Shown: positions 1-64,000 of the stretch, in pieces
Layout: each line of letters starts with the position of its first letter
Numbering within the stretch: position 1 is the stretch's first letter
Assembly: GCF_019670005.1 (NCBI RefSeq)
Contig: NZ_AP019783.1
Coordinates: 2,630,150 to 2,694,149, forward strand
Reading direction: 5' to 3'
DNA: 64,000 bases
Origin: Methylomagnum ishizawai
GTDB taxonomy: Bacteria; Pseudomonadota; Gammaproteobacteria; Methylococcales; Methylococcaceae
Notes under the pieces: model-generated
The model's database searches: none
Told to the model about the DNA's origin: nothing
What the model saw: only the letters and a program-made list of their open reading frames with translations
Made by a program: the position numbers and the translations under genes

Positions 1-1
1 T

Positions 2-322
2 ACCGCCGCCGAAGCCGCCTACCGCGACGACGGCGCGTGGCTCGCCGGTTTGATCGAATACCTCAGGGGCAACCGCGACCTGCTGCGCGATGGGTTCCAG
101 GACGGCGGACGCCTCAGGCTGACCGTGCCGGAAGCCACCTATCTGGCCTGGATCGACGCCCGCGCCATCGACGCCACCAACCCGCTACCCCACTTCGAGG
201 CGGCGGGACTCGGACTTTCGGACGGGCGGGATTTCGGCTGGCCGGGCTATGTGCGGCTGAACTTCGGCTGTAGCCGCGCCCTGCTGGAACAAGCCCTGCG
301 CCGCATGGAAGCCCTGCGCTGA
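2..322 (+). CDS. C-terminal part of MalY/PatB-type PLP aminotransferase (cystathionine beta-lyase-like)
   Basis: The reading frame is open from the first bases of the window, so the 5' part of the gene is missing. The visible 106 residues contain a helix with a Tyr-Leu-Arg-Gly-Asn-Arg motif, a Pro-Glu-Ala-Thr-Tyr-Leu-Ala-Trp stretch and a final Val-Arg-Leu-Asn-Phe-Gly segment carrying the PLP-enzyme arginine. This is the C-terminal small domain of fold-type I aminotransferases of the MalY/PatB group, which cleave cystathionine or cysteine to pyruvate, ammonia and a thiol. The PLP lysine lies upstream of the window, so the exact activity cannot be checked. A class I/II aminotransferase of other specificity is the alternative. 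Confidence 0.75.
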   Translation, partial: TAAEAAYRDDGAWLAGLIEYLRGNRDLLRDGFQDGGRLRLTVPEATYLAWIDARAIDATNPLPHFEAAGLGLSDGRDFGWPGYVRLNFGCSRALLEQALRRMEALR

Positions 323-454
323 GCCGCGATCCCCCCACGATACGGGTGGACAGCCTCGCCTTTGCACGCGAAACTAATGCCCGCCACTGGCCCCGAACGC
401 CAGACGACAGATTCAAATTCCAAAGTAGAACGCAATCGCTTAAGGAGGGATTCC

Positions 455-781
455 ATGACCCACGCATTCCGTACCGCCACCCTGTTGGTCGCCCTGGCTT
501 CCGGCGCTCCCATCGCTTCCGCCCAGGCGGCCTATCCCGCCGCCGATTTCAAGCCTTCGGTGATCTACCTCGCGCCCGACTTCGCCTCCCACACTTCGGG
601 CGGCACCACCACCGCCCACGATCCCAAATATCCGGCGGCGACCTTCGAGGCCAAGGTCCTCTACCAAGCCCCGGACCTGGCCGCCCACAGCTCCAGCGCC
701 GCGGCGGCCGCCACCACCCCCTACGATCCCAAGTATCCGGCGGCGCATTTCGAGCCCCAGATCATCCATCCGGCCAAGTAA
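455..781 (+). CDS. Small secreted protein with three internal repeats, function unknown
   Basis: I do not recognise this 108-residue protein. The start is set by a clear AAGGAGG site about seven bases upstream, followed by a signal peptide (residues 1 to about 24, ending Ala-Ser-Ala-Gln-Ala). The mature part consists of two and a half copies of one unit: Tyr-Pro-Ala-Ala-x-Phe, a short beta-like stretch (VIYLAPD or VLYQAPD), then a Ser/Thr/Ala-rich tail. The last copy stops after QIIHPAK. There are no cysteines in the mature part. It stands alone between an aminotransferase gene and sbcD, with a 26-base palindrome after its stop. It is probably periplasmic or secreted. Confidence 0.7.
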   Translation: MTHAFRTATLLVALASGAPIASAQAAYPAADFKPSVIYLAPDFASHTSGGTTTAHDPKYPAATFEAKVLYQAPDLAAHSSSAAAAATTPYDPKYPAAHFEPQIIHPAK

Positions 782-790
782 AGGCCGCGA

Positions 791-816
791 CGCCGTGGGC
801 GGGCCCGCCCACGGCG
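791..816. terminator. 26-base perfect palindrome after the small secreted protein, possible terminator
   Basis: Thirteen bases (CGCCGTGGGCGGG) are followed directly by their exact reverse complement, ten bases after the preceding stop. Downstream is a short C-rich run rather than a T run, so it is a weak candidate for intrinsic termination. It could also stabilise the 3' end of the transcript. Confidence 0.45.
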
Positions 817-929
817 CTTCCCCCCGCAGCCCCTAAAGCAAGGCCACCTTCCCCTCCGGGGAGTACCCGTTTCCCGTCCGGCACGCTAAAGTCTCCCCCC
901 TCCGCCCAACCGCCCCCAGGGGAAACACC

Positions 930-2177
930 ATGCGCCTGCTGCACACCTCCGACTGGCACCTCGGCCAGACCTTCCACGACTACGACCGCGAGGAGGAGCA
1001 CAAGCTGTTCCTGGACTGGCTGCTGGACCGGCTGGAAGCGGAACGGGCCGACGCCCTGCTGGTGGCGGGCGATATCTTCGACAACGCCAACCCTTCCGCC
1101 AAATCCCAGGAACAGCTCTACCGTTTCGTCAGCGCGGCCAAGCGGCTTTGCCCCCGACTCGATATCGTGCTGATCGCGGGCAACCACGATTCCCCGGCCC
1201 GGCTGGAAGCGCCCTCGCCCCTGCTCGACGCCTTCGGCGTGCGGGTGGTGGGACCGGCCCGCGACCCTGCGGGCGGGTTCGACCCGGAACGGTTGGTGGT
1301 GCCCCTGACCCGCGCCGACGGCACGGTCGGCGCGTGGTGCCTCGCCGTGCCCTTCCTGCGCCCCGCCGACCTGGCCGCCTCCGAGGACAACGATGTGCTG
1401 GAACTGGCCGAGGACGATTACGTGCGCGGGGTCAAACGGCTCTACCGCCGGGTCTTGGATGCCGCCCTGGTCCGGCGGCAAGCGGGGCAAGCCCTGATCG
1501 CCCTGGGCCATTGCCATATCGCGGGCGGCGCGGTGTCGGAAGATTCCGAGCGGCGCATCGTGGTCGGCGGGGCCGATTCATTGCCCCGTGGCATCTTCGC
1601 CGCCGAACTGGCCTATGTGGCGCTGGGCCACCTACACCGCGCCCAAACCATCGGCGGGGAGGGACGCCTGCGCTATTCGGGCAGTCCCCTGCCGCTCTCC
1701 TTCAGCGAGATCGATTATCCGCACCAAATCCTGCGGGTCGATCTGGACGGCGAGCGGGTCGCCGCCGTCGAAGCCATCCCGGTGCCGCGCTTCGTGCCGC
1801 TGCTGCGCGTGCCCGAGCAACACGCGCCCGTGACCGAAGTGCTGGATATCCTGGCCGGGCTGGACCTCCCGGAGGTGCCGCTACGGCCCTATCTCGAAGT
1901 CCGGGTGCGGCTCGACCTGCCGGAACCCGGCCTCGCGGCGCGGATCGAAGCCGCCCTCGACGGCAAGCACGTCCGCCTCGCCCGCATCGACCGCCGCCAC
2001 GGCCCCGCGGCGGGCGGCGAAGACCCCGCCCAGCCCTTGGAGGAACTCGGCGACTTCCGGCCCGGCACCGTGTTCCAGAACCTCTACGCCCGCCATTACC
2101 ACGGCGAAACCCCGCCCGAATTGCGGCAAGCCTTCGACACTTTGTTGAGCCTGTGCCAACTGGAGGAAGGCGCATGA
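930..2177 (+). CDS. sbcD: Exonuclease subunit SbcD (Mre11-type nuclease)
   Basis: This is the nuclease subunit of the SbcCD complex, which opens hairpins and trims DNA ends in the cytoplasm. The 415-residue protein shows the full metallophosphoesterase motif set: HTSDWHLG at the N terminus (residues 5-12), a GDIFD motif near residue 50, GNHDSPAR near residue 85, LGHCH and then ALGHLHRAQ in the middle. The C-terminal capping domain follows and the length is normal for the family. The start has an AGGGGAAA ribosome site. The stop overlaps the sbcC start in an ATGA, so the two subunits are translationally coupled. Confidence 0.95.
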   Translation: MRLLHTSDWHLGQTFHDYDREEEHKLFLDWLLDRLEAERADALLVAGDIFDNANPSAKSQEQLYRFVSAAKRLCPRLDIVLIAGNHDSPARLEAPSPLLDAFGVRVVGPARDPAGGFDPERLVVPLTRADGTVGAWCLAVPFLRPADLAASEDNDVLELAEDDYVRGVKRLYRRVLDAALVRRQAGQALIALGHCHIAGGAVSEDSERRIVVGGADSLPRGIFAAELAYVALGHLHRAQTIGGEGRLRYSGSPLPLSFSEIDYPHQILRVDLDGERVAAVEAIPVPRFVPLLRVPEQHAPVTEVLDILAGLDLPEVPLRPYLEVRVRLDLPEPGLAARIEAALDGKHVRLARIDRRHGPAAGGEDPAQPLEELGDFRPGTVFQNLYARHYHGETPPELRQAFDTLLSLCQLEEGA

Positions 2178-5100
2178 AAATCCTGGCGATACGCGGCAAG
2201 AACCTCGCCTCGCTGGCGGGGGAATTCCAGGTGGATTTCCGCATGGAACCTTTGGCCTCGGCGGGTTTGTTCGCCATCTGCGGCCCCACCGGCGCGGGCA
2301 AAAGCACCTTGCTCGACGCGCTCTGCCTCGCGCTCTACAACCGCACGCCGCGCCTCGCCGGGGTGCCGGGCCAGGGCGTGGAATTGCCGGACGTGAAGGA
2401 TTCGCCCATCGGCCAGCAGGACACCCGCAACCTCCTGCGGCGCGGGGCGGGCGAAGGCTATGCCGAGGTCGAATTCCTGGGCAACGATGGCCACGAATAC
2501 CGCGCCCGCTGGTCGGTATGGCGGGCCAACCGCAAGCCCGGCAACAAGCTGCAAGCCGTGGACATGAGCCTCGTCAAACTGCCGGAAGCCATCGCCATCG
2601 GTGCCCGCAAGACCGAAGTCCTGCCCGAGATCGAACAGCGCCTGGGACTCAGCTTCGAGCAATTCCGCCGCGCCGTGCTATTGGCCCAGAACGAATTCGC
2701 CGCCTTCCTCAAGGCCGACGACGCCGAGCGCGGCAAGCTGTTGGAAACCCTGACCGGCACCCAGATTTATAGCCTGCTGTCGCGCAAGGCCCACGAACGC
2801 GACAAGGAGGAACAGGCCAAGCTGAAGGAACTCCAGGCCCGGTTGGAAGGCCACAAGCCGCTGGACCCCGCCGAGCGCCGCGCCCACGAAGCCGAACACG
2901 CCGCCGCCGTGGAAGCCACCGCCCGGCTCGAAACCGAGCGCGACACGCTGGAAAGCCATCTGCGCTGGCACGGGGAATGGTCGGAAGCCCAGGCCAACGA
3001 AGCCGCCGCCCTTGCCCGCCACCAAGACAACGAGCGCCATCACGCCGAAGCCGAACCGCGCCGCCGCTTCCTGGCCCGGCTCGCCCAGGTGCGAGCGGCG
3101 GCAACCCCGCTCCGCGCCGCCGACGAAGCGGAGGCCCAAGTCGAAACCGCCCGCGCCGAAGCCGCCCGCCTCGAAGCCGAAGCCGAAGCCGCCGAACAAA
3201 CCCGCGCCCAGGCCGCAACCGCCCTGGAGTCCGCCCGCGCCGCCACGCTCGCCGCCCAACAGGCCCAAGCCGCCGCCGCGCCCGACCTGGAACGGGCCAA
3301 AGCGCTGGACACGGAAACCGCCCTCACGGCCCAGACCCACGCCGAACGCGCCCGCGAACTGGAAACCGCCCGCGCCGCCTTGGCCCAAGCCGAACAGCAG
3401 TTCGCCGCCTCCCGGACCGAACAAGCCGCGACCACCCAGGAATACGAAACCACCGCCGCTTGGCTGGCGGCGGACAAGCAAGCCATCACCCGGAAGTTGT
3501 CGGAAGCCTGGCCGCGCTGGGATGAATTGCTCCGATCCGCCGGTATCCAAGAGCGGGAAACCGTCGCCGCCCTCGCCCAGCAATCCCAAGCCGCCCGCGA
3601 CGTGGAAACCAGCCTGAACGCACGGGAACAAGCCCGCCTAGCCCGCGAACAGGAAGAACGCGCCGCCCAAGCCGCCGAAACCGGATACCAAGCCGCCGAA
3701 CGCACCAGCGCCGGTTTCGACGGGGAAAAACTGGCCGGGGAACGCCGCGCCCTGGACGCCCGGCGCGACGACTTGGCGCGGGCGGAAAAGCTGTGGCGGG
3801 GCTACGCCGAAGCCGAAACCCGCCGCGCCGAACTCGAACAGCAACGCGACCGCCTGGACCAAGACCGCGCCGCCGCCACCGCCGAACTCGCCCGCATCGC
3901 CGCCGACAAACCCGGCACCGAAGCCCGCGCCCACCAAGCCCAACACGCCCTCGACACCGCCAAGCTGGCCTGTGCCGAAAATATCGAGCAATTGCGCGGC
4001 CAGTTGGCACCGGGCCAACCCTGCCCGGTCTGCGGCTCGCCCGAACATCCCTACGCCCAGGAAGCACCGGCCCTGCGCGCCGTGCTGGACGCGCTCGCGC
4101 AAGCCGCCACCGCGCAACGGCAAGCCCTGGAAACCCTTCTGGACCAGGAACGCGGCCAACGTGCCGCGCTGGCCCTCTGCCAAAAACAAGCCGCAGACAT
4201 CCAACCCGCCCTGGACCGGCTCGCACACGACACCGCCCGGCTGGCCGCGACGTGGACGGCGGAACCCTTGGCCGGAGAACTGGCGGAAATCCCGGAACCC
4301 GGCCGCCCCGGCTGGTTCGCCACCCAACTGGCGGCGGTCAACACGGCGCGGGCCGACCTGGAAACACGGGAAACCGCCGCCCGCCGCGCCCAGGCCGCGC
4401 TCGACACCGCCCGCCAAATCCGCGACACCGCCCGCGAGGCGCTGAACCTGGCCCGGCAGCGCGAAACCGCCGCCGAAACCGCCCGCGCCCGCCACCAGGA
4501 CGCCCTGGGCCAAGCCGAAGCCCTCGCCCTGCAAGCGGCGGAACGGCGCGACCGCTCGCTGGCCGACCTCGCCCAAATCCTGCCGGACTCCGGCTGGCAA
4601 GACCCTTGGCGGGCCGATCCCGGCGGTTTCCATGCCAAGCTCAAGCAGCGGGTGGATATCTACCAAGCGCGGCAACGCCAGCGCGACGCACTGAAACAGC
4701 GGCTCGAAATCCTGGCCGCGACCCTCGGTTCCCAACAAGCGGCGCAACAAAAAGCCCTCGACCAGCACCGGGAGGCCGAACGGATTTTCCAGGACATCGA
4801 CCGCCGCTTGAGCCAACAACGCGGCGAACGCGCCCGGCTATTCGACGGCGCATCCACGGCGGCGGTGGAAAACACCCTGCGGCAAGCCCTGGAAGCCGCC
4901 CAAGACCGGGAACGAACCGCCACCCGAACAGCGGAGCAAGCCCGCACCCAGGCCACCACCGCGCACACCCGCCTGGATTCGGCCCACCACCGGCTCGGCC
5001 AGCATGAACAAGCGGCCCGGACCCGCGCCGACGCCCTGGCTGAATGGCTGGCCCACTTCAACGCCGAGCGCCCGCAAGAACCCGCCCTCGACCTGGCCGG

Positions 5101-5914
5101 ACTGCGCCAACTCCTGGGCCACGACGCCCCCTGGATCGAAACCGAACGCCTAGCCCTGCAAGCCCTCGCCGACGCCCTGCGGGAGACCCGCGCCATCGCC
5201 GAGGAACGCCGCCAGCGCCGCCTCGCCATCGAACAACGCCGCGCCACCCCGGCCACGGCGGACAGCCTGCGCGGACGCCTCGCCCTCCTGGCCGAAGAAC
5301 TCAAGGCCGCCGACACCCGCCGGGTGGAACTCGCGGCCCTGCTCCGCGCCGACGACCAGCGCCAAGCCCAGACCGCCGCCCTCCTGGCCGGGATCGGACA
5401 GCAAGCGGCCAGCGCCCGGCTCTGGGGCCAGCTCAACGAGTTGATCGGTTCGCACGATGGCAAGAAATTCCGCAACTACGCCCAGCAGCTCAGCCTGGAG
5501 GTGCTGATCGCCTACGCCAACCGCCATCTGGCCGACCTATCGCGGCGCTACCGGCTCAGGCGGGTGCCGGACAAGCTGGCCCTGATGGTGGAGGACCGGG
5601 ACATGGCCGACGAGGTGCGCTCGGTGCATTCGCTGTCGGGCGGGGAATCGTTCCTGGTGTCTCTGGCCCTGGCCCTGGGGCTGGCCGCGCTGTCCTCGAA
5701 CAAGGTGCGGGTGGAATCGCTGTTCATCGACGAGGGCTTCGGCAGCCTCGACAGCGACACCCTGCGCGTCGCCATGGACGCCCTGGATTGCCTGCACGCA
5801 CAGGGGCGGAAGGTGGGGGTCATCTCCCATGTGCAGGAGATGACCGAGCGGATCGGGACGCGGGTCCAGGTCAAACGCCTGGCGGGGGGGAAAAGCCGGG
5901 TGTACATCGGCTGA
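2174..5914 (+). CDS. sbcC: Exonuclease subunit SbcC (Rad50-type SMC-like ATPase)
   Basis: This is the ATPase and coiled-coil subunit of SbcCD. The 1,246-residue protein begins at the ATG that overlaps the sbcD stop; an in-frame open stretch extends far upstream but lies inside sbcD. Walker A GPTGAGKS is at residues 37-44. Two very long Ala/Glu/Arg/Gln-rich coiled coils flank a zinc hook CPVC at Cys617 and Cys620. The C-terminal lobe carries the signature HSLSGGES and Walker B SLFIDEGFGSLD. The coiled-coil DNA is extremely GC-biased, which produces long meaningless open frames on the other strand. The 3' end overlaps the convergent rhodanese-ankyrin gene by 44 bases. Confidence 0.95.
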   Translation: MKILAIRGKNLASLAGEFQVDFRMEPLASAGLFAICGPTGAGKSTLLDALCLALYNRTPRLAGVPGQGVELPDVKDSPIGQQDTRNLLRRGAGEGYAEVEFLGNDGHEYRARWSVWRANRKPGNKLQAVDMSLVKLPEAIAIGARKTEVLPEIEQRLGLSFEQFRRAVLLAQNEFAAFLKADDAERGKLLETLTGTQIYSLLSRKAHERDKEEQAKLKELQARLEGHKPLDPAERRAHEAEHAAAVEATARLETERDTLESHLRWHGEWSEAQANEAAALARHQDNERHHAEAEPRRRFLARLAQVRAAATPLRAADEAEAQVETARAEAARLEAEAEAAEQTRAQAATALESARAATLAAQQAQAAAAPDLERAKALDTETALTAQTHAERARELETARAALAQAEQQFAASRTEQAATTQEYETTAAWLAADKQAITRKLSEAWPRWDELLRSAGIQERETVAALAQQSQAARDVETSLNAREQARLAREQEERAAQAAETGYQAAERTSAGFDGEKLAGERRALDARRDDLARAEKLWRGYAEAETRRAELEQQRDRLDQDRAAATAELARIAADKPGTEARAHQAQHALDTAKLACAENIEQLRGQLAPGQPCPVCGSPEHPYAQEAPALRAVLDALAQAATAQRQALETLLDQERGQRAALALCQKQAADIQPALDRLAHDTARLAATWTAEPLAGELAEIPEPGRPGWFATQLAAVNTARADLETRETAARRAQAALDTARQIRDTAREALNLARQRETAAETARARHQDALGQAEALALQAAERRDRSLADLAQILPDSGWQDPWRADPGGFHAKLKQRVDIYQARQRQRDALKQRLEILAATLGSQQAAQQKALDQHREAERIFQDIDRRLSQQRGERARLFDGASTAAVENTLRQALEAAQDRERTATRTAEQARTQATTAHTRLDSAHHRLGQHEQAARTRADALAEWLAHFNAERPQEPALDLAGLRQLLGHDAPWIETERLALQALADALRETRAIAEERRQRRLAIEQRRATPATADSLRGRLALLAEELKAADTRRVELAALLRADDQRQAQTAALLAGIGQQAASARLWGQLNELIGSHDGKKFRNYAQQLSLEVLIAYANRHLADLSRRYRLRRVPDKLALMVEDRDMADEVRSVHSLSGGESFLVSLALALGLAALSSNKVRVESLFIDEGFGSLDSDTLRVAMDALDCLHAQGRKVGVISHVQEMTERIGTRVQVKRLAGGKSRVYIG

Positions 5915-6713
5915 CGCCGGCCCGTTCCACCCCGGCCAAGCGCCGCCGCCCGCGCCGCAGCAGGTTGAGGATATCGAGGTTCGCCGCCAAATCCAGGGCG
6001 GTGAAATCGTCCTGGGTCTTGATCTGGGCGTCGGCCCCGGCCTCCAGCAGATAGGCCACGGCCTCGGTCTTGCCCGCCGAGGCGGCGTAGATCAGGCCGG
6101 TCGCCCCCGCCGGATTGCGCCGGTTGATATCGATCCCGGCCTCCAGCAAGGCGGCGATGGTCTTCACGTCGTCGCTATAACACGCGGCCCACAGGGCGTC
6201 GTTGCCATAGGCGTCGGCGCGGCGGAGGTCGGCCCCGGCCTCGACCAAGCCCCGGACGATATCCGCCAAGCCGCGCTGGCAGGCCTTGATCAAGGGCGGG
6301 GTGCCGCAAGGCAGGGGATGATTGGCGTCGCCGGGATCGCCGCCCTGTTCCAGCAGCCATTCCGCCACCGGGTTGAGCTTGACCACGGCGGGACCGCGCG
6401 GCGGACCCTCGATGGCCTGCCCCGCCTTCTGCCAGGCGTAGAACCCCCCCTCCAGGCTGTACACCTCGCTGAAGCCGCAGTTCGCCAGCAAGCGGGCGCA
6501 ATCCAGGCTGTTATTGCCCCGGTAGCAATAGATCAACAAGGGCATATCGCGTCGGAACTTCTTGACCGTGGATTGTATGGTCGAGAGGGTGGCATGGATG
6601 GCGCCGGGAATGCGGGCGTCGCCGTAGGCGGCGGCATCGCGCACATCGAGGATCACCGGGGATTTTTGGCGGACCAGCGCGGAGGCCGCCGCTATGGAAA
6701 TTTGCTGAATCAT
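5871..6713 (-). CDS. Rhodanese domain fused to ankyrin repeats
   Basis: This 280-residue cytoplasmic protein joins two domains. Residues 1 to about 105 form a single rhodanese (GlpE-like) domain with LDVRDAAAY, the active-site loop CYRGNNS (Cys63) and a final GGFYAW motif, so sulfur transfer is plausible. Residues about 116-255 form three or four ankyrin repeats (GTPPLIKACQRG, NDALWAACYSDD, GATGLIYAASAGK, FTALDLAANL), which usually bind partner proteins. The last 25 residues are Arg/Pro-rich and overlap the end of sbcC, so the true C terminus may be recent read-through. The physiological sulfur acceptor is unknown. Confidence 0.85.
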   Translation of the reverse strand: MIQQISIAAASALVRQKSPVILDVRDAAAYGDARIPGAIHATLSTIQSTVKKFRRDMPLLIYCYRGNNSLDCARLLANCGFSEVYSLEGGFYAWQKAGQAIEGPPRGPAVVKLNPVAEWLLEQGGDPGDANHPLPCGTPPLIKACQRGLADIVRGLVEAGADLRRADAYGNDALWAACYSDDVKTIAALLEAGIDINRRNPAGATGLIYAASAGKTEAVAYLLEAGADAQIKTQDDFTALDLAANLDILNLLRRGRRRLAGVERAGVSRCTPGFSPPPGV

Positions 6714-7385
6714 GGTTCGACCGAACTACCTTGTCTATGAATCGCCGCCCTTCCCGCCCGGAACCCGGCCGGGAAGCGGCGTCAACACCACGCACCCACG
6801 GCTAGCCGTGGGAACCCAAGAAACACGTCATGGCCGTGGGTGTGCAAACATCTTGCCAAGCTCCGGAAAGCGCGTATTCAAGGAACGCCACGCATTCTTC
6901 CAGGCTGGCGGTAGGGTTTCCGGGCCGGGGCGGCGGGAAATCCGAACCATGAACAGGCACGGAGCCGGTTTAGGGCGGGATAACGCCCGTGAATGGTGCA
7001 TCGACGCCGCCCACCCCAGGGCCGGGGGGAAGAAGACGTTTCCCGGAGGCACCGCGCCCGAAAATGGCACGGGACAGTCAAAGGCCTCCAACGGATACAT
7101 GGATACACAGGATAGATACGCCGGGTATGGAAATAAGCGATATCGGATCGAAAATCCCGGCGGATTAAGCGGCCAATGATAGTGGGAAACACGCCGCTAC
7201 TTCGCCATATAATGACTTGTCCATACCTATAATCCGCTGGTGTCGCCATGGGAGAGCCAGTTTCGCCCATACGGACTCCGGTTTAATCCATTTGCGTTTG
7301 GATATACATATGCAAAGTTACGCAATATAGTCTACCTTGATTAAACCTAACGAGACCAACCACCACCTTAAGGATTTGAAGTGCC
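6714..7385. other. 672-base intergenic region with an 18-base palindrome and AT-rich promoter-like DNA
   Basis: No convincing gene is seen. The left part holds a perfect 18-base palindrome at 6795-6812, and half of its arm recurs about 20 bases later in GGCCGTGGGTG. Open frames on the minus strand across 6828-7270 are Pro/Arg-rich, lack a ribosome site and are probably chance. The right part, from about 7180, is clearly AT-richer than the surroundings and contains TATAAT at two places. It is probably the promoter region of the Pil-Chp-like cluster that begins at 7386. Confidence 0.5.
6795..6812. repeat. 18-base perfect palindrome
   Basis: The sequence CCCACGGCTAGCCGTGGG is its own reverse complement. 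It lies in a region without a recognisable gene. Similar GCCGTGGG hairpins mark the ends of some IS200/IS605 elements, but no transposase remains here, so a mobile origin is only a guess. Confidence 0.6.
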
Positions 7386-8210
7386 ATGAAAACACAGAGT
7401 GACAATCCGGGTTTGCACAGCATGCCAAGCGCCAGGGTCGCGGCGCTGGGATTCGGCGCGATGGATATGGAGCGGCTGAACCGCATGTTCCAAACCCCCC
7501 GTCCCGGCGCGAGGCGCTACGCCATCGTACCGCCCGGCGAACGGGACTCCTTCGACATACTCCTGGTCAATTGCGACGAACCGGCCATCCAGCGCGACCG
7601 CGACACCCTGCTCCGCAACCATTCCCAAGCCATCTGGGTCGCGGTCGGCCACGGCAGCGCCGACTGCGCCCCGGAACACCAACTGCGCGGCATGCTCATC
7701 GCCACCAAGGTGCTGGGCCTGTTGGACCGGCTGCCGCTCGCCCAGCCGCAACCGGCCCCCGTGGCGGCGGCCCCGGCCCCGGAAACCCTGCCCGGCTACC
7801 GGGCCCTGGTGGTGGACGACAGCCTGGCGATCCAGAAATCCCTGGAATTCAACCTCGCGACCCTGGAACGGATCGCCGCCGTCGATTTCGCCGACGACGG
7901 GGAAAGCGCCCTGGCCAAGGCCGAATCCACCCATTACGACCTGATCTTCCTGGACGTGATGATGCCGGGGATCGATGGCTATGAAACCTGCGCCCGGCTA
8001 CGCAAGCGCCCGGCCTACAAGAAAACCCCGATCATCATGGTCTCGGCCAAGACCTCGCCGCTGGACGAGGTCAAAGGGGTCATCTCCGGCTGTACCACCT
8101 ACCTGAACAAGCCCATCCAACCGGAAGCCTTCCACAAGCTCGGCCGCCGCATCCTGGGTTGGCTGGAAAACTACCGGGCCGATAGCGGACCCACCCCCCC
8201 ACGCCCATAG
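7386..8210 (+). CDS. PilG-like response regulator with an extra N-terminal domain
   Basis: This 274-residue protein is the first gene of the Pil-Chp-like cluster. The C-terminal half (from about residue 138) is a receiver domain with ALVVDDS, the phosphorylatable Asp190 in IFLDVMMPG, MVSAKT and the conserved Lys in LNKP. It is closest in style to PilG, including the DGYETCARLRK segment. The N-terminal 115 residues form a separate domain with no recognised catalytic motif, joined by a Pro/Ala-rich linker. PilG itself is about 135 residues, so this version carries an added module. It is likely phosphorylated by the ChpA-like kinase downstream to control type IV pilus function. Confidence 0.8.
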   Translation: MKTQSDNPGLHSMPSARVAALGFGAMDMERLNRMFQTPRPGARRYAIVPPGERDSFDILLVNCDEPAIQRDRDTLLRNHSQAIWVAVGHGSADCAPEHQLRGMLIATKVLGLLDRLPLAQPQPAPVAAAPAPETLPGYRALVVDDSLAIQKSLEFNLATLERIAAVDFADDGESALAKAESTHYDLIFLDVMMPGIDGYETCARLRKRPAYKKTPIIMVSAKTSPLDEVKGVISGCTTYLNKPIQPEAFHKLGRRILGWLENYRADSGPTPPRP

Positions 8211-8334
8211 CCCATAATAGGCACGCCTTGATACCCCAGGTTGGCCCCTGCCCGGTTGGGAAACCTTTCCCGGACCGGCCAGGGCACCGTGCCGCCGGGC
8301 CGGCCCACCCACCACGCATACGAGGAACCTCCCC

Positions 8335-8697
8335 ATGACCGTCAAAAAAATATTGATCTGCGACGATTCCGCCACCGACCTCGCCCGCCTGCAACAAGTC
8401 CTGCACGAGGCGGGGCATACCCTGCTGACCACCACCAGCGGGGAAGAGGCCGTCAACCGCGCCAAGCGGGAACAGCCCGACGCCATTTTCCTCGACATCG
8501 TCATGCCCGGCATGGACGGCTTCGCCGTCTGCCGGAGCCTGCACACCGACCAGGATACCAAGCACATCCCGGTGGTCTTCGTCAGTACCAAGCACCAGAA
8601 GGCCGACCAGGTTTGGGCGAAGATGCAGGGCGCGAAAGGCATCGTCGGCAAGCCCTACGAAGGGCGCGAAATCCTCGAAATATTAGAGATGCTCTAA
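8335..8697 (+). CDS. PilH-like single-domain response regulator
   Basis: This 120-residue protein is a stand-alone receiver domain with ILICDDS, Asp54 in IFLDIVMPGMDGF, the Thr/Ser position in VFVSTK and Lys in VGKPY. The segment ADQVWAKMQGAKG is characteristic of PilH, the second regulator of the twitching-motility chemosensory system. It lacks an output domain and so acts by binding a partner or as a phosphate sink. It sits between the PilG-like gene and the CheW/PilI gene in the same orientation; the next start is four bases after its stop. Confidence 0.85.
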   Translation: MTVKKILICDDSATDLARLQQVLHEAGHTLLTTTSGEEAVNRAKREQPDAIFLDIVMPGMDGFAVCRSLHTDQDTKHIPVVFVSTKHQKADQVWAKMQGAKGIVGKPYEGREILEILEML

Positions 8698-8701
8698 CGC
8701 C

Positions 8702-9235
8702 ATGGCCCCCGACAACGCCGCATCCCCCTTCGCGGACGCCCCGGAATGGCTGCCGCTCATGGAAACCCTGGCCTTGCTCCACGCCCCCGCCCACACCGGC
8801 GCGGCCGCGCCCGCGGCCCGCTTCGGATTCCGGACGGGCGGGCTGGGCTGGCTGTTGCCCGCGGCAGCGCATAGCGAGATCGTCATGCGGCCGGGGATCA
8901 ACCCGTTCCCCGGCACGCAGCCCTGGTTCGACGGCCTATTGAACCTGCGCGGCCATCTGGTGCCGGTCTTCGACCTGGGCCGCTGGCTGGGCGCGACCCG
9001 GACCGGAACCCGCCATTTGCTCGCCATCGGCCGGGGCGAACGGGTCGCGGCGGTATGGAGCGACGGCCTCCCGGAAACCCTGGACGCCGCGCCCCCCCCC
9101 GCGCCGCCCGCGCGCGTGCCCACGCCCCTGCGGCCCTATGTCCAGGGCGGACGGGCGCACGGCGGCGAGATTTGGCTCGAAATCCACTTCGAGACCTTGT
9201 TCGCCGACCTGGGGTCGCGGATCGCCTTGGAGTAA
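8702..9235 (+). CDS. PilI-like CheW-domain adaptor
   Basis: This 177-residue protein has a CheW-type SH3-like fold signature, GLLNLRGHLVPVFDLGRWLG, at about residues 78-98, flanked by hydrophobic strands such as LLAIGRGERVAAVWSD. CheW and PilI link receptors to the CheA-type kinase. Its place between the PilH-like regulator and the ChpA-like kinase supports the PilI role. The central Pro/Ala-rich loop is longer than in typical CheW. The start lies four bases after the pilH-like stop, so the genes are very likely co-transcribed. Confidence 0.8.
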   Translation: MAPDNAASPFADAPEWLPLMETLALLHAPAHTGAAAPAARFGFRTGGLGWLLPAAAHSEIVMRPGINPFPGTQPWFDGLLNLRGHLVPVFDLGRWLGATRTGTRHLLAIGRGERVAAVWSDGLPETLDAAPPPAPPARVPTPLRPYVQGGRAHGGEIWLEIHFETLFADLGSRIALE

Positions 9236-9247
9236 TGGAGGAACAGC

Positions 9248-12200
9248 ATGAACCCACGAACCGGAACCCCCGGGCTGGAATTGGCCGGCCTGTACGCGGA
9301 CCTCGCCGAGCAGGCCGAACTCGACCGCCTGCAAGGCATCCAGGATATTTCACTGCTCCTGCTGGAAAGCCTGGCCGAGCCGGATTTCCCCCTGGACGCG
9401 GACACCGCGCCCCTGCTCGATAGCTGGCCGCGCCTGGTCGCGGCCTACCGCTACGAACCCGCCGCCACCCTTCCCGCCATCCTCGATTTCCTCAAGCATC
9501 CCGCCCTCAACCTGCCCCTGTGCGACGCGGATATCGCCACCCTCGAAGCCCTGTTGACCGAGGACGCCCGCACCCTGCCGCCCGGCGACGGCGGGCGGAC
9601 CGCCGGGTCCGGGGCGGATGCGCCCCGCGGTGTGGAAGAATACGCCGCCGGGTTGGGCCAACTCGCCGAGCAGGCCGGACTCGACCGCCTGCAAGGCATC
9701 CAGGATATTTCCCTGCTCCTGCTGGAAACCCTGGCCGAGCCGGATTTCCCCCTGGACGCGGGCACCGCGCCCCTGCTCGATAGCTGGCCGCGCCTGGTCG
9801 CGGCCTACCGCCACGAACCCGCCGCCACCCTCCCCGCCATCCTCGACTTCCTCAAGCATCCCGCCCTCAACCTGCCCCTGTGCGACGCGGATATCGCCAC
9901 CCTCGAAGCCCTGTTGACCGAGGACGCCCACACCGCCGCCGCCGCGTCCTGGCCCCCGCCCCTGCGCCAGGACGCCCCGGACCGCGCCGCGCTGGATGCC
10001 CTGCCCGGCGCGGCCCGCGAATTGATCGAACTCCTGCTCATGCAGGTTTGCGCCACCGATGCCGAATTGCACCGCGCCGGGATTTCCGGGACGGCGGAAG
10101 ACCTGGCACAGGCGCGGGAAACCCTGGAATGCCTGGGCAGCGCGGCGGAAGCCGCCGGTTTCGGCGGCTTGGCGCGGCTGTGCGGCCATTGCGGCGCCAA
10201 CCTCCAGCGCTTCCTGGACGACGCCCCGGCGGCGGACCCGGCCCGGCTGCGCCTGCCGCGGGAATGGCTGGCACGGGTGGCCGGCTACCTGCCGCAGTCC
10301 ACCGCCCCGGACGCCGGGCGCGGGGTGGTGGCTTATTTGCAAGACCCGGCCTGGCCCCTGCCCTTGCCCGCCGCCACTGCGGCGGACATCCTGGAACGGA
10401 TGGACGGCGGCGACCTGCGCGAAATACGCGGGGAATCCACGCCCACCCGTCCCCAAACCGCCACGGCGGAGGATGTGTCCCTGGCCCCGCCGCCGGACGT
10501 GAACCCGCAACTGCTGGACATCCTGCTCCAGGAGTTGCCGCTCCATACCCGGCAATTCGCCGAGTCGGCGCAGCGCCTGGGCGCGGGCGGCGGCCTCCAC
10601 GACCTGGAGACCGCCCAGCGCCTCGCCCATACCCTCAAGGGCTCGGCCAACACCGTCGGCATCGTCGGCGTCGCCCAATTGACCCACCACCTGGAAGACA
10701 TCCTGTCCGCCTGTTCCAAGGAAGGCCGGATGCCCGGCCCCGCCCTGGCACGGACCCTGTTGGACGCCGCCGATTGCCTGGAGGCCATGGGCGAAGCCCT
10801 GCAAGGCCGGGGCACCCCCCCCGCCGAGGCGCGGACGGTGCTGCAAGAAGTCCTGGACTGGGCCAACCGCATCGACCGCGACGGACTCTCCGCCCTGGAC
10901 GCGCCGGACGCGCCCGCCCCGGCGCATCCCGCCGACACCCAGGACGGCGCCCCCGCCCCGCCAGCGCCCCAGGACACCCCCGGCACCAGCACCGTGCGGG
11001 TGCCCACGGCCTGGATCGAGAGCCTGCTGCGGCTGTCCGGGGAAAGCCTGGTCCACAGCGCCCAGGCCCACGAGCGCCTGCGGCGGATCAAAATCCAGCT
11101 CCAGGCCATGCGGGCGCAGTTCGAATCCCTGCAAGGGCTGGGCGCGGAACTGGAGGAATTGATCGATGTCCGCGACTGGTCCGGCCCCGCCGGCGGCACC
11201 GGCGGCCAGGATTTCGACAACCTGGAGATGGACCAGTACAACGAGCTGCACACCGCCAGCCGCCGCCTGGTCGAAGCGGCGGTGGACGCCCGTGAAATCG
11301 GCCTGGATATCGGCAAGGAACTGGACGCGCTGAACGAAACCCTGGGGCAACAGGAACTCCTGGCGCTCGACACCCAGGAAGCGGTGATGCGCACCCGCCT
11401 GCTGACCGCCGAGAGCCTCCTGCCACGCTTGCAGCGCAGCCTGCGCCAAACCTGCCGCGCCACCGGCAAACAAGCCGGCTTGACCCTGGCCGGCGGCGGC
11501 ATGCTGCTCGACGGCGACACCCTCGAAGCCCTGGCCGACCCGCTCATGCACCTGCTCCGCAACGCCGTGGACCACGGCCTGGAAAGCCCGGAAGAACGCG
11601 CCGTCCTGGGCAAGCCCCAGGCCGGCCGGATCGTCATCGCCTTCGAGCGCGAGGGCGGCCAGGTGCGGGTCCACTGCCAAGACGACGGGCGCGGCCTGGA
11701 CCTGGGCGCGATCCACGCCACCGCCGTCAAGCGCGGGCTGCTCGAACCCGGCCAGGCCGCGACCCCGCGGGAACTCTCCGAACTCATCCTCCGGCCCAAT
11801 TTCTCCACCCGCGAGCGGGCCACCCAGACCTCCGGGCGCGGCGTGGGCATGGACGCGGTGCGGGCGCGGGTCATCGCCCTCGGCGGCAGCCTGGCCCTGG
11901 ACTCCACGCCGGGGGCCGGCCTGGGCGTGGAACTGCGGATACCGCTGCCCCTGAGCCGGTCGCTGGCCCTCTTGGCCCAGGTCGGCCCGCACCGCGTCGC
12001 CATCGTCAACAAGGGGCTGGAGCAAATCCGCCACCGCGACGACGCGGAACCCGGCGGCGATCCCGCCTGGGCGCGGCTGGACGGGCTGGACTATCCGGCG
12101 GCGACCCTGCGCGGACTGCTGCGCGTGCCGCGACGGCCGGACGGCGACGGCCGGGGCGTCCTCCTCCTGGCCCGCGCCGCCGACGGCGCGACGGCGGTCT

Positions 12201-12799
12201 GGGTCGACGCCCTCCTCGATAGCTGGGACGTGGTGGTGAAGCCGCTCGGACCCTACCTCGCCAAACCGCCGGGCGTGATCGGCGCCACGGTCCTGGGCGA
12301 CGGCGCGGTGGTGCCGGTGATCGACCTGCCCGAACTGCTGCGCGGGGCCGCGCCCGGCCCGGCCGCCGCGCCCTGGGACGGGGAAGCCGCCGCCAGGGAC
12401 GGGGAACCGGCCTCCGGCCTGCCCCTGGCCCTGGTGGTGGACGACTCCCTCAGCAACCGCCGCGCCCTGGAACAGCTCCTGGGCGATGTCGGCTACCGGG
12501 TCCAGACCGCCCGCGACGGCGTCGAGGCCACCGAGCTACTGGGCCGGGTCCGGCCCGACATCGTCCTGACCGACCTGGAAATGCCGCGTATGAACGGCAT
12601 CGAGCTGGCCGGGCATATCCGCGCCCGCCCGGAATACGGGCGGCTTCCCATCGTGATGATCACCTCGCGCACCACCCAGCGCCACCGCAAGCTGGCGGCG
12701 GAAGCCGGCATCGACGCCTACCTCACCAAGCCGGTACGCGACGACGACCTGCTGGACCGGATACGCGGCCTGCTCGAAACCGGGCTGGCGCTCCCGTAA
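9248..12799 (+). CDS. ChpA-like hybrid CheA histidine kinase (Hpt, ATPase, CheW and receiver domains)
   Basis: This 1,183-residue protein is the kinase of the Pil-Chp-like system. The first 230 residues contain two nearly identical ~90-residue copies of a helical module that starts LAEQA. One clear Hpt domain follows, with phosphoacceptor His461 in AHTLKGSANTVG. Then come a helical dimerisation region, a HATPase domain (LLRNAVDHGLE near residue 767, DDGRGLD, GRGVGMDAV), a CheW-like domain (about 905-1035) and a C-terminal receiver with Asp1109 in VLTDLEMPRM. ChpA of Pseudomonas is about twice as long with many Hpt domains, so this is a reduced version. It is cytoplasmic and acts on the PilG- and PilH-like regulators. 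Confidence 0.9.
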   Translation: MNPRTGTPGLELAGLYADLAEQAELDRLQGIQDISLLLLESLAEPDFPLDADTAPLLDSWPRLVAAYRYEPAATLPAILDFLKHPALNLPLCDADIATLEALLTEDARTLPPGDGGRTAGSGADAPRGVEEYAAGLGQLAEQAGLDRLQGIQDISLLLLETLAEPDFPLDAGTAPLLDSWPRLVAAYRHEPAATLPAILDFLKHPALNLPLCDADIATLEALLTEDAHTAAAASWPPPLRQDAPDRAALDALPGAARELIELLLMQVCATDAELHRAGISGTAEDLAQARETLECLGSAAEAAGFGGLARLCGHCGANLQRFLDDAPAADPARLRLPREWLARVAGYLPQSTAPDAGRGVVAYLQDPAWPLPLPAATAADILERMDGGDLREIRGESTPTRPQTATAEDVSLAPPPDVNPQLLDILLQELPLHTRQFAESAQRLGAGGGLHDLETAQRLAHTLKGSANTVGIVGVAQLTHHLEDILSACSKEGRMPGPALARTLLDAADCLEAMGEALQGRGTPPAEARTVLQEVLDWANRIDRDGLSALDAPDAPAPAHPADTQDGAPAPPAPQDTPGTSTVRVPTAWIESLLRLSGESLVHSAQAHERLRRIKIQLQAMRAQFESLQGLGAELEELIDVRDWSGPAGGTGGQDFDNLEMDQYNELHTASRRLVEAAVDAREIGLDIGKELDALNETLGQQELLALDTQEAVMRTRLLTAESLLPRLQRSLRQTCRATGKQAGLTLAGGGMLLDGDTLEALADPLMHLLRNAVDHGLESPEERAVLGKPQAGRIVIAFEREGGQVRVHCQDDGRGLDLGAIHATAVKRGLLEPGQAATPRELSELILRPNFSTRERATQTSGRGVGMDAVRARVIALGGSLALDSTPGAGLGVELRIPLPLSRSLALLAQVGPHRVAIVNKGLEQIRHRDDAEPGGDPAWARLDGLDYPAATLRGLLRVPRRPDGDGRGVLLLARAADGATAVWVDALLDSWDVVVKPLGPYLAKPPGVIGATVLGDGAVVPVIDLPELLRGAAPGPAAAPWDGEAAARDGEPASGLPLALVVDDSLSNRRALEQLLGDVGYRVQTARDGVEATELLGRVRPDIVLTDLEMPRMNGIELAGHIRARPEYGRLPIVMITSRTTQRHRKLAAEAGIDAYLTKPVRDDDLLDRIRGLLETGLALP
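9302..9929 (+). repeat. Tandem duplication (two ~268-base copies, 360-base period) inside the ChpA-like gene
   Basis: Bases 9302-9569 and 9662-9929 match with about seven mismatches by eye, several of them silent. The period of 360 bases is a whole number of codons, so the frame is kept. Between the copies is a non-repeated linker of about 92 bases. The high identity implies a recent duplication or continuing gene conversion. Confidence 0.9.
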
Positions 12800-12835
12800 A
12801 ACCGCCACCCCCTCCACAACCCTAGGGAAAATCCC

Positions 12836-15064
12836 ATGATCCAACAGCGCAAACCCTTCGGGGGCAGCCCACTCGGGCGGCTTTCCCTGGCCCGGAAATT
12901 CATGATCCTGGGCCTGATCGCCTTCGTTTCAATCGCATTCCCATTGAGCCTGTATTTCAACGAACTGCAACAGGATATCGACGCCAGCGCCCTCGAATCG
13001 CGGGGGACCGCGCCGCTGATGGCGGCCTTCAAAGCCACCTACACCCTCCAAATATCCCGCGGCATGGCGAAGCGCTTCCTGGACAACGAAAAGGAAGCCG
13101 ACCTATTCCCGCCCTACGCCAAGAAATCCCTGGACCTCATCACGTCCACGGACGCCGTGGTCAAGCGCGACGTGGCCGACCCGGCCATCGTCGCGCAATG
13201 GGAAAGCCTGGCCCAGGATTGGCGCACGCTGCTCAAACAAGTCAACGACCGGCAGATCGACGAGGACACCAGCTTCAAATGGCACGACAAGCTGGCCAGC
13301 ACCTCGATCCAACTCACGGAAAAACTTTTCGACCATTTCAGGCTGAGCCAGGATAGCGGGCCCGAGCATTTCCTGATCGTCACCCTACAGGGCGGTATGC
13401 TCCAGACCATCGACGCCATCTCCGACCTGCGTGGCGCGGGCCGTTATATGCTGGAAGCGAAGCAAGCCTCGCCCGCGGACAAGGTGAAGCTGTCGATCAA
13501 TATGGACCTCATCCGCTACCGTATGGCCAACCTGCTACAAGCCCCCCTGCTCAAGGCCTTCGCCCGGATGCCGGAGGCCGAGGCCGAACTGGCCCCCCAG
13601 CTCGCGGAAACCATCCAGCTCGCGGAAACCGTACTCGAAACCACCCGCCGGGAAATCATAGACGCGCCACAGGTCAACTATCCCGTGTCCAGTTGGCGCA
13701 AGGTGTACGACCCCGCCACCGCCCAGTTCTATACGCTGACCGACGCGATCCTGGAAGTGCTGGACACCTCCTTGAAAAGCCGGGTGGCCAAGGCCCGCGC
13801 CCAGCAGACCACCACCGCCGCGTTCATGCTCGTCTTCCTGGTCGTCGGCGTCGTGTTCGCCGTCCTCATCGTCCGTAGCATCACCGTCCCGGTCGGCCAT
13901 CTGATCGGGGTGATAGACCGGCTGGCCAAGGGCGATGGCACGGTCCGCGCCGACCTGGAGACCTCCGACGAGATCGGCCAGTTGGGCCGCCAGTTCGACC
14001 GCATGGCGGGCCAGTTGTGGGAAATCAACGCCCAGATCAAGCTCGAAAACGAAACGCTCAACAACTCGATGATCGAACTGCTCCAGGCCGTGGCCGGAGT
14101 GGCCCAGAACAAGGACCTGACCGTCCAGTTGCCGGTGGCCGAGGATATCACCGGCCTGGTGGCCGACGCCTTGAACCTCCTGTCCGGCGAGACCGCCAAG
14201 GTGTTGGTGCGGGTGAACGAGATCGCCCAGAGCGTGGCGCGGGTCTCCCAAGAGGTGAAATCCCAGGCCGACACCATCATCCAGGTGGCCACCGAGGAAA
14301 AGCGCGAGGTGGAACAAGCCGCGACCGAGCTGACCGAGGCGTCCACGGCCATGCGCGACATCTCCCTGCTGGCCCAGTCCTGCAACGAGGCGGCGGAAAA
14401 AGCCATTCGCAACACCGACAAGGCCCAGGAGGCCGTGTTGAACACGGTCCAGGGCATCACCTCCATCCGCGACACCATCCGCGAAACGGAAAAGCGCATC
14501 AAGCGCCTGGGCGAGCGTTCCCAGGAAATCGGCGGCGCGGTCAGCCTCATCAACAGCATCGCCGAACGCACCCACATCCTCGCCCTCAACGCCTCCATGC
14601 ACGCGGCTTCCGCCGGCGAGGCGGGACGCGGCTTCGCGGTGGTGGCGAACGAAGTGCAGCGGCTGGCCGAGAACGCCCGCGAGGCCACCTCGAAGATATC
14701 CAGCCTGGTCAACAACATCCAGGTCGAGACGGTGGACACCGTGACCACGATGAACGAGGCCATCAGCCAGGTGGTGGAAGGCACCAAGCTGGCCCAGCAG
14801 GCCGGCGGGGAGATGCGCGGCACCCGCGACACCACCGCCGACCTGGTGCTACTGGTGCAACGCATCGCCGCCAGTTCCACGACCCAGGCGCAAACGGCCC
14901 AAAGGCTGCTGGAACGCGCGGTGCAGATCCAAAAAAGCACCGAGCATACCTACCGGGAACTCCAGGACCAAGGCCGGCAAACCGAGCGCCTGGTGGACTT
15001 CTCCGGCAATCTGGTGGAATCGGTGGGGGTGTTCACCCTGCCCGCGCCCGCGGTGGCGGGCTGA
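12836..15064 (+). CDS. PilJ-like methyl-accepting chemoreceptor
   Basis: This 742-residue membrane receptor closes the Pil-Chp-like cluster. It has a membrane segment at about residues 20-40, a ~280-residue helical periplasmic domain, a second membrane segment near residues 322-346 (AAFMLVFLVVGVVFAVLIV), a HAMP domain and a long cytoplasmic signalling coiled coil. The hairpin tip reads ERTHILALNASMHAAS...GRGFAVVANEVQRLAENA. This Met/His-containing tip resembles PilJ rather than typical receptors. PilJ senses surface contact or pilus retraction. In Pseudomonas pilJ precedes chpA, whereas here it follows. No CheR/PilK or CheB/ChpB gene is in the cluster. Confidence 0.9.
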   Translation: MIQQRKPFGGSPLGRLSLARKFMILGLIAFVSIAFPLSLYFNELQQDIDASALESRGTAPLMAAFKATYTLQISRGMAKRFLDNEKEADLFPPYAKKSLDLITSTDAVVKRDVADPAIVAQWESLAQDWRTLLKQVNDRQIDEDTSFKWHDKLASTSIQLTEKLFDHFRLSQDSGPEHFLIVTLQGGMLQTIDAISDLRGAGRYMLEAKQASPADKVKLSINMDLIRYRMANLLQAPLLKAFARMPEAEAELAPQLAETIQLAETVLETTRREIIDAPQVNYPVSSWRKVYDPATAQFYTLTDAILEVLDTSLKSRVAKARAQQTTTAAFMLVFLVVGVVFAVLIVRSITVPVGHLIGVIDRLAKGDGTVRADLETSDEIGQLGRQFDRMAGQLWEINAQIKLENETLNNSMIELLQAVAGVAQNKDLTVQLPVAEDITGLVADALNLLSGETAKVLVRVNEIAQSVARVSQEVKSQADTIIQVATEEKREVEQAATELTEASTAMRDISLLAQSCNEAAEKAIRNTDKAQEAVLNTVQGITSIRDTIRETEKRIKRLGERSQEIGGAVSLINSIAERTHILALNASMHAASAGEAGRGFAVVANEVQRLAENAREATSKISSLVNNIQVETVDTVTTMNEAISQVVEGTKLAQQAGGEMRGTRDTTADLVLLVQRIAASSTTQAQTAQRLLERAVQIQKSTEHTYRELQDQGRQTERLVDFSGNLVESVGVFTLPAPAVAG

Positions 15065-15071
15065 GCCCGGA

Positions 15072-15162
15072 CCGCCGCCGGGCCACCGGCGGCGGGAACA
15101 GGGTTTGGGAGATACGGATAGCGCGGGATCGGACCGGCACCCAAGCGGGGCCTGGGTGCCGG
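15072..15162. terminator. Two strong hairpins between convergent genes, probable bidirectional transcription end
   Basis: A 10-bp stem with a GCCA loop (15072-15095) and a second 10-bp stem with a nine-base loop (15134-15162) lie between the stops of the PilJ-like receptor and the carbonic anhydrase. Neither has a clear T run. They fit a shared transcript end for the two converging genes, but this is inferred from structure and position. Confidence 0.45.
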
Positions 15163-15169
15163 CCAACCT

Positions 15170-15970
15170 TCAGGGCAGGGTGCTGGTCACGGTGCGGGCC
15201 GCCCCGGCGTCGCGGGCGTTGCCGTCGTAGATGGCCTTCAACTGGTCGAGCTGGGCGGTGGACAAGGTGATCGGCGTCGCCAGCACATACCAATTCACCC
15301 CTTCGGTGCAAGGCGGCGTGGTCAGCGAGCCGCCATAGGTATAGAAGGACTGCCGGTCCACCGCCGCCGGCAACAGCGCCATCGGATTCAAGGCGGGACC
15401 GGAGGCGCTGCCGGACGTGGTGGGCATGGACTTCAGTATCTTGCCGATGGTCTTGTTCTCGGCCCCCTCGTCGAGGAAGACCCCCACCACCGCCATCTTG
15501 CCGTCCTGGCGGATATGCACGAAATGCAATTCCGCCGCGTGGACCACGCCGTCGACCTTATGCTCGCTGGGCGCGTGGAAATGGAATTGCAACAAGGGAT
15601 ATTCGTCCTTGCCGATCCTCAAAACGCCCGGATAATCGGTCGCCATCTTGACCTGGGCGGCATGGCCGTTGTTGAGGTAGGTGGGCTGGAGCGCGCTGGC
15701 GTAGGCCAGCCTGAGCGCGTTGAAGGCATCGGGATGGACCAGCTTGGCGGCGCTGATATCGATCGGCGACTGGTTGCCACCGATATCGCATACGGCATAA
15801 GGATAAAGGTGCGCCCCGCTGGCGAGCGGGTCTTCGCTCAGGATATCGCCCCAATGGGCTTGCTCGTCGTAGGTCCAATGCGGCGCGTCGGTCGCCAGGG
15901 CCAGGGGGCTGGATGCCACGCCGCACATGGCGGCAAGCAGGGAGGCGCGGAGCTGATTTTTCATCGTCAT
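15170..15970 (-). CDS. Periplasmic alpha-class carbonic anhydrase
   Basis: The enzyme interconverts CO2 and bicarbonate. The 266-residue precursor has a signal peptide (residues 1 to about 26, ending LALA), so the enzyme is periplasmic. The three zinc histidines are His130 and His132 in QFHFHAPSEH and His149 in AAELHFVH. The active-site segment SLTTPPCTEGVNW is complete, and length is normal. Two cysteines (Cys61 and the one in TPPCTEG) can form the usual disulfide. Two adjacent ATG codons are possible starts. It could help supply bicarbonate or dispose of CO2 from one-carbon oxidation, but that link is inferred. Confidence 0.93.
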   Translation of the reverse strand: MTMKNQLRASLLAAMCGVASSPLALATDAPHWTYDEQAHWGDILSEDPLASGAHLYPYAVCDIGGNQSPIDISAAKLVHPDAFNALRLAYASALQPTYLNNGHAAQVKMATDYPGVLRIGKDEYPLLQFHFHAPSEHKVDGVVHAAELHFVHIRQDGKMAVVGVFLDEGAENKTIGKILKSMPTTSGSASGPALNPMALLPAAVDRQSFYTYGGSLTTPPCTEGVNWYVLATPITLSTAQLDQLKAIYDGNARDAGAARTVTSTLP

Positions 15971-16022
15971 AGGATAAGCCTGCGATTTTATTGGAATTAT
16001 CGGAACGGTGGGCGCGGGTCCG

Positions 16023-16208
16023 TCAGCAGGTGTGTTCCCTGCAATAATCGGCCAGGCTCTGCGGAGGGGGCGGTGGCGGCGGGGTGGTGGCCGGGGTGGC
16101 CTGGGTGGTGGTGGTGGTCTGGGGCGGGTGGGTGCCGGATTGTTCCGCCGCGACGGCCACGCCGGCGGCGAGGAAACCCAGGATCAAGGACAACGGTTTG
16201 ATGGACAT
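16023..16208 (-). CDS. Small secreted Thr/Pro-rich protein ending in a Cys-containing tail, unknown function
   Basis: This is a 61-residue protein without a recognised family. It has a signal peptide (residues 1 to about 20, LGFLAAGVAVAAEQ), a low-complexity middle of Thr and then seven consecutive Pro, and the tail SLADYCREHTC with two cysteines. The start chosen is preceded by AAAGGGAA; a longer in-frame start would add 21 hydrophilic residues before the signal peptide and is unlikely. It lies about 50 bases upstream of the carbonic anhydrase gene on the same strand and may share its transcript. Confidence 0.55.
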   Translation of the reverse strand: MSIKPLSLILGFLAAGVAVAAEQSGTHPPQTTTTTQATPATTPPPPPPPQSLADYCREHTC

Positions 16209-16478
16209 GGTGTGTTCCCTTTCGGTGAAATCGGTGTCAAGGGTCCGGTGGCGAGACTGGACACCGGACAACCGTTTTCAAGCGTAGATCAAATCCACGA
16301 TAAATCCGAACCGCCGTGAAAAAATTCACGGACGGAAACACGCCGGTAGGATCGGCCCCCAAGGCCAGGCCGGGCGGTCGGCAAGGCGGGAAACTCCGGC
16401 ACGGGCGGCGCGGCGCCGGATTTGGGCATTCCCGCCGAAATCAAGGATCGCCAGCGCGGTGCCGCCAGGGCCGCCGGC

Positions 16479-17234
16479 TTATTTGGATTGGTACCGCGCC
16501 GCCGCGCCCAGCCGCTTCTGCCACAGTTCCACCTCGAAAATGAACTTCTGCAACTGGGTCTCCGCCCCCCGGCCCAGGCCGCGGAAAGCGCAGCCCACCC
16601 GCTGGGCCTGGGGCCGGTCGGGCCGGACCTGGGGGATTTTGTTGCGGATTTCCAGGTTCACCGGGATTTCGGGCTGGCTCGGGATGGAGAGCTTGCAAGC
16701 CTCCAGGGTATGGCCGACCTCCAGGGCGGCACCGATACGGGCGTTCTTATCGGACAGCGACAGCCCGGAGAGGCTGAGGTCGTACACGCCGAATTCCACC
16801 GCGCCGCCCTCCAGCCCGACCCGGCATTTGACCGGCATCGCCAGCGGGATCGCCACCCGGTAGAACTCGCGCTGTTGGTGCCAGAACAAGGACTGCGGCA
16901 GCGGCGCGGCGAACACCGGTTCGCCCCGCCAAGTGGTCTCGGTCAAGCCCTCCACCACGAACTGGCTCCGCACGCCCTCCACCTGGGCCATGAACACCAG
17001 GGGCCGGGCCTTGGCGAACTGGCGGTTCACGGCCTCGTTGGACCCCATATCGAACACGATCCAGCCCCGCTCCGGCAGTATCTCGACGATGGCCGTCACC
17101 AAATTGGCCTTGGAATCTTGATGGTGGGCGGTCACCAAGCACCTTTTGCGCTGCATCAGCCTGAGTTTTTCGAGGATTTCGCCCTGGCCGCGCAGGGTAT
17201 AGCCGACGTGGTCTTCGATGGATTCGGTATGCAT
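16479..17234 (-). CDS. YcgR-like PilZ-domain c-di-GMP-binding protein
   Basis: This 251-residue cytoplasmic protein has the two-domain layout of YcgR: an N-terminal beta-rich YcgR domain (about residues 1-120) and a C-terminal PilZ domain. The c-di-GMP site is visible as RxxxR in QREFYRVAIP and DxSxxG in YDLSLSGLSL. YcgR proteins slow flagellar motors or adjust surface behaviour when c-di-GMP rises. Its position between the Pil-Chp-like cluster and an HD-GYP enzyme suggests a local c-di-GMP theme. No flagellar genes are in this window, so its target is unknown. Confidence 0.88.
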   Translation of the reverse strand: MHTESIEDHVGYTLRGQGEILEKLRLMQRKRCLVTAHHQDSKANLVTAIVEILPERGWIVFDMGSNEAVNRQFAKARPLVFMAQVEGVRSQFVVEGLTETTWRGEPVFAAPLPQSLFWHQQREFYRVAIPLAMPVKCRVGLEGGAVEFGVYDLSLSGLSLSDKNARIGAALEVGHTLEACKLSIPSQPEIPVNLEIRNKIPQVRPDRPQAQRVGCAFRGLGRGAETQLQKFIFEVELWQKRLGAAARYQSK

Positions 17235-17377
17235 GGGTGCGATCCCGGGCCTGATTTATGGTGATGGCTGGATTCTACAAGCTAAACGGCTGCCTGTCCC
17301 CCAGGGACGGGCCGTGACAAATCCCAGGGCGGACATTGACAAAAACGCAACGCCGGACCGGTTTCCACGGACCCATG

Positions 17378-17962
17378 TTATTCCAAAGCGACTAATTCGG
17401 CGGGGGTGTTGAGATTGGCGAACACTTCGGGATGGTCGGAAAAATCGACCAGGACCGGGTGGTGCCGGTACAGCCAGGCCTGGACCTTGCGCTGTCCACC
17501 GGCGAGATAGGCTTCGAGATCGTCCGCCAGGCCCCGCTCCGCCAGCAGGAACACCGGATGCAGGCGTTCGCCATCGTGGGCCGCGCACAAGGCGGCGCCC
17601 GTGGCCTCGCGTTGGAGCGGCAGGCGCGCCAACAGCGGCCCGGTGACGAACGGACAATCGCAGGGCACCGTCAGCACGTAGGGGGTGTCCGCCGCCCGCA
17701 TCGCGCCCAGCAGGCCGGCCAGGGGACCGTCGAAGCCCCCGCCGGGGTCGGCGATCACGCGATGGCCGAAGCGGGCGTACAGCTCCGGGTTGCGGTTGGC
17801 GTTGACCAGGACGCGGCCCGCCACCTGTTCCAACGCCGCCACGGCATAGCCCGCCAAGGGCCGCCCCCGGAACGGCAGCAAGCCCTTGTCCTCGCCGCCC
17901 ATGCGTAGGCCCCGGCCCCCGGCCAGCACCACGCCGGTTATCTTTGCCCGGTCGAAAACCAT
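17378..17962 (-). CDS. mobA: Molybdenum cofactor guanylyltransferase MobA
   Basis: MobA joins GMP from GTP to molybdopterin, giving the MGD cofactor of DMSO-reductase-family enzymes. The 194-residue protein starts with the nucleotidyltransferase signature GVVLAGGRGLRMGGEDKGLL, and the metal-binding aspartates are in VPCDCPF. Length and motif order are typical. It is a single gene here; no other molybdopterin genes are adjacent. It is divergent from the DUF302 lipoprotein gene, with a shared 40-base promoter region. Confidence 0.92.
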   Translation of the reverse strand: MVFDRAKITGVVLAGGRGLRMGGEDKGLLPFRGRPLAGYAVAALEQVAGRVLVNANRNPELYARFGHRVIADPGGGFDGPLAGLLGAMRAADTPYVLTVPCDCPFVTGPLLARLPLQREATGAALCAAHDGERLHPVFLLAERGLADDLEAYLAGGQRKVQAWLYRHHPVLVDFSDHPEVFANLNTPAELVALE

Positions 17963-18002
17963 GGTGATATCCTAACCCCATCCCTATTTCCAGCGACCTC
18001 CC

Positions 18003-18455
18003 ATGTCCAGGATTCCCGCCGCGATTCTCGCATTCACCCTACTGGGCTTGCCAGCCTGCGCCACCCGGCCCGGACCCGGCTATTACCACGCCGAGACCGC
18101 CAAGCCCTACGCCGATGTGCTGGCCGAACTGGAACTCGCCATCACCGAGCGCAATTTCCGCATCACCGGCCACAACAAGATCGGCGGCGTGATCCGCGAG
18201 CGCGAACACATCGCCTTCCCCGACTACGACACGATCCAGTTCTGCAACCTGAGCCTGGCCCGGCGGATGCTGGAACTCGAACCGGAAGCGGTGTCCTACA
18301 TGCCCTGCAACGTGTCGGTGCGCTCGGAACGGGGCCGGGTCCATATCACAACCCATCTGCTGCCCACCGATTCGGCCAATCCCCAAATGAACGAGTTCGC
18401 CCGCGGCATGAACCGGCAACTACGGGAAATCGTGGACTTCGCCGCCGAGCCGTGA
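18003..18455 (+). CDS. DUF302-family lipoprotein
   Basis: This 150-residue protein has a lipoprotein signal peptide with Cys19 in LGLPACATRP, so it is probably membrane-anchored on the periplasmic side. The mature part has the alternating helix/strand pattern of DUF302: ADVLAELELAITERNFRITG, an acidic strand with QFCNL, and PCNVSVRSERGRVHITTHLLP near the C terminus. The biochemical role of DUF302 is not established. The next gene begins 70 bases downstream and may be in the same operon. Confidence 0.8.
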   Translation: MSRIPAAILAFTLLGLPACATRPGPGYYHAETAKPYADVLAELELAITERNFRITGHNKIGGVIREREHIAFPDYDTIQFCNLSLARRMLELEPEAVSYMPCNVSVRSERGRVHITTHLLPTDSANPQMNEFARGMNRQLREIVDFAAEP

Positions 18456-18525
18456 GAATTGCATAGGACCGGCCCGCCCCCTATCATTCCGCCGGTTTTC
18501 CGCCCCACCACCCGAAAGCACAGCA

Positions 18526-18963
18526 ATGAACCGAACCGTCCGCATCGCTTGGGCCCTGGCCGCCTCGCTGGCCGCCGCCGCCCCCTCCGCCGCCCCCCGC
18601 CACCCGGCCCCGAAACCCGCCGCCCCGGCCAAGGAAGCCGCCGCGCCGGTCAACGATTTCCCGACCCAGGCGCGGGTCGAATATGTCATGCAATGCATGG
18701 CGGAACGCGGCGGGCAGAACCTCGACAACCTGTACCACTGCGTCTGCGCGGTGGATAAAATCGCAGGCCGCTTGAATTACCAGGATTATTCGGAGGCGCT
18801 GACCTTCACCTATATGTTCGACACCCCCGGCGAAAAGGGCGGCGAATTCCGCGATCCGCCGAAATCGAAGGAATTGCGCGACCGGCTGAAGGCGGCGAAG
18901 AAGGAGGCGGAGGGGTGTTTCCCGGTACTGCCGGGAGCCGCCGGGACCGGGAAGAATCCCTGA
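18526..18963 (+). CDS. Small secreted protein with four conserved-looking cysteines, unknown function
   Basis: This 145-residue protein has a signal peptide (residues 1 to about 22), an Ala/Pro-rich linker and a compact domain starting FPTQARVEYVMQCMAE. Cysteines occur in MQCM, HCVC and GCF, a spacing that suggests one or two disulfides in the periplasm. A Lys-rich helix and a Gly/Pro tail follow. I do not assign a function. It follows the DUF302 lipoprotein in the same orientation with a 70-base gap. Confidence 0.7.
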   Translation: MNRTVRIAWALAASLAAAAPSAAPRHPAPKPAAPAKEAAAPVNDFPTQARVEYVMQCMAERGGQNLDNLYHCVCAVDKIAGRLNYQDYSEALTFTYMFDTPGEKGGEFRDPPKSKELRDRLKAAKKEAEGCFPVLPGAAGTGKNP

Positions 18964-19023
18964 AAAACCACCGGGCGCTTGGAGCGCGGGCCGTCCGACC
19001 GGAGCCCCAAGGGCCAGCGATAT

Positions 19024-20265
19024 TCAGCCGAAGGCATTCAGGATCGCATGCCGGTGCTTCTCCAGGTCGATGCCGAAATCCTCGGCCCGATGCACGGTCT
19101 TGATCTTGTAGGGCCGGCCCTTGTCGTCCACTTCCTTGAGCGCCATATCGACCAGGCTTTCCTTACAGGACGCGCCCGCCGCGTTGCGCACCACCATGAT
19201 CTGCGGCCTGAGGCGCTGCTTGGGATTGGCTTGCAGGACGATGGCGATCTCGCCGGTGCTGAGTTCCACCACGGTGCCCGGCGGATAAGCCCCCATGCAG
19301 GCCACGAAACCCGCCGTCAAGGAATGGTCGAGCTGGCGGCCGGTCGCCATCTGGTTCAGGAGGCGGATGGCGTCGAGATGGTTATAGGCCGGCCGGAACG
19401 GGCGCTGGCTGACCAGGGCGTCGTAGCGGTCGGCCACCGCCACGATCTTGCAGTTCAGGTTGAGCTGGTGGTCCTGTAGGCCGCGTGGATAGCCGCTGCC
19501 GTCCATATGCTCGTGGTGCCCATAGGCCACGTCGACCGTCCCGCTGAACACATTCCGCCCCGACATCAGGATGTTCCGGCCCTGCTCGGCGTGGTTGCGC
19601 ACCACGGTCACTTCCTCGGGCGCGAGTTTCCCCCGTTTGTTCAGGATCGCCGCCGGGATCGCGACCTTGCCGATATCGTGCAACAGGCCGCAGGTGCCGA
19701 GGTTCTCCAATTGCTTGGCGTCCAAGCCCATGTAATGGCCCAGCACCACCGAGAAGGTGCAAACATTGAAGGCGTGCTGGGAAATCAGCGCGTCGGTGTC
19801 GCGCATCCGCGCCACGAACAGCATCGACTCGGGATTGCGGATGACATTGGACACGCACTCGGCGACCGCCGACTTGGCCACCAAGATATCCACGCTCTTG
19901 CCGAACCGCACCTCGTCGACGAAGTTCTTGACCAGTTGGGTGGTCTGGCGGCGGGCGTTGTCGGCCACCTCGACCTCCTTCTCGTAGGCGCTGATCGCTT
20001 CCCGGCTCATGTAGGAGCGGGGCGGGGGCGCGGCGTCCAGCGAGATTTCGACCCGGCGGGTGCGCAGCAGGTCGATGTAGACGTATTCGCAATGGCGGGC
20101 CACCACCTCGATATCATCCTCGGACCTGATCTCGAAGCCTTGGAACAGGAACGGCGTTTCCAGCCATGGCCTGTCGAGTTCGCAGACGAACATGCCGGGG
20201 CGCAACTCGCCCACACGTAATTTGACCTTTTCGACGTAATCGACTTTCCGGGGGGGGTGATCCAT
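19024..20265 (-). CDS. HD-GYP domain c-di-GMP phosphodiesterase with N-terminal DUF3391
   Basis: The 413-residue cytoplasmic protein has DUF3391 at residues 5 to about 130 (KLRVGELRPGMFVCELDRPW) and an HD-GYP domain after it. The HD pair is in CGLLHDIGKVAIP. The HHE and GYP motifs are in GHHEHMDGSGYPRGL, so the metal ligands for c-di-GMP hydrolysis are present. The start chosen is the ATG with a GGAG site eight bases upstream and only four residues before DUF3391; a start 26 codons earlier is possible. The enzyme should lower c-di-GMP and could oppose the YcgR-like effector nearby. Confidence 0.9.
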   Translation of the reverse strand: MDHPPRKVDYVEKVKLRVGELRPGMFVCELDRPWLETPFLFQGFEIRSEDDIEVVARHCEYVYIDLLRTRRVEISLDAAPPPRSYMSREAISAYEKEVEVADNARRQTTQLVKNFVDEVRFGKSVDILVAKSAVAECVSNVIRNPESMLFVARMRDTDALISQHAFNVCTFSVVLGHYMGLDAKQLENLGTCGLLHDIGKVAIPAAILNKRGKLAPEEVTVVRNHAEQGRNILMSGRNVFSGTVDVAYGHHEHMDGSGYPRGLQDHQLNLNCKIVAVADRYDALVSQRPFRPAYNHLDAIRLLNQMATGRQLDHSLTAGFVACMGAYPPGTVVELSTGEIAIVLQANPKQRLRPQIMVVRNAAGASCKESLVDMALKEVDDKGRPYKIKTVHRAEDFGIDLEKHRHAILNAFG

Positions 20266-20542
20266 AGTTCGCGCTCCGCTGGTCAGTGCCCATGGGCCGA
20301 TGGCGAACGCCGCGCCGGGCATTGCCGGCCGGGCCGTTTCCATCCGGGTCCAGGAGGCTATCTCATTACTTGATCATTATTGGCGATTGCAACATATCGT
20401 ATCGTCAGAAGATTATGGCGCATTAGAAGCACGGCGATAGCGCCACCCACACCAGACAATCCCACGCCAAAACGCGGACCGGCCACGGCATGGCCCGCCC
20501 AGTCGGTACAGCCTAAGGGCGGAGGCCACGGGATTCAAGCCC

Positions 20543-23044
20543 TTAGAGGATTTGCCGGTACCACGCCATGACGGCCCCGATCCTAGCATCCCAACCATGC
20601 CTGGACTCCACCCTGGCCCGCCCGGCCTTGCCGCGCAACCGCCAGACCTCGGGCGCGTTCATGATATCGATCAAGGCCCAGGTCAGGCGTTCGACCACCG
20701 AACGCTGGCCGGTGGCCGGAATCAACAAACCCACCTCGGCATCGACGATATCCGCCGCTATCCCACAATCCAGGGCGATGACGGGCCGCGCCGCCGCCAT
20801 GGCCCAAAGCAGGGCCGATCCCTGGGTTTCCCGCACCGCCGGCAGGCAGAACACATGGGCGCGGGCCAGTTCCGCCGCGACGCCGTCCTCGTCCAAAGCC
20901 CCCTTGAAACGCACGCAGGCCGAGATTTCCAGGGCTTCGGCCTCCGCCCGCAACGCCTCCTCCTGACCGCCCGCGCCGACCACGACCAATTCCACCGGGC
21001 TGCGGGCGCCGACCCTGGCGATGGCCGCGAGCAACATCGGGATGCCCTGGTCCGGCTCCAAAGGGCCGACGAACAACACCCGCAACGCCTGGGTGGCGGA
21101 AGGCGGCGCCGGCCAAGGCCCGGCGCGGAAACGTTCGTGATCGACGCCGTCCTCCAGCAGGATGCGGCAGCGTTCCCGGCAGGCGGCGGGGAGTCCCGCC
21201 AGGGTGGACGGGTTGGCCGCGAGGATCAGGCTGGCATGGCGGGTGGTCCGCAGCACCCAGTCGAACCAACCGCCCAGGGGGGCCGCGCCACGGACCGGAC
21301 GCGGGTCTTGCAGGGCGATTTCGGGGAAGGCTTCCGGCACCGGGACAGCGCCGTTCCAGGGGCCGAGCGCCACGGGCAGGCCCAGCCGGTGCAGGCGGGT
21401 ACAGGATAAGGGCGCGGCGGGGGTGAATTGGTGCGCCAAGTCCCACACCGCCCCGGCCATGCGGCGGCGGCGCAGGACGCCGAGCGCGGCGCTGTCGTAG
21501 AGCTGCCATTCCAAGGGCGACAGCGCATCGCCGCCTTCATGCTTGAACAGCCCATCCACCAGGCGGCGGACCCAGCCCGGCACCCAATCGGTGTCGATAT
21601 AGATCACCGAGGAATCCGGCAAGGGGGCGCCGGCTGCTTCCAAGGCCGGGCGGTTGCGGCGGTGGGTGACCAGGGTCACGGGGCATTGCGCCGAAATACG
21701 CCGGTACCATTCCCAGCCGATGCGCGCGCTTGGATCGGCACCGGGGGCGCAATGATAAGCCGAGAGCAGGATGCGCGGCTTGGGCATGGCCAGGGGTCCG
21801 GGTTCGACCGGCACGGCGGGCGCCACGCTGGACACCACGCGGTCCAAGACCATCGGTGCCGCCGCGCCCGCCGGCATCGCCATCCCGCCCCGCCCCGCGG
21901 TTTCGGCCCGCGCCGGGGTTGCCCCGCCCGCCAACCCCAGCCGGATCAGCAAGGGCTCGACATCGTTGAGGAAGCGGTTCTGGCCGAAATAGCCGCGCAG
22001 CAAATCGCAGGCGCGTTTGGCGATGGCTTCCCGCTCGGCCTCGTGGGCGAGGTAATAAGCCACCTTCTCCTCGAAATCGGACAAGTCCCAGGCCAGCGGC
22101 ACATAGGTTTCATAGGGCAGGAACACCTCGGGATAGCATTCGAGGTGGGACAGGTCCGGCTTGAGCAGCAAACAGCCCGCCGCCATGGCCTCGAAATCGC
22201 GCGGGGTGATTTCGCCCTGGCCGAACGGGCTGAAACAAATCCGGGTACGCAGCAATTCGGCCCGGTATTGGGCATAGGGCAGCTTGCCATCGGCCCGCAC
22301 CCGGTAGCGTCCCGCCAGTTCGCCGGCCTTGTCCGAAGCCTCCTGGCGCATCGCGGCGTACCAAGCCGACCCCTCGGTATTGAAACGGGCCTGCACATCG
22401 ATATCCCGGTCGCCGTTGGGGAACCCGCCCTGGAAGCGCGGCTGCAATTCCGGCGAAAAGGCGTAATGCGGCCCGAGCCACAGCTTGGACCAGAAACCGT
22501 CCGGGACCGGCCAGCGGTTCATGGGTTCGGCGGCACGCAGGCGGCGGGCGTAATGGTCGCCATGGTAGGCATCGCCCAGTAGGGTTTCCCGGTACAGGCG
22601 TTTCTCCTTCAGGACCTGTTTCTTGACATAGGCGTCAACCAGCGGGTCCAGGGCTTCGGCATAGGGCAGGCTGGTGGACGCGGAAGCGTCGAAATAGCCC
22701 AGCCGGGCGCTGGGGAAGATATTGCGGATGCGCCCGGCCAAGGCGGCCACCTCCCTGGGCGGAAGGCCGGCGCGGGCCTGGAAGCACACCGCGTCCACCG
22801 GCCCGGCATAGGGGTTCTTGCCCGCCTGGAACCGCGACAGCGGCAGTTCGCGGATATCGATGCCGTAACGGGCCGCCAAGTCGGCGCGGTGCCGCCAGAA
22901 CGGGAACAGTTGCGCCCGGCCCAGGGGCGTGTCTTCGCTGATGAACAACCAGCGTTTGCGGCGGGAACCCAGGAAAGGCGTGAGGAAGCCCAGCGTATCG
23001 ACGGAAACGCGGTGGGCCTGCCAGGACAGCGTGGCGATGCTCAT
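20543..23044 (-). CDS. Two-domain glycosyltransferase
   Basis: This 833-residue cytoplasmic protein combines two glycosyltransferase-like halves. Residues 1 to about 385 end with a GT-B style donor-site segment, GEITPRDFEAMAAGCLLLKP. A Pro/Ala/Gly-rich linker follows. From about residue 430, ILLSAYHCAPGADPSARIGWEW begins a GT4 family domain that ends with the donor-binding region FCLPAVRETQGSALLWAMAAARPVIA. It may build an exopolysaccharide, O-antigen or protein glycan, but substrates cannot be told from sequence. No polysaccharide cluster surrounds it. Confidence 0.8.
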   Translation of the reverse strand: MSIATLSWQAHRVSVDTLGFLTPFLGSRRKRWLFISEDTPLGRAQLFPFWRHRADLAARYGIDIRELPLSRFQAGKNPYAGPVDAVCFQARAGLPPREVAALAGRIRNIFPSARLGYFDASASTSLPYAEALDPLVDAYVKKQVLKEKRLYRETLLGDAYHGDHYARRLRAAEPMNRWPVPDGFWSKLWLGPHYAFSPELQPRFQGGFPNGDRDIDVQARFNTEGSAWYAAMRQEASDKAGELAGRYRVRADGKLPYAQYRAELLRTRICFSPFGQGEITPRDFEAMAAGCLLLKPDLSHLECYPEVFLPYETYVPLAWDLSDFEEKVAYYLAHEAEREAIAKRACDLLRGYFGQNRFLNDVEPLLIRLGLAGGATPARAETAGRGGMAMPAGAAAPMVLDRVVSSVAPAVPVEPGPLAMPKPRILLSAYHCAPGADPSARIGWEWYRRISAQCPVTLVTHRRNRPALEAAGAPLPDSSVIYIDTDWVPGWVRRLVDGLFKHEGGDALSPLEWQLYDSAALGVLRRRRMAGAVWDLAHQFTPAAPLSCTRLHRLGLPVALGPWNGAVPVPEAFPEIALQDPRPVRGAAPLGGWFDWVLRTTRHASLILAANPSTLAGLPAACRERCRILLEDGVDHERFRAGPWPAPPSATQALRVLFVGPLEPDQGIPMLLAAIARVGARSPVELVVVGAGGQEEALRAEAEALEISACVRFKGALDEDGVAAELARAHVFCLPAVRETQGSALLWAMAAARPVIALDCGIAADIVDAEVGLLIPATGQRSVVERLTWALIDIMNAPEVWRLRGKAGRARVESRHGWDARIGAVMAWYRQIL

Positions 23045-23152
23045 GGGGTAAGCTCTGCTCGTTCTAGTTATGGAGGATAAAAGCCGGGCCGGGGGGCCGG
23101 GTGGGCGCGATTATCCCCGCATGGGCCGGGGAAAAAAATCCCCGCTGCCCAC

Positions 23153-23177
23153 AAAAAACCCGGCCTAAGCCGGGTTT
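23153..23177 (-). terminator. Rho-independent terminator of rpoD
   Basis: Read on the minus strand, a nine-base stem AAACCCGGC with a four-base loop pairs with GCCGGGTTT and runs directly into six T residues. It begins 22 bases after the rpoD stop. This is a textbook intrinsic terminator and separates rpoD from the glycosyltransferase gene. Confidence 0.9.
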
Positions 23178-23198
23178 CGCGGTGGGGGGCGGGAGGGT

Positions 23199-25028
<1,830 letters not shown>

Positions 25029-25234
25029 GAGTGCCTCGCGTGCGCGTCGCCATTGAAAAGCGGAACGTTCCAAAATAACATAAAAAGGCTATTGGTTTCA
25101 AGGCATTATATCCAAATATGAAAAAATCCGGGGGATGTGGCGACTATGCCGCGTAGCGGCGCCGCAACATGCGGCCCAGCCAACCCCGCCATCGCCAACA
25201 AAAAAATCCTCCGCCCTGGGAATATCTTCCGACC

Positions 25235-25591
25235 ATGAACATCCTATCCAAACTCGCGACCTCCCTGGTTTCGGCCTCGGCCCTGGCGGGCTGCACCTCC
25301 TTCGTCATCCAGCAACAGGGCAAACCCTGGCCGGGGCATTATGCGGATTGCCCCGGCGTCTACACCCTCAGCCGGATGGAATGGGCCGCGCTGTCCTGGG
25401 CGGTGTCGGGCGAGCCGAAACCCGGCGACACCTGCCTGAAACACTATTACGCCAAGGCCGACCGGGACGGGTTCTACCGCGACATCAACCAATACATGGC
25501 CCCGTTCTACGTGCTGAGCCTGCCCGCCGACGCCATGGTGGACACAATGGCCCTGCCCTTCACCCTGCCGACGGCGCTGGCCGACGATTAG
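25235..25591 (+). CDS. YceK/YidQ-like lipoprotein
   Basis: This 118-residue protein has a lipoprotein signal with lipobox LAGC at Cys20. The mature part contains YPG-like spacing around DCPGVYTLSR and the C-terminal motif SLPADAMVDTMALPFTLP. That motif is typical of the YceK/YidQ (DUF1375) group, in which a Leu-Pro-Asp/Ala-x-x-x-Asp-Thr stretch precedes a Pro-rich end. It is probably anchored in a periplasm-facing membrane. The function of the family is unknown. The gene is divergent from rpoD. Confidence 0.72.
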   Translation: MNILSKLATSLVSASALAGCTSFVIQQQGKPWPGHYADCPGVYTLSRMEWAALSWAVSGEPKPGDTCLKHYYAKADRDGFYRDINQYMAPFYVLSLPADAMVDTMALPFTLPTALADD

Positions 25592-25716
25592 ACCCCCGCG
25601 CCACCCGGCGGATTCCCCCCCGAGCCGCGCCGCCCGGTACACGGGCCGGACCGTAGAAATGGCGGCGATCGCGCAAAATTCAAGGATAGCCGGTTCCGGG
25701 AGCCGCGCCCCCGCGC

Positions 25717-25759
25717 AAAACAAAACTCCCCAGGCCGGGTGGCGCCCGGCCTGGGGAGT
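25717..25759 (-). terminator. Rho-independent terminator of the DUF1631 gene
   Basis: A perfect 15-base stem with a five-base loop is followed on the minus strand by TTTTGTTTT. It starts 24 bases after the DUF1631 stop. The lipoprotein gene converges on it from the other side, but the T run is on the minus-strand side only. Confidence 0.88.
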
Positions 25760-25783
25760 GGGTGGGATGGGACGGGCCCGCGC

Positions 25784-28069
25784 CTAGACCGCGGCGTTCA
25801 ATAGGGCTTCTTTGGGCGGCGATTCCCGCAGGCGGCTCAGCAAGCCGTGCAAGGCCCGGTCCATCAAGGGCACCGTGCCGCCCTCGATGAGCTGGATGCC
25901 GCCTTCGCCCAGGCGCTTCGCCAATTCCACCAGGGGGATTTCCGCCACTTTGCACCCCTTGCGGTTGACGAACACATAGGTCGAGGTGAGCTGGCTCTTC
26001 CAGGACAGCTTGGCCCGCGTCCGCGACCCGCCATCGCGGAATTCGACCCATTCGCCGACGCCGAGCCCACGGGCCTTGTCCATGGCGGCGGGGTCGATGC
26101 CCGCGGCGATATCCTCGACCTGGAAGCCCTCTAGCCCGGTGAAGTCGGACAGCGAGAACGCTTCCACATCGGGCAGGTTGGCGCGGATATCGACGATGGC
26201 CCGCGCCAATTCGGGGTCGCGGATCTCGACCTTGCCGGGCCGCTCCACCGGGGCGGGATCGGCCACCGGCACCGGCTCCGCGCCTTCCAGCGGCCTGGAC
26301 AGCCGGGTGATATGGCAGGCCCGCAAATCCTTGAGGATGGTGACCACGGCCTGCGGGTCCAGGGAGAGGACCTCCAGCCCGACCTTGATGGATTTGAGCA
26401 GCGGGGGGATGGTGTTCACCAGTTCCGCACGGTGGGCGGCATCCACCGGCACGGTCACGCTCCATACCAGCCTGTCCATCACCGCCAGGGAGTTCTCCCA
26501 ATCGGCGGGGGTTCTATCGCGGCGCAGATAGCCCAGCACCAACACATCCTTCCAGATATTGAACAAGAAGGAACGCACCACCGCCGGGGTGGACTTGCCA
26601 TGCAGGCGCGAGGCGATTTCATAGGCCACCTTGTGCTTGACGATCCGCATCTGCTCCTTGCTCTGGGTGGCCTGGCGGGCGCGCTCCTCGGCGACGCCGC
26701 TGCGTTGGTTCTCTTTCTGCATGAAGGCGGTGAACTCGTCCAACAGCTCCGAGAACAGGTTCACATCCTGGTCGAACTGGTCCAGCACCCGATGGACCGT
26801 GGCCTCGATGCGCTTGAACACCGGGTTCTCGGCGATGCCCTCGCCCGGATCGAGCCCGATGCCGGCCTGGGCCAGCGCGTTCAGCAACAGGCGCACCGGA
26901 TGGTTCTTGCGGCCCAACAGCGATTTTTCCAGGATCGCCACCTTGATGACCGGGATTTGCAGGCGCGAGATCAGCGCCTTGACCGAATCGGGCAGATTGT
27001 CGTCGGCCAGGATGAACTCGAACAGCAAGGACACCATGTCGATCAGGTCTTCCTCGCGGCGGGCGATGGGACGGGCGTCCTCGGCCCGCGCCGCCCGCAG
27101 TTGCCGGTGCAGGTAGCCCTTCACGGCGTCGGCCCGGGCCACCCCCGGCTGTTGCAATAGGTTCAGCGCGCTCAACACCTCGCCCGTGGCGAAGGTCGGC
27201 CCGGTGTAATCGGCGGGATGGAAGCTGGGCAGCCCCATCCGCGCCCGCCAATCGCCCATCAGGCCTTCCAGGGCGGCGAAGGCTTCCAGGTAGGACGATT
27301 GGCCCTCGTCCGAACCGTCCAGGTAGGCCGCGGCGGCCTCGCCGGAACGGGCGGCCAGTCCGCCCGCCGGCAGGGGAACCCAGCGGGGCGTCGCGGCCAG
27401 CTTGGGCAGGACGCCTTGCTGGATCAGGCCAGCGTTCGCCTCGCGGTAGAACCCGCCCAAAGCGGCCACCACGACTTGGTCATAGAGCTTGTAGACCAAC
27501 AGCCTGACCGGCAAATCCAGGGCCAAGGGCCGCAAGGCCTGGCCCAGGGCGTGGCAGAGGGCTTCGGGCGAGAGCGGATTCTCCTCCGGCGCGATCTCGT
27601 CCCGGCCCGCCATATGGGCCAGGCGGGCATCGAGGGCTTGCAGTTCGCGCTGGAACAACCCCCTGCCCTTGTCCACCATGCCTTTGATGGCCAATTCCTC
27701 TTCCAGCGCCGCCTCCTCCACCAGGGACAGTTCGGCCCCGGACAGGGAAGCCTCGGGTTTGGCCGGGCGCTGGGCGGCCTGCCTCCAGAATTCGTCGAAG
27801 GCCCGGACCACCCCCAGCGCGTATTGCGCCCGGACCGGGTTGGCTTCGAGGCGCAGATAGCGCATGGCCTCGAAATATTGGGTTTGTTCGGCGTTGGTTT
27901 TGGCCATGCCTGACAATTTGAAGAGTTGGTCGTCCACCACCGCGAGATGGTCTTTCATCTGCTGGTCCAGATGCCTTTGGAGCAGGACCCTCAATTCCGC
28001 CGCCGCGTGATGGATAGGCCGCTCCCGTGCCACATCGAAGTCCACGACTTTGAGGTTTTCTGTTCCCAT
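25784..28069 (-). CDS. DUF1631 protein
   Basis: This 761-residue cytoplasmic protein belongs to the DUF1631 family, long helical proteins of unknown role found in gamma- and betaproteobacteria. It starts ENLKVVDFDVARERPIHHAA and is helical over most of its length. Its C-terminal region (WVEFRDGGSRTRAKLSWKSQ...YVFVNRKGCKV) resembles the PilZ-like end seen in this family. The start used is the ATG seven codons inside the longest frame, preceded by a GGGGGCGAT stretch. A strong terminator follows it, so it is monocistronic. It is divergent from the first receptor gene of the array. Confidence 0.82.
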   Translation of the reverse strand: MGTENLKVVDFDVARERPIHHAAAELRVLLQRHLDQQMKDHLAVVDDQLFKLSGMAKTNAEQTQYFEAMRYLRLEANPVRAQYALGVVRAFDEFWRQAAQRPAKPEASLSGAELSLVEEAALEEELAIKGMVDKGRGLFQRELQALDARLAHMAGRDEIAPEENPLSPEALCHALGQALRPLALDLPVRLLVYKLYDQVVVAALGGFYREANAGLIQQGVLPKLAATPRWVPLPAGGLAARSGEAAAAYLDGSDEGQSSYLEAFAALEGLMGDWRARMGLPSFHPADYTGPTFATGEVLSALNLLQQPGVARADAVKGYLHRQLRAARAEDARPIARREEDLIDMVSLLFEFILADDNLPDSVKALISRLQIPVIKVAILEKSLLGRKNHPVRLLLNALAQAGIGLDPGEGIAENPVFKRIEATVHRVLDQFDQDVNLFSELLDEFTAFMQKENQRSGVAEERARQATQSKEQMRIVKHKVAYEIASRLHGKSTPAVVRSFLFNIWKDVLVLGYLRRDRTPADWENSLAVMDRLVWSVTVPVDAAHRAELVNTIPPLLKSIKVGLEVLSLDPQAVVTILKDLRACHITRLSRPLEGAEPVPVADPAPVERPGKVEIRDPELARAIVDIRANLPDVEAFSLSDFTGLEGFQVEDIAAGIDPAAMDKARGLGVGEWVEFRDGGSRTRAKLSWKSQLTSTYVFVNRKGCKVAEIPLVELAKRLGEGGIQLIEGGTVPLMDRALHGLLSRLRESPPKEALLNAAV

Positions 28070-28561
28070 GATCGCCCCCGGGATTCGCATGCCGTTATGT
28101 GTGGGATCGTTGACGCTGCCGTATACAGTAGCGTCCGTGGCCCGGGGCGACAGTGAAGCGAATCACAGAACTGGGAGGGCTACCGTAAAAACCCCAGCCC
28201 CTGGCTCTGGATTTGCAAATCGCGGCAACTCGACTATTCCTAGGACAAACTGTGTGGTTTTTTCCGCACCCCCCCTGGGTCCGGCGGAAACCGCCCGGAT
28301 TTTAGCCACGCATGGCGACACAGCATAAACCGCTTAAACCAATATTGCACCTCATCATTTATATGACAGCCAAGATACATTACATAATCGATGCCCCACC
28401 CCTCCACCAACCAGAAAGCACCAACGCCACAGACCACCCCAGGCCGGGGTACAGCCCTATCCACCCAGAATGGAATTGAACCCGGAAGCAGCGGGACCCA
28501 CCCCATCTTGGCCCCGCAACCTCCAACCCCAAGGCCCAAGACACGATCCAGGAAAATACCC
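28070..28561. other. 492-base divergent intergenic region upstream of the first receptor gene
   Basis: The region separates the DUF1631 gene from the first chemoreceptor gene. No gene is supported: the open frames present lack ribosome sites and recognisable domains. Positions of about 28320-28395 are markedly AT-richer and probably hold the receptor promoter, but no convincing pair of -35 and -10 boxes could be fixed. The last bases before the receptor start (AAAATACCC) resemble the leaders of the other receptor genes. Confidence 0.45.
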
Positions 28562-31252
28562 ATGACACTCAAACAACGCTTCTATTGGCTTATCGGAGGC
28601 ATCGCGCTCGGATACATCGTCCTGGCCGGACTCAACCTCTATCAAATCAACCGGGTGTTCGACGCCACCAACTACGTCAACGTCAACAGCACACCCAGCC
28701 TGGCGCTGATCTACCGGGCCATGACCGATGCCCGCGACACCCAGAAAGCAGCCAAAGACCATATCGCCGGCACCGCGCCGGTCGGCCAGTTGGAGCAAGT
28801 GTTAGGGAAATACCGCGCGGACACGGCGCAGGCCTGGCGGGAATACCTCCCCTTGGTCTCCAATGCCGAAGACCAGCGGCGGCTGGACGCCGACCAAGCA
28901 ACGGCGCGGGAATTCTATGGCGCGGTCGAGAACCTGGCGAAACTCTCGACCGCCGGCCAAAAGGCCGAGGCCTTGGCCCAGTTCAACGCCCTGCAAACCC
29001 GCATCGACCCCCTGAACCAGGCGCTGGACGAGCATTTCCAATTCAAGATCGACCTGGGCAACCAATTCGCCATGACGGGGGAATCCACCAAGAGCGACGC
29101 CGGCTACTGGAACGTGGGTAGCGTGGCCGTGATCCTGCTCGCGATTTGCGGGCTGGCCTGGCTAATCCTCGAGCGGCTCCGCCGCACCCTGGGCGGGGAA
29201 CCCGCGCTGGCGACCAGCATCGCCAGCCAGATCGCCGACGGCGACCTGTCCGCCACCATCGAACTCCAGCCCGGCGACACCACCAGCCTGCTCGCCGCCA
29301 TATGCCGGATGTCGCAAGCCCTGCAAACCCTCATCGCCGAGATGAACCACATGTCGCACCAGCACGACCTGGGCGATATCGACGTCGCCATCGACGCCGC
29401 CAAGTTCAAGGGCGCCTACCGCACCATGGCCGAGGGCGTCAACACCATGGTATCCGGCCACATCGCCGTCAAGAAAAAAGCCATGGCCTGCTTCCAGGCC
29501 TTCGGCGAGGGCGACATGGACGCCCAGATCGAACAATTCCCCGGCAAGAAGCGCTTCATCAACGACACCGTCGAGCAGGTCCGTGTCAACATCAAAACCC
29601 TCATCGCCGAGATGAACCACATGTCGCACCAGCACGACCTGGGCGATATCGACGTCGCCATCGACGCCGCCAAGTTCAAGGGCGCCTACCGCACCATGGC
29701 CGAGGGCGTCAACACCATGGTGTTCGGCCACATCGCCGTCAAGAAAAAAGCCATGGCCTGCTTCCAGGCCTTCGGCGAGGGCGACATGGACGCCCAGATC
29801 GAGCAATTCCCCGGCAAGAAGCGCTTCATCAACGACACCGTCGAGCAGGTCCGTGTCAACATCAAAACCCTCATCGCCGAGATGAACCACATGTCGCACC
29901 AGCACGACCTGGGCGATATCGACGTCGCCATCGACGCCGCCAAGTTCAAGGGCGCCTACCGCACCATGGCCGAGGGCGTCAACACCATGGTGTTCGGCCA
30001 CATCGCCGTCAAGAAAAAAGCCATGGCCTGCTTCCAGGCCTTCGGCGAGGGCGACATGGACGCCCAGATCGAGCAGTTCCCCGGCAAGAAGCGCTTCATC
30101 AACGACACCGTCGAGCAGGTCCGCGCCAACATCAAAGCCCTGGTCGAGGACGCCGCCCTGCTGGCCCAGGCCGCCCTGGCCGGCGAACTGGCCGTCCGGG
30201 CCGACACCGCGCGCCACCGCGGCGATTACCGCAGGATCGTGGAAGGCATGAACCGCACCCTCGCCGCCGTCGCCGAACCCATCGACGAAATCCGCCAAGC
30301 CATGGCCCGCGTGGCCCAGGGCGACCTCGACGCCGCCATCGAGGGCGACTACCGGGGCAGCTTCAGGGAGCTGAGCCGGGCCATCAACGACACCTTGCGC
30401 CAACTCGCCAAGACCCTGGGCGAGGTCAACAATGTGGCCGAGGCCCTGTCCTCGGCTTCCGAGCAGGTCAGCGCCACCTCGCAGAACCTGTCCCAGGCCG
30501 CTTCCGAACAGGCGGCCGGCGTGGAGGAAATCTCCAGTTCCATGGAACAAATGTCCGCCTCCATCGACCAGAACCGCGACAACGCCAAGACCACCGACGG
30601 CATCGCCGACAAGGCCGCCCAGGCCGCCACCGAAGGTGGCGAGGCGGTGATTCTCACCGTCGGGGCCATGAAGCAGATCGCCGACAAGATCGGCATCGTC
30701 GACGACATCGCCTACCAGACCAACCTGCTGGCGCTCAACGCCGCCATCGAGGCCGCGCGGGCGGGGGAACATGGCAAGGGCTTCGCCGTGGTCGCGGCGG
30801 AGGTCAGGCGGCTGGCCGAGCGCGCCCAGATCGCGGCGCGGGAAATCGGTGAACTGGCCAAATCCAGCGTCGATATGGCCGAACGGGCCGGCACGCTGCT
30901 GGACCAAATCGTGCCCGCCATCCAGCAAACCGCCGGTTTGGTCCAGGAAATCGCGGCGGCTTCCGAGGAGCAATCCAGCGGGGGACGCCAAATCTCCGAG
31001 GCCATGAGCGAACTCAGCAAGACCACCCAGCAGAACGCCGCCGCCTCCGAGCAACTGTCCGCCACCGCCGAGGAAATGAGCGGCCAAGCCCTCGAACTCC
31101 AACATTCCCTGGGCTTCTTCAAGCTCTCCGACCCAACCGGGCGGCGCAGGGCGGCGTCGGCTCGCACCGGCAAACCTAGAGTCAAACGCCCATCTCCCCT
31201 AGCCACGGGTTCGGACCTCGACATCGACGAACAAGGTTTCTCCCAGTTTTAA
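28562..31252 (+). CDS. Methyl-accepting chemotaxis protein 1, with a triplicated cytoplasmic module
   Basis: This 896-residue receptor has TM1 near residues 6-27, a periplasmic four-helix-bundle type domain (about 28-180), TM2 near 184-206 and a HAMP-like region. Residues about 255-524 are three almost identical 90-residue modules ([19 protein letters not shown]...FPGKKRFIN). One more poly-HAMP-like unit and the signalling domain follow, with tip [42 protein letters not shown]. The last five residues are GFSQF, fitting the CheR/CheB docking consensus x-[HFYW]-x-x-[HFYW]. The start chosen gives the membrane anchor at once. No ligand can be inferred. Confidence 0.92.
29325..30134 (+). repeat. 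Three 270-base tandem repeats inside receptor gene 1
   Basis: Copies run from about 29325, 29595 and 29865. By eye copies 1 and 2 differ at about three internal positions, and copies 2 and 3 at about one until the last 15 bases. Each copy is 90 codons, so the frame is preserved and each copy adds one helical HAMP-like module. Receptor 3 carries a single diverged copy of the same module. Confidence 0.95.
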
Positions 31253-31578
31253 GCGGCCTTGGGCAAAACCGGCGGTTCCTGGCTTTCCAAAGCCAGGAAA
31301 ACCGACCGGTACGGCCTCTCCAAAACCCACCCATAATGGCGGTCATACCGATTCCAACCAGCCCCCCATACTTCCGGCATCCGCCTCGAAATCCAAAACA
31401 AGCCAGCAGGCTTCATCGCCGCCATCCGCGCTTGCAAAATACCGAATCTGCGCTATCTATACGATGTCATTTACATTTCATTCGACCCGCCATCCCGGTC
31501 TTGGACAATAGCCCAGGATAAAACCGCCGGATAGCGCCTGCGTTTCTCCCCAGGCCATAACATGCGAGAGTACCCGCC
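31253..31578. other. 326-base intergenic region between receptor genes 1 and 2
   Basis: It contains a hairpin (31276-31299: 11-base stem, CC loop) 24 bases after the receptor 1 stop, possibly a transcript end without a T run. It then holds an AT-richer segment with a sigma-70-like promoter at 31432-31459. No gene is seen. Confidence 0.55.
31432..31459 (+). promoter_or_regulatory. Putative sigma-70 promoter of receptor gene 2
   Basis: TTGCAA is followed after 16 bases by TATCTA. The same boxes with a nearly identical spacer (AATACCGAATCT shared) recur at 33896-33923 upstream of the next receptor. Conservation of this short AT-rich block in otherwise different intergenic DNA supports a functional site. 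The receptor ATG lies about 120 bases downstream. Confidence 0.55.
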
Positions 31579-33624
31579 ATGACCGTCACCCAAAAAATGC
31601 TGCTGTTGGTGATCAGCGCCCTGCTGGGATTATTGTCCCTCGCGGCCTTCAACCAATACCAAACCGACCGGGTTTACACCGCGACCAACCTCGCCAATGT
31701 GAACAGCCTGCCCAGCTTGGTTTCCCTGGACACGGCCTATACCTCTTTGACCCAGGTCAGGATTTCGCTGTACCAGCATATCCTCAGCAGCGATAAGGCC
31801 AAGATGCAGGGTATCGAGCGGACCATCGCCGACGCGCGGGCGAAGATAGATACGGAACTGAAAAACTACGAAACCCACTTCATCGCCGACAAGGGCGACG
31901 AGGAATTATTGGACGCCGACCGCGCCGCGCTCAGGGAATACGATGTCCTGCGGGAAAAGGTGATGACACTGTCGAACACCGGCCAGAACGAGGAGGCCCG
32001 CAACCTCCTGGTCGCCAACCAAGCCGTCCTCGCCAACATCACCGCCGCCTTCGAGGAACACCGCAAATACAATGTCGATGTCGGCATCAGGAGCGCCCAA
32101 GAAGCGGCGGCGGTCAAGGACAGCGCCGCCCTGCTCTCCTGGCTGATCACCGCCGTGTCCCTGGGCTTGGTCGGCGGCATCGGCTTCGTGATCGCCCGTG
32201 GCTTGTTGCGGCAATTGGGCGGCGAGCCCGATCTGGCCGCGCACATCGCCAACCGCATCGCCATCGGCGATTTGTCCATCGCCATCGAAACCCGCCCCGG
32301 CGACACCTCAAGCCTGTTCGCCTCGATGAAGGGCATGTCCGCCTCCATCCAGGCCTTGATCGACGACACGCTGATGCTGGCCCAGGCCGCCCGCGACCTG
32401 AAGCTGGACACCCGCGCCGACGCCACCCGCCACCAGGGCGACTACCGCCGCATCATCCAGGGCGTCAACGACGCCCTCGACGCCCTCGTCCACCCGGTCA
32501 AAGCCCTGATCGCCGACGCCCACAAGCTGTCCGACGCGGTCGCCCAGGGCCAATTGACCGTCCGCGCCGACATCGACCCCCACCGGGGCGAATTCCGCCA
32601 GGTCGTCCAGGGCATGAACCACATCATGGCCGCCATCAACGAGCCCATGGAAGAAGTCCGCCAGACCATGGCCCGCGTGGCCCAGGGCGATATGACCGCC
32701 ACCGTGGCGGGGCGCTATCAAGGCATGTTCCGCGAACTCAAGGAGGCCATCAACGGCACCCTGGGCACCCTTTCCAACACCCTCGCCGATGTACGCAACG
32801 TCGCCGACGCCCTCTCGTCCGCCTCCGAGCAGGTCAGTTCCACCTCGCAATCCCTGTCCCAGGCCGCCTCCGAACAAGCCGCCAGCGTCGAGGAAACCTC
32901 CAGTTCCATGGAACAGATGGCCGCCTCCATCGACCAGAACAAGGACAACGCCAAGACCACCGACTCCATCGCCGAGAAGGCCGCCAGCGAAGCCGCCGAG
33001 GGCGGCGAGGCCGTCTCCCGCACCGTCCAGGCCATGAAGCAGATCGCCGGCAAGATCGGCATCGTCGACGACATCGCCTACCAAACCAACCTGCTGGCGC
33101 TCAACGCCGCCATCGAGGCCGCACGGGCCGGCGACCACGGCAAGGGCTTCGCCGTGGTCGCCGCCGAGGTCAGGAAACTGGCCGAGCGCTCCCAGGTCGC
33201 CGCCCAGGAGATCGGCGAACTGGCCGAGTCCAGCGTCGCCATGGCCGAACGGGCCGGCACGCTCTTGAAGGAAATCGTGCCCTCGATCCAGAAGACCGCC
33301 GGGCTGGTCCAGGAAATCACCGCCGGCTCCGAGGAACAGGCCACGGGCGCGAAGCAAATCTCCGAGGCCATGAGCCAGCTCAACAAAACCACCCAGCAAA
33401 ACAGCTCGTCCGCCGAGGAGCTTTCCGCCACCGCCGAGGAAATGAGCGGCCAAGCCCTCGAACTCCAGCGCACCCTGGGCTTCTTCAAGCTCTCCGCCGA
33501 ACCCCCCTCGCGCAAGCCGATGCCGGACCGGGCCACCAAAACCGGAACCAAACGCCTATCGCCCAAGGAAATGGCTGCGGGGTTGGACCTCGATAATGGC
33601 GAACACGGTTTCGCCCAATTCTGA
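31579..33624 (+). CDS. Methyl-accepting chemotaxis protein 2
   Basis: This 681-residue receptor has TM1 at residues 6-24, a periplasmic helical domain of about 150 residues, and TM2 near 180-205. Two HAMP-like units follow ([19 protein letters not shown] and [19 protein letters not shown]), then the signalling domain with tip [25 protein letters not shown]. It is the shortest of the three paralogues and lacks both the 90-residue module and a PAS domain. The C terminus is GFAQF, fitting the adaptation-enzyme docking consensus. The signalling region is almost identical in DNA to receptor 3, which points to recent conversion. The ligand is unknown. Confidence 0.93.
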
Positions 33625-33895
33625 TCCGGTGGGAAAACCCGAGGCAAACCCAGCGCCCGGTACCGACGGAAACCCAAACATGGCGGAATGCGAACCTTCA
33701 AAACCCTTCGCATTCCAAGCCATTTTGGGCGGATGGCATGGATGCCGGTGGTACCACATAGGGCCTAATCTTTCCACGTGATTACCCAAAGAAAAAGCCA
33801 GGATCATAATAACGATAAAAACGCTACAACCGCTTGCCGGCATTCCCAAATCCCCCCGCCCAATCCGCCGCCCCCATTATCGCCACCGGCCAGGT

Positions 33896-33923
33896 TTGCA
33901 AAATACCGAATCTAGGCTATCTA
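33896..33923 (+). promoter_or_regulatory. Second copy of the putative receptor promoter
   Basis: TTGCAA, a 16-base spacer and TATCTA repeat the promoter found upstream of receptor 2, with about two spacer differences. It lies upstream of the decayed receptor leader and about 335 bases before receptor 3, which it may still transcribe. Confidence 0.5.
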
Positions 33924-34012
33924 TAGATAGTCCTTGCATGGGGTCCAGTCCGCAACAATGGCCCAAGCGAATACCCCCAGGACCAAGCCAAACCATAAGA
34001 ATTCCGCGCAAA

Positions 34013-34145
34013 AATACCCGCCATGAACGCCACGACCGCTACCCAAAAAATCCCGGTTATAGCCCCTCCGCCGGGCCCCAACCAATATCCAACCAGCCGC
34101 GCATGGCTGGCCGGTTGCGAATCGCCCCACTTCGGCGGCGCCTAA
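34013..34145 (+). pseudogene. Decayed 5' end of a receptor gene (or a 40-codon leader ORF)
   Basis: The segment contains AAAATACCCGCCATGAACG, then ACCGCTACCCAAAAAAT and CAACCAATATCC. These match in order the translation start and first membrane-helix codons of receptor 2 (TACCCGCCATGACC, ACCGTCACCCAAAAAAT, CAACCAATACC), with about 24 bases missing between the last two blocks. From the ATG at 34023 the frame stops after 40 codons. It is most simply the remnant of a fourth receptor gene; a translated leader peptide is the alternative. Confidence 0.5.
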
Positions 34146-34260
34146 CAAGCGATTCACCCAACGACCGCTCCCTAACGGGAATCCAAACCAAGCCCGGCGC
34201 AGCGGCAGACCCATCCGCCCCTCTCCAGGCCGGTGGCGGGTCTCCAACAGAGAAACAGCT

Positions 34261-37200
34261 ATGACTATCACCCACAAAATGCTTCTACTCATTGCCTCCA
34301 CGCTGATCGGCCTCGCCGGCCTCATCGGCTTCAACCAGGCACAAATGGAACATATCTATGCGAAAACCAACTACACCAACATCAACAGCACGCCCAGCCT
34401 GATCCTGCTCAACACCATCGCTTCCGACTACTCCAACCTGCGCGCCCAGATATGGCAACACATCGCCGCGTCCGACAAGGACGTGATGGCCAACCTGGAG
34501 CGCAAAATGGCCGTGACCCGGGCCAAAATCGACGAGGGGTTCAAAAAATACGAGCCATTGATCTCGGATGAAACCGACCGGCAATTGCTGGCCAACGATA
34601 TCGCGGCCATGTCCGAATACGACGCCCTGCGGGAAAAAATGCTGTCCACCTCGCGGCTGGGCCATAGCGAAGAAGCGCGGGACTTGCTGATGGCCGCCCA
34701 AACCACCGTCGTGCAAAAAGTCTACGAGGCGCTCACCGCCCACTTCCAATTCAATGTCGATCTAGGCAACCGCTTTTCCACCGAAGCGCTCGCCGCGAAG
34801 CAATCCGCCAGCCTATGGTCGCTGCTCCTCGGGGGCTTCACGGCCCTGGTCATCGGCGGCCTGGGCTGGTGGATCGCCCGCGACCTCATCGCGTCCCTGG
34901 TCCGGGTCCGCGGCATCGCGGCGGATATCGCCAAGGGCGATTTCAATAACGACATCGCGATCAACCGGCACGATGAAATCGGGCGGCTGCTGGAGGCGTT
35001 CGGCTCCATCCAGGACACCCTGCGCCGCATGGCGGAAGACGCCCTCATGCTGTCCAAGGCGGCGGTGGCAGGCAAGTTCGCCACCCGCGCCGACGCCTCG
35101 AAACACCAGGGCGACTACCGCAAGATCATCGAGGGCATCAACGCGACGCTCGACAGCGTGGTGGACAAACTGGAATGGTACCGTTCGATCATCGACGCCG
35201 TGCCCTTCCCCGTCCATGTCACCGACCTCGACATGAACTGGACCTTCCTCAACCGGGCCTTCGAGAAACTCATGGTCGAACAGGGCTATGTCCGCGACCG
35301 CCAGGACGCCACGGGCCGTCCCTGCTCCACCGCCAACGCCAATATCTGCAACACCAAGAACTGCGGCATCGCCCAACTCCGGACCGGCGTCAAGGAAAGC
35401 TTCTTCGAGTGGTGCGGCATGAGTTGCAAGCAGGACACCGCCCCGGTCCTCAACGCCAAGGGCGAAACCGTGGGCTATGTCGAGACCGTCACCGACCTCA
35501 CCTCCACCCTCCGCGTCAAAAGCTATACCGAGCATCAGGTCGGCATCATCGCCAAGAACCTCGAAAACCTCGGCAAGGGCAACTTCGACCTCGACTTCAA
35601 CCTACGCAAACCCGATCAATACACCCAGGGGGTCCACGCCCAATTCGACACCATCAACAAGAGCCTCGGGAACGCCAGCGGCGCGCTCGCCGCCCTGGTC
35701 GCCGACGCCCTGATGCTGTCCAAGGCGGCGGTGGAAGGCAAGCTCGCCACCCGCGCCGACGCCTCGAAACACCAGGGCGACTACCGCAAGATCGTCGAGG
35801 GCGTCAACGACACCCTCGACGCCGTCATCGGTCCCTTGAACATCGCGGCGGACTATGTCGACCGCATCGCCCGGGGCGACATCCCGCCCAAGATCGTCGA
35901 TAGCTACAACGGCGACTTCAACACCATCAAGCACAACCTCAACCTCGCCATCGACAACGTCAACGCCCTGATCGAAGACGCCGGTTTGTTGACCCAAGCC
36001 GCCCGCGAGTTGAAGCTCGCCACCCGCGCCGACGCCACCAAGCACCAAGGCGACTACCGCAAGATCGTCCAGGGCGTCAACGACACCCTCGACGCCATCA
36101 CCCATCCCATCAACGGGCTCATCGCCGAGATGACCCGCATGGCCAAGGAGCACGAAGCCGGCGATATCGATGCCAGCATCGACTCCGAACGGTTCCAAAG
36201 CGTCTTCAGGATCGTCGCCGAGAACGTCAACAAGATGGTGTTCGACCATATCGATGTGAAAAAACGCGCCATAGCGGTATTCCGCGAGTTCGGCGAAGGC
36301 AAAATGGACACCCCGTTCGAGCAATTACCGGGCAAGAAGCGCTTCATCAACGACGCCATCGAACAGGTCCGCGCCAACATCAAAACCCTGATCGAAGATG
36401 CCTCCTTGCTGGCCCAGGCCGCCTTGACCGGCGAACTGGCCGTCCGGGCCGACACCGCGCGCCACCGCGGCGATTTCCGCAGGATCGTCGAGGGCATGAA
36501 CCAGACCCTCGCCGCCGTCGCCGGACCCATGGACGAAATCAGCCAAGCCATGGCCCGCGTCGCCCAGGGCGACCTCGGTGCCACCATCGAAGGCGACTAC
36601 CGGGGTGATTTCAAAGAGCTGGGACAGACCATCAACGACACCTTGCATAAGCTTTCCAAGACCCTGGGCGAGGTCAACACCGTGGCCGAAACCCTGTCCT
36701 CGGCCTCCGAGCAGGTCAGCGCCACCTCGCAATCCCTGTCCCAGGCCGCCTCCACACAGGCCGCCAGCGTCGAGGAAATCTCCAGTTCCATGGAACAGAT
36801 GGCCGCCTCCATCGACCAGAACAAGGACAACGCCAAGACCACCGACTCCATCGCCGAAAAAGCCGCCCGCGAGGCCACCGAGGGCGGCGAGGCCGTCTCC
36901 CGCACCGTCGGGGCCATGAAGCAGATCGCCGACAAGATCGGCATCGTCGACGACATCGCCTACCAGACCAACCTGCTGGCGCTCAACGCCGCCATCGAGG
37001 CCGCGCGGGCGGGGGAACATGGCAAGGGCTTCGCCGTGGTCGCCGCCGAGGTCAGGAAACTGGCCGAGCGTTCCCAGGTCGCCGCCCAGGAGATCGGCGA
37101 ACTGGCCAAATCCAGCGTCGCCATGGCCGAACGGGCCGGCACGCTCCTGAAGGAAATCGTGCCCTCGATCCAGAAGACCGCCGGGCTGGTCCAGGAAATC

Positions 37201-37506
37201 ACCGCCGGTTCCGAGGAACAGGCCATGGGCGCGAAGCAAATCTCCGAGGCCATGAACCAGTTCAACAAAACCACCCAGCAGAACGCCTCCGCCGCCGAGG
37301 AGCTTTCCGCCACCGCCGAGGAAATGAGCGACCAAGCCCTCGAACTCCAGCGCACCCTGGGCTTCTTCAAACTCTCCAACGAGACCGCGGCCGTGCGTCG
37401 CAAGCAACCGCCCACGCGGGGCTTCGGCCCATCCACCAAACCCCGCCCCTCCAGGCATAGTTTCCCGGATAGCGAATTCAACGAGCGCGGCTTCGCGCAA
37501 TTCTGA
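34261..37506 (+). CDS. Methyl-accepting chemotaxis protein 3, with a Cys-rich PAS domain
   Basis: This 1,081-residue receptor has TM1 near residues 6-26, a periplasmic helical domain, TM2 near 185-208 and a HAMP domain. A PAS domain at about 302-425 carries five cysteines (355, 363, 368, 385 and 389), a pattern known from PAS domains of other receptors and suited to metal, Fe-S or redox sensing. Several HAMP-like units follow, three of them containing the phrase [14 protein letters not shown], plus one copy of the 90-residue module triplicated in receptor 1. The signalling tip is standard and the C terminus is GFAQF. The PAS reads the cytoplasm, so the receptor may combine external and internal signals. 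Confidence 0.92.
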
Positions 37507-37516
37507 ACCCAGGACT

Positions 37517-37551
37517 GGGCGATGGGCATCGGCTTCCCATCGCCCCGTTTT
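37517..37551 (+). terminator. Rho-independent terminator of receptor gene 3
   Basis: A perfect 10-base stem (GGGCGATGGG paired with CCCATCGCCC), a nine-base loop and then CGTTTT lie ten bases after the stop codon. The T run is short but the stem is strong. Confidence 0.75.
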
Positions 37552-37595
37552 CCCCCATCCCAAACCCTAGAATTCCCCCCAACCTATGAAAACCC

Positions 37596-37736
37596 AGAGT
37601 ATCCGCCATGACCCTCATCCAGCCGGGATCGCTTTCCCCCTCAGGTACCGCCCCCCACGTGGCCATCCGCGACCCCGCGCCAAAACCCACCCCGTATCCA
37701 CGGATTTCGGTCCGGAACGGACCGGCGACGCGCTAG
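37596..37736 (+). pseudogene. Second decayed receptor leader
   Basis: AGAGTATCCGCCATGACCCTCATCC resembles the leader and first codons of receptor 2 (GAGAGTACCCGCCATGACCGTCACCC) with few mismatches. After about eight codons the similarity ends and the frame stops at 37736 without a membrane segment. It looks like a truncated receptor copy left after recombination. The short match makes this tentative. Confidence 0.4.
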
Positions 37737-37822
37737 GATTCGCGCAATTGCAGGAACGGGCCTAGACTCCCATCATCCACGACCGCGGCCGCGGATTCAC
37801 CCCTTCACCGAGGAAACCCACC

Positions 37823-38353
37823 ATGAGCCAGAACCTCCTGTCCCTCACCGAGGCGCAAGGCGCCGAAGAACAGCAATACTTGGTATTCACCCTGCGCGGC
37901 GAGTTGTTCGCCCTGGGGCTTTTGAACGTCCGCGAGATCATCGAATACAACCAGCTCACCGAGGTGCCGCTGATGCCGGACACGGTGCGCGGCGTCATCA
38001 ACCTGCGGGGGGCGGTGGTGCCGGTGATCGACCTGTCGTCCAGCTTCTGGAAGCAACGCGCCACCCCAGGGAAGCGCACCTGCATCGTCATCGTGGAACT
38101 GGACGACAGCGCCAAGCAGCGGGTGATGGGCATCCTGGTGGACTCGGTCAACAAGGTGGTGGAAATCCCCCGCGCCGATATCGAGCCGCCACCCAGCTTC
38201 GGCACCAAGATCCGCACCGACTTCATCGCCGGGATGGGCAAGCTGGACGACCATTTCGTCATCATCCTCAACGCCGCGCGGGTGCTGAGCGTGGAGCAAC
38301 TGGCCGCCCTCCAAGAGGATTTGCAGCAGGTGCCCGCCGAAGCGGTGGCTTAA
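37823..38353 (+). CDS. cheW: CheW chemotaxis adaptor
   Basis: This 176-residue protein is a single CheW domain: EEQQYLVFTLRGELFALGLLNVREIIEY, then GVINLRGAVVPVIDLSSSF and the C-terminal VLSVEQLAAL. It is longer than E. coli CheW mainly at the two ends. It couples receptors to a CheA kinase. It follows the three receptor genes in the same orientation but after a terminator, so it probably has its own promoter. No CheA, CheR, CheB or CheY gene lies beside it. Confidence 0.93.
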   Translation: MSQNLLSLTEAQGAEEQQYLVFTLRGELFALGLLNVREIIEYNQLTEVPLMPDTVRGVINLRGAVVPVIDLSSSFWKQRATPGKRTCIVIVELDDSAKQRVMGILVDSVNKVVEIPRADIEPPPSFGTKIRTDFIAGMGKLDDHFVIILNAARVLSVEQLAALQEDLQQVPAEAVA

Positions 38354-38567
38354 CGCCCACCGCCCCGGCCAGTCCAGCCCGGACGCCGCGCTGCGGAATC
38401 CGGGCCATCCCGCCCTTCCGCCCCCGCCCTTCCCCGCTCCCCGCCAACCCCGGCCCGCGCCGCCCGCCTTGACGCTGGCTCTCGGGAAAAGGACTATTTC
38501 CCGGCAAAGCCTTCCAAGACCCTGGCGACCGGACGGTACCGGGCCGCCACATCACCGAGAACAACTA

Positions 38568-40307
38568 ATGAACGAACCCAAAATACCTATCGAGCGCAAG
38601 GTCTGGTCCCATTTCGTGGGGGAACTCAAAGCGCTGGGCACTTCGCCCCAGGGCGGCAAGGCCAAATTCCTGGCTGCGGGGCTGTTGGGCCTGCTGTTGG
38701 CGGTCAGCCTCTTGAACGTGGTGAACAGCTATGTCGGGCGCGATTTCATGACCGCCATCGAACACCACGACATGTCCGGCTTCATCGGCCAGGGACTGCT
38801 ATACATCCTGGTGTTCGCGGGTTCGACCGGGGTCGCGGTGGTCTATCGCTATTGCGAGGAACGGCTGGGCCTCCTCTGGCGCGAATGGCTGACCCAGCGC
38901 TTCATCGCCCGCTATATCGAAACCCCGGTCTACCACCGCCTCAACGACCAGCTCATCGAGAACGGCGAGATCGCCAACCCCGACCAGCGCATCGCCGAGG
39001 ATATCCGCGCCTTCGCCGTCACCACCCTGTCCTTCACCCTGATGGTGCTGAACGGGGCCATCACCGTGCTGGCCTTCGCGGGCGTGCTGTGGTCGATCAG
39101 CCCCTTGTTGTTCACGGTCGCCGTGGCCTATGCCGGGATCGGCTCCTACCTGACCATCGCCCTGGGCCGCCCCTTGGTCGGGCTGAACTTCAGCCAGTTC
39201 GACAAGGAGGCCAACTTCCGCTCCGACCTGATCCACGTCCGCAAGCACGCCGAATCCATCGCCCTGCTTTCCCGCGAGGGCCGGATCAAGGCCCGCTTGC
39301 TGCACCGGCTCGACGCCCTGGTCGAGAACTTCCAGCGCATCATCCTGGTGAACCGCAACCTGGGCTTCTTCACCACCGGCTACAACTACCTGCTGCAAAT
39401 CATCCCGGCCCTGGTCGTGGCCCCGATGTTCATCCACAACCAAGTGGAATTCGGCGTCATCACCCAAGCGACCCTGGCCTTCGTGCAATTGCTGGGGGCG
39501 TTTTCCTTGATCGTGACCCAGTTCCAATCGATCTCGTCCTTCACCGCCGTCATCGCCCGGCTGGGTTCGCTGCTCGACGCCATCGAGCAAAGCCGCTCCG
39601 CCCACGGGGCCATCGAAATCGCGGAAGCCCCGGACGCGATCCGCTACCAAAACCTCACCCTCCACAGCCGCACCCAGGCCCAACCCTTGCTGCGCGGCCT
39701 GGACCTGGAAATTCCCCATGGCAAACGGCTGTTGGTGCTGGGACCGAGCCACGACGCCAAGGTCGCCCTGCTGCGGGCCACGGCGGGCATCTGGGCCTGG
39801 GGCGCGGGCCGGGTCCAGCGTCCCGGCAACGGCCAGACGCTGTTCCTGCCCGAGCGGCCCTATATGCCGCCCGGCACCCTGCGGGAAGCGCTGCTGCGGA
39901 CGGGCAAGGAGGCGACCATCGGCGACGCGCAAATCCTGGCGATCTTGCGCGAATTCAACCTGGAAAGCCTGTTGGAACGCACCGGCGGGCTGGACAGCGA
40001 ACAGGACTGGGACGAGCTCTTGTCGCTGGGGGAACAGCAATTGCTGGCCGCGGCCCGCTTGATCCTGGCCGAACCCCGCTTCGTGTTCCTGGACCGCATC
40101 AGCACGGCGCTCTCGCCCGAAGACGTGGCGATGCTGCTGGGGCTGCTCAACCACCGCGGCATCACCTACATCACCCTGGGCCATAGCCGCTTCGGGCGGC
40201 GCGGCGCGGACGACAAATTGGCGGATTACGACGCCATGCTGGAACTGGCCGGGGATGGTGGCTGGCGGGTCAGGAAGATCGAAGGTGGGAGGCTGGGCGA
40301 GGAATAG
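38568..40307 (+). CDS. SbmA/BacA- or YddA-like ABC transporter with a degenerate ATPase domain
   Basis: This 579-residue protein has an SbmA/BacA-type membrane domain (residues 1 to about 340; WREWLTQRFIARYIETPVYHRL and NPDQRIAEDIRAF are hallmarks) and a fused C-terminal nucleotide-binding domain, as in YddA. The ATPase motifs are altered. Walker A reads GPSHDAKV (392-399), lacking the last Gly and the Ser/Thr. The Q-loop Gln is Glu in LPERPY. The Walker B Glu is Arg510 in FLDRIS. The signature LSLGEQQ (485-491) and the H-loop His remain. SbmA itself is proton-driven without an ATPase, so this copy may work without ATP hydrolysis. Peptide or vitamin-like uptake is possible. Confidence 0.85.
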   Translation: MNEPKIPIERKVWSHFVGELKALGTSPQGGKAKFLAAGLLGLLLAVSLLNVVNSYVGRDFMTAIEHHDMSGFIGQGLLYILVFAGSTGVAVVYRYCEERLGLLWREWLTQRFIARYIETPVYHRLNDQLIENGEIANPDQRIAEDIRAFAVTTLSFTLMVLNGAITVLAFAGVLWSISPLLFTVAVAYAGIGSYLTIALGRPLVGLNFSQFDKEANFRSDLIHVRKHAESIALLSREGRIKARLLHRLDALVENFQRIILVNRNLGFFTTGYNYLLQIIPALVVAPMFIHNQVEFGVITQATLAFVQLLGAFSLIVTQFQSISSFTAVIARLGSLLDAIEQSRSAHGAIEIAEAPDAIRYQNLTLHSRTQAQPLLRGLDLEIPHGKRLLVLGPSHDAKVALLRATAGIWAWGAGRVQRPGNGQTLFLPERPYMPPGTLREALLRTGKEATIGDAQILAILREFNLESLLERTGGLDSEQDWDELLSLGEQQLLAAARLILAEPRFVFLDRISTALSPEDVAMLLGLLNHRGITYITLGHSRFGRRGADDKLADYDAMLELAGDGGWRVRKIEGGRLGEE

Positions 40308-40328
40308 GCCGACGGGCCGTGGCCTGGG

Positions 40329-41282
40329 TCACGGCCTGCCCATGAGTTGCAGCTTGTCCAGCAATTTGACGAAGCGCCGGTAGCGGTCGGCACCGATGGT
40401 CCCGGCCTCGGCGGCTTCCCGCACGGCGCAGCCCTTGTCGCCGGTGTGGCGGCAATCGTTGAAACGGCAGCGCCCCAGCCAATCGCGGAACTCGCGGTAG
40501 CCCCAGGCCAAGTCCTGGGCGTTCATCTCGGCCAGGCCGAACACGGCCACGCCGGGGCTATCGATCAGATCGCCGCCGCCGGGCAGATGGTAGAGGGTGG
40601 CGGCGGTGGTGGTGTGGCGGCCCAAACCGGCCTTCTCGGACAATTCGCGGGTGCGGAGCTGCCGGTCCGGCAACAGCGCGTTGGTCAGCGAGGATTTGCC
40701 CACCCCGGATTGCCCGGCCAGCATGGCGCAGCGTCCCGCCAGTCCCGCCCGCAGTCCGTCCAAGCCCTCGCCGCTCCTGGCGCTGACGGCGAAACCGGGA
40801 TAACCGAGCGCCCGATAATCCGCCAAGGTGGCGAGGACGGCGGCGCGGTCCCCGACCCGGTCGATCTTGTTGACCACCACCGCCGCCGCCAAGTCCCGAT
40901 GCTCGCAAGCGGCCAGATATTGATCCACCAGCAGCCAATCCGGCTCCGGCGCGGGGGCCACCACCACCAGCACGATATCCAGGTTCGCCGCCACCGGCCT
41001 GACCTTGGCGTTATGGCCGGGCCGGGTCAACAGGCTACGGCGCGGCAAGACCTCTTCCACCCGGCCCTGGCCCTCGCTGGACACCCACAGCACCCGGTCG
41101 CCTACGGCCACGCCGCCCAAGCGCCTGCGGGTATGGCATAGCACGATCTCGCCCGCCGCGTTCTCGACGGCCAAGCCCTGGCCCAGATGGCTGATGACCA
41201 AGCCTTGTTGCGGGGACGGGGTGGCTGCTTGGGAAGCCGCGTCGGAGGTTTCCGGCGCGGCGGAGGCCCGCTTCCTGGTCAT
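40329..41282 (-). CDS. rsgA: Ribosome small-subunit maturation GTPase RsgA
   Basis: RsgA checks late 30S ribosome assembly using GTP. The 317-residue protein has an N-terminal OB-fold, the circularly permuted GTPase order (NKID before GQSGVGKSSL, then DSPGV) and a C-terminal zinc finger with CRFNDCRHTGDKGC. The switch motif HTTTAATLYHLP is intact. The start ATG overlaps the stop of the upstream M48 protease gene, so the two are translationally coupled. It converges with the SbmA-like gene 21 bases away. Confidence 0.95.
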   Translation of the reverse strand: MTRKRASAAPETSDAASQAATPSPQQGLVISHLGQGLAVENAAGEIVLCHTRRRLGGVAVGDRVLWVSSEGQGRVEEVLPRRSLLTRPGHNAKVRPVAANLDIVLVVVAPAPEPDWLLVDQYLAACEHRDLAAAVVVNKIDRVGDRAAVLATLADYRALGYPGFAVSARSGEGLDGLRAGLAGRCAMLAGQSGVGKSSLTNALLPDRQLRTRELSEKAGLGRHTTTAATLYHLPGGGDLIDSPGVAVFGLAEMNAQDLAWGYREFRDWLGRCRFNDCRHTGDKGCAVREAAEAGTIGADRYRRFVKLLDKLQLMGRP

Positions 41283-42523
41283 CAGCCGGCTTTGGCGGAA
41301 AGATGGGCGATGCGGATGGCGGCGGGGGGATGGCTGTAATGGAAGGCGGAATACAAGGGGTCCGGGGTCAGGGTGCTGGCGTTCTCGCGGTAGAGCTTGA
41401 CCAGGGCGCTGATGAGATAGGCGGGCCGGGTCTGGCCGGCGGCGAAATCGTCGGCCTCGAACTCATAACGCCGCTGGAAATAGGCCATGGCCGGTTGCAG
41501 GAACAAGGTGAAGGCCGGGGACACCAGCATGAACAGCAGCAAGGCCATGGCGTTGGAAGGGGTATGGACCCCGAGCCCCGCATAGAACCAATCCTGCCCG
41601 CTCAGCCAGCCCAGCAGGGCGAAGCCGACCAAGCTGACCGTGGCGCTCACCCCCAGCATCTTGAACACATGGCGGTGCTTGAAATGGCCGAGTTCGTGGG
41701 CCAGGACCGCCTCCAACTCGTCGTGTTCCAACGATTCGATCAAGGTATCGAAGAACACGATGCGCTTGCTATTGCCCATCCCGGTGAAATAGGCGTTGCC
41801 ATGGCCCGAGCGGCGCGAACCGTCCATCACGAAAATCCCCTGGCTCTGGAAACCGCAACGCGCCAACAGGGTCTCGATGCGCTGTTTCAAGGCTTCGTCC
41901 CGCAAGGGCGTGAACTTGTTGAACAGCGGGGCGATGAAGGTCGGGAACGCCCAGCTCATCAGGAGGGAAAACCCCATCAGGATGGCCCAGGCCAACAACC
42001 ACCACGCGCCCACGCTATCCATGACCCAGAGGATCAAGGCCAGGATCGGCGTGCCGATGGCGAGGCTGAGCAGCAATTGCAGGCCCAGGTCCTTGGCGAA
42101 TTGCTTGGGGGTGTTGCGGTTGAAACCGTAGCGCTCCTCGATGACGAAGGTCTTGTAGATGCCGAGCGGCAAACCCAGCAACTGCATCAGGATCAAGGTG
42201 GTCAGGATCGCGCCGATCCCGGTGGCGAGCGGCCCGAAACCGAAGCCGGCCCAAAAGCCCTGGATCGCCTCGATGCCACCGCCCAGGGTGAACAGCAGCA
42301 AGATCAACACCTCGATGGGCCGGTCGATATCGGCGAGGCGGTTCTTGTCCAGGGTGTAGTCGGCGGCCTTCTGGTGGGCTTCCAGGCCGATGCTATCGCG
42401 GAAGGCGGGGGGCACGGCGGCGCGATGGGCCAGGACGTGGGCGGCTTGGCGGCGCGACAGCCACCATTCGACGCCGAAGGACACGCCCACGGCAAGCAGG
42501 AACAAGACGGTGAAGGCATTCAT
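41282..42523 (-). CDS. M48-family (Ste24-type) membrane metallopeptidase
   Basis: This 413-residue inner-membrane protease has several predicted membrane helices and the zinc motif HELGH (His276 to His280), with the third ligand Glu in FEADDFAA. The motif layout and length match CAAX prenyl protease 1/Ste24-like enzymes found in many Gram-negative bacteria. Bacteria do not make CAAX-prenylated proteins of the yeast type, so its role is probably in membrane protein quality control. It is the first gene of a two-gene unit with rsgA and is divergent from orn. Confidence 0.9.
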
Positions 42524-42651
42524 GGGGGAAACAACTCCGTTGCGGTCGGTGGCACAGCTTAGCCTTTGGTAGAATCACTGACAAGCGGCCCAGGGCAACG
42601 TTCCCAGCCTGGGCCATCTTTCCTTCATGCTTGATATCCAAGGAAAAAATC

Positions 42652-43197
42652 ATGGCGACAACGGTGCAGGACTTGATCTGGATCGACCTGGAAATGACCG
42701 GGCTCGACCCCTTATCCGACCGGATCATCGAGGTGGCGACCCTCGTCACCGACAAGGATCTGAACCTCCTGGCCGAAGGCCCGGTGCTGGCGGTGTTCCA
42801 GGACGACAACACCCTCGCGGGGATGGACGACTGGAACCAGAAACATCACCGCGCCTCGGGCCTCGTCGAGCGGGTGCGGCAAAGCCGGGTGGACGAGGCC
42901 GAGGCCGAACGGCTGACCCTGGAATTCCTGGAACGCTGGATCGCGCCGGGGGTCTCGCCCATGTGCGGCAATAGCATCTGCCAGGACCGGCGCTTCCTGG
43001 CCCGCCACATGCCCCGGCTGGAGGCCCATTTCCATTACCGGAACCTGGATGTGTCCACCTTGAAGGAATTGGCGGCGCGGTGGGCACCGGAGGTCAAGGA
43101 AGGTTTCAAGAAGAACAACAGCCACCGGGCGCTGGACGATATCCGGGAATCCATCGCCGAACTCCGCTATTACCGGCAGCATTTGCTCAAGGTGTGA
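42652..43197 (+). CDS. orn: Oligoribonuclease
   Basis: Orn degrades very short RNAs and also pGpG, the product of c-di-GMP phosphodiesterases, in the cytoplasm. The 181-residue protein equals the E. coli enzyme in length and shows the DEDD exonuclease motifs: [20 protein letters not shown], and [11 protein letters not shown] at the end. The ATG chosen has an AAGGA site; a longer TTG start lacks support. Its function complements the HD-GYP enzyme elsewhere in the window. Confidence 0.96.
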
Positions 43198-43200
43198 GGC

Positions 43201-45402
43201 TCAATCGAGCAAGCGCAGGGGAACCCCCGCATCGGCATCGTCCAACGCCGTGAAGAGTTGGTCCCGCTCCTCCAAGAAGCGGTTGATTTCCTGGTCCAGG
43301 CGTTGGGCCTTGAGGTCCAGGCTCGGGGCGTGGGCCGCTTGCAGCACGGCCCGCTCCAAGGCATCGGCGCTGCTGCGGATGTCCCCCAGGCCGCAGAACG
43401 AGGCCGAGCCGTTGATCCTATGGGCGGACTCGCGCAGCTTGGTGAAATCCCCGCCGCGCAAGGCCCGCTGGATTTCCTGCGATTGCTCCTGCAATTCCTT
43501 CACCAGCTTCCGGGCCAGCGACTGGGCCAGCAGGCGGTCGCCGCCGGTCTTTTCCAGGAACACCGCCGCGCAATCCGCGAGCGGCTCGGTCCCGGCCCCT
43601 GGCCGCGCCGGCGGGACCGGCCCGATCTTCAGATATTTCCCCAACACCGCCAGCAACGGCCCGTCCAGGACCGGCTTGAGCAGCACATCGGCGAAACCGG
43701 CCTGGACGATGGCGATCCGCTCCTCTTCATCGAGATGGGCCGTCACCGCGACGAAGGGCGTGCTGTGGTTGGGCGAGAACTCCCCGAGCAGCAATTCCCG
43801 GAGCAACTCCAGCCCGCTCATCCCCGGCATCCTGAGGTCCATGAACACCAGGTCGAAAGCGCGGGTCCTGAGGCGCACCAAAGCCTTGGTGCCGTTCGGG
43901 GCCTCCACCACCCGCGCCCCCAGCCGGGTCAGGCGGGCTTCCAGCAGGCGGCGGTTGATCTCGTTGTCGTCCACCACCAGGAACTGCCGCCCCACCAACA
44001 ACGTGGACATCCCATCGAAGTGTGCCGCAACCTTCGGCGGGACGGGACTTTCGGCCAGGAGTTCCGACAAGGCGTCGCTCCGCACCGGATAACCCAGGCA
44101 AGGTAGGTTCTGCGCCCGGTAATACTCGCGGATGCGGCGGCTGGAATGCGGTAGGATCAACACCGGACGCCCACCCGCCGCCCGGACCCGCCCGATGCCC
44201 CGCAGCAACAAGGGTTGGGACTTCGCGGCGGCGTTGATCAACACCAAGACGCCATGCGCCCCGGCCTGATAGCTCCGGTCGAATTCCTCCAGGCTGGCGA
44301 AGCCATAGCCGGTCGCGCCCACGCTTTGCAATTGGTAGCGCAAGGCCTTGCGGGACAAGGGATCGGGATCGATCAAGGCCAGCTTGAAACCGGGGAAGCC
44401 GGGCTTGGCACGGACCGTGCCCGCTTCCAAAGGATGGGTGAACCAAAACGTGGACCCCTTGCCGGGCCGGCTCACCACGCCGATGGTCCCGCCCATGCGC
44501 TCGACGATGGCGCGGGCGATATTCAGCCCCAGGCCGGAACCGCGTTCGCCATTGGGCGCATACCCGTCCACTTGGGAAAACGGCGCGAACAAGCGGTCCA
44601 GATGCTCGGCGGCGATGCCCCGTCCGGTGTCGGATACCGAGAACAACAAGCTGGAATCGGCACGCCGCAAGCGCCGCGCCCGCACCACGATCCGCCCGGC
44701 ATGGGTGAATTTGACCGCGTTGCCCAGGAGGTTGGCGACCACCTGTTGCAGGCGGATGGGGTCGCCATGGAACAGTTCCGGCACGGCAGGCTCGACGCAC
44801 AGCACGATGGACACCTTGGCGCGGGCGCTGATCAGCGTCACGGTGTCTTCGAGATAGGGCCGCAAGGGGAACCATTCGGGCTTCAGCCTGAATTGCTCGG
44901 CTTCGATCCGGGCGAGGTCGAGGATTTCATTGACGATTTCCAGGAGGCTCTTGGCCGAGCGCTCGATCAAGCCCAGTTTTTCGAGCTGGTATTCGGCCAG
45001 CGGGGTTTTGGCCAGTAGATCGGCGAAACCGATGATGCCGTTCATCGGCGTGCGCATTTCGTGGCTCATCTGGGCCAGGAAGCGGGTTTTGATCTGGGCG
45101 CGGGTTTCGGCCTGCCGACAGGCCCGTTCCAGTTCCTCGTTACGGGCTTCCAAGGCATCCAATCTTGCGCGCAGGCTGGACAAGCCCACCGGGCCGCGAC
45201 GGGCCGGGACGCGATCCGAGCCGGGACCGGTCCGCGCCAACGCCAGGGTGGCCAACAACAGGGCCGAAGCCCAGCCCCCAAGGCCCAGCAAGGCCCAATC
45301 CCCCCCCCGCCCGAAGCGGTGGGCCAGGATCGCGGCCAAGGCCAACCCCACGGCCACTCCGCATAGTTTCACACCGATATGGATACGCAACTCAAACCGC
45401 AT
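43201..45402 (-). CDS. BarA-like hybrid histidine kinase (HisKA, ATPase, receiver, Hpt) with a minimal sensor
   Basis: The 733-residue protein has two hydrophobic segments in the first 70 residues with almost no periplasmic loop, then a coiled coil. A HisKA domain (SHEMRTPMNGIIGFADLL), HATPase (NLLGNAVKFTH, DTGRGIA, GSGLGLNIAR), a degenerate receiver-like segment, a true receiver (FLVVDDN, VFMDLRMPGMSG) and a C-terminal Hpt (ESAHRINGSASFCG) follow. This is the BarA/GacS layout, but the HAMP and the periplasmic sensor are missing. It may respond to a membrane or cytoplasmic state. The start is the ATG just before the first hydrophobic segment; a 24-codon longer form is possible. Confidence 0.85.
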   Translation of the reverse strand: MRFELRIHIGVKLCGVAVGLALAAILAHRFGRGGDWALLGLGGWASALLLATLALARTGPGSDRVPARRGPVGLSSLRARLDALEARNEELERACRQAETRAQIKTRFLAQMSHEMRTPMNGIIGFADLLAKTPLAEYQLEKLGLIERSAKSLLEIVNEILDLARIEAEQFRLKPEWFPLRPYLEDTVTLISARAKVSIVLCVEPAVPELFHGDPIRLQQVVANLLGNAVKFTHAGRIVVRARRLRRADSSLLFSVSDTGRGIAAEHLDRLFAPFSQVDGYAPNGERGSGLGLNIARAIVERMGGTIGVVSRPGKGSTFWFTHPLEAGTVRAKPGFPGFKLALIDPDPLSRKALRYQLQSVGATGYGFASLEEFDRSYQAGAHGVLVLINAAAKSQPLLLRGIGRVRAAGGRPVLILPHSSRRIREYYRAQNLPCLGYPVRSDALSELLAESPVPPKVAAHFDGMSTLLVGRQFLVVDDNEINRRLLEARLTRLGARVVEAPNGTKALVRLRTRAFDLVFMDLRMPGMSGLELLRELLLGEFSPNHSTPFVAVTAHLDEEERIAIVQAGFADVLLKPVLDGPLLAVLGKYLKIGPVPPARPGAGTEPLADCAAVFLEKTGGDRLLAQSLARKLVKELQEQSQEIQRALRGGDFTKLRESAHRINGSASFCGLGDIRSSADALERAVLQAAHAPSLDLKAQRLDQEINRFLEERDQLFTALDDADAGVPLRLLD

Positions 45403-45652
45403 GTAATGAAGCCGTTTTTCCCGGCAGGGTACGAGCCAACAACGCGAGCCTGACACCGCGTCCAGCCCGGCCATCCGGGACTGTCACGCGGACGGCTAGT
45501 CTACAACAATAGGTTATATCCGGCGCTAATGGAGATGAATCTGGGTATTTCTGCGTCGGCCGGGGGAAGGGCCGGACTTGGCGGGGGATGGCAGGCTACC
45601 GGCGACCCCACACCGCGGGCGGATCACCGCCGCGGGAAACGCCGCCGGTATC

Positions 45653-45844
45653 TCAAAGCCCCGAGATGATGGCGATGAGCAACAACAACAGGAAGACGCC
45701 GGTGGTCACGAACATGGTGAACCAACTCCAACGCCCCCCGCCCGCGCCCGCCGTGCCACCGCCGGCCTCTTCGATGGGCTGTCCGCAACCGCTGCAAACA
45801 ACCGCCTTGTCCTTCACCTCTTTACCGCAGTGGCGACAATACAT
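45653..45844 (-). CDS. Small zinc-ribbon membrane protein
   Basis: This 63-residue protein starts MYCRHCGKEVKDKAVVCSGCG, giving a CxxC...CxxC zinc ribbon, and after a Gly-rich linker ends in one membrane helix (TMFVTTGVFLLLLLIAIIS). A GAGGG ribosome site precedes the chosen ATG; upstream extension would add low-quality sequence. Many bacteria have such zinc-ribbon/single-helix proteins of unknown role. It is divergent from the bufferin-like precursor gene. Confidence 0.75.
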   Translation of the reverse strand: MYCRHCGKEVKDKAVVCSGCGQPIEEAGGGTAGAGGGRWSWFTMFVTTGVFLLLLLIAIISGL

Positions 45845-46166
45845 GGTCCAACCCTCGCTCGCTTTTGATCTTGAACACGATGCGCCCGGCCGCCGGGCGC
45901 GGCAGAGCATAGCGTAATGCGTCCCGACCCGCCAGGATGGGGAGGCGGCCCCGGATCGGCCACTGCACAAGACCGGGTCCGTTATGTGAGAATACCGTCC
46001 CCACGGGGCTTCCAGGCCGGGGCCGGTCCACGGCGGCGTGTCCATAATCCGCGCAACTTTCCGGCATCCCCAGGTCTAAGGCTACCGTGCGCCGGTCCCC
46101 ATCCAGCACCCCGCGGGAAGACCGGCCATACCAACTAGATCAGCAACGAGAAGAGGAAACCGAGAC
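45845..46166. other. 322-base divergent intergenic region upstream of the bufferin-like cluster
   Basis: No gene is seen. It contains a GC hairpin (9-base stem near 45883-45901) and should carry promoters for the zinc-ribbon gene and the EGKC precursor gene. No metal-regulator operator or ECF sigma motif could be recognised by eye. Confidence 0.4.
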
Positions 46167-46511
46167 ATGAGCAAGAAGACCATCGGCACCGTCATGGGCG
46201 CAGCCATCGCCACCACCCTGGCCGGTGCCGCCAGCGCGGGCGAGAATCCGTTCGCGTTGAAAGACCTCGCCAACGGCTATATGCAAGTGGCCGAGGCGGG
46301 CAAGGAATCCAAGGAAATGGTCTGCGGCGAAGGCAAATGCGGCGGGAAAGCGGCGAAAAGCCCGGAGATGAACTGCGGCGCGATGAAAGAACAAGCGCTC
46401 AAGAAGGAAGCCGAACAGGCCAAGGCGATGGAAGGCAAATGCGCCGGCATGAAGATGGACACCCCGGCCCCGGCCACCCCGGCTCCCGCCGAAGCACCGA
46501 AACCCCAATAA
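46167..46511 (+). CDS. Bufferin/HvfA-like precursor peptide with EGKC motifs
   Basis: This 114-residue precursor has a signal peptide (residues 1 to about 24, AASA), then [18 protein letters not shown], a phrase typical of the EGKCG class of MNIO-modified precursors (BufA2/HvfA group). Cysteines are at 53, 58, 70 and 92, with EGKC at 55-58 and 89-92. A Lys/Ala/Glu-rich helix and a Pro/Ala tail follow. In characterised relatives, cysteines of EGKCG motifs are converted by a DUF692 enzyme with a DUF2063 partner, and the product binds copper in the periplasm. The next two genes are such an enzyme and partner. The modification here is inferred. Confidence 0.85.
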
Positions 46512-46531
46512 GCCCCGGCCCGCCGCGCCGC

Positions 46532-47374
46532 ATGAACGAATTTGCGATACAAGGCGCGGGACTCGGACTCAGGCGGGCCTTCATCGGCCCCCTGAGCGGG
46601 CATCCTCCCGCCCAGGTCGATTTCTACGAGGTCGCCCCGGAAAACTGGATGCGGATCGGCGGCAGGCTCGGCAAGCAATTCCGCGCCCTGACCGAACGCC
46701 GGCCCTTCGTCTGCCACGGCCTTTCCCTCTCCCTGGGCAGCCCCGCCCCGCTGGACGAAGCCTTCGTCCGCGAAACCAAGACCTTCCTCGACCGGCACGG
46801 CATCGCCCGCTACAGCGAACATCTGAGCTATTGCGGCGACGAGGGCCATCTCTACGACCTGATGCCCATCCCCTTCACGCCGGAAGCCGTGCGCTACGTG
46901 GCGGCGCGGATCCGCAGGGTGCAGGACATCCTGGAACGGCGCATCGCCATCGAGAACATCTCCTATTACGCCGCCCCCGGCCAGGAAATGGCCGAAATCG
47001 ATTTCCTCAAGGGGGTTTTGGCCGAGGCCGATTGCGATCTGCTGTTGGATGTCAACAACATCCATGTCAACAGCGTCAACCACGGCTACAACGCCGCGGC
47101 CTTCCTGGACGCCATCCCCGCCGAACGCATCGTTTACCTGCATGTGGCGGGGCATTATGTCGAGGCCGAGGATTTCCTGGTCGACACCCATGGCGCGGCC
47201 ATCGCCGATCCGGTATGGCGGCTGTTGGACCGCGCCTACGCCCGCTTCGGCGTCCTGCCCACCCTGCTGGAACGCGATTTCAACATCCCGCCCCTGGCCG
47301 AACTGCTGGCCGAGGTCGATGGAATCCGCGCCCTGCAAGCCCGCCACACCCAAGCCCTGCGCCGCTATGCCTGA
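46532..47374 (+). CDS. MNIO-family (DUF692) modifying enzyme
   Basis: This 280-residue cytoplasmic TIM-barrel enzyme belongs to the multinuclear non-heme iron oxidase family (DUF692, BufB/HvfB/MbnB group). Conserved metal-site motifs are visible: [35 protein letters not shown] and DTHG. It is expected to oxidise cysteines of the EGKC precursor encoded 20 bases upstream. The start ATG has no strong ribosome site, but the N-terminal GLGLRRAF and EVAPENW match the family. Its stop overlaps the start of the DUF2063 partner. Confidence 0.93.
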
Positions 47375-48128
47375 AGCCGATTTCCAGCGGATACAGCGCG
47401 GATTCGCCGCCCATATCCGCGATCCCGCCCACCAGCCCGCGCCCGCCGATGTCGCGCCCCGGCGCATGGCGACCTACCGCGAACTGTTCTTCAACAATAT
47501 CGAGAACTTCATCGCCACCGGCTTCCCGGTGCTGAAATCGATCCTGGCGGGCGGGCGCTGGTCGGCCCTGGTCGAAGATTTCTACGCCCGCCACCGCTGC
47601 CAAAGCCCATTGTTCGTCGAAATCGCCCAGGAATTCCTGGCCTATCTCGGCGCGGAACGCGGCCCGCGGCCGGACGATCCGCCCTTTATGCCGGAACTGG
47701 CCCATTACGAATGGGTGGAACTGGCCCTGGCGGTCGCCGAGGCCGAAGTACCGCCGCTGGACCCGGAGTTCGAGGCCGACCCGCTGGCGCACACGATCCG
47801 GCTGTCCGAACTGGCCTGGCCCTTGGCCTATGGCTATCCCGTGCATTTGATCGGGCCGGACCATCAGCCGACCGACCCCCCGCCGCAACCCACCTGCCTG
47901 GTGGTTTACCGGGACGCGGAGGACGCGGTGCGGTTCATGGAGGTCAACCCGGCGACGTACCGGCTGCTGGCCTTGTTGGAAGCGGATGGCCCCCTCCCGG
48001 CGGTGGCTTGCCTGACCCGCCTCGCGGAGGAACTGCGCCATCCCGACCCCGCCGCCGTGTTGGCGTTCGGGGCGGAGATATTGCGGGATTTAGGGCGGCG
48101 CGGGGTGGTCGGGACCGTCGCCGCTTGA
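47367..48128 (+). CDS. DUF2063 partner protein (BufC/HvfC-like)
   Basis: This 253-residue protein is the substrate-recognition partner of MNIO enzymes. The N-terminal DUF2063 helix bundle reads [40 protein letters not shown], followed by a C-terminal domain of about 100 residues ending in a winged-helix-like segment. The start overlaps the DUF692 stop by eight bases, so the pair is translationally coupled. In characterised relatives this protein delivers the precursor leader to the enzyme. A DoxX-like or other fourth gene is not present downstream. Confidence 0.92.
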
Positions 48129-48143
48129 TGCCCGACGGGGGTT

Positions 48144-48467
48144 TCAAGCCCGGAGCGTCGTATCTTCACCGGCCCGCTGGTCCGCGTATTCCCGCTCGTT
48201 CCTGAACCACAGCGACCGCCCGTGCAAATATCCCACGAAGGTCCAGGTCGCCAGCGCCAACCACACCCGCAACAACCAGTTCCCCTCCGCGCTGAACACG
48301 CTGCCGAAACGCGAATACTGGAACACGGCCATCGAAAAGCAGAACATGAAGCCGCCCCAGCGCAGCACGCCGTAGGACCACACGAAGCGGCACATCCCCT
48401 GGGCACGCAGGCGCTCCCACTCGGCGATCCTTGCGGGGGTCCAGGCAGCGCGGGCGGGCCGGCTCAT
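48144..48467 (-). CDS. Small two-helix membrane protein, unknown function
   Basis: This 107-residue protein has two hydrophobic segments (YGVLRWGGFMFCFSMAVF and WLLRVWLALATWTFVGYL) joined by a short loop, with charged ends. I recognise no family. The start chosen lies just after the ugd stop on the same strand; a ten-codon longer start overlaps ugd and lacks a ribosome site. It probably follows ugd in one transcript and converges with the bufferin-like cluster. Confidence 0.6.
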   Translation of the reverse strand: MSRPARAAWTPARIAEWERLRAQGMCRFVWSYGVLRWGGFMFCFSMAVFQYSRFGSVFSAEGNWLLRVWLALATWTFVGYLHGRSLWFRNEREYADQRAGEDTTLRA

Positions 48468-48480
48468 CGCGCCCGCCCCA

Positions 48481-49827
48481 TCAGACCGCGCCGCCATGGA
48501 GGGAATCGCCGCGCCCGATGGCGTAATAATCGAGACCCAGCGCCTTCACCCGGACCGGATCGTAGAGGTTCCGGCCATCGAAGATCACCGGATGCGACAG
48601 GCTGGCCTTGATGAGATCGAAATCCGGGCTGCGGAACATGTTCCACTCGGTCACGATGATCAAGGCGTCGGCCCCGCGCAGGGCGGCTTCGGGATTCTCG
48701 CACAGCGCCAGGTCGGCGCGTTCGCCATAGAGGCGCCCCGCCTCCTCCATCGCCACCGGATCGAACGCCCGCACCCTGGCCCCCGCCGCCCACAAGGATT
48801 CCATCAACACCCGGCTCGACGCCTCGCGCATATCGTCGGTATTGGGCTTGAAGGCCAAGCCCCACAAGGCGAAGGTCTTGCCGCGCAGGCCACCCTTGAA
48901 ATAGCCATCGACCTTTTCATACAGCCTGAGCTTCTGGCGGTCGTTCACGCCTTCCACCGCCTGCAACAATTGCGCGGAATAACCCACGTCGCGGGCGGTG
49001 CGTTCCAGCGCCTTCACGTCCTTGGGGAAACAGGAACCGCCATAGCCGCAGCCCGGATAGATGAAGTGGTAGCCGATCCGGGGATCGGAGCCGATGCCCA
49101 GCCTCACCTTCTCGATATCCGCGCCCAGGCGCTCGGCCAAATTCGCCAGTTCATTCATGAAGCTGATCTTGGTGGCGAGCATGGCGTTGGCGGCGTATTT
49201 GGTCAACTCGGCGGAACGGATGTCCATGCACACCAGCCGGTCGTGGTTGCGGTTGAACGGCGCGTACAGCGCCCGCAGCAATTCGGTGGTGCGCGGATTG
49301 TCGGTGCCCACCACGATGCGGTCGGGCTTCATGAAATCCTCGATGGCCGCGCCTTCCTTCAGGAACTCCGGATTCGACACCACATCGAATTCCACCGCCG
49401 CCTGCCGCCCGGCCAGCACGGCCTGGATGGCCCCGCGCACCTTGTCGGCGGTACCCACCGGCACGGTGGATTTATTGACCACGATGCGGTAATCCGTGAT
49501 CCGCTCGGCGATGCCCCGCGCCACGGCCAATACATATTGCAAGTCGGCGGAACCGTCCTCGTCGGGCGGCGTGCCCACGGCGACGAATTGGAACAGCCCA
49601 TGCGCCACCGCCAGATCGAGGTCGGTGGTGAAACGCAAACGGCCGGCTTCCCGGTTGCGCTTGATCAGCACATCCAGGCCGGGCTCGTGGATGGGCACCC
49701 CGCCCTGGTTGAGCAAATCGATCTTGCCCGGATCGATGTCCATGCACACCACATCGTTGCCCACCTCGGCGAGGCAGGCCCCGGTCACCAAGCCGACATA
49801 GCCGGAACCGAACACGGTTACTTTCAT
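48481..49827 (-). CDS. ugd: UDP-glucose 6-dehydrogenase
   Basis: The enzyme oxidises UDP-glucose to UDP-glucuronate with two NAD+, feeding polysaccharide and lipid A decoration. The 448-residue protein has an N-terminal Rossmann fold [26 protein letters not shown]. The active-site Cys is in [14 protein letters not shown], and the C-terminal UDP-binding domain contains [17 protein letters not shown]. Length is normal. It lies 52 bases downstream of metZ on the same strand. Other polysaccharide genes are not next to it. Confidence 0.96.
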
Positions 49828-49878
49828 ACGATTTCCTTAGGATTTGGAGAAAACGGCGCAAAGCCGGGAGCCGGCGGC

Positions 49879-51066
49879 TCATCCGGGAAAAGCCCGCCGC
49901 AGGTCGTTTTTGATGTCTTCCAGGTTTTCGAGTCCCACGGCCACCCGGACCAGCCCCGCGCCGATACCCGCCGCCGCCCGCTCGGCCTCGCTCAGGCGGC
50001 TGTGGGTGGTGGTGGCGGGATGGGTGATGGTGGTCTTGGTGTCGCCCAGGTTGGCGGTGATGGACAGCATCCGGGTGGCGTCGATCAAGTGCCAGGCCGC
50101 GTCCTGGCCACCCCCGACCGCGAAGCTGACGATGCCGCCGCCGGCCGTTTGCTGGCGCAGGGCCAGTTCGTGCTGGGGATGGGAAGCGAGGCCGGGATAA
50201 TGCACCCGTTCCACCCAGCTTTGGTTTTCCAGCCAGGTGGCGAGCGCCAGGGCGTTCTCGCTATGCGCCTTCATCCTCAGCGCCAGGGTTTCCAAACCCT
50301 TGAGGAACACCCAGGCATTGAACGGGCTCATGGCCGGTCCGCCGGTGCGGGTGAACGGATAAATCTGCTTTTCCAGCAAGTCGTCGGCCCCGACGATGGC
50401 CCCGCCCAGGCAGCGCCCCTGCCCGTCCAGATATTTGGTGGCGGAATGGATCACGATATCCGCGCCCAGGGCCAAGGGTTTCTGCAAAACCGGGGTGCAA
50501 AAGCAATTGTCCACCGCCAATAAAGCTCCATGATCGTGGGCCAAGGTTGCGAGCCTGTGAATATCGGCCACCTCGGTCAGGGGGTTGGACGGGGTTTCCA
50601 GGAACAGCAGCCGGGTTTCCGGGCGGAGGGCGGCTTCCCAGGCGGCATAGTCGGTGAGATCGACGAAGGTCGTCGAGACGGCGAACTTGCCCAGGATGTT
50701 CTGGAACAACAAGGTGGTATTGCCGAACACCCCCCGCGAACACACCACATGGTCGCCCGCCTTGAGCAGGCCGAAGGCGGCGCTGGCGATGGCCGCCATG
50801 CCGGAGGCCGTGGCGATGCAGCGCTCCCCGCCCTCCAGCGCGGCCAGCCGCTCCTCGAAGGTCCGCACGGTGGGGTTGGTGAAGCGGGAATAGATATTGC
50901 CCGGCCGCGCCCCGGAAAACCGCGCCGCCGCCTCGGCGGCGCTGCCGAACACGAAGCTGGAGGTGGCGAAGATGGGGTCGGAATGTTCGCACTCGGCGGT
51001 GCGGCGCTGTCCGGCGCGGATGGCCTGGGTTTCCAGGGCGTAGTCGTTCCAGTCGATATCGGTCAC
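49879..51066 (-). CDS. metZ: O-succinylhomoserine sulfhydrylase
   Basis: MetZ makes homocysteine from O-succinylhomoserine and sulfide in methionine synthesis, using PLP. The 395-residue form has YSRFTNPTVRTFEERLAALEGGE, ATASGMAAI, DNCFCTPVLQKPL and the PLP lysine in HSATKYLDGQGR. The order purF-metZ is the same in Pseudomonas, supporting MetZ over cystathionine gamma-synthase. The start is uncertain: the GTG used here puts TDIDWNDYALETQAIRAGQ at the N terminus, and another GTG 12 codons upstream is possible. It sits 70 bases after purF. Confidence 0.9.
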   Translation of the reverse strand: MTDIDWNDYALETQAIRAGQRRTAECEHSDPIFATSSFVFGSAAEAAARFSGARPGNIYSRFTNPTVRTFEERLAALEGGERCIATASGMAAIASAAFGLLKAGDHVVCSRGVFGNTTLLFQNILGKFAVSTTFVDLTDYAAWEAALRPETRLLFLETPSNPLTEVADIHRLATLAHDHGALLAVDNCFCTPVLQKPLALGADIVIHSATKYLDGQGRCLGGAIVGADDLLEKQIYPFTRTGGPAMSPFNAWVFLKGLETLALRMKAHSENALALATWLENQSWVERVHYPGLASHPQHELALRQQTAGGGIVSFAVGGGQDAAWHLIDATRMLSITANLGDTKTTITHPATTTHSRLSEAERAAAGIGAGLVRVAVGLENLEDIKNDLRRAFPG

Positions 51067-51135
51067 GGTGGGTTTGTCCTCGTTGATTATCCAACGGCGC
51101 ACGGGCCGTATTCCATTTGAAAGACCAGCGCGATC

Positions 51136-52644
51136 CTACCCCGCATTATGTAATTCCATCACCGAACTCCCCGAATCGCGCCTAGCCTTGGCCCCGTCGT
51201 TGCGATGGCAGGATAAGCGGTCCAGATAATCCTGGCTAATATCGCCGGTCACATATTCACCGTTGAAACAGGAGGTATCGAACGCCTCGATTTTGGGATT
51301 GCCGCGCCGCACCGAATCGATCAAATCCTCCAAATCCTGGTAGACCAACCAATCGCAGCCCAATTCCCGCTGCACTTCCATATCGGTGCGGCCATAGGCC
51401 ACCAATTCATGGGCGGCGGGCATATCGATCCCGTAGACATTGGGATAACGCACCGGCGGCGAGGCCGAGGCGAAATAAACCTTATTGGCCCCGGCATCCC
51501 GCGCCATTTGGATAATCTGGGTCGAGGTGGTGCCGCGCACGATGGAATCGTCCACCAACAGCACGTTCTTACCCTTGAATTCCAGGTCGATGGCGTTGAG
51601 TTTCTGCCGCACCGATTTCTTGCGGAGATTCTGGCCGGGCATGATGAAGGTGCGCCCGATATAACGGTTCTTGATGAAACCTTCGCGGTATTTCACGCCC
51701 AGGCGGTTGGCGAGTTGCAGGGCCGAGGTGCGGCTGGTATCGGGGATGGGAATCACCACGTCGATATCATAGTCCGGGCGCAGCCGCAGGATTTTGTCGG
51801 CCAGATGGTCGCCCATCCGCAACCGGGCCTTGTAGACCGAAATATCGTCGATGATCGAATCGGGCCGGGCGAAATAGACATACTCGAAGATGCACGGCGT
51901 ATGGCGGGTCTGCTCGGCGCACAAACGGGTATGCAGCTTGCCATCCTTCTCGATGACGATGGCCTCGCCCGGCTGCACGTCGCGGATCAGGTCGAAACCC
52001 AGCACATCGAGGGCGACGCTCTCGGAGGCGATCATATAATCGGTGCCGTTCGGGGTCCTGCGCTCGCCGAACACCAGGGGACGGATGCCGTTGGGGTCGC
52101 GGAAGGCGATGATGCCGAAGCCGGTGATCATCGCCACCACCGTATAAGCCCCCCGGCAGCGCCGATGCACCCCGGCCACCGCCTGGAACACATCCTCCGG
52201 CCCGACCCGGAGCTTCCCGAGTTCCATCAATTCGTGGGCGAACACGTTGAGGAGGACTTCGGAATCGGAATCGGTGTTGATATGGCGCTGGTCCTGCACG
52301 AACAATTCGCGCTTCAACACCTCGGCGTTGGTCAGGTTGCCGTTATGGGCCAGGGTGATGCCGTAGGGCGAGTTCACATAGAACGGCTGGGCCTCGGCGG
52401 AACTGGTGCAACCGGCGGTCGGATAGCGCACATGGGCGATCCCCATGCCGCCCCTGAGGTTCACCATATGGCGGGTGTGGAACACATCCCGCACCAAACC
52501 GCTTTCCTTGCGTAGGTGCATGCGATCCCCTTCGCAGGTCACGATACCGGCGGCGTCCTGGCCGCGGTGTTGGAGGACGGTCAAGGCTTCGTAAAGCTCT
52601 TGATTGACCTCTTCGCTGGAAACGAGGCCGGCAATACCACACAT
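51136..52644 (-). CDS. purF: Amidophosphoribosyltransferase
   Basis: PurF commits PRPP to purine synthesis, using ammonia from glutamine. The start must be the ATG that gives MCGIAGLV, because Cys1 is the glutaminase nucleophile after Met removal; a GTG three codons earlier would block it. That ATG is preceded by AGGTGAG. The 502-residue protein has the Ntn glutaminase domain ([20 protein letters not shown]) and the PRPP loop [14 protein letters not shown]. The C-terminal phosphoribosyltransferase domain is complete. It follows cvpA by nine bases, the conserved cvpA-purF pair. Confidence 0.97.
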
Positions 52645-52653
52645 GTCACTCAC

Positions 52654-53163
52654 CTATCGATGGGAAGCTGTCGAAGACTTGAAGGGACCGCCGCGGTCGA
52701 TTTGGCCGCGCAGCCAGAAGGCCAGGGCTTGGAAGGGTGGAATCAGTTTAGACGACTTCCACCAAGGATCGCCCGTCAAGGGCGTGGCCCCCGCCCCGAG
52801 GACCAACACCGCCACCAACAGGGCGCCGCGGGCGAGGCCGAACACCATCCCGGCCAGGCGGTCGGTCCCGGCCAGGCCGGCGCCCTGCACCAGTTTGTTG
52901 AGCAGGAACGCCAGCACGCCCACCACGACCAGGGTGGCGGCCAGCAGCAGGGCGAACGCGGCGGCGAAACGGACCGAAGGCGGATTGATCGCGGTCGACA
53001 GGTGGGCCGACACTTCGCCGCCATAACGCAGCCCCACCCAGACCGCCGCGGCCCAGGCCAGCAGGGAAAACACCTCCCGCACCAAGCCCCGGACCAAGCC
53101 GACCACGCCGGACAGGCCGACGATCCCGACGATGCCATAATCCACCCCGGTCAAGGGCGGCAT
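52654..53163 (-). CDS. cvpA: CvpA family inner-membrane protein
   Basis: CvpA is needed for colicin V export in E. coli and affects envelope stress, with an unsettled molecular role. The 169-residue protein has four membrane helices, beginning VDYGIVGIVGLSGVVGLVRGLVREVFSLLAWAAAVWVGL, and LVQGAGLAGTDRLAGMVFGLARGALL in the second half. The ATG three codons into the frame is preferred because it gives MPPLTGVDY. It lies between the SPOR gene and purF with tiny gaps, the usual gene order. Confidence 0.93.
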   Translation of the reverse strand: MPPLTGVDYGIVGIVGLSGVVGLVRGLVREVFSLLAWAAAVWVGLRYGGEVSAHLSTAINPPSVRFAAAFALLLAATLVVVGVLAFLLNKLVQGAGLAGTDRLAGMVFGLARGALLVAVLVLGAGATPLTGDPWWKSSKLIPPFQALAFWLRGQIDRGGPFKSSTASHR

Positions 53164-53178
53164 CGCCCCCACCGGCGC

Positions 53179-54222
53179 TTATTTGCGCGGCAAGATCAAG
53201 CTCTTGATCCCCACCGCGCCCTCGATTTGTTTTTGCACCTGTTCCGCCCGGCCCCGGTTCAATTCCGGCCCGACCCGCACCCGGTAGGTCACGCCGGAAC
53301 CCCCATGGATGGTTTCGACATAGGCCGCGATGCTCTGTTTGCGCAACCGATCCGCCAAACCACGGGCATTGCTCTCGCTCGCGAAACTACCGGCCTGGAC
53401 CACCCAGGCGGAGGGTGTTTCCGTCGGCACGGCGGGATGCTTGGGCTCGGGCGGCTTGGGCGGGGTGAACTTGGCCAGGGTTTCGGGTGGCGGGGTTTTC
53501 GACACGGGCGCGGCGGGCCGTGGTGCCGGGGATTCGGCCACGGGCGGCGCGGCGGTGGGCTTCGGCTTGGCCGCGACCGGCTCGGCGGGCTTGGGCGGCT
53601 GCGGGGCTTTCGGCTTGTCCTGCTTTTTCGCGGAGGATTCCGCAAGCTTGGCCTTGGAGGTTTGCCCGGCCTCCTCCTCGGCGATCTCGGCGTGCTTCTT
53701 GGGCGGAGCGGGCGGAAGCTTGGCGGATTTGCCGCCGGGCTTGGCCGGTTCGGCCAAGGCGGCCTTGGGGGTGGGCGTCGGCTTGGCACCGGGCTTGCCC
53801 AGGGCGGGGGGCTCGCCACCTTCGTCCGTGCCCGTGAAATCCTCTTCCTCGGCGGGGGCTTCGGTGACCTCCTCCACCGGCTCCTCGGCGGAAGCGGCGG
53901 CTTCCTCGGCGGGCGCGGGCGGCGGTTCGGCCTTGGCCGGTTTCGGTGGCGGCGCGTCCTCCAGGGGAATCACCCGGTAGCCGGTTTCGGCCGCGGATTT
54001 TTGCGCCTTCTTGTTCTCGGGCTTCTCGGCTTGGGCGATATCCGCCGCCGACTTGGGCAGTTCGATGGTTTTCTGTTCGATAGGTTCGGGCGGGGCGGAT
54101 AGCTCGGCCGCCGCCTTGTCCTTGGGATGGTCGGGGTCCTCGAACAGCATCGGCACGAAGATCACCACCAAGCCCACGATAATCGTCGCGCCCAGCAGGC
54201 GCTGCTTCAATTGCTCATCCAT
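53179..54222 (-). CDS. SPOR-domain cell-division protein (DedD-like)
   Basis: The 347-residue protein has one N-terminal membrane helix (LLGATIIVGLVVIFVPMLF), a very long Pro/Ala/Lys/Glu-rich periplasmic linker (about residues 40-260) and a C-terminal SPOR domain (WVVQAGSFASESNARGLADRLRKQSIAAYV). SPOR domains bind denuded septal peptidoglycan. It occupies the dedD position between folC and cvpA. The linker is much longer than in E. coli DedD, which is about 220 residues in total. The chosen ATG gives MDEQLKQRLLGA, the typical start. Confidence 0.93.
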   Translation of the reverse strand: MDEQLKQRLLGATIIVGLVVIFVPMLFEDPDHPKDKAAAELSAPPEPIEQKTIELPKSAADIAQAEKPENKKAQKSAAETGYRVIPLEDAPPPKPAKAEPPPAPAEEAAASAEEPVEEVTEAPAEEEDFTGTDEGGEPPALGKPGAKPTPTPKAALAEPAKPGGKSAKLPPAPPKKHAEIAEEEAGQTSKAKLAESSAKKQDKPKAPQPPKPAEPVAAKPKPTAAPPVAESPAPRPAAPVSKTPPPETLAKFTPPKPPEPKHPAVPTETPSAWVVQAGSFASESNARGLADRLRKQSIAAYVETIHGGSGVTYRVRVGPELNRGRAEQVQKQIEGAVGIKSLILPRK

Positions 54223-54239
54223 TCGACAACAACCTCGGG

Positions 54240-55502
54240 TCAGGCGGTATGAGCCAGATACTCGGACACCAGGAAAAACGAACCGAACACCAGGATGAGA
54301 TCGCCGCTCCGGGCACCGGCACGGGCCTTCGCCAGCGCCGCGCCCACATCGCCGAACCCCTGTTCGACGGCGGAAACGCCCAAATCGCGGAATATTTCCA
54401 GCAATTCCCCGGCGGTGGCGGCCCTGGGCATGGCGAGCGGGGCCAGATACCAATGGTCGATCACGGCGCGGATATGTTCGACGATGCCGACGATATCCTT
54501 ATCCCGCATCACCGCGAACACCGCATGGATTCTACGGCCCGCGAACTCCCGGCGGAGGTGCCCGGCCAGCATCCCGACCGCCTGCGGATTATGGGCCACA
54601 TCCAACAGCACGGGAACCTCGCCCGGAAAAAACTGGAACCGGCCCATCAGGCTGACCCCGGCGAGACCGCCACGGATGGCGTCCACCGAAACCGGCCGCC
54701 GGTCCGCGATCCGGTGCAGGGTTTCCAACACCGCCGCGGCGTTCATGAGTTGATGCTCGCCGGGGATCGCGGGCCGGGGCAGATCGTCGAGACGGGCGGT
54801 TCCGCTCCGCCAGGTCCAACCCCGCCCGGTAACCTCGTAGCCGAAATCCCGGCCCTGGCAGCGCAAGGGCACGCCCTGTTGTTCGGCATAGCCTAGCACC
54901 GAATCCGGCACCGCCGGATCGCCGATCACGGCGGGCCGCCCGGCACGGAAAATCCCGGCCTTTTCCAAGCCTATCGCCTCGCGGGTATGGCCCAGCCATT
55001 CCTGATGGTCGATATCGATGCTGGCGAGCAAGGCGGCATCGGTGTCGATGATATTCACCGCGTCCAGCCTGCCCCCCAGGCCCACCTCCAATATCTGCAC
55101 GTCCAAACCGGCGTCGGCGAAGATATCCAGGGCCGCCAGCGTGCCGAACTCGAAAAAACTGAGGGAGGTTGCGCCACGGGCGGCATCGATGCGGGCGAAG
55201 GCTTCGCAGATGGGCGCGTCGCCCACCATCCGGCCATCGATGCGGATGCGCTCGTTGTATTTGAGGATATGCGGCGAGGTATAGGTGCCCACCCGGTAGC
55301 CTTGCGCCCTGAGGATCGCGTCCAACAGGGCGACACAGGAACCCTTGCCATTGGTGCCGCCCACGGTGATGGTGAACGGAACCCGGCGGTTTCCGCCCAT
55401 CGCCTCGAATACCCGGCTCACCCGGCCCAGCCCCATGTCGATGGCGCGGGGATGCAGGGTTTCCTGCCAAGCCAGCCAATCAGCCAGCGTTGTGAAACGC
55501 AT
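54240..55502 (-). CDS. folC: Dihydrofolate synthase/folylpolyglutamate synthase
   Basis: FolC adds glutamate to dihydropteroate and to reduced folates. The 420-residue Mur-ligase-type protein starts RFTTLADWLAWQETLHPRAIDMGL and has the ATP loop VGGTNGKGSCVALLD. It then shows TSPHILKYNERI, a GLGGRLDAVNI motif and the C-terminal domain LLDVAHNPQAV. Length is normal. The ATG chosen is four bases after the accD stop; 15 codons of open frame upstream lie within accD. It is part of the accD-folC-SPOR-cvpA-purF series. Confidence 0.96.
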   Translation of the reverse strand: MRFTTLADWLAWQETLHPRAIDMGLGRVSRVFEAMGGNRRVPFTITVGGTNGKGSCVALLDAILRAQGYRVGTYTSPHILKYNERIRIDGRMVGDAPICEAFARIDAARGATSLSFFEFGTLAALDIFADAGLDVQILEVGLGGRLDAVNIIDTDAALLASIDIDHQEWLGHTREAIGLEKAGIFRAGRPAVIGDPAVPDSVLGYAEQQGVPLRCQGRDFGYEVTGRGWTWRSGTARLDDLPRPAIPGEHQLMNAAAVLETLHRIADRRPVSVDAIRGGLAGVSLMGRFQFFPGEVPVLLDVAHNPQAVGMLAGHLRREFAGRRIHAVFAVMRDKDIVGIVEHIRAVIDHWYLAPLAMPRAATAGELLEIFRDLGVSAVEQGFGDVGAALAKARAGARSGDLILVFGSFFLVSEYLAHTA

Positions 55503-55506
55503 GGGT

Positions 55507-56460
55507 TTAAACGTCGCCTTGGGGTTCGCCACTGGGCAGCGGCGCATCGGTGGCGACTATTTCGGGCTTGGGTTCTTCGACCACGGGCGGCTTTTGCGCC
55601 ACGGACGGCCTGCCGGTCATCAAGAGGTCGAGTAAGGCCGCGATCTTGCCGCGCATTTCGCGGCGGTCCACGATCATGTCCAGGGCCCCGTGTTCCAGCA
55701 GGAATTCGCTACGCTGGAAGCCTTCCGGCAGTTTCTCGCGCACGGTCTGCTCGATCACCCTGGGCCCCGCGAAACCGATCAAGGCACCCGGCTCGCCGAT
55801 ATTGATATCGCCCAGCATCGCCAAGCTGGCCGACACCCCGCCCATGGTGGGATCGGTCAGCACCGAAATGAACGGCAAACCGGCGGCGGCGAGTTTGGCC
55901 AAGGCGGCGCTGGTCTTCGCCATCTGGAACAAGGACAGCAAGGATTCCTGCATCCGCGCCCCGCCACTGGCGCTGAACACCACCAAAGGCATCCCGTGGG
56001 CCAGACAATGATTGACCCCGCGCACGAAGCGCTCGCCCACCACCGACCCCATGGACCCGGCCATGAAATCGAAATTGAAGGCGGCGGCGACCACGGGACG
56101 CCCTTCCAACTGCCCGGCGACCACGCTCAACGCATCCTTTTCGCCTGTGGCTTTCTGGGCCTGGGACAGGCGGTCCTTGTATTTCTTGCTATCGCGGAAC
56201 TTCAAAGGATCGAGCGGGGCGAGGTTCTCGCCGAGTTCCAAGCGGTTCCCTGGGTCGAGGAACAGGTGCAGGCGCTTCTTGCTACCGATCCGCATGTGAT
56301 GGCTGCACTTGGGGCAGACTTCGAGGTTCCGCTCCACCTCCGAGCGATAGAGGATGGCATTGCAACTCGGGCATTTGCTCCACAATCCTTCCGGCACCGT
56401 GCTTTTGGTAGAGGCTTCCGTGCGGATTTTCGAAGGAACAAGTTTGTGAAACCAGCTCAA
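55507..56460 (-). CDS. accD: Acetyl-CoA carboxylase carboxyltransferase beta subunit
   Basis: AccD is the zinc-containing subunit of the carboxyltransferase that makes malonyl-CoA. The 317-residue protein starts [12 protein letters not shown], as expected, with TTG as start codon. The zinc ribbon is CPSCNAIL...CPKCSHHM, and the carboxyltransferase domain contains [31 protein letters not shown] and [13 protein letters not shown]. The C-terminal 30 residues are Pro/Glu-rich and variable. It follows trpA by 21 bases. The TTG start may limit translation. Confidence 0.97.
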
Positions 56461-56481
56461 GGGGTTGACTCTCGTGTGGGT

Positions 56482-57290
56482 TTAGGAAGAGGCGGCGTCC
56501 ATCGCAGAGCGCATGGATTGCAGCAAGGCGACGATCTCGGCCAGGGCACGGTCGGTTTGGTTTCCGGCGGCTTCGATCTTGCCGACCAGGGCGCTACCCA
56601 CGACCACGGCATCGGCGAAGGCGGCGATGGCGGCGGCGATTTGGGCATCCTTCACGCCGAAGCCCACGCCGACCGGCAGCTGGGTCAGCGCCTTGATTTC
56701 GGCCAGCTTGCGCTCGACCTCGCCCAAGTCCATATGGGAAGCGCCGGTCACGCCTTTCAGCGAAACATAATAGAGATAGCCGCGGCCCAATTGGCCCATC
56801 TTGCGGATGCGCTCTTCGGTGCTATTCGGGGCCAGGAGATAGATGGGATCGATGCCCGCCTCGTGCAACAAGGGCAGCAATTCGGAGGATTCCTCGGGCG
56901 GCAGATCGACGGTGAGGACGCCATCGACCCCGGCTTCCTTGGCTTGTTCCACGAAGGCGGCATAGCCCATGGCCTCGATGGGGTTGAGATAACCCATCAG
57001 CACCACGGGGGTTTCGGCGTCCTGGGCGCGGAATTCACGGACCAGGCCCAACACCCGGCGCAGGCCCATCTTGTGGACCAGGGCGCGTTCGCTGGCCTTC
57101 TGGATCACCGGGCCGTCGGCCATGGGGTCGGAGAACGGCACGCCCAGTTCGATGATATCGGCCCCGGCCTCGACCATGGCATGGAGCGCCGGGACGGTGA
57201 ATTCCGGGGTGGGATCGCCCGCCGTGATGAACGGGATGAGCGCCTTGCGCTGGGCTTGTCGCAATGCCTCGAATTTGGCGGTCAGGCGGC

Positions 57291-57294
<4 letters not shown>
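56482..57294 (-). CDS. trpA: Tryptophan synthase alpha subunit
   Basis: TrpA splits indole-3-glycerol phosphate to indole, which is channelled to TrpB. The 270-residue TIM barrel has [11 protein letters not shown], the catalytic Glu in [20 protein letters not shown], the catalytic Asp in [12 protein letters not shown] and the phosphate-binding GVGFGVKD. It starts with GTG that overlaps the trpB stop in a GTGA, so translation is coupled. Length is normal. Confidence 0.97.
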
Positions 57295-58476
<1,182 letters not shown>

Positions 58477-58496
<20 letters not shown>

Positions 58497-59148
58497 ATTG
58501 TTTACTATCGAATAGGTGTACTTCTTGGATGAACGCCGCCATCTTGGCGGCGTCCTTGATTCCCTTCCCCGCTTCCACTCCGCTCGATACATCGAGCGCA
58601 TAGGGCCGCACCGTCCGCAAGGCTTCCGCCACATTGCCGGGGGTCAAGCCGCCCGCCAGCGTCAGGGTCGCGGCGAACTCCGCCGGGATCAAGCCCCAGT
58701 CGAAGCGGTCGCCGGTGCCGCCCTGGGCGTCCGGGTGCCAAGCGTCCAACAGGATGCCGGAAGCCGCCCGATACTTCGCCACCGTGGACACGAGGTCCAA
58801 ACCCGGCTTCATGCGGATGGCCTTGATGTAAGGCTTGGCGAACGCCCCGCAGTAGCCGGCGTCCTCGTCGCCATGGAACTGGAGCAAATCGATCCGCACC
58901 GCCCCGAGGACTTCCGCCACCCGCGCCGCCGCCGCGTCCACGAACAAACCGACCACGGTGATGAAAGGCGGGAGTTCCGCCACGATGGCCTGGGCCCGCT
59001 CAATATCCACATGGCGCGGGCTGGGCGGATAGAACACCAAACCCAGGGCATCCGCACCCAAACGCACGGCGGCCAGGGCATCTTGGGGTCGGGTGAAGCC
59101 GCAGATTTTAACGCGAGTTCGGTGGAAGGGGTACGGGATTTTGTTCAC
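58477..59148 (-). CDS. trpF: Phosphoribosylanthranilate isomerase
   Basis: TrpF isomerises phosphoribosylanthranilate in tryptophan synthesis. The 223-residue TIM barrel has [12 protein letters not shown] with the catalytic Cys, [13 protein letters not shown], a VGLFVDA strand, catalytic Asp in LLDAW and [10 protein letters not shown] with ALDVSSGVE at the C terminus. The start is a GTG overlapping the truA stop (GTGA). The next gene trpB starts inside its end. The trpC, trpD and trpE genes are elsewhere. Confidence 0.95.
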
Positions 59149-59960
59149 TCGCGGTCCGGGGTATAGCGGCGGGCATGGGCGGGAAGGTGCTGGAAAATGG
59201 GATGGCGGGCGATGCCGAACGGCTCGGGGTAGCAAATGCCGCCCAAGTATAAGCCATCGGCCGGGGCCGTCACACCGCCCTGGGCGCGGTCGCGGGCGGC
59301 CAACACCTCCGCCGCCCATTCCGGCGGGCGCTTGCCGGCACCGATCTCGATCAACACCCCGGCGATGTTCCGCACCATATGATGCAGGAAGGCGTTGGCG
59401 CAGAGTTCGACCACCACCCTATCGCCGTCCTCGCGCCGCACATGGATGAAATGCATATAGCGGCGGGGACTCTTGGATTGGCAGCCCTGGGCACGGAACG
59501 AGGAGAAATCATGATCCCCAATCAGATAATGGGCCGCCGCCTGCATGGCCCCGGCATCCAGGGATGCGGAATGCCAAGTCAGTTGCCGCCGGTGCAGGGC
59601 GGATTTCATGGGGCGGTTGAGGATGACGTAGCGGTAATAGCGGGCGATGGCGCTGTAGCGGGCATGGAAATCCTCCACCACCTCGCGCACCCACAAGACG
59701 CGCACGTCGTCCGGCAGGTGGGTGTTGGTGCCCATCAGCCAGGAATAGGGCTTGCGCCGGACTTCGGTATCGAAATGTACCACCTGTTCCAAGGCGTGGA
59801 CCCCGGCGTCGGTACGGCCCGCGCAGACCGCCCGGATCTCGCGGTCGGCGACCCGGCCCAGGGCGGTGTCGAGCGCGGTCTGCACGGTGCGTTTATCGGG
59901 TTGCCATTGCCAGCCGGCGAAAGCCGAGCCGTCGTATTCGATGCCTAGGGCGAGACGCAT
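59145..59960 (-). CDS. truA: tRNA pseudouridine38-40 synthase
   Basis: TruA makes pseudouridine at positions 38-40 of tRNA anticodon stems. The 271-residue protein has LGIEYDGSAFAGWQWQP, the catalytic Asp in CAGRTDAGVHALEQVVHFD, and FLHHMVRNIAGVLIEIG in the C-terminal half. Length is typical. It opens the minus-strand truA-trpF-trpB-trpA-accD-folC block. A PEP-CTERM gene with its own terminator lies upstream, so a promoter should lie at about 59961-60080. Confidence 0.96.
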   Translation of the reverse strand: MRLALGIEYDGSAFAGWQWQPDKRTVQTALDTALGRVADREIRAVCAGRTDAGVHALEQVVHFDTEVRRKPYSWLMGTNTHLPDDVRVLWVREVVEDFHARYSAIARYYRYVILNRPMKSALHRRQLTWHSASLDAGAMQAAAHYLIGDHDFSSFRAQGCQSKSPRRYMHFIHVRREDGDRVVVELCANAFLHHMVRNIAGVLIEIGAGKRPPEWAAEVLAARDRAQGGVTAPADGLYLGGICYPEPFGIARHPIFQHLPAHARRYTPDRE

Positions 59961-60089
59961 GGGGAAAACAGCGGGGGGACGGGGGCGCTATTGTTCCAGA
60001 TTGGGCGGGTGGGCGGAAGCGGCATCAAGAATGGGCGTGGTATCCAGCCCAGCGCATCGGGGGCGCGGGTGGCTTTCCGGCCACGACGG

Positions 60090-60135
60090 AAAACCCCTGG
60101 ACGGCGGCGCGGAATCCCGCGCCGCCGTCCAGGGG
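60090..60135 (-). terminator. Strong terminator after the PEP-CTERM gene
   Basis: A perfect 19-base stem with a four-base loop lies 33 bases after the stop, followed on the minus strand by TTTT. It isolates the PEP-CTERM gene from truA downstream on the same strand. Confidence 0.82.
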
Positions 60136-60168
60136 CCAAGTGGAACGCCAGTGCGTGGCTTTTCGGAA

Positions 60169-60840
60169 TCAGGCCAGGGCGAGGCCCAAGCCGCGCCGCT
60201 TGTTGAACCCCAAGCCGGCCAACCCCAAGCCCATCAGGTAGAGGGTGGCGGGTACCGGGACTTCCGAACCGCTGCCGCCGCCACTGCCGGCGTAACCGAC
60301 CGGATCGCTGAAGAGGACGACATAATCCCTGGGGGATAAATAACCGGTTTGGGACTCGAACAACTCGGGGTCGCTAAAGCCAGCGGCGTTGGCCACGATG
60401 TCGGACACAAGGGCATTGAGATCGGCGGGGCTGTTGTCAAGGTTCGCGCCGGAAAAATCAATCGCGATCAGATAGTCGCCCGCCCCCAGGGTTAAGCTGC
60501 CCGAACCCAGGGAGGAGGTACTATTCGACCCGACGATATACCCCCCCGCCTCCAACGCCCCGGTACCGTCGTCGAATATATAGGCGTCCGCGTAGAAACC
60601 ATCGCCGCCGACACTGACCGTCAAGCTACCGCCACCGAAATGGAACCGATAGGCATCGAGATAATCGCCGGGGCCGAGTTGGCCGTCGACTTCGATATTG
60701 GGCGGTGTGATGTTTCTGGGGGAACCGGAAGCCAGCGGCCCCGCATCGCCGCCGGTGCTTTCGAGGAAGGGGGTGGCATGGGCCGCCTGGGTCGATAGCA
60801 ACAAGCCCGCCGCTATCAGGCTAGTGAGCAAATTTTTCAT
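60169..60840 (-). CDS. PEP-CTERM sorting-signal protein
   Basis: This 223-residue protein has an N-terminal signal peptide (residues 1 to about 22) and a C-terminal VPVPATLYLMGLGLAGLGFNKRR tail: a Pro-x-Pro motif, a hydrophobic helix and basic residues. This is the PEP-CTERM signal recognised by exosortase (EpsH/XrtA). The middle is a Gly/Ser/Asp-rich beta domain (DAYRFHFGGGSLTVSVGGDGFYADAYIFDD) like those of surface or extracellular-matrix proteins. The substrate motif has Val instead of the usual Glu. No exosortase or polysaccharide locus is in this window. The start ATG follows the family pattern. Confidence 0.85.
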   Translation of the reverse strand: MKNLLTSLIAAGLLLSTQAAHATPFLESTGGDAGPLASGSPRNITPPNIEVDGQLGPGDYLDAYRFHFGGGSLTVSVGGDGFYADAYIFDDGTGALEAGGYIVGSNSTSSLGSGSLTLGAGDYLIAIDFSGANLDNSPADLNALVSDIVANAAGFSDPELFESQTGYLSPRDYVVLFSDPVGYAGSGGGSGSEVPVPATLYLMGLGLAGLGFNKRRGLGLALA

Positions 60841-61160
60841 GGTTGCCGTTCTTTGATAAGGATTGGGAAGCAAGGGTTGTGTGGTTTTTCGGGGACCGGG
60901 ATATTCCCACGGCCCGCAACCGCTCAAAGCGATCCCACAGAGGAAGCCACCAACCCATTGTAATCAAAGGCAGTTACGATTGATACACCTACCCCAACGA
61001 TTCTGTAAAAACGTAAAATATAGCGACACCCCACCCCCAGTCAGCACGGCAAGCACACCCAGAAAACGTGACGCTCCTCACAATCCGGGCCAGGATGGCG
61101 GACATCCCGCCCATAAAAAAGGCGCGGAACCATAGCCCCGCGCCCGCCCCTACGGACCGG
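60841..61160. other. 320-base intergenic region upstream of the PEP-CTERM gene
   Basis: It holds the terminator of the upstream PuuD-like gene (61115-61144) and an AT-richer section around 60960-61025 likely to contain the promoter of the PEP-CTERM gene. No -24/-12 sigma-54 site and no open frame with a ribosome site could be recognised. Confidence 0.5.
61115..61144 (-). terminator. Rho-independent terminator of the PuuD-like gene
   Basis: On the minus strand the stem GGCGCGG, a ten-base loop and CCGCGCC run into six T residues. It begins 16 bases after the stop. This is a convincing intrinsic terminator. Confidence 0.88.
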
Positions 61161-61784
61161 TCAGGCGATATTCTGCGCCGCGACCATGAAATACAGCATC
61201 GGGATCGAGAACATGGTGTTGAACCGGCTGGTCAACATCGCGGTGCGGGCCGCGGCCTTCTTCTCGTCGTCGGTGGCCGGGACCAGGCCCAGCGCCTTTT
61301 GCTGGTTGGGCCAGATGATGTTCCAGACGTTATAGGCCATGAACAGCGCCAACCACATGCCGAGACCGATATAGGTGGTCCGGCCCCCTTGGAACTTGCC
61401 CAGCAGCAAGGCATCCAGCAGGTAGCTGTTGAGCAGGGCCAGCACGACACCGGTGACCACGGTGGCCAGCGCCGCGTAACGGAACCAGAACAGCGCGGTC
61501 GGGGCGATGACCTTGCCGATGGCCGGTTTCTGTTCGTCGGGAATCTTGGGCATGGAGGGGATTTGCACGAAATTGAAATACCAGAGCAGGCCGATCCACA
61601 TCACCCCCGAAATGACATGCAGCCAGCGGAACAGGAAGGCGGTCCAGTTCAGGTCCAGCCGCACGCTGCCGGTGGCGAGCGCCAGCACCGCGCACAGCCC
61701 GGCCCCGAACAAGAGGGCGCGTTCCAGTTTGTCCAAACCAAAACCGGCCAGTTTGTCGATCAGTTTCAACATGAGATTACGCAT
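61161..61784 (-). CDS. PuuD-like urate hydroxylase membrane domain protein
   Basis: The 207-residue protein has four or five membrane helices: LLFGAGLCAVLALATG, FRWLHVISGVMWIGLLWYFNFVQIPS, WFRYAALATVVTGVVLALL, MWLALFMAYNVWNIIWP and a final SIPMLYFMVAA segment. The LHVISGVMWIGLLWYFNF signature is that of the N-terminal domain of PuuD-type membrane urate oxidases. The C-terminal cytochrome c domain of PuuD is absent. Methanotrophs often carry such short forms, and no purine-catabolism gene is near, so another electron-transfer role is possible. A strong GAGGAGG site fixes the start. Confidence 0.78.
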   Translation of the reverse strand: MRNLMLKLIDKLAGFGLDKLERALLFGAGLCAVLALATGSVRLDLNWTAFLFRWLHVISGVMWIGLLWYFNFVQIPSMPKIPDEQKPAIGKVIAPTALFWFRYAALATVVTGVVLALLNSYLLDALLLGKFQGGRTTYIGLGMWLALFMAYNVWNIIWPNQQKALGLVPATDDEKKAAARTAMLTSRFNTMFSIPMLYFMVAAQNIA

Positions 61785-61964
61785 GGATATCCTCCTCATA
61801 ATGTGTTTTTGGGATGATGTGCCTGGGGATAGGTCGAGCAGGCGTGACACAGGGTATGCCCTTGCGGAGCACGAAGCAAACCCATAACGGTGGTTCTGGA
61901 ATCCAAAGCCGACTTTGGACAAACCCCGTCATCGCCACGGCAAGCCTTGGACTCCAACAAGCCT

Positions 61965-63101
61965 TCAGGGATAGAAAATGAAGAACAGGTAGGCGACGAA
62001 CAGCATCAGGTGCGCCTGCCCCTGCAAGATGGTGGCGCGTCCGCTGACCAGGGTGATGAGCAGCACCAAGAGGCTGGCGTAGAGCAAGGTGGGATCGATG
62101 CCTTCCAGCCCCAGTTCCAGGGTGTGGTTGGACAGGCTGGCGGCGATCAAGACGGTGGGCACGGTCAGGGCGATGGTGCTGAGGGCCGAACCCAGGCAGA
62201 TGTTCACCGCCCGCTGCATCCGGTTGGCCAGCGCGGCCCGCAACGCTCCCAAGCCCTCCGGGGCCAACACCAGGCCCGACACCACCAAGCCGCCCAAGGC
62301 TCCCGGCGCATGCAAGGTTTCGATGCCGAAATCGATGAAGCCGCCCAGATGCTCGGCCAGCAACACGATGGGCACCACCGACAACAGCAACCCCGCCGCC
62401 GACCGGGCGATATCGCCGGGCCCGGCGGGCAGTTTATGCACGGGTTTCTCGCCCAGGTTGTCGTCGAAGCCGTTTTGCTGGGTATTGAACGGATGGTCGA
62501 ACAGCGAGCGGTGCCTGCCGGTTTGCAACAACAGGAAACCGGCGTAGACCAGAACGCACAGCGCCCCCAGGAAGCCCTCCTGTTGCGGGGCGAGGGTGTG
62601 GCCCGCCGAGGACCGGCTGTAGTTCGGCATGACCAGCAGCACCAGGGACAGGGGCGCGATCAAATGCAGGAACGACAGCGCCCCCCGCAGGTTGAACTCC
62701 TGCTCCAGATGCCGCCAACCGCCCGCCGCCAAAGACAAACCCACCAGCCCATTGAGCAGGACCATCAGGGTCGCGAACACGGTATCGCGCAACAAAGTGG
62801 GGTTCTGCTGGCCGGTCAACATGATCATCAGCATCAGGCTGACCTCGATGGCGGTGGCCGAGAGGGTCAGGACCAGGGTGCCCAGGGGTTCGCCCAAGAT
62901 ATCGGCCAGATGGTCGGCATGGCGCACCACGGTGAACACGCAGCCCAACATGGCGGCGAACACCCCGAGCGCGATGGCCGCCGTCCAGCCCAGGCCGATT
63001 CGGTGCGGGTCCAGGCTGGGGGCCAGGATGAACGCCAGCCAGACCAGCCAGCAGGTCAGGGTGTAGGCGTGGCGGGAGAGGAAATCGCTCGCTATCCGCA
63101 C
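61965..63101 (-). CDS. ChaA-like Ca2+(Na+,K+)/H+ exchanger
   Basis: The 378-residue inner-membrane protein has about 11 hydrophobic segments and both CaCA alpha-repeat motifs: GEPLGTLVLTLSATAIEVSLM in the first half and LVVSGLVLAPEGLGALRAAL in the second. These are the ChaA family signatures, with Glu residues that bind the cation. ChaA-type exchangers expel Ca2+, Na+ or K+ in exchange for protons. The start codon is GTG. The gene follows the ABC-F gene by only three bases, so they are co-transcribed. Confidence 0.88.
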   Translation of the reverse strand: MRIASDFLSRHAYTLTCWLVWLAFILAPSLDPHRIGLGWTAAIALGVFAAMLGCVFTVVRHADHLADILGEPLGTLVLTLSATAIEVSLMLMIMLTGQQNPTLLRDTVFATLMVLLNGLVGLSLAAGGWRHLEQEFNLRGALSFLHLIAPLSLVLLVMPNYSRSSAGHTLAPQQEGFLGALCVLVYAGFLLLQTGRHRSLFDHPFNTQQNGFDDNLGEKPVHKLPAGPGDIARSAAGLLLSVVPIVLLAEHLGGFIDFGIETLHAPGALGGLVVSGLVLAPEGLGALRAALANRMQRAVNICLGSALSTIALTVPTVLIAASLSNHTLELGLEGIDPTLLYASLLVLLITLVSGRATILQGQAHLMLFVAYLFFIFYP

Positions 63102-63104
63102 GGC

Positions 63105-64000
63105 CTATCCCGCCGCTTCCCGCAAAGCCTCCAAGGCTTCCCAGCGCTCGTAGGCCAGGGCCAAGCCTTGCTCCAACTCGGCCATCCGCGCCTGGGCCTG
63201 GGTGATGGCGTCCCGGCTTTGCTGGTAGAAACCGGGATCGGCCATGCGCTGGTTCAACGCGGCGATTTCGGTTTCCAAATCCTCGATTTTCCCGGGCAAG
63301 CCTTCCAATTCCTTTTGCTCCTTGAAGCTCATTTTCTTGGATTTGGCGGGCGCGGCGGTTTTTTCGGGAGCGGGCTTGGCCGGGGATGGGGCCGCCACCG
63401 ACGCGGGCCTTTGCCGCAACCAATCGTCGTAGCCCCCCACATACTCGTTGACCTTGCCATCGCCCTCGAACACCAAGACGCTGGTCACCAGATTGTTGAG
63501 GAAGGCGCGGTCGTGGCTGACCACCAACACCGTGCCGTTGAACTCGGTCAAAAGCTCTTCCAGCAAGTCCAGGGTGTCGGCGTCGAGGTCGTTGGTGGGT
63601 TCGTCCAGCACCAGCAGATTGGCCGGCTGGGTGAACAAGCGGGCCAGGAGCAGCCGGTTGCGCTCGCCGCCCGACAGAGATTTCACCGGCTGGCGGGCGC
63701 GGTCGGGGCTGAACAGGAAATCCCTGAGATAGCCGATGGCGTGGGTGTTGCGGCCATTGATAGTGACCCGGTCGCTGCCCTGGGCCACGTTGTCGATCAC
63801 CGAAGCCTCCTCGTCCAACTGGGCGCGGTATTGGTCGAAATAGGCGATTTCCAGGTTCGTACCCAGCTTGATCTTGCCACTGGTGGGTTGTAATTGACCC
63901 AGGATCAGGCGCAGCAAGGTGGTCTTGCCACAGCCGTTGGGACCGATGATGCCGATCTTATCGCCGCGCAGGAGGGTGGCCGAGAAATCGCGCACGATGG
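63105..64000 (-). CDS. ABC-F ATPase (Uup-like), 3' part
   Basis: The gene continues beyond the right edge of the window, so its N-terminal half is missing. The visible part is the second ABC domain: GPNGCGKTTLL, signature SLSGGERNRLLLARLF, Walker B LLVLDEPTNDLD and HDRAFLNN. A Lys-rich linker and a C-terminal coiled coil follow (SFKEQKELEGLPGKIEDLETEIAALNQRM), characteristic of Uup. ABC-F proteins act on ribosomes or branched DNA rather than in transport. Uup is favoured over EttA and YheS by this C-terminal coiled coil. Confidence 0.9.
   Translation of the reverse strand, partial: IVRDFSATLLRGDKIGIIGPNGCGKTTLLRLILGQLQPTSGKIKLGTNLEIAYFDQYRAQLDEEASVIDNVAQGSDRVTINGRNTHAIGYLRDFLFSPDRARQPVKSLSGGERNRLLLARLFTQPANLLVLDEPTNDLDADTLDLLEELLTEFNGTVLVVSHDRAFLNNLVTSVLVFEGDGKVNEYVGGYDDWLRQRPASVAAPSPAKPAPEKTAAPAKSKKMSFKEQKELEGLPGKIEDLETEIAALNQRMADPGFYQQSRDAITQAQARMAELEQGLALAYERWEALEALREAAG

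Follow-up and report, generated by a model that had tools for sequence, protein, structure and literature searches.

The probable methanotroph Methylomagnum ishizawai carries a compact cluster for a small, putatively exported cysteine peptide, an MNIO enzyme and a DUF2063 protein. The question it raises is whether this peptide is a single divergent member of the HvfA/EGKCG class or belongs to a form of its own, and what such a peptide might do in its host. We analyzed the cluster within a 64,000-nucleotide stretch of the genome (the window) and compared it with its counterparts in the same family and order. Judged by its sequence, the peptide is probably a reduced, non-repeat, KCA-ended and DoxX-less form of the HvfA/oxazolin-captophorin peptides, and apparently an undescribed one. 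A literature search over titles and abstract openings in one library found no description of the short form, and the main text of a survey of the MNIO landscape (PMC12452194) has no 'methylo' term.

Organization of the cluster

The cluster consists of three co-directional genes encoding the precursor, the MNIO and the DUF2063 protein (Table 1), and the coordinates (46167-48128), frames, gene order and eight-base overlap given in the first-pass annotation are borne out. The MNIO gene starts 20 bp past the precursor stop, and shares the eight bases ATGCCTGA (47367-47374) with the DUF2063 gene. The flanking genes that were scanned encode the zinc ribbon protein and hybrid kinase of Table 1, one product without assignment and a UDP-glucose dehydrogenase; no transporter gene was found in this subset of flanking ORFs, and no evidence was seen that the kinase at 43201-45474 controls the hvf operon. 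The cluster also lacks a DoxX gene; PF07681 is matched just once in this genome, within a DUF2282 cluster elsewhere.

Table 1. The hvf-like cluster and neighboring features in the window
Feature	Coordinates	Strand	Basis
Hybrid histidine kinase with receiver and Hpt domains, near the operon	43201-45474	minus	
63-aa divergent protein, zinc ribbon and hydrophobic tail, upstream of hvfA	45653-45844	minus	
Promoter-like GCAACTTT (46053-46060), 13-nt spacer, GTCTAA (46074-46079)	46053-46079	+	conserved upstream
hvfA-like precursor, 114 aa, 4 Cys, Pro/Ala-rich tail	46167-46511	+	ORF, homology
Putative signal peptide as judged by eye, with KK, a hydrophobic stretch and ASA preceding G25	46167-46238	+	sequence
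Tandem sites 1 and 2: EMVCG (50-54), EGKCG (55-59)	46314-46343	+	alignment
Site 3: EMNCG (67-71)	46365-46379	+	alignment
Site 4: EGKCA (89-93), then GMKMD	46431-46445	+	Ala after last Cys family-wide
hvfB-like MNIO maturase, 280 aa	46532-47374	+	NF003818 match, 3BWW relative
hvfC-like RRE/DUF2063 partner (PME type 1), 253 aa	47367-48128	+	NF050145, 3DEE relative

Four pentamers in the precursor

The precursor contains EGKC at residues 55-58 and 89-92, further cysteines at 53 and 70, and the ENPF...DL..GYM phrase, all as first described. The two EGKC motifs stand, but the other cysteines are not stray, and all four lie within a degenerate pentamer, ExxC[G/A], that is used four times. Cys53 belongs to EMVCG, which forms a tandem with the adjoining EGKCG, and the supposed 30-residue gap between the EGKC motifs holds a third pentamer, EMNCG. 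None of 200,000 shuffles of the sequence after residue 25 placed all four cysteines in [ED]xxC[GA], and the pattern is therefore beyond chance. The putative Sec signal, which looks typical by eye, is conserved in the aligned family precursors.

Membership of the HvfA family depends on the model used. The precursor has no Pfam family at E≤1, and scores 17.2 bits with the HvfA domain model NF050137, 2.3 short of the cut-off of 19.5, which the precursor of the sister species (16.1 bits) also misses. As yardsticks, the canonical precursors of loci L034 and L106 score 50.2 and 80.9 bits, and of nine other precursors five pass (L034, L106, L063, L151 and L202) and four miss (L084, L146, L166 and L175). 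Because 18 of 30 family precursors pass this model and 12 are missed, the shortfall of the window precursor is marginal and the short form lies at the fringe of the HvfA family; a view of the short precursors as lying outside the HvfA models has to be softened for the same reason. The HvfA equivalog NF050188 is missed widely (14.8 bits, cut-off 95) and is passed by none of the 30 family precursors, but the canonical L034 and L106 fail as well, so its cut-off is too narrow to decide membership. AlphaFold yields no fold for the precursor, with low confidence throughout (mean pLDDT 51.8), and thus lends no support to an ordered copper site, unlike a mid-size repeat protein reported as a beta-helix in the part of PMC12452194 available.

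A short form shared by the family

The precursor had been taken for one divergent gene; instead, the form with three or four cysteines is found in 36 of 38 genomes of the family. Precursor matches (E≤0.01) and MNIO matches (E≤1e-40) are present in all 38, and in 36 the precursor match lies directly 5' of the HvfB gene. G021, which yielded a DoxX-type precursor and no other, and G034, with a copy shortened N-terminally, were set aside, and motifs were counted in the precursors of the 36 other genomes, one from each and 35 of them distinct in sequence. Their cysteines number four in 21 precursors and three in 15, and 125 of the 129 fit [ED]xxC[GA], with E at -3 in 123 and G or A at +1 in every one. 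The last cysteine is followed by Ala in 36/36 (EGKCA in 28, EKKCA in 6, ESKCA in 2) and the others by Gly in 92/93. An abutting pair of sites, of which the window precursor has one, occurs in 23 of the 36 and is missing from 13. Among the 15 precursors with three cysteines, 13 have the tandem pair merged and keep the EMxCG third site, and the remaining two keep the pair and have no third site.

Among 80 named loci retrieved by similarity to HvfB, a pattern search located a precursor in 68. The KCA-ended form with three or four cysteines was present in eight of these (L033, L036, L037, L040, L041, L045, L053 and L066), all labelled Methylococcaceae or Methylumidiphilus and repeating sequences of the family genomes; L091, which shows EGKCG three times in a partial frame, does not belong to the short form. 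As far as sampled, the short form appears special to one family.

Two genomes of one genus, G022 and G023, have the precursor and maturation genes split (L160, L161; L153, L154), the four-cysteine precursor being located away from HvfB, and in G023 a precursor with a single EMKCG stands beside HvfB. Two-cysteine orphan paralogues of 98 aa (EMACG, EGKCG), identical in two species, are present in G006 and G007 (L158, L159), and no MNIO gene was found near them.

The maturation enzymes and related systems

The assignments to HvfB and HvfC hold, with 434.4 bits for the MNIO on NF003818 (cut-off 360) and 317.4 bits for its partner on NF050145 (cut-off 142), both from NCBIfam. Pfam places the MNIO in PF05114 (348 bits) and the partner, which is related to 3DEE, in PF09836 (90 bits) and PF22106 (112.7 bits). 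The predicted MNIO model (mean pLDDT 87.7) is nearest to 3BWW (TM 0.81, 40% identity), then to TglH and MbnB, and its structural matches include 7DZ9, 7FC0 and 7TCR.

A kinship with the EGKCG class, proposed at the outset, is upheld by comparison with the HvfABC(X)/oxazolin system of Haemophilus influenzae (Buf_EGKCG), with which the window shares gene order, the CGEGKCG core, and HvfB and HvfC proteins above their equivalog cut-offs. Oxazolin has three AEGKCGEGKCG motifs, however, whereas the window precursor has four mixed pentamers ending in EGKCA, and there is no DoxX gene, which is frequent but not obligatory in HvfABC/Buf_EGKCG clusters. Set against the Buf_EGKCG motif definition in the part of PMC12452194 available, the precursor has one each of EGKCG, EGKCA, EMVCG and EMNCG. 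In its strict DUF2282 sense the name bufferin does not apply here, since the precursor is without a Pfam family; a real DUF2282 cluster is present elsewhere in the genome. Common to both are an MNIO, a DUF2063 partner and an exported precursor, and the window MNIO reaches 264.7 bits on the BufB model, below the cut-off of 310.

The FonABC fontiphorin system, as presented in the accessible sections of PMC13097082, shares Arg-Arg and Asp-Phe residues, FonBC-type pentamers and a DUF2063 partner with the window cluster, but FonA has seven modification sites, as against four in the window precursor, where the residue before Cys is not Lys in two. In the same sections, Arg15, Arg16, Phe250 and Asp249 of FonB are tied to Lys-Cys substrates and catalysis. 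These correspond to R14, R15, F250 and D249 of the window MNIO, and are kept in 116, 116, 116 and 117 of 117 aligned MNIOs, respectively; BufB of the same genome has Ala at the R15 and F250 positions. D218 and H220 (DTH) are invariant in 117/117 and match by motif HvfB D242 and H244, which are reported to be essential. The window thus has an MNIO-PME1 pair with the Lys-Cys-type specificity residues R14, R15, D249 and F250, as in the clusters of captophorins, the Cu(I)-binding peptides with 5-thiooxazoles (-4 Da, ~302-305 nm).

A conserved promoter-like element

The region upstream of the precursor contains a conserved element of two parts. We take this GCAACTTT-N13-GTCTAA to resemble the -35/-10 pair of an ECF sigma factor. 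With at least 11 of 14 bases matching (≤3 mismatches), it is present at spacer 13 in 21 of 30 family upstreams, as against 0.9% of shuffles, at positions -78 to -115 and across 10 of the 14 genera, the rows within a genus not being independent. Spacers of 11, 12, 14 and 15 give matches in 0-2 of the 30 rows, and the element is absent or weak in nine. The exact core AACTT-N14-GTCTAA has one match in the 5.2-Mb genome, the one here, and the reversed control also has one; over 38 genomes there are 22 matches versus 45 for the reversed control, so the core is notable not for its count but for the location of nine matches just upstream of a precursor, including the orphans of G022 and G023. A search of the genome for a wider regulon at two mismatches gave four matches versus five for the reversed control, and no further target can be named.

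The element has relatives beyond the family. Outside the methanotroph clade, a related form, in most cases GAAACTTT-N14-GTC, stands before 17 of 28 precursors (at least 11/14; shuffles 0.95%), whereas among 30 Methylomonadaceae-type upstreams no match occurs with spacer 13 and two occur with spacer 14. The GAAACTTT-N14-GTC form precedes the hvf clusters of L034, L038, L046, L106 and others. Transcription of the window operon is likely driven by an ECF-type promoter, and a shared ECF-type control of HvfA operons outside the methanotroph clade is likewise likely.

Distribution, phylogeny and DoxX

In the order, 143 of 161 genomes have relatives of the precursor by a profile built on 30 family sequences, and 144 have an HvfB match. 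At 16 loci of families f2, f3, f4, f6, f7 and f8 the precursors have 5-13 cysteines, mostly in EGKCG in f3, f6 and f7 and in mixed pentamers in f2, f4 and f8. In a tree of 117 MNIO proteins, all 35 short-form rows and the Methylomonadaceae-type rows form a clade of 74 (support 100/96), inside which L060 lies on a long branch, yet has an EGKCG precursor and DoxX. The short form does not correspond to one clean HvfB clade, as well-supported branches force at least two changes.

A DoxX gene follows HvfB in 27 of 36 named loci outside the clade that have enough flank (L060 counted as outside). Inside the methanotroph clade it does so in none of the 49 core-lineage loci with enough flank, several of them from the same genomes; 42 further loci, some of them non-core, had too little flank to be counted. 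DoxX is also absent from all 16 loci read in the order's other families, including those of f6 and f7 with EGKCG repeats, and a loss of DoxX together with the long precursor is thereby rejected. Because core-lineage and other-family loci, the repeat type included, are without DoxX, its loss looks older.

Proposed function and alternative explanations

Beside the anatomy, conservation, enzyme class and promoter-like element described above, a chemistry, a role of the leader, copper binding and a function can be proposed from characterized relatives. The reading we favor, and regard as reasonably likely, is that the peptide is exported and that its four ExxC[G/A] cysteines are converted to 5-thiooxazoles by HvfB, with HvfC as partner, to give a periplasmic Cu(I) buffer. 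The HvfB-type iron enzyme would oxidize the four pentamer cysteines, for a predicted outcome of four thiooxazoles and -16 Da; the HvfC-type partner would bind the precursor, whose signal peptide would serve as leader, and would maintain enzyme activity. Once exported by Sec, the rings, perhaps together with neighboring Met residues, would bind and buffer periplasmic Cu(I). The product would probably be a reduced thiooxazole copper-binding peptide with a fixed site number, its sites few (three or four) and mostly spaced in comparison with repeat-type oxazolin, with a constant last site KCA.

Thiooxazoles and Cu(I) binding are predicted because the chemistry of relatives is published and their pocket residues are present here. 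According to parts of PMC13097082, PMC13419390 and PMC12452194, 5-thiooxazoles form at EGKCG and Ala after Cys is tolerated, HvfC enables a mixed-valent diiron state, and the signal peptide is the leader, HvfA without it being poorly modified. The available sections of PMC13097082 report that Arg and Phe residues shape the MNIO pocket, that FonBC accepts Ala after Cys (EAKCAEGKCA), DGKCG, and Ala, Arg or Thr at position 3, that NVCGG as a 5-mer is modified once, and that fontiphorin and gonophorin bind copper. The same sections describe a one-repeat substrate that FonBC left unmodified, two repeats being needed, which counts against the favored reading because 13/36 family precursors have no abutting pair; two window sites have Val or Asn at position 3, where the single variants seen there are Ala, Arg and Thr. 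The missing DoxX, an element weak or absent in 9/30 upstreams and the absence of hvf genes from family f5 also count against it.

The copper-enzyme host proposed earlier is supported by three PF02461 pmoA-type genes in the genome, from which the host is very likely a methanotroph; this bears on methanotrophy, and the function of the peptide is not thereby shown. The proposed tie to copper enzymes itself is weakened, as all 10 genomes of family f5 are without precursor (profile E≤1e-8) and HvfB (E≤1e-70) and 7/10 have pmoA, which rules out that hvf is needed for pMMO. In the family, pmoA was found in 23 of 38 genomes; of the remaining 15, many are fragmented assemblies. The main text of a copper transcriptome of M. 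capsulatus (PMC4831470) contains no DUF or UPF term.

The target could instead be another thiophilic metal or an oxidant (gold, mercury, oxidative stress) with copper binding incidental, which we consider unlikely. The ECF-like promoter element is of a kind seen in envelope stress control. Not copper alone but also gold and oxidative stress induce such clusters, but characterized relatives bind Cu (PMC13097082, available sections), and the host, very likely a methanotroph, carries pMMO genes.

Less probable still is an ordinary oxazolin in decay, with modification now confined to the two EGKC sites, EMVCG and EMNCG left as relics, and a marginal function. Most precursors outside the methanotroph clade have more sites than this peptide, which with its sister precursor falls below both HvfA models, but decay sits poorly with the presence of the form in 36/38 genomes and with E at -3 and G or A at +1 of nearly every cysteine. 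Merger of the pair has left the EMxCG third site in 13/15 three-cysteine precursors, the other two keeping the pair, and the window and sister-species (G018) precursors, 96% identical as proteins, differ by dN 0.019 and dS 0.100 (dN/dS ~0.19).

Of the remaining alternatives, a secreted, methanobactin-like chalkophore for copper acquisition is suggested by the MNIO family, whose fold is shared with MbnABC, and by the methanotroph host, and is very improbable given 42.1 bits on MbnB (TIGR04159, cut-off 325), a DUF2063-type partner, a precursor of another type with a Sec-type signal (by eye) in place of a short leader, and no transporter among the flanking genes scanned. That the precursor stays unmodified, or that the MNIO works mainly in trans on another precursor, would suit the distant precursors of G022 and G023 and the orphan copies of G006 and G007, and is as improbable, with the precursor directly 5' of HvfB in 36/38 genomes and the G022 and G023 orphans retaining the promoter element, as if one system had split.

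Returning to the periplasmic Cu(I) buffer, a further step, which we put forward as quite doubtful, is that a repeat-type copper sponge became a ligand of defined stoichiometry, with three or four fixed thiooxazoles and a K-C-A last site (usually then G-M) with Met ligands, and that it acts as a periplasmic donor or buffer serving pMMO rather than as a stress sink. Longer products of the class aggregate and are suspected of stochastic copper binding (PMC13097082, available sections), and the present peptide would be a short, few-site member that is family-wide. With four sites, it may be a tractable substrate for the residues accepted around Cys, the modification of isolated sites and periplasmic copper in methanotrophs. 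Searches for EGKCG only undercount sites, as the pentamer fits 125/129 cysteines and the NCBI domain model misses 12/30 precursors.

Other MNIO clusters

The DUF2282 cluster of the same genome (L002, G000:C3, ~41,000-43,600) encodes a DUF2282 precursor, an MNIO, a DUF2063 protein and DoxX. Its precursor scores 81.7 bits with Pfam DUF2282 and 30.7 with NCBIfam BufA2, below the cut-off of 60; by sequence, this is a bufferin 1 type operon.

A second type of HvfB cluster, with seven members from six genomes of the family (L146-L152), groups on a separate branch (99/76) and has precursors of EGNCG/EGGCS type. DoxX is present in six of the seven, the seventh having too little flank, and sigma and anti-sigma genes adjoin five. 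A broken cluster of this second type in G019 (L157), in which HvfB aligns over 204-280 only and HvfC is partial, retains its sigma and anti-sigma genes; no such sigma gene adjoins the window cluster. At an HvfB locus of Methyloprofundus (L088), where the pattern search found no precursor, distant relatives of the sigma (35%) and anti-sigma (31%) proteins are encoded within ~1.3 kb 5' of HvfB.
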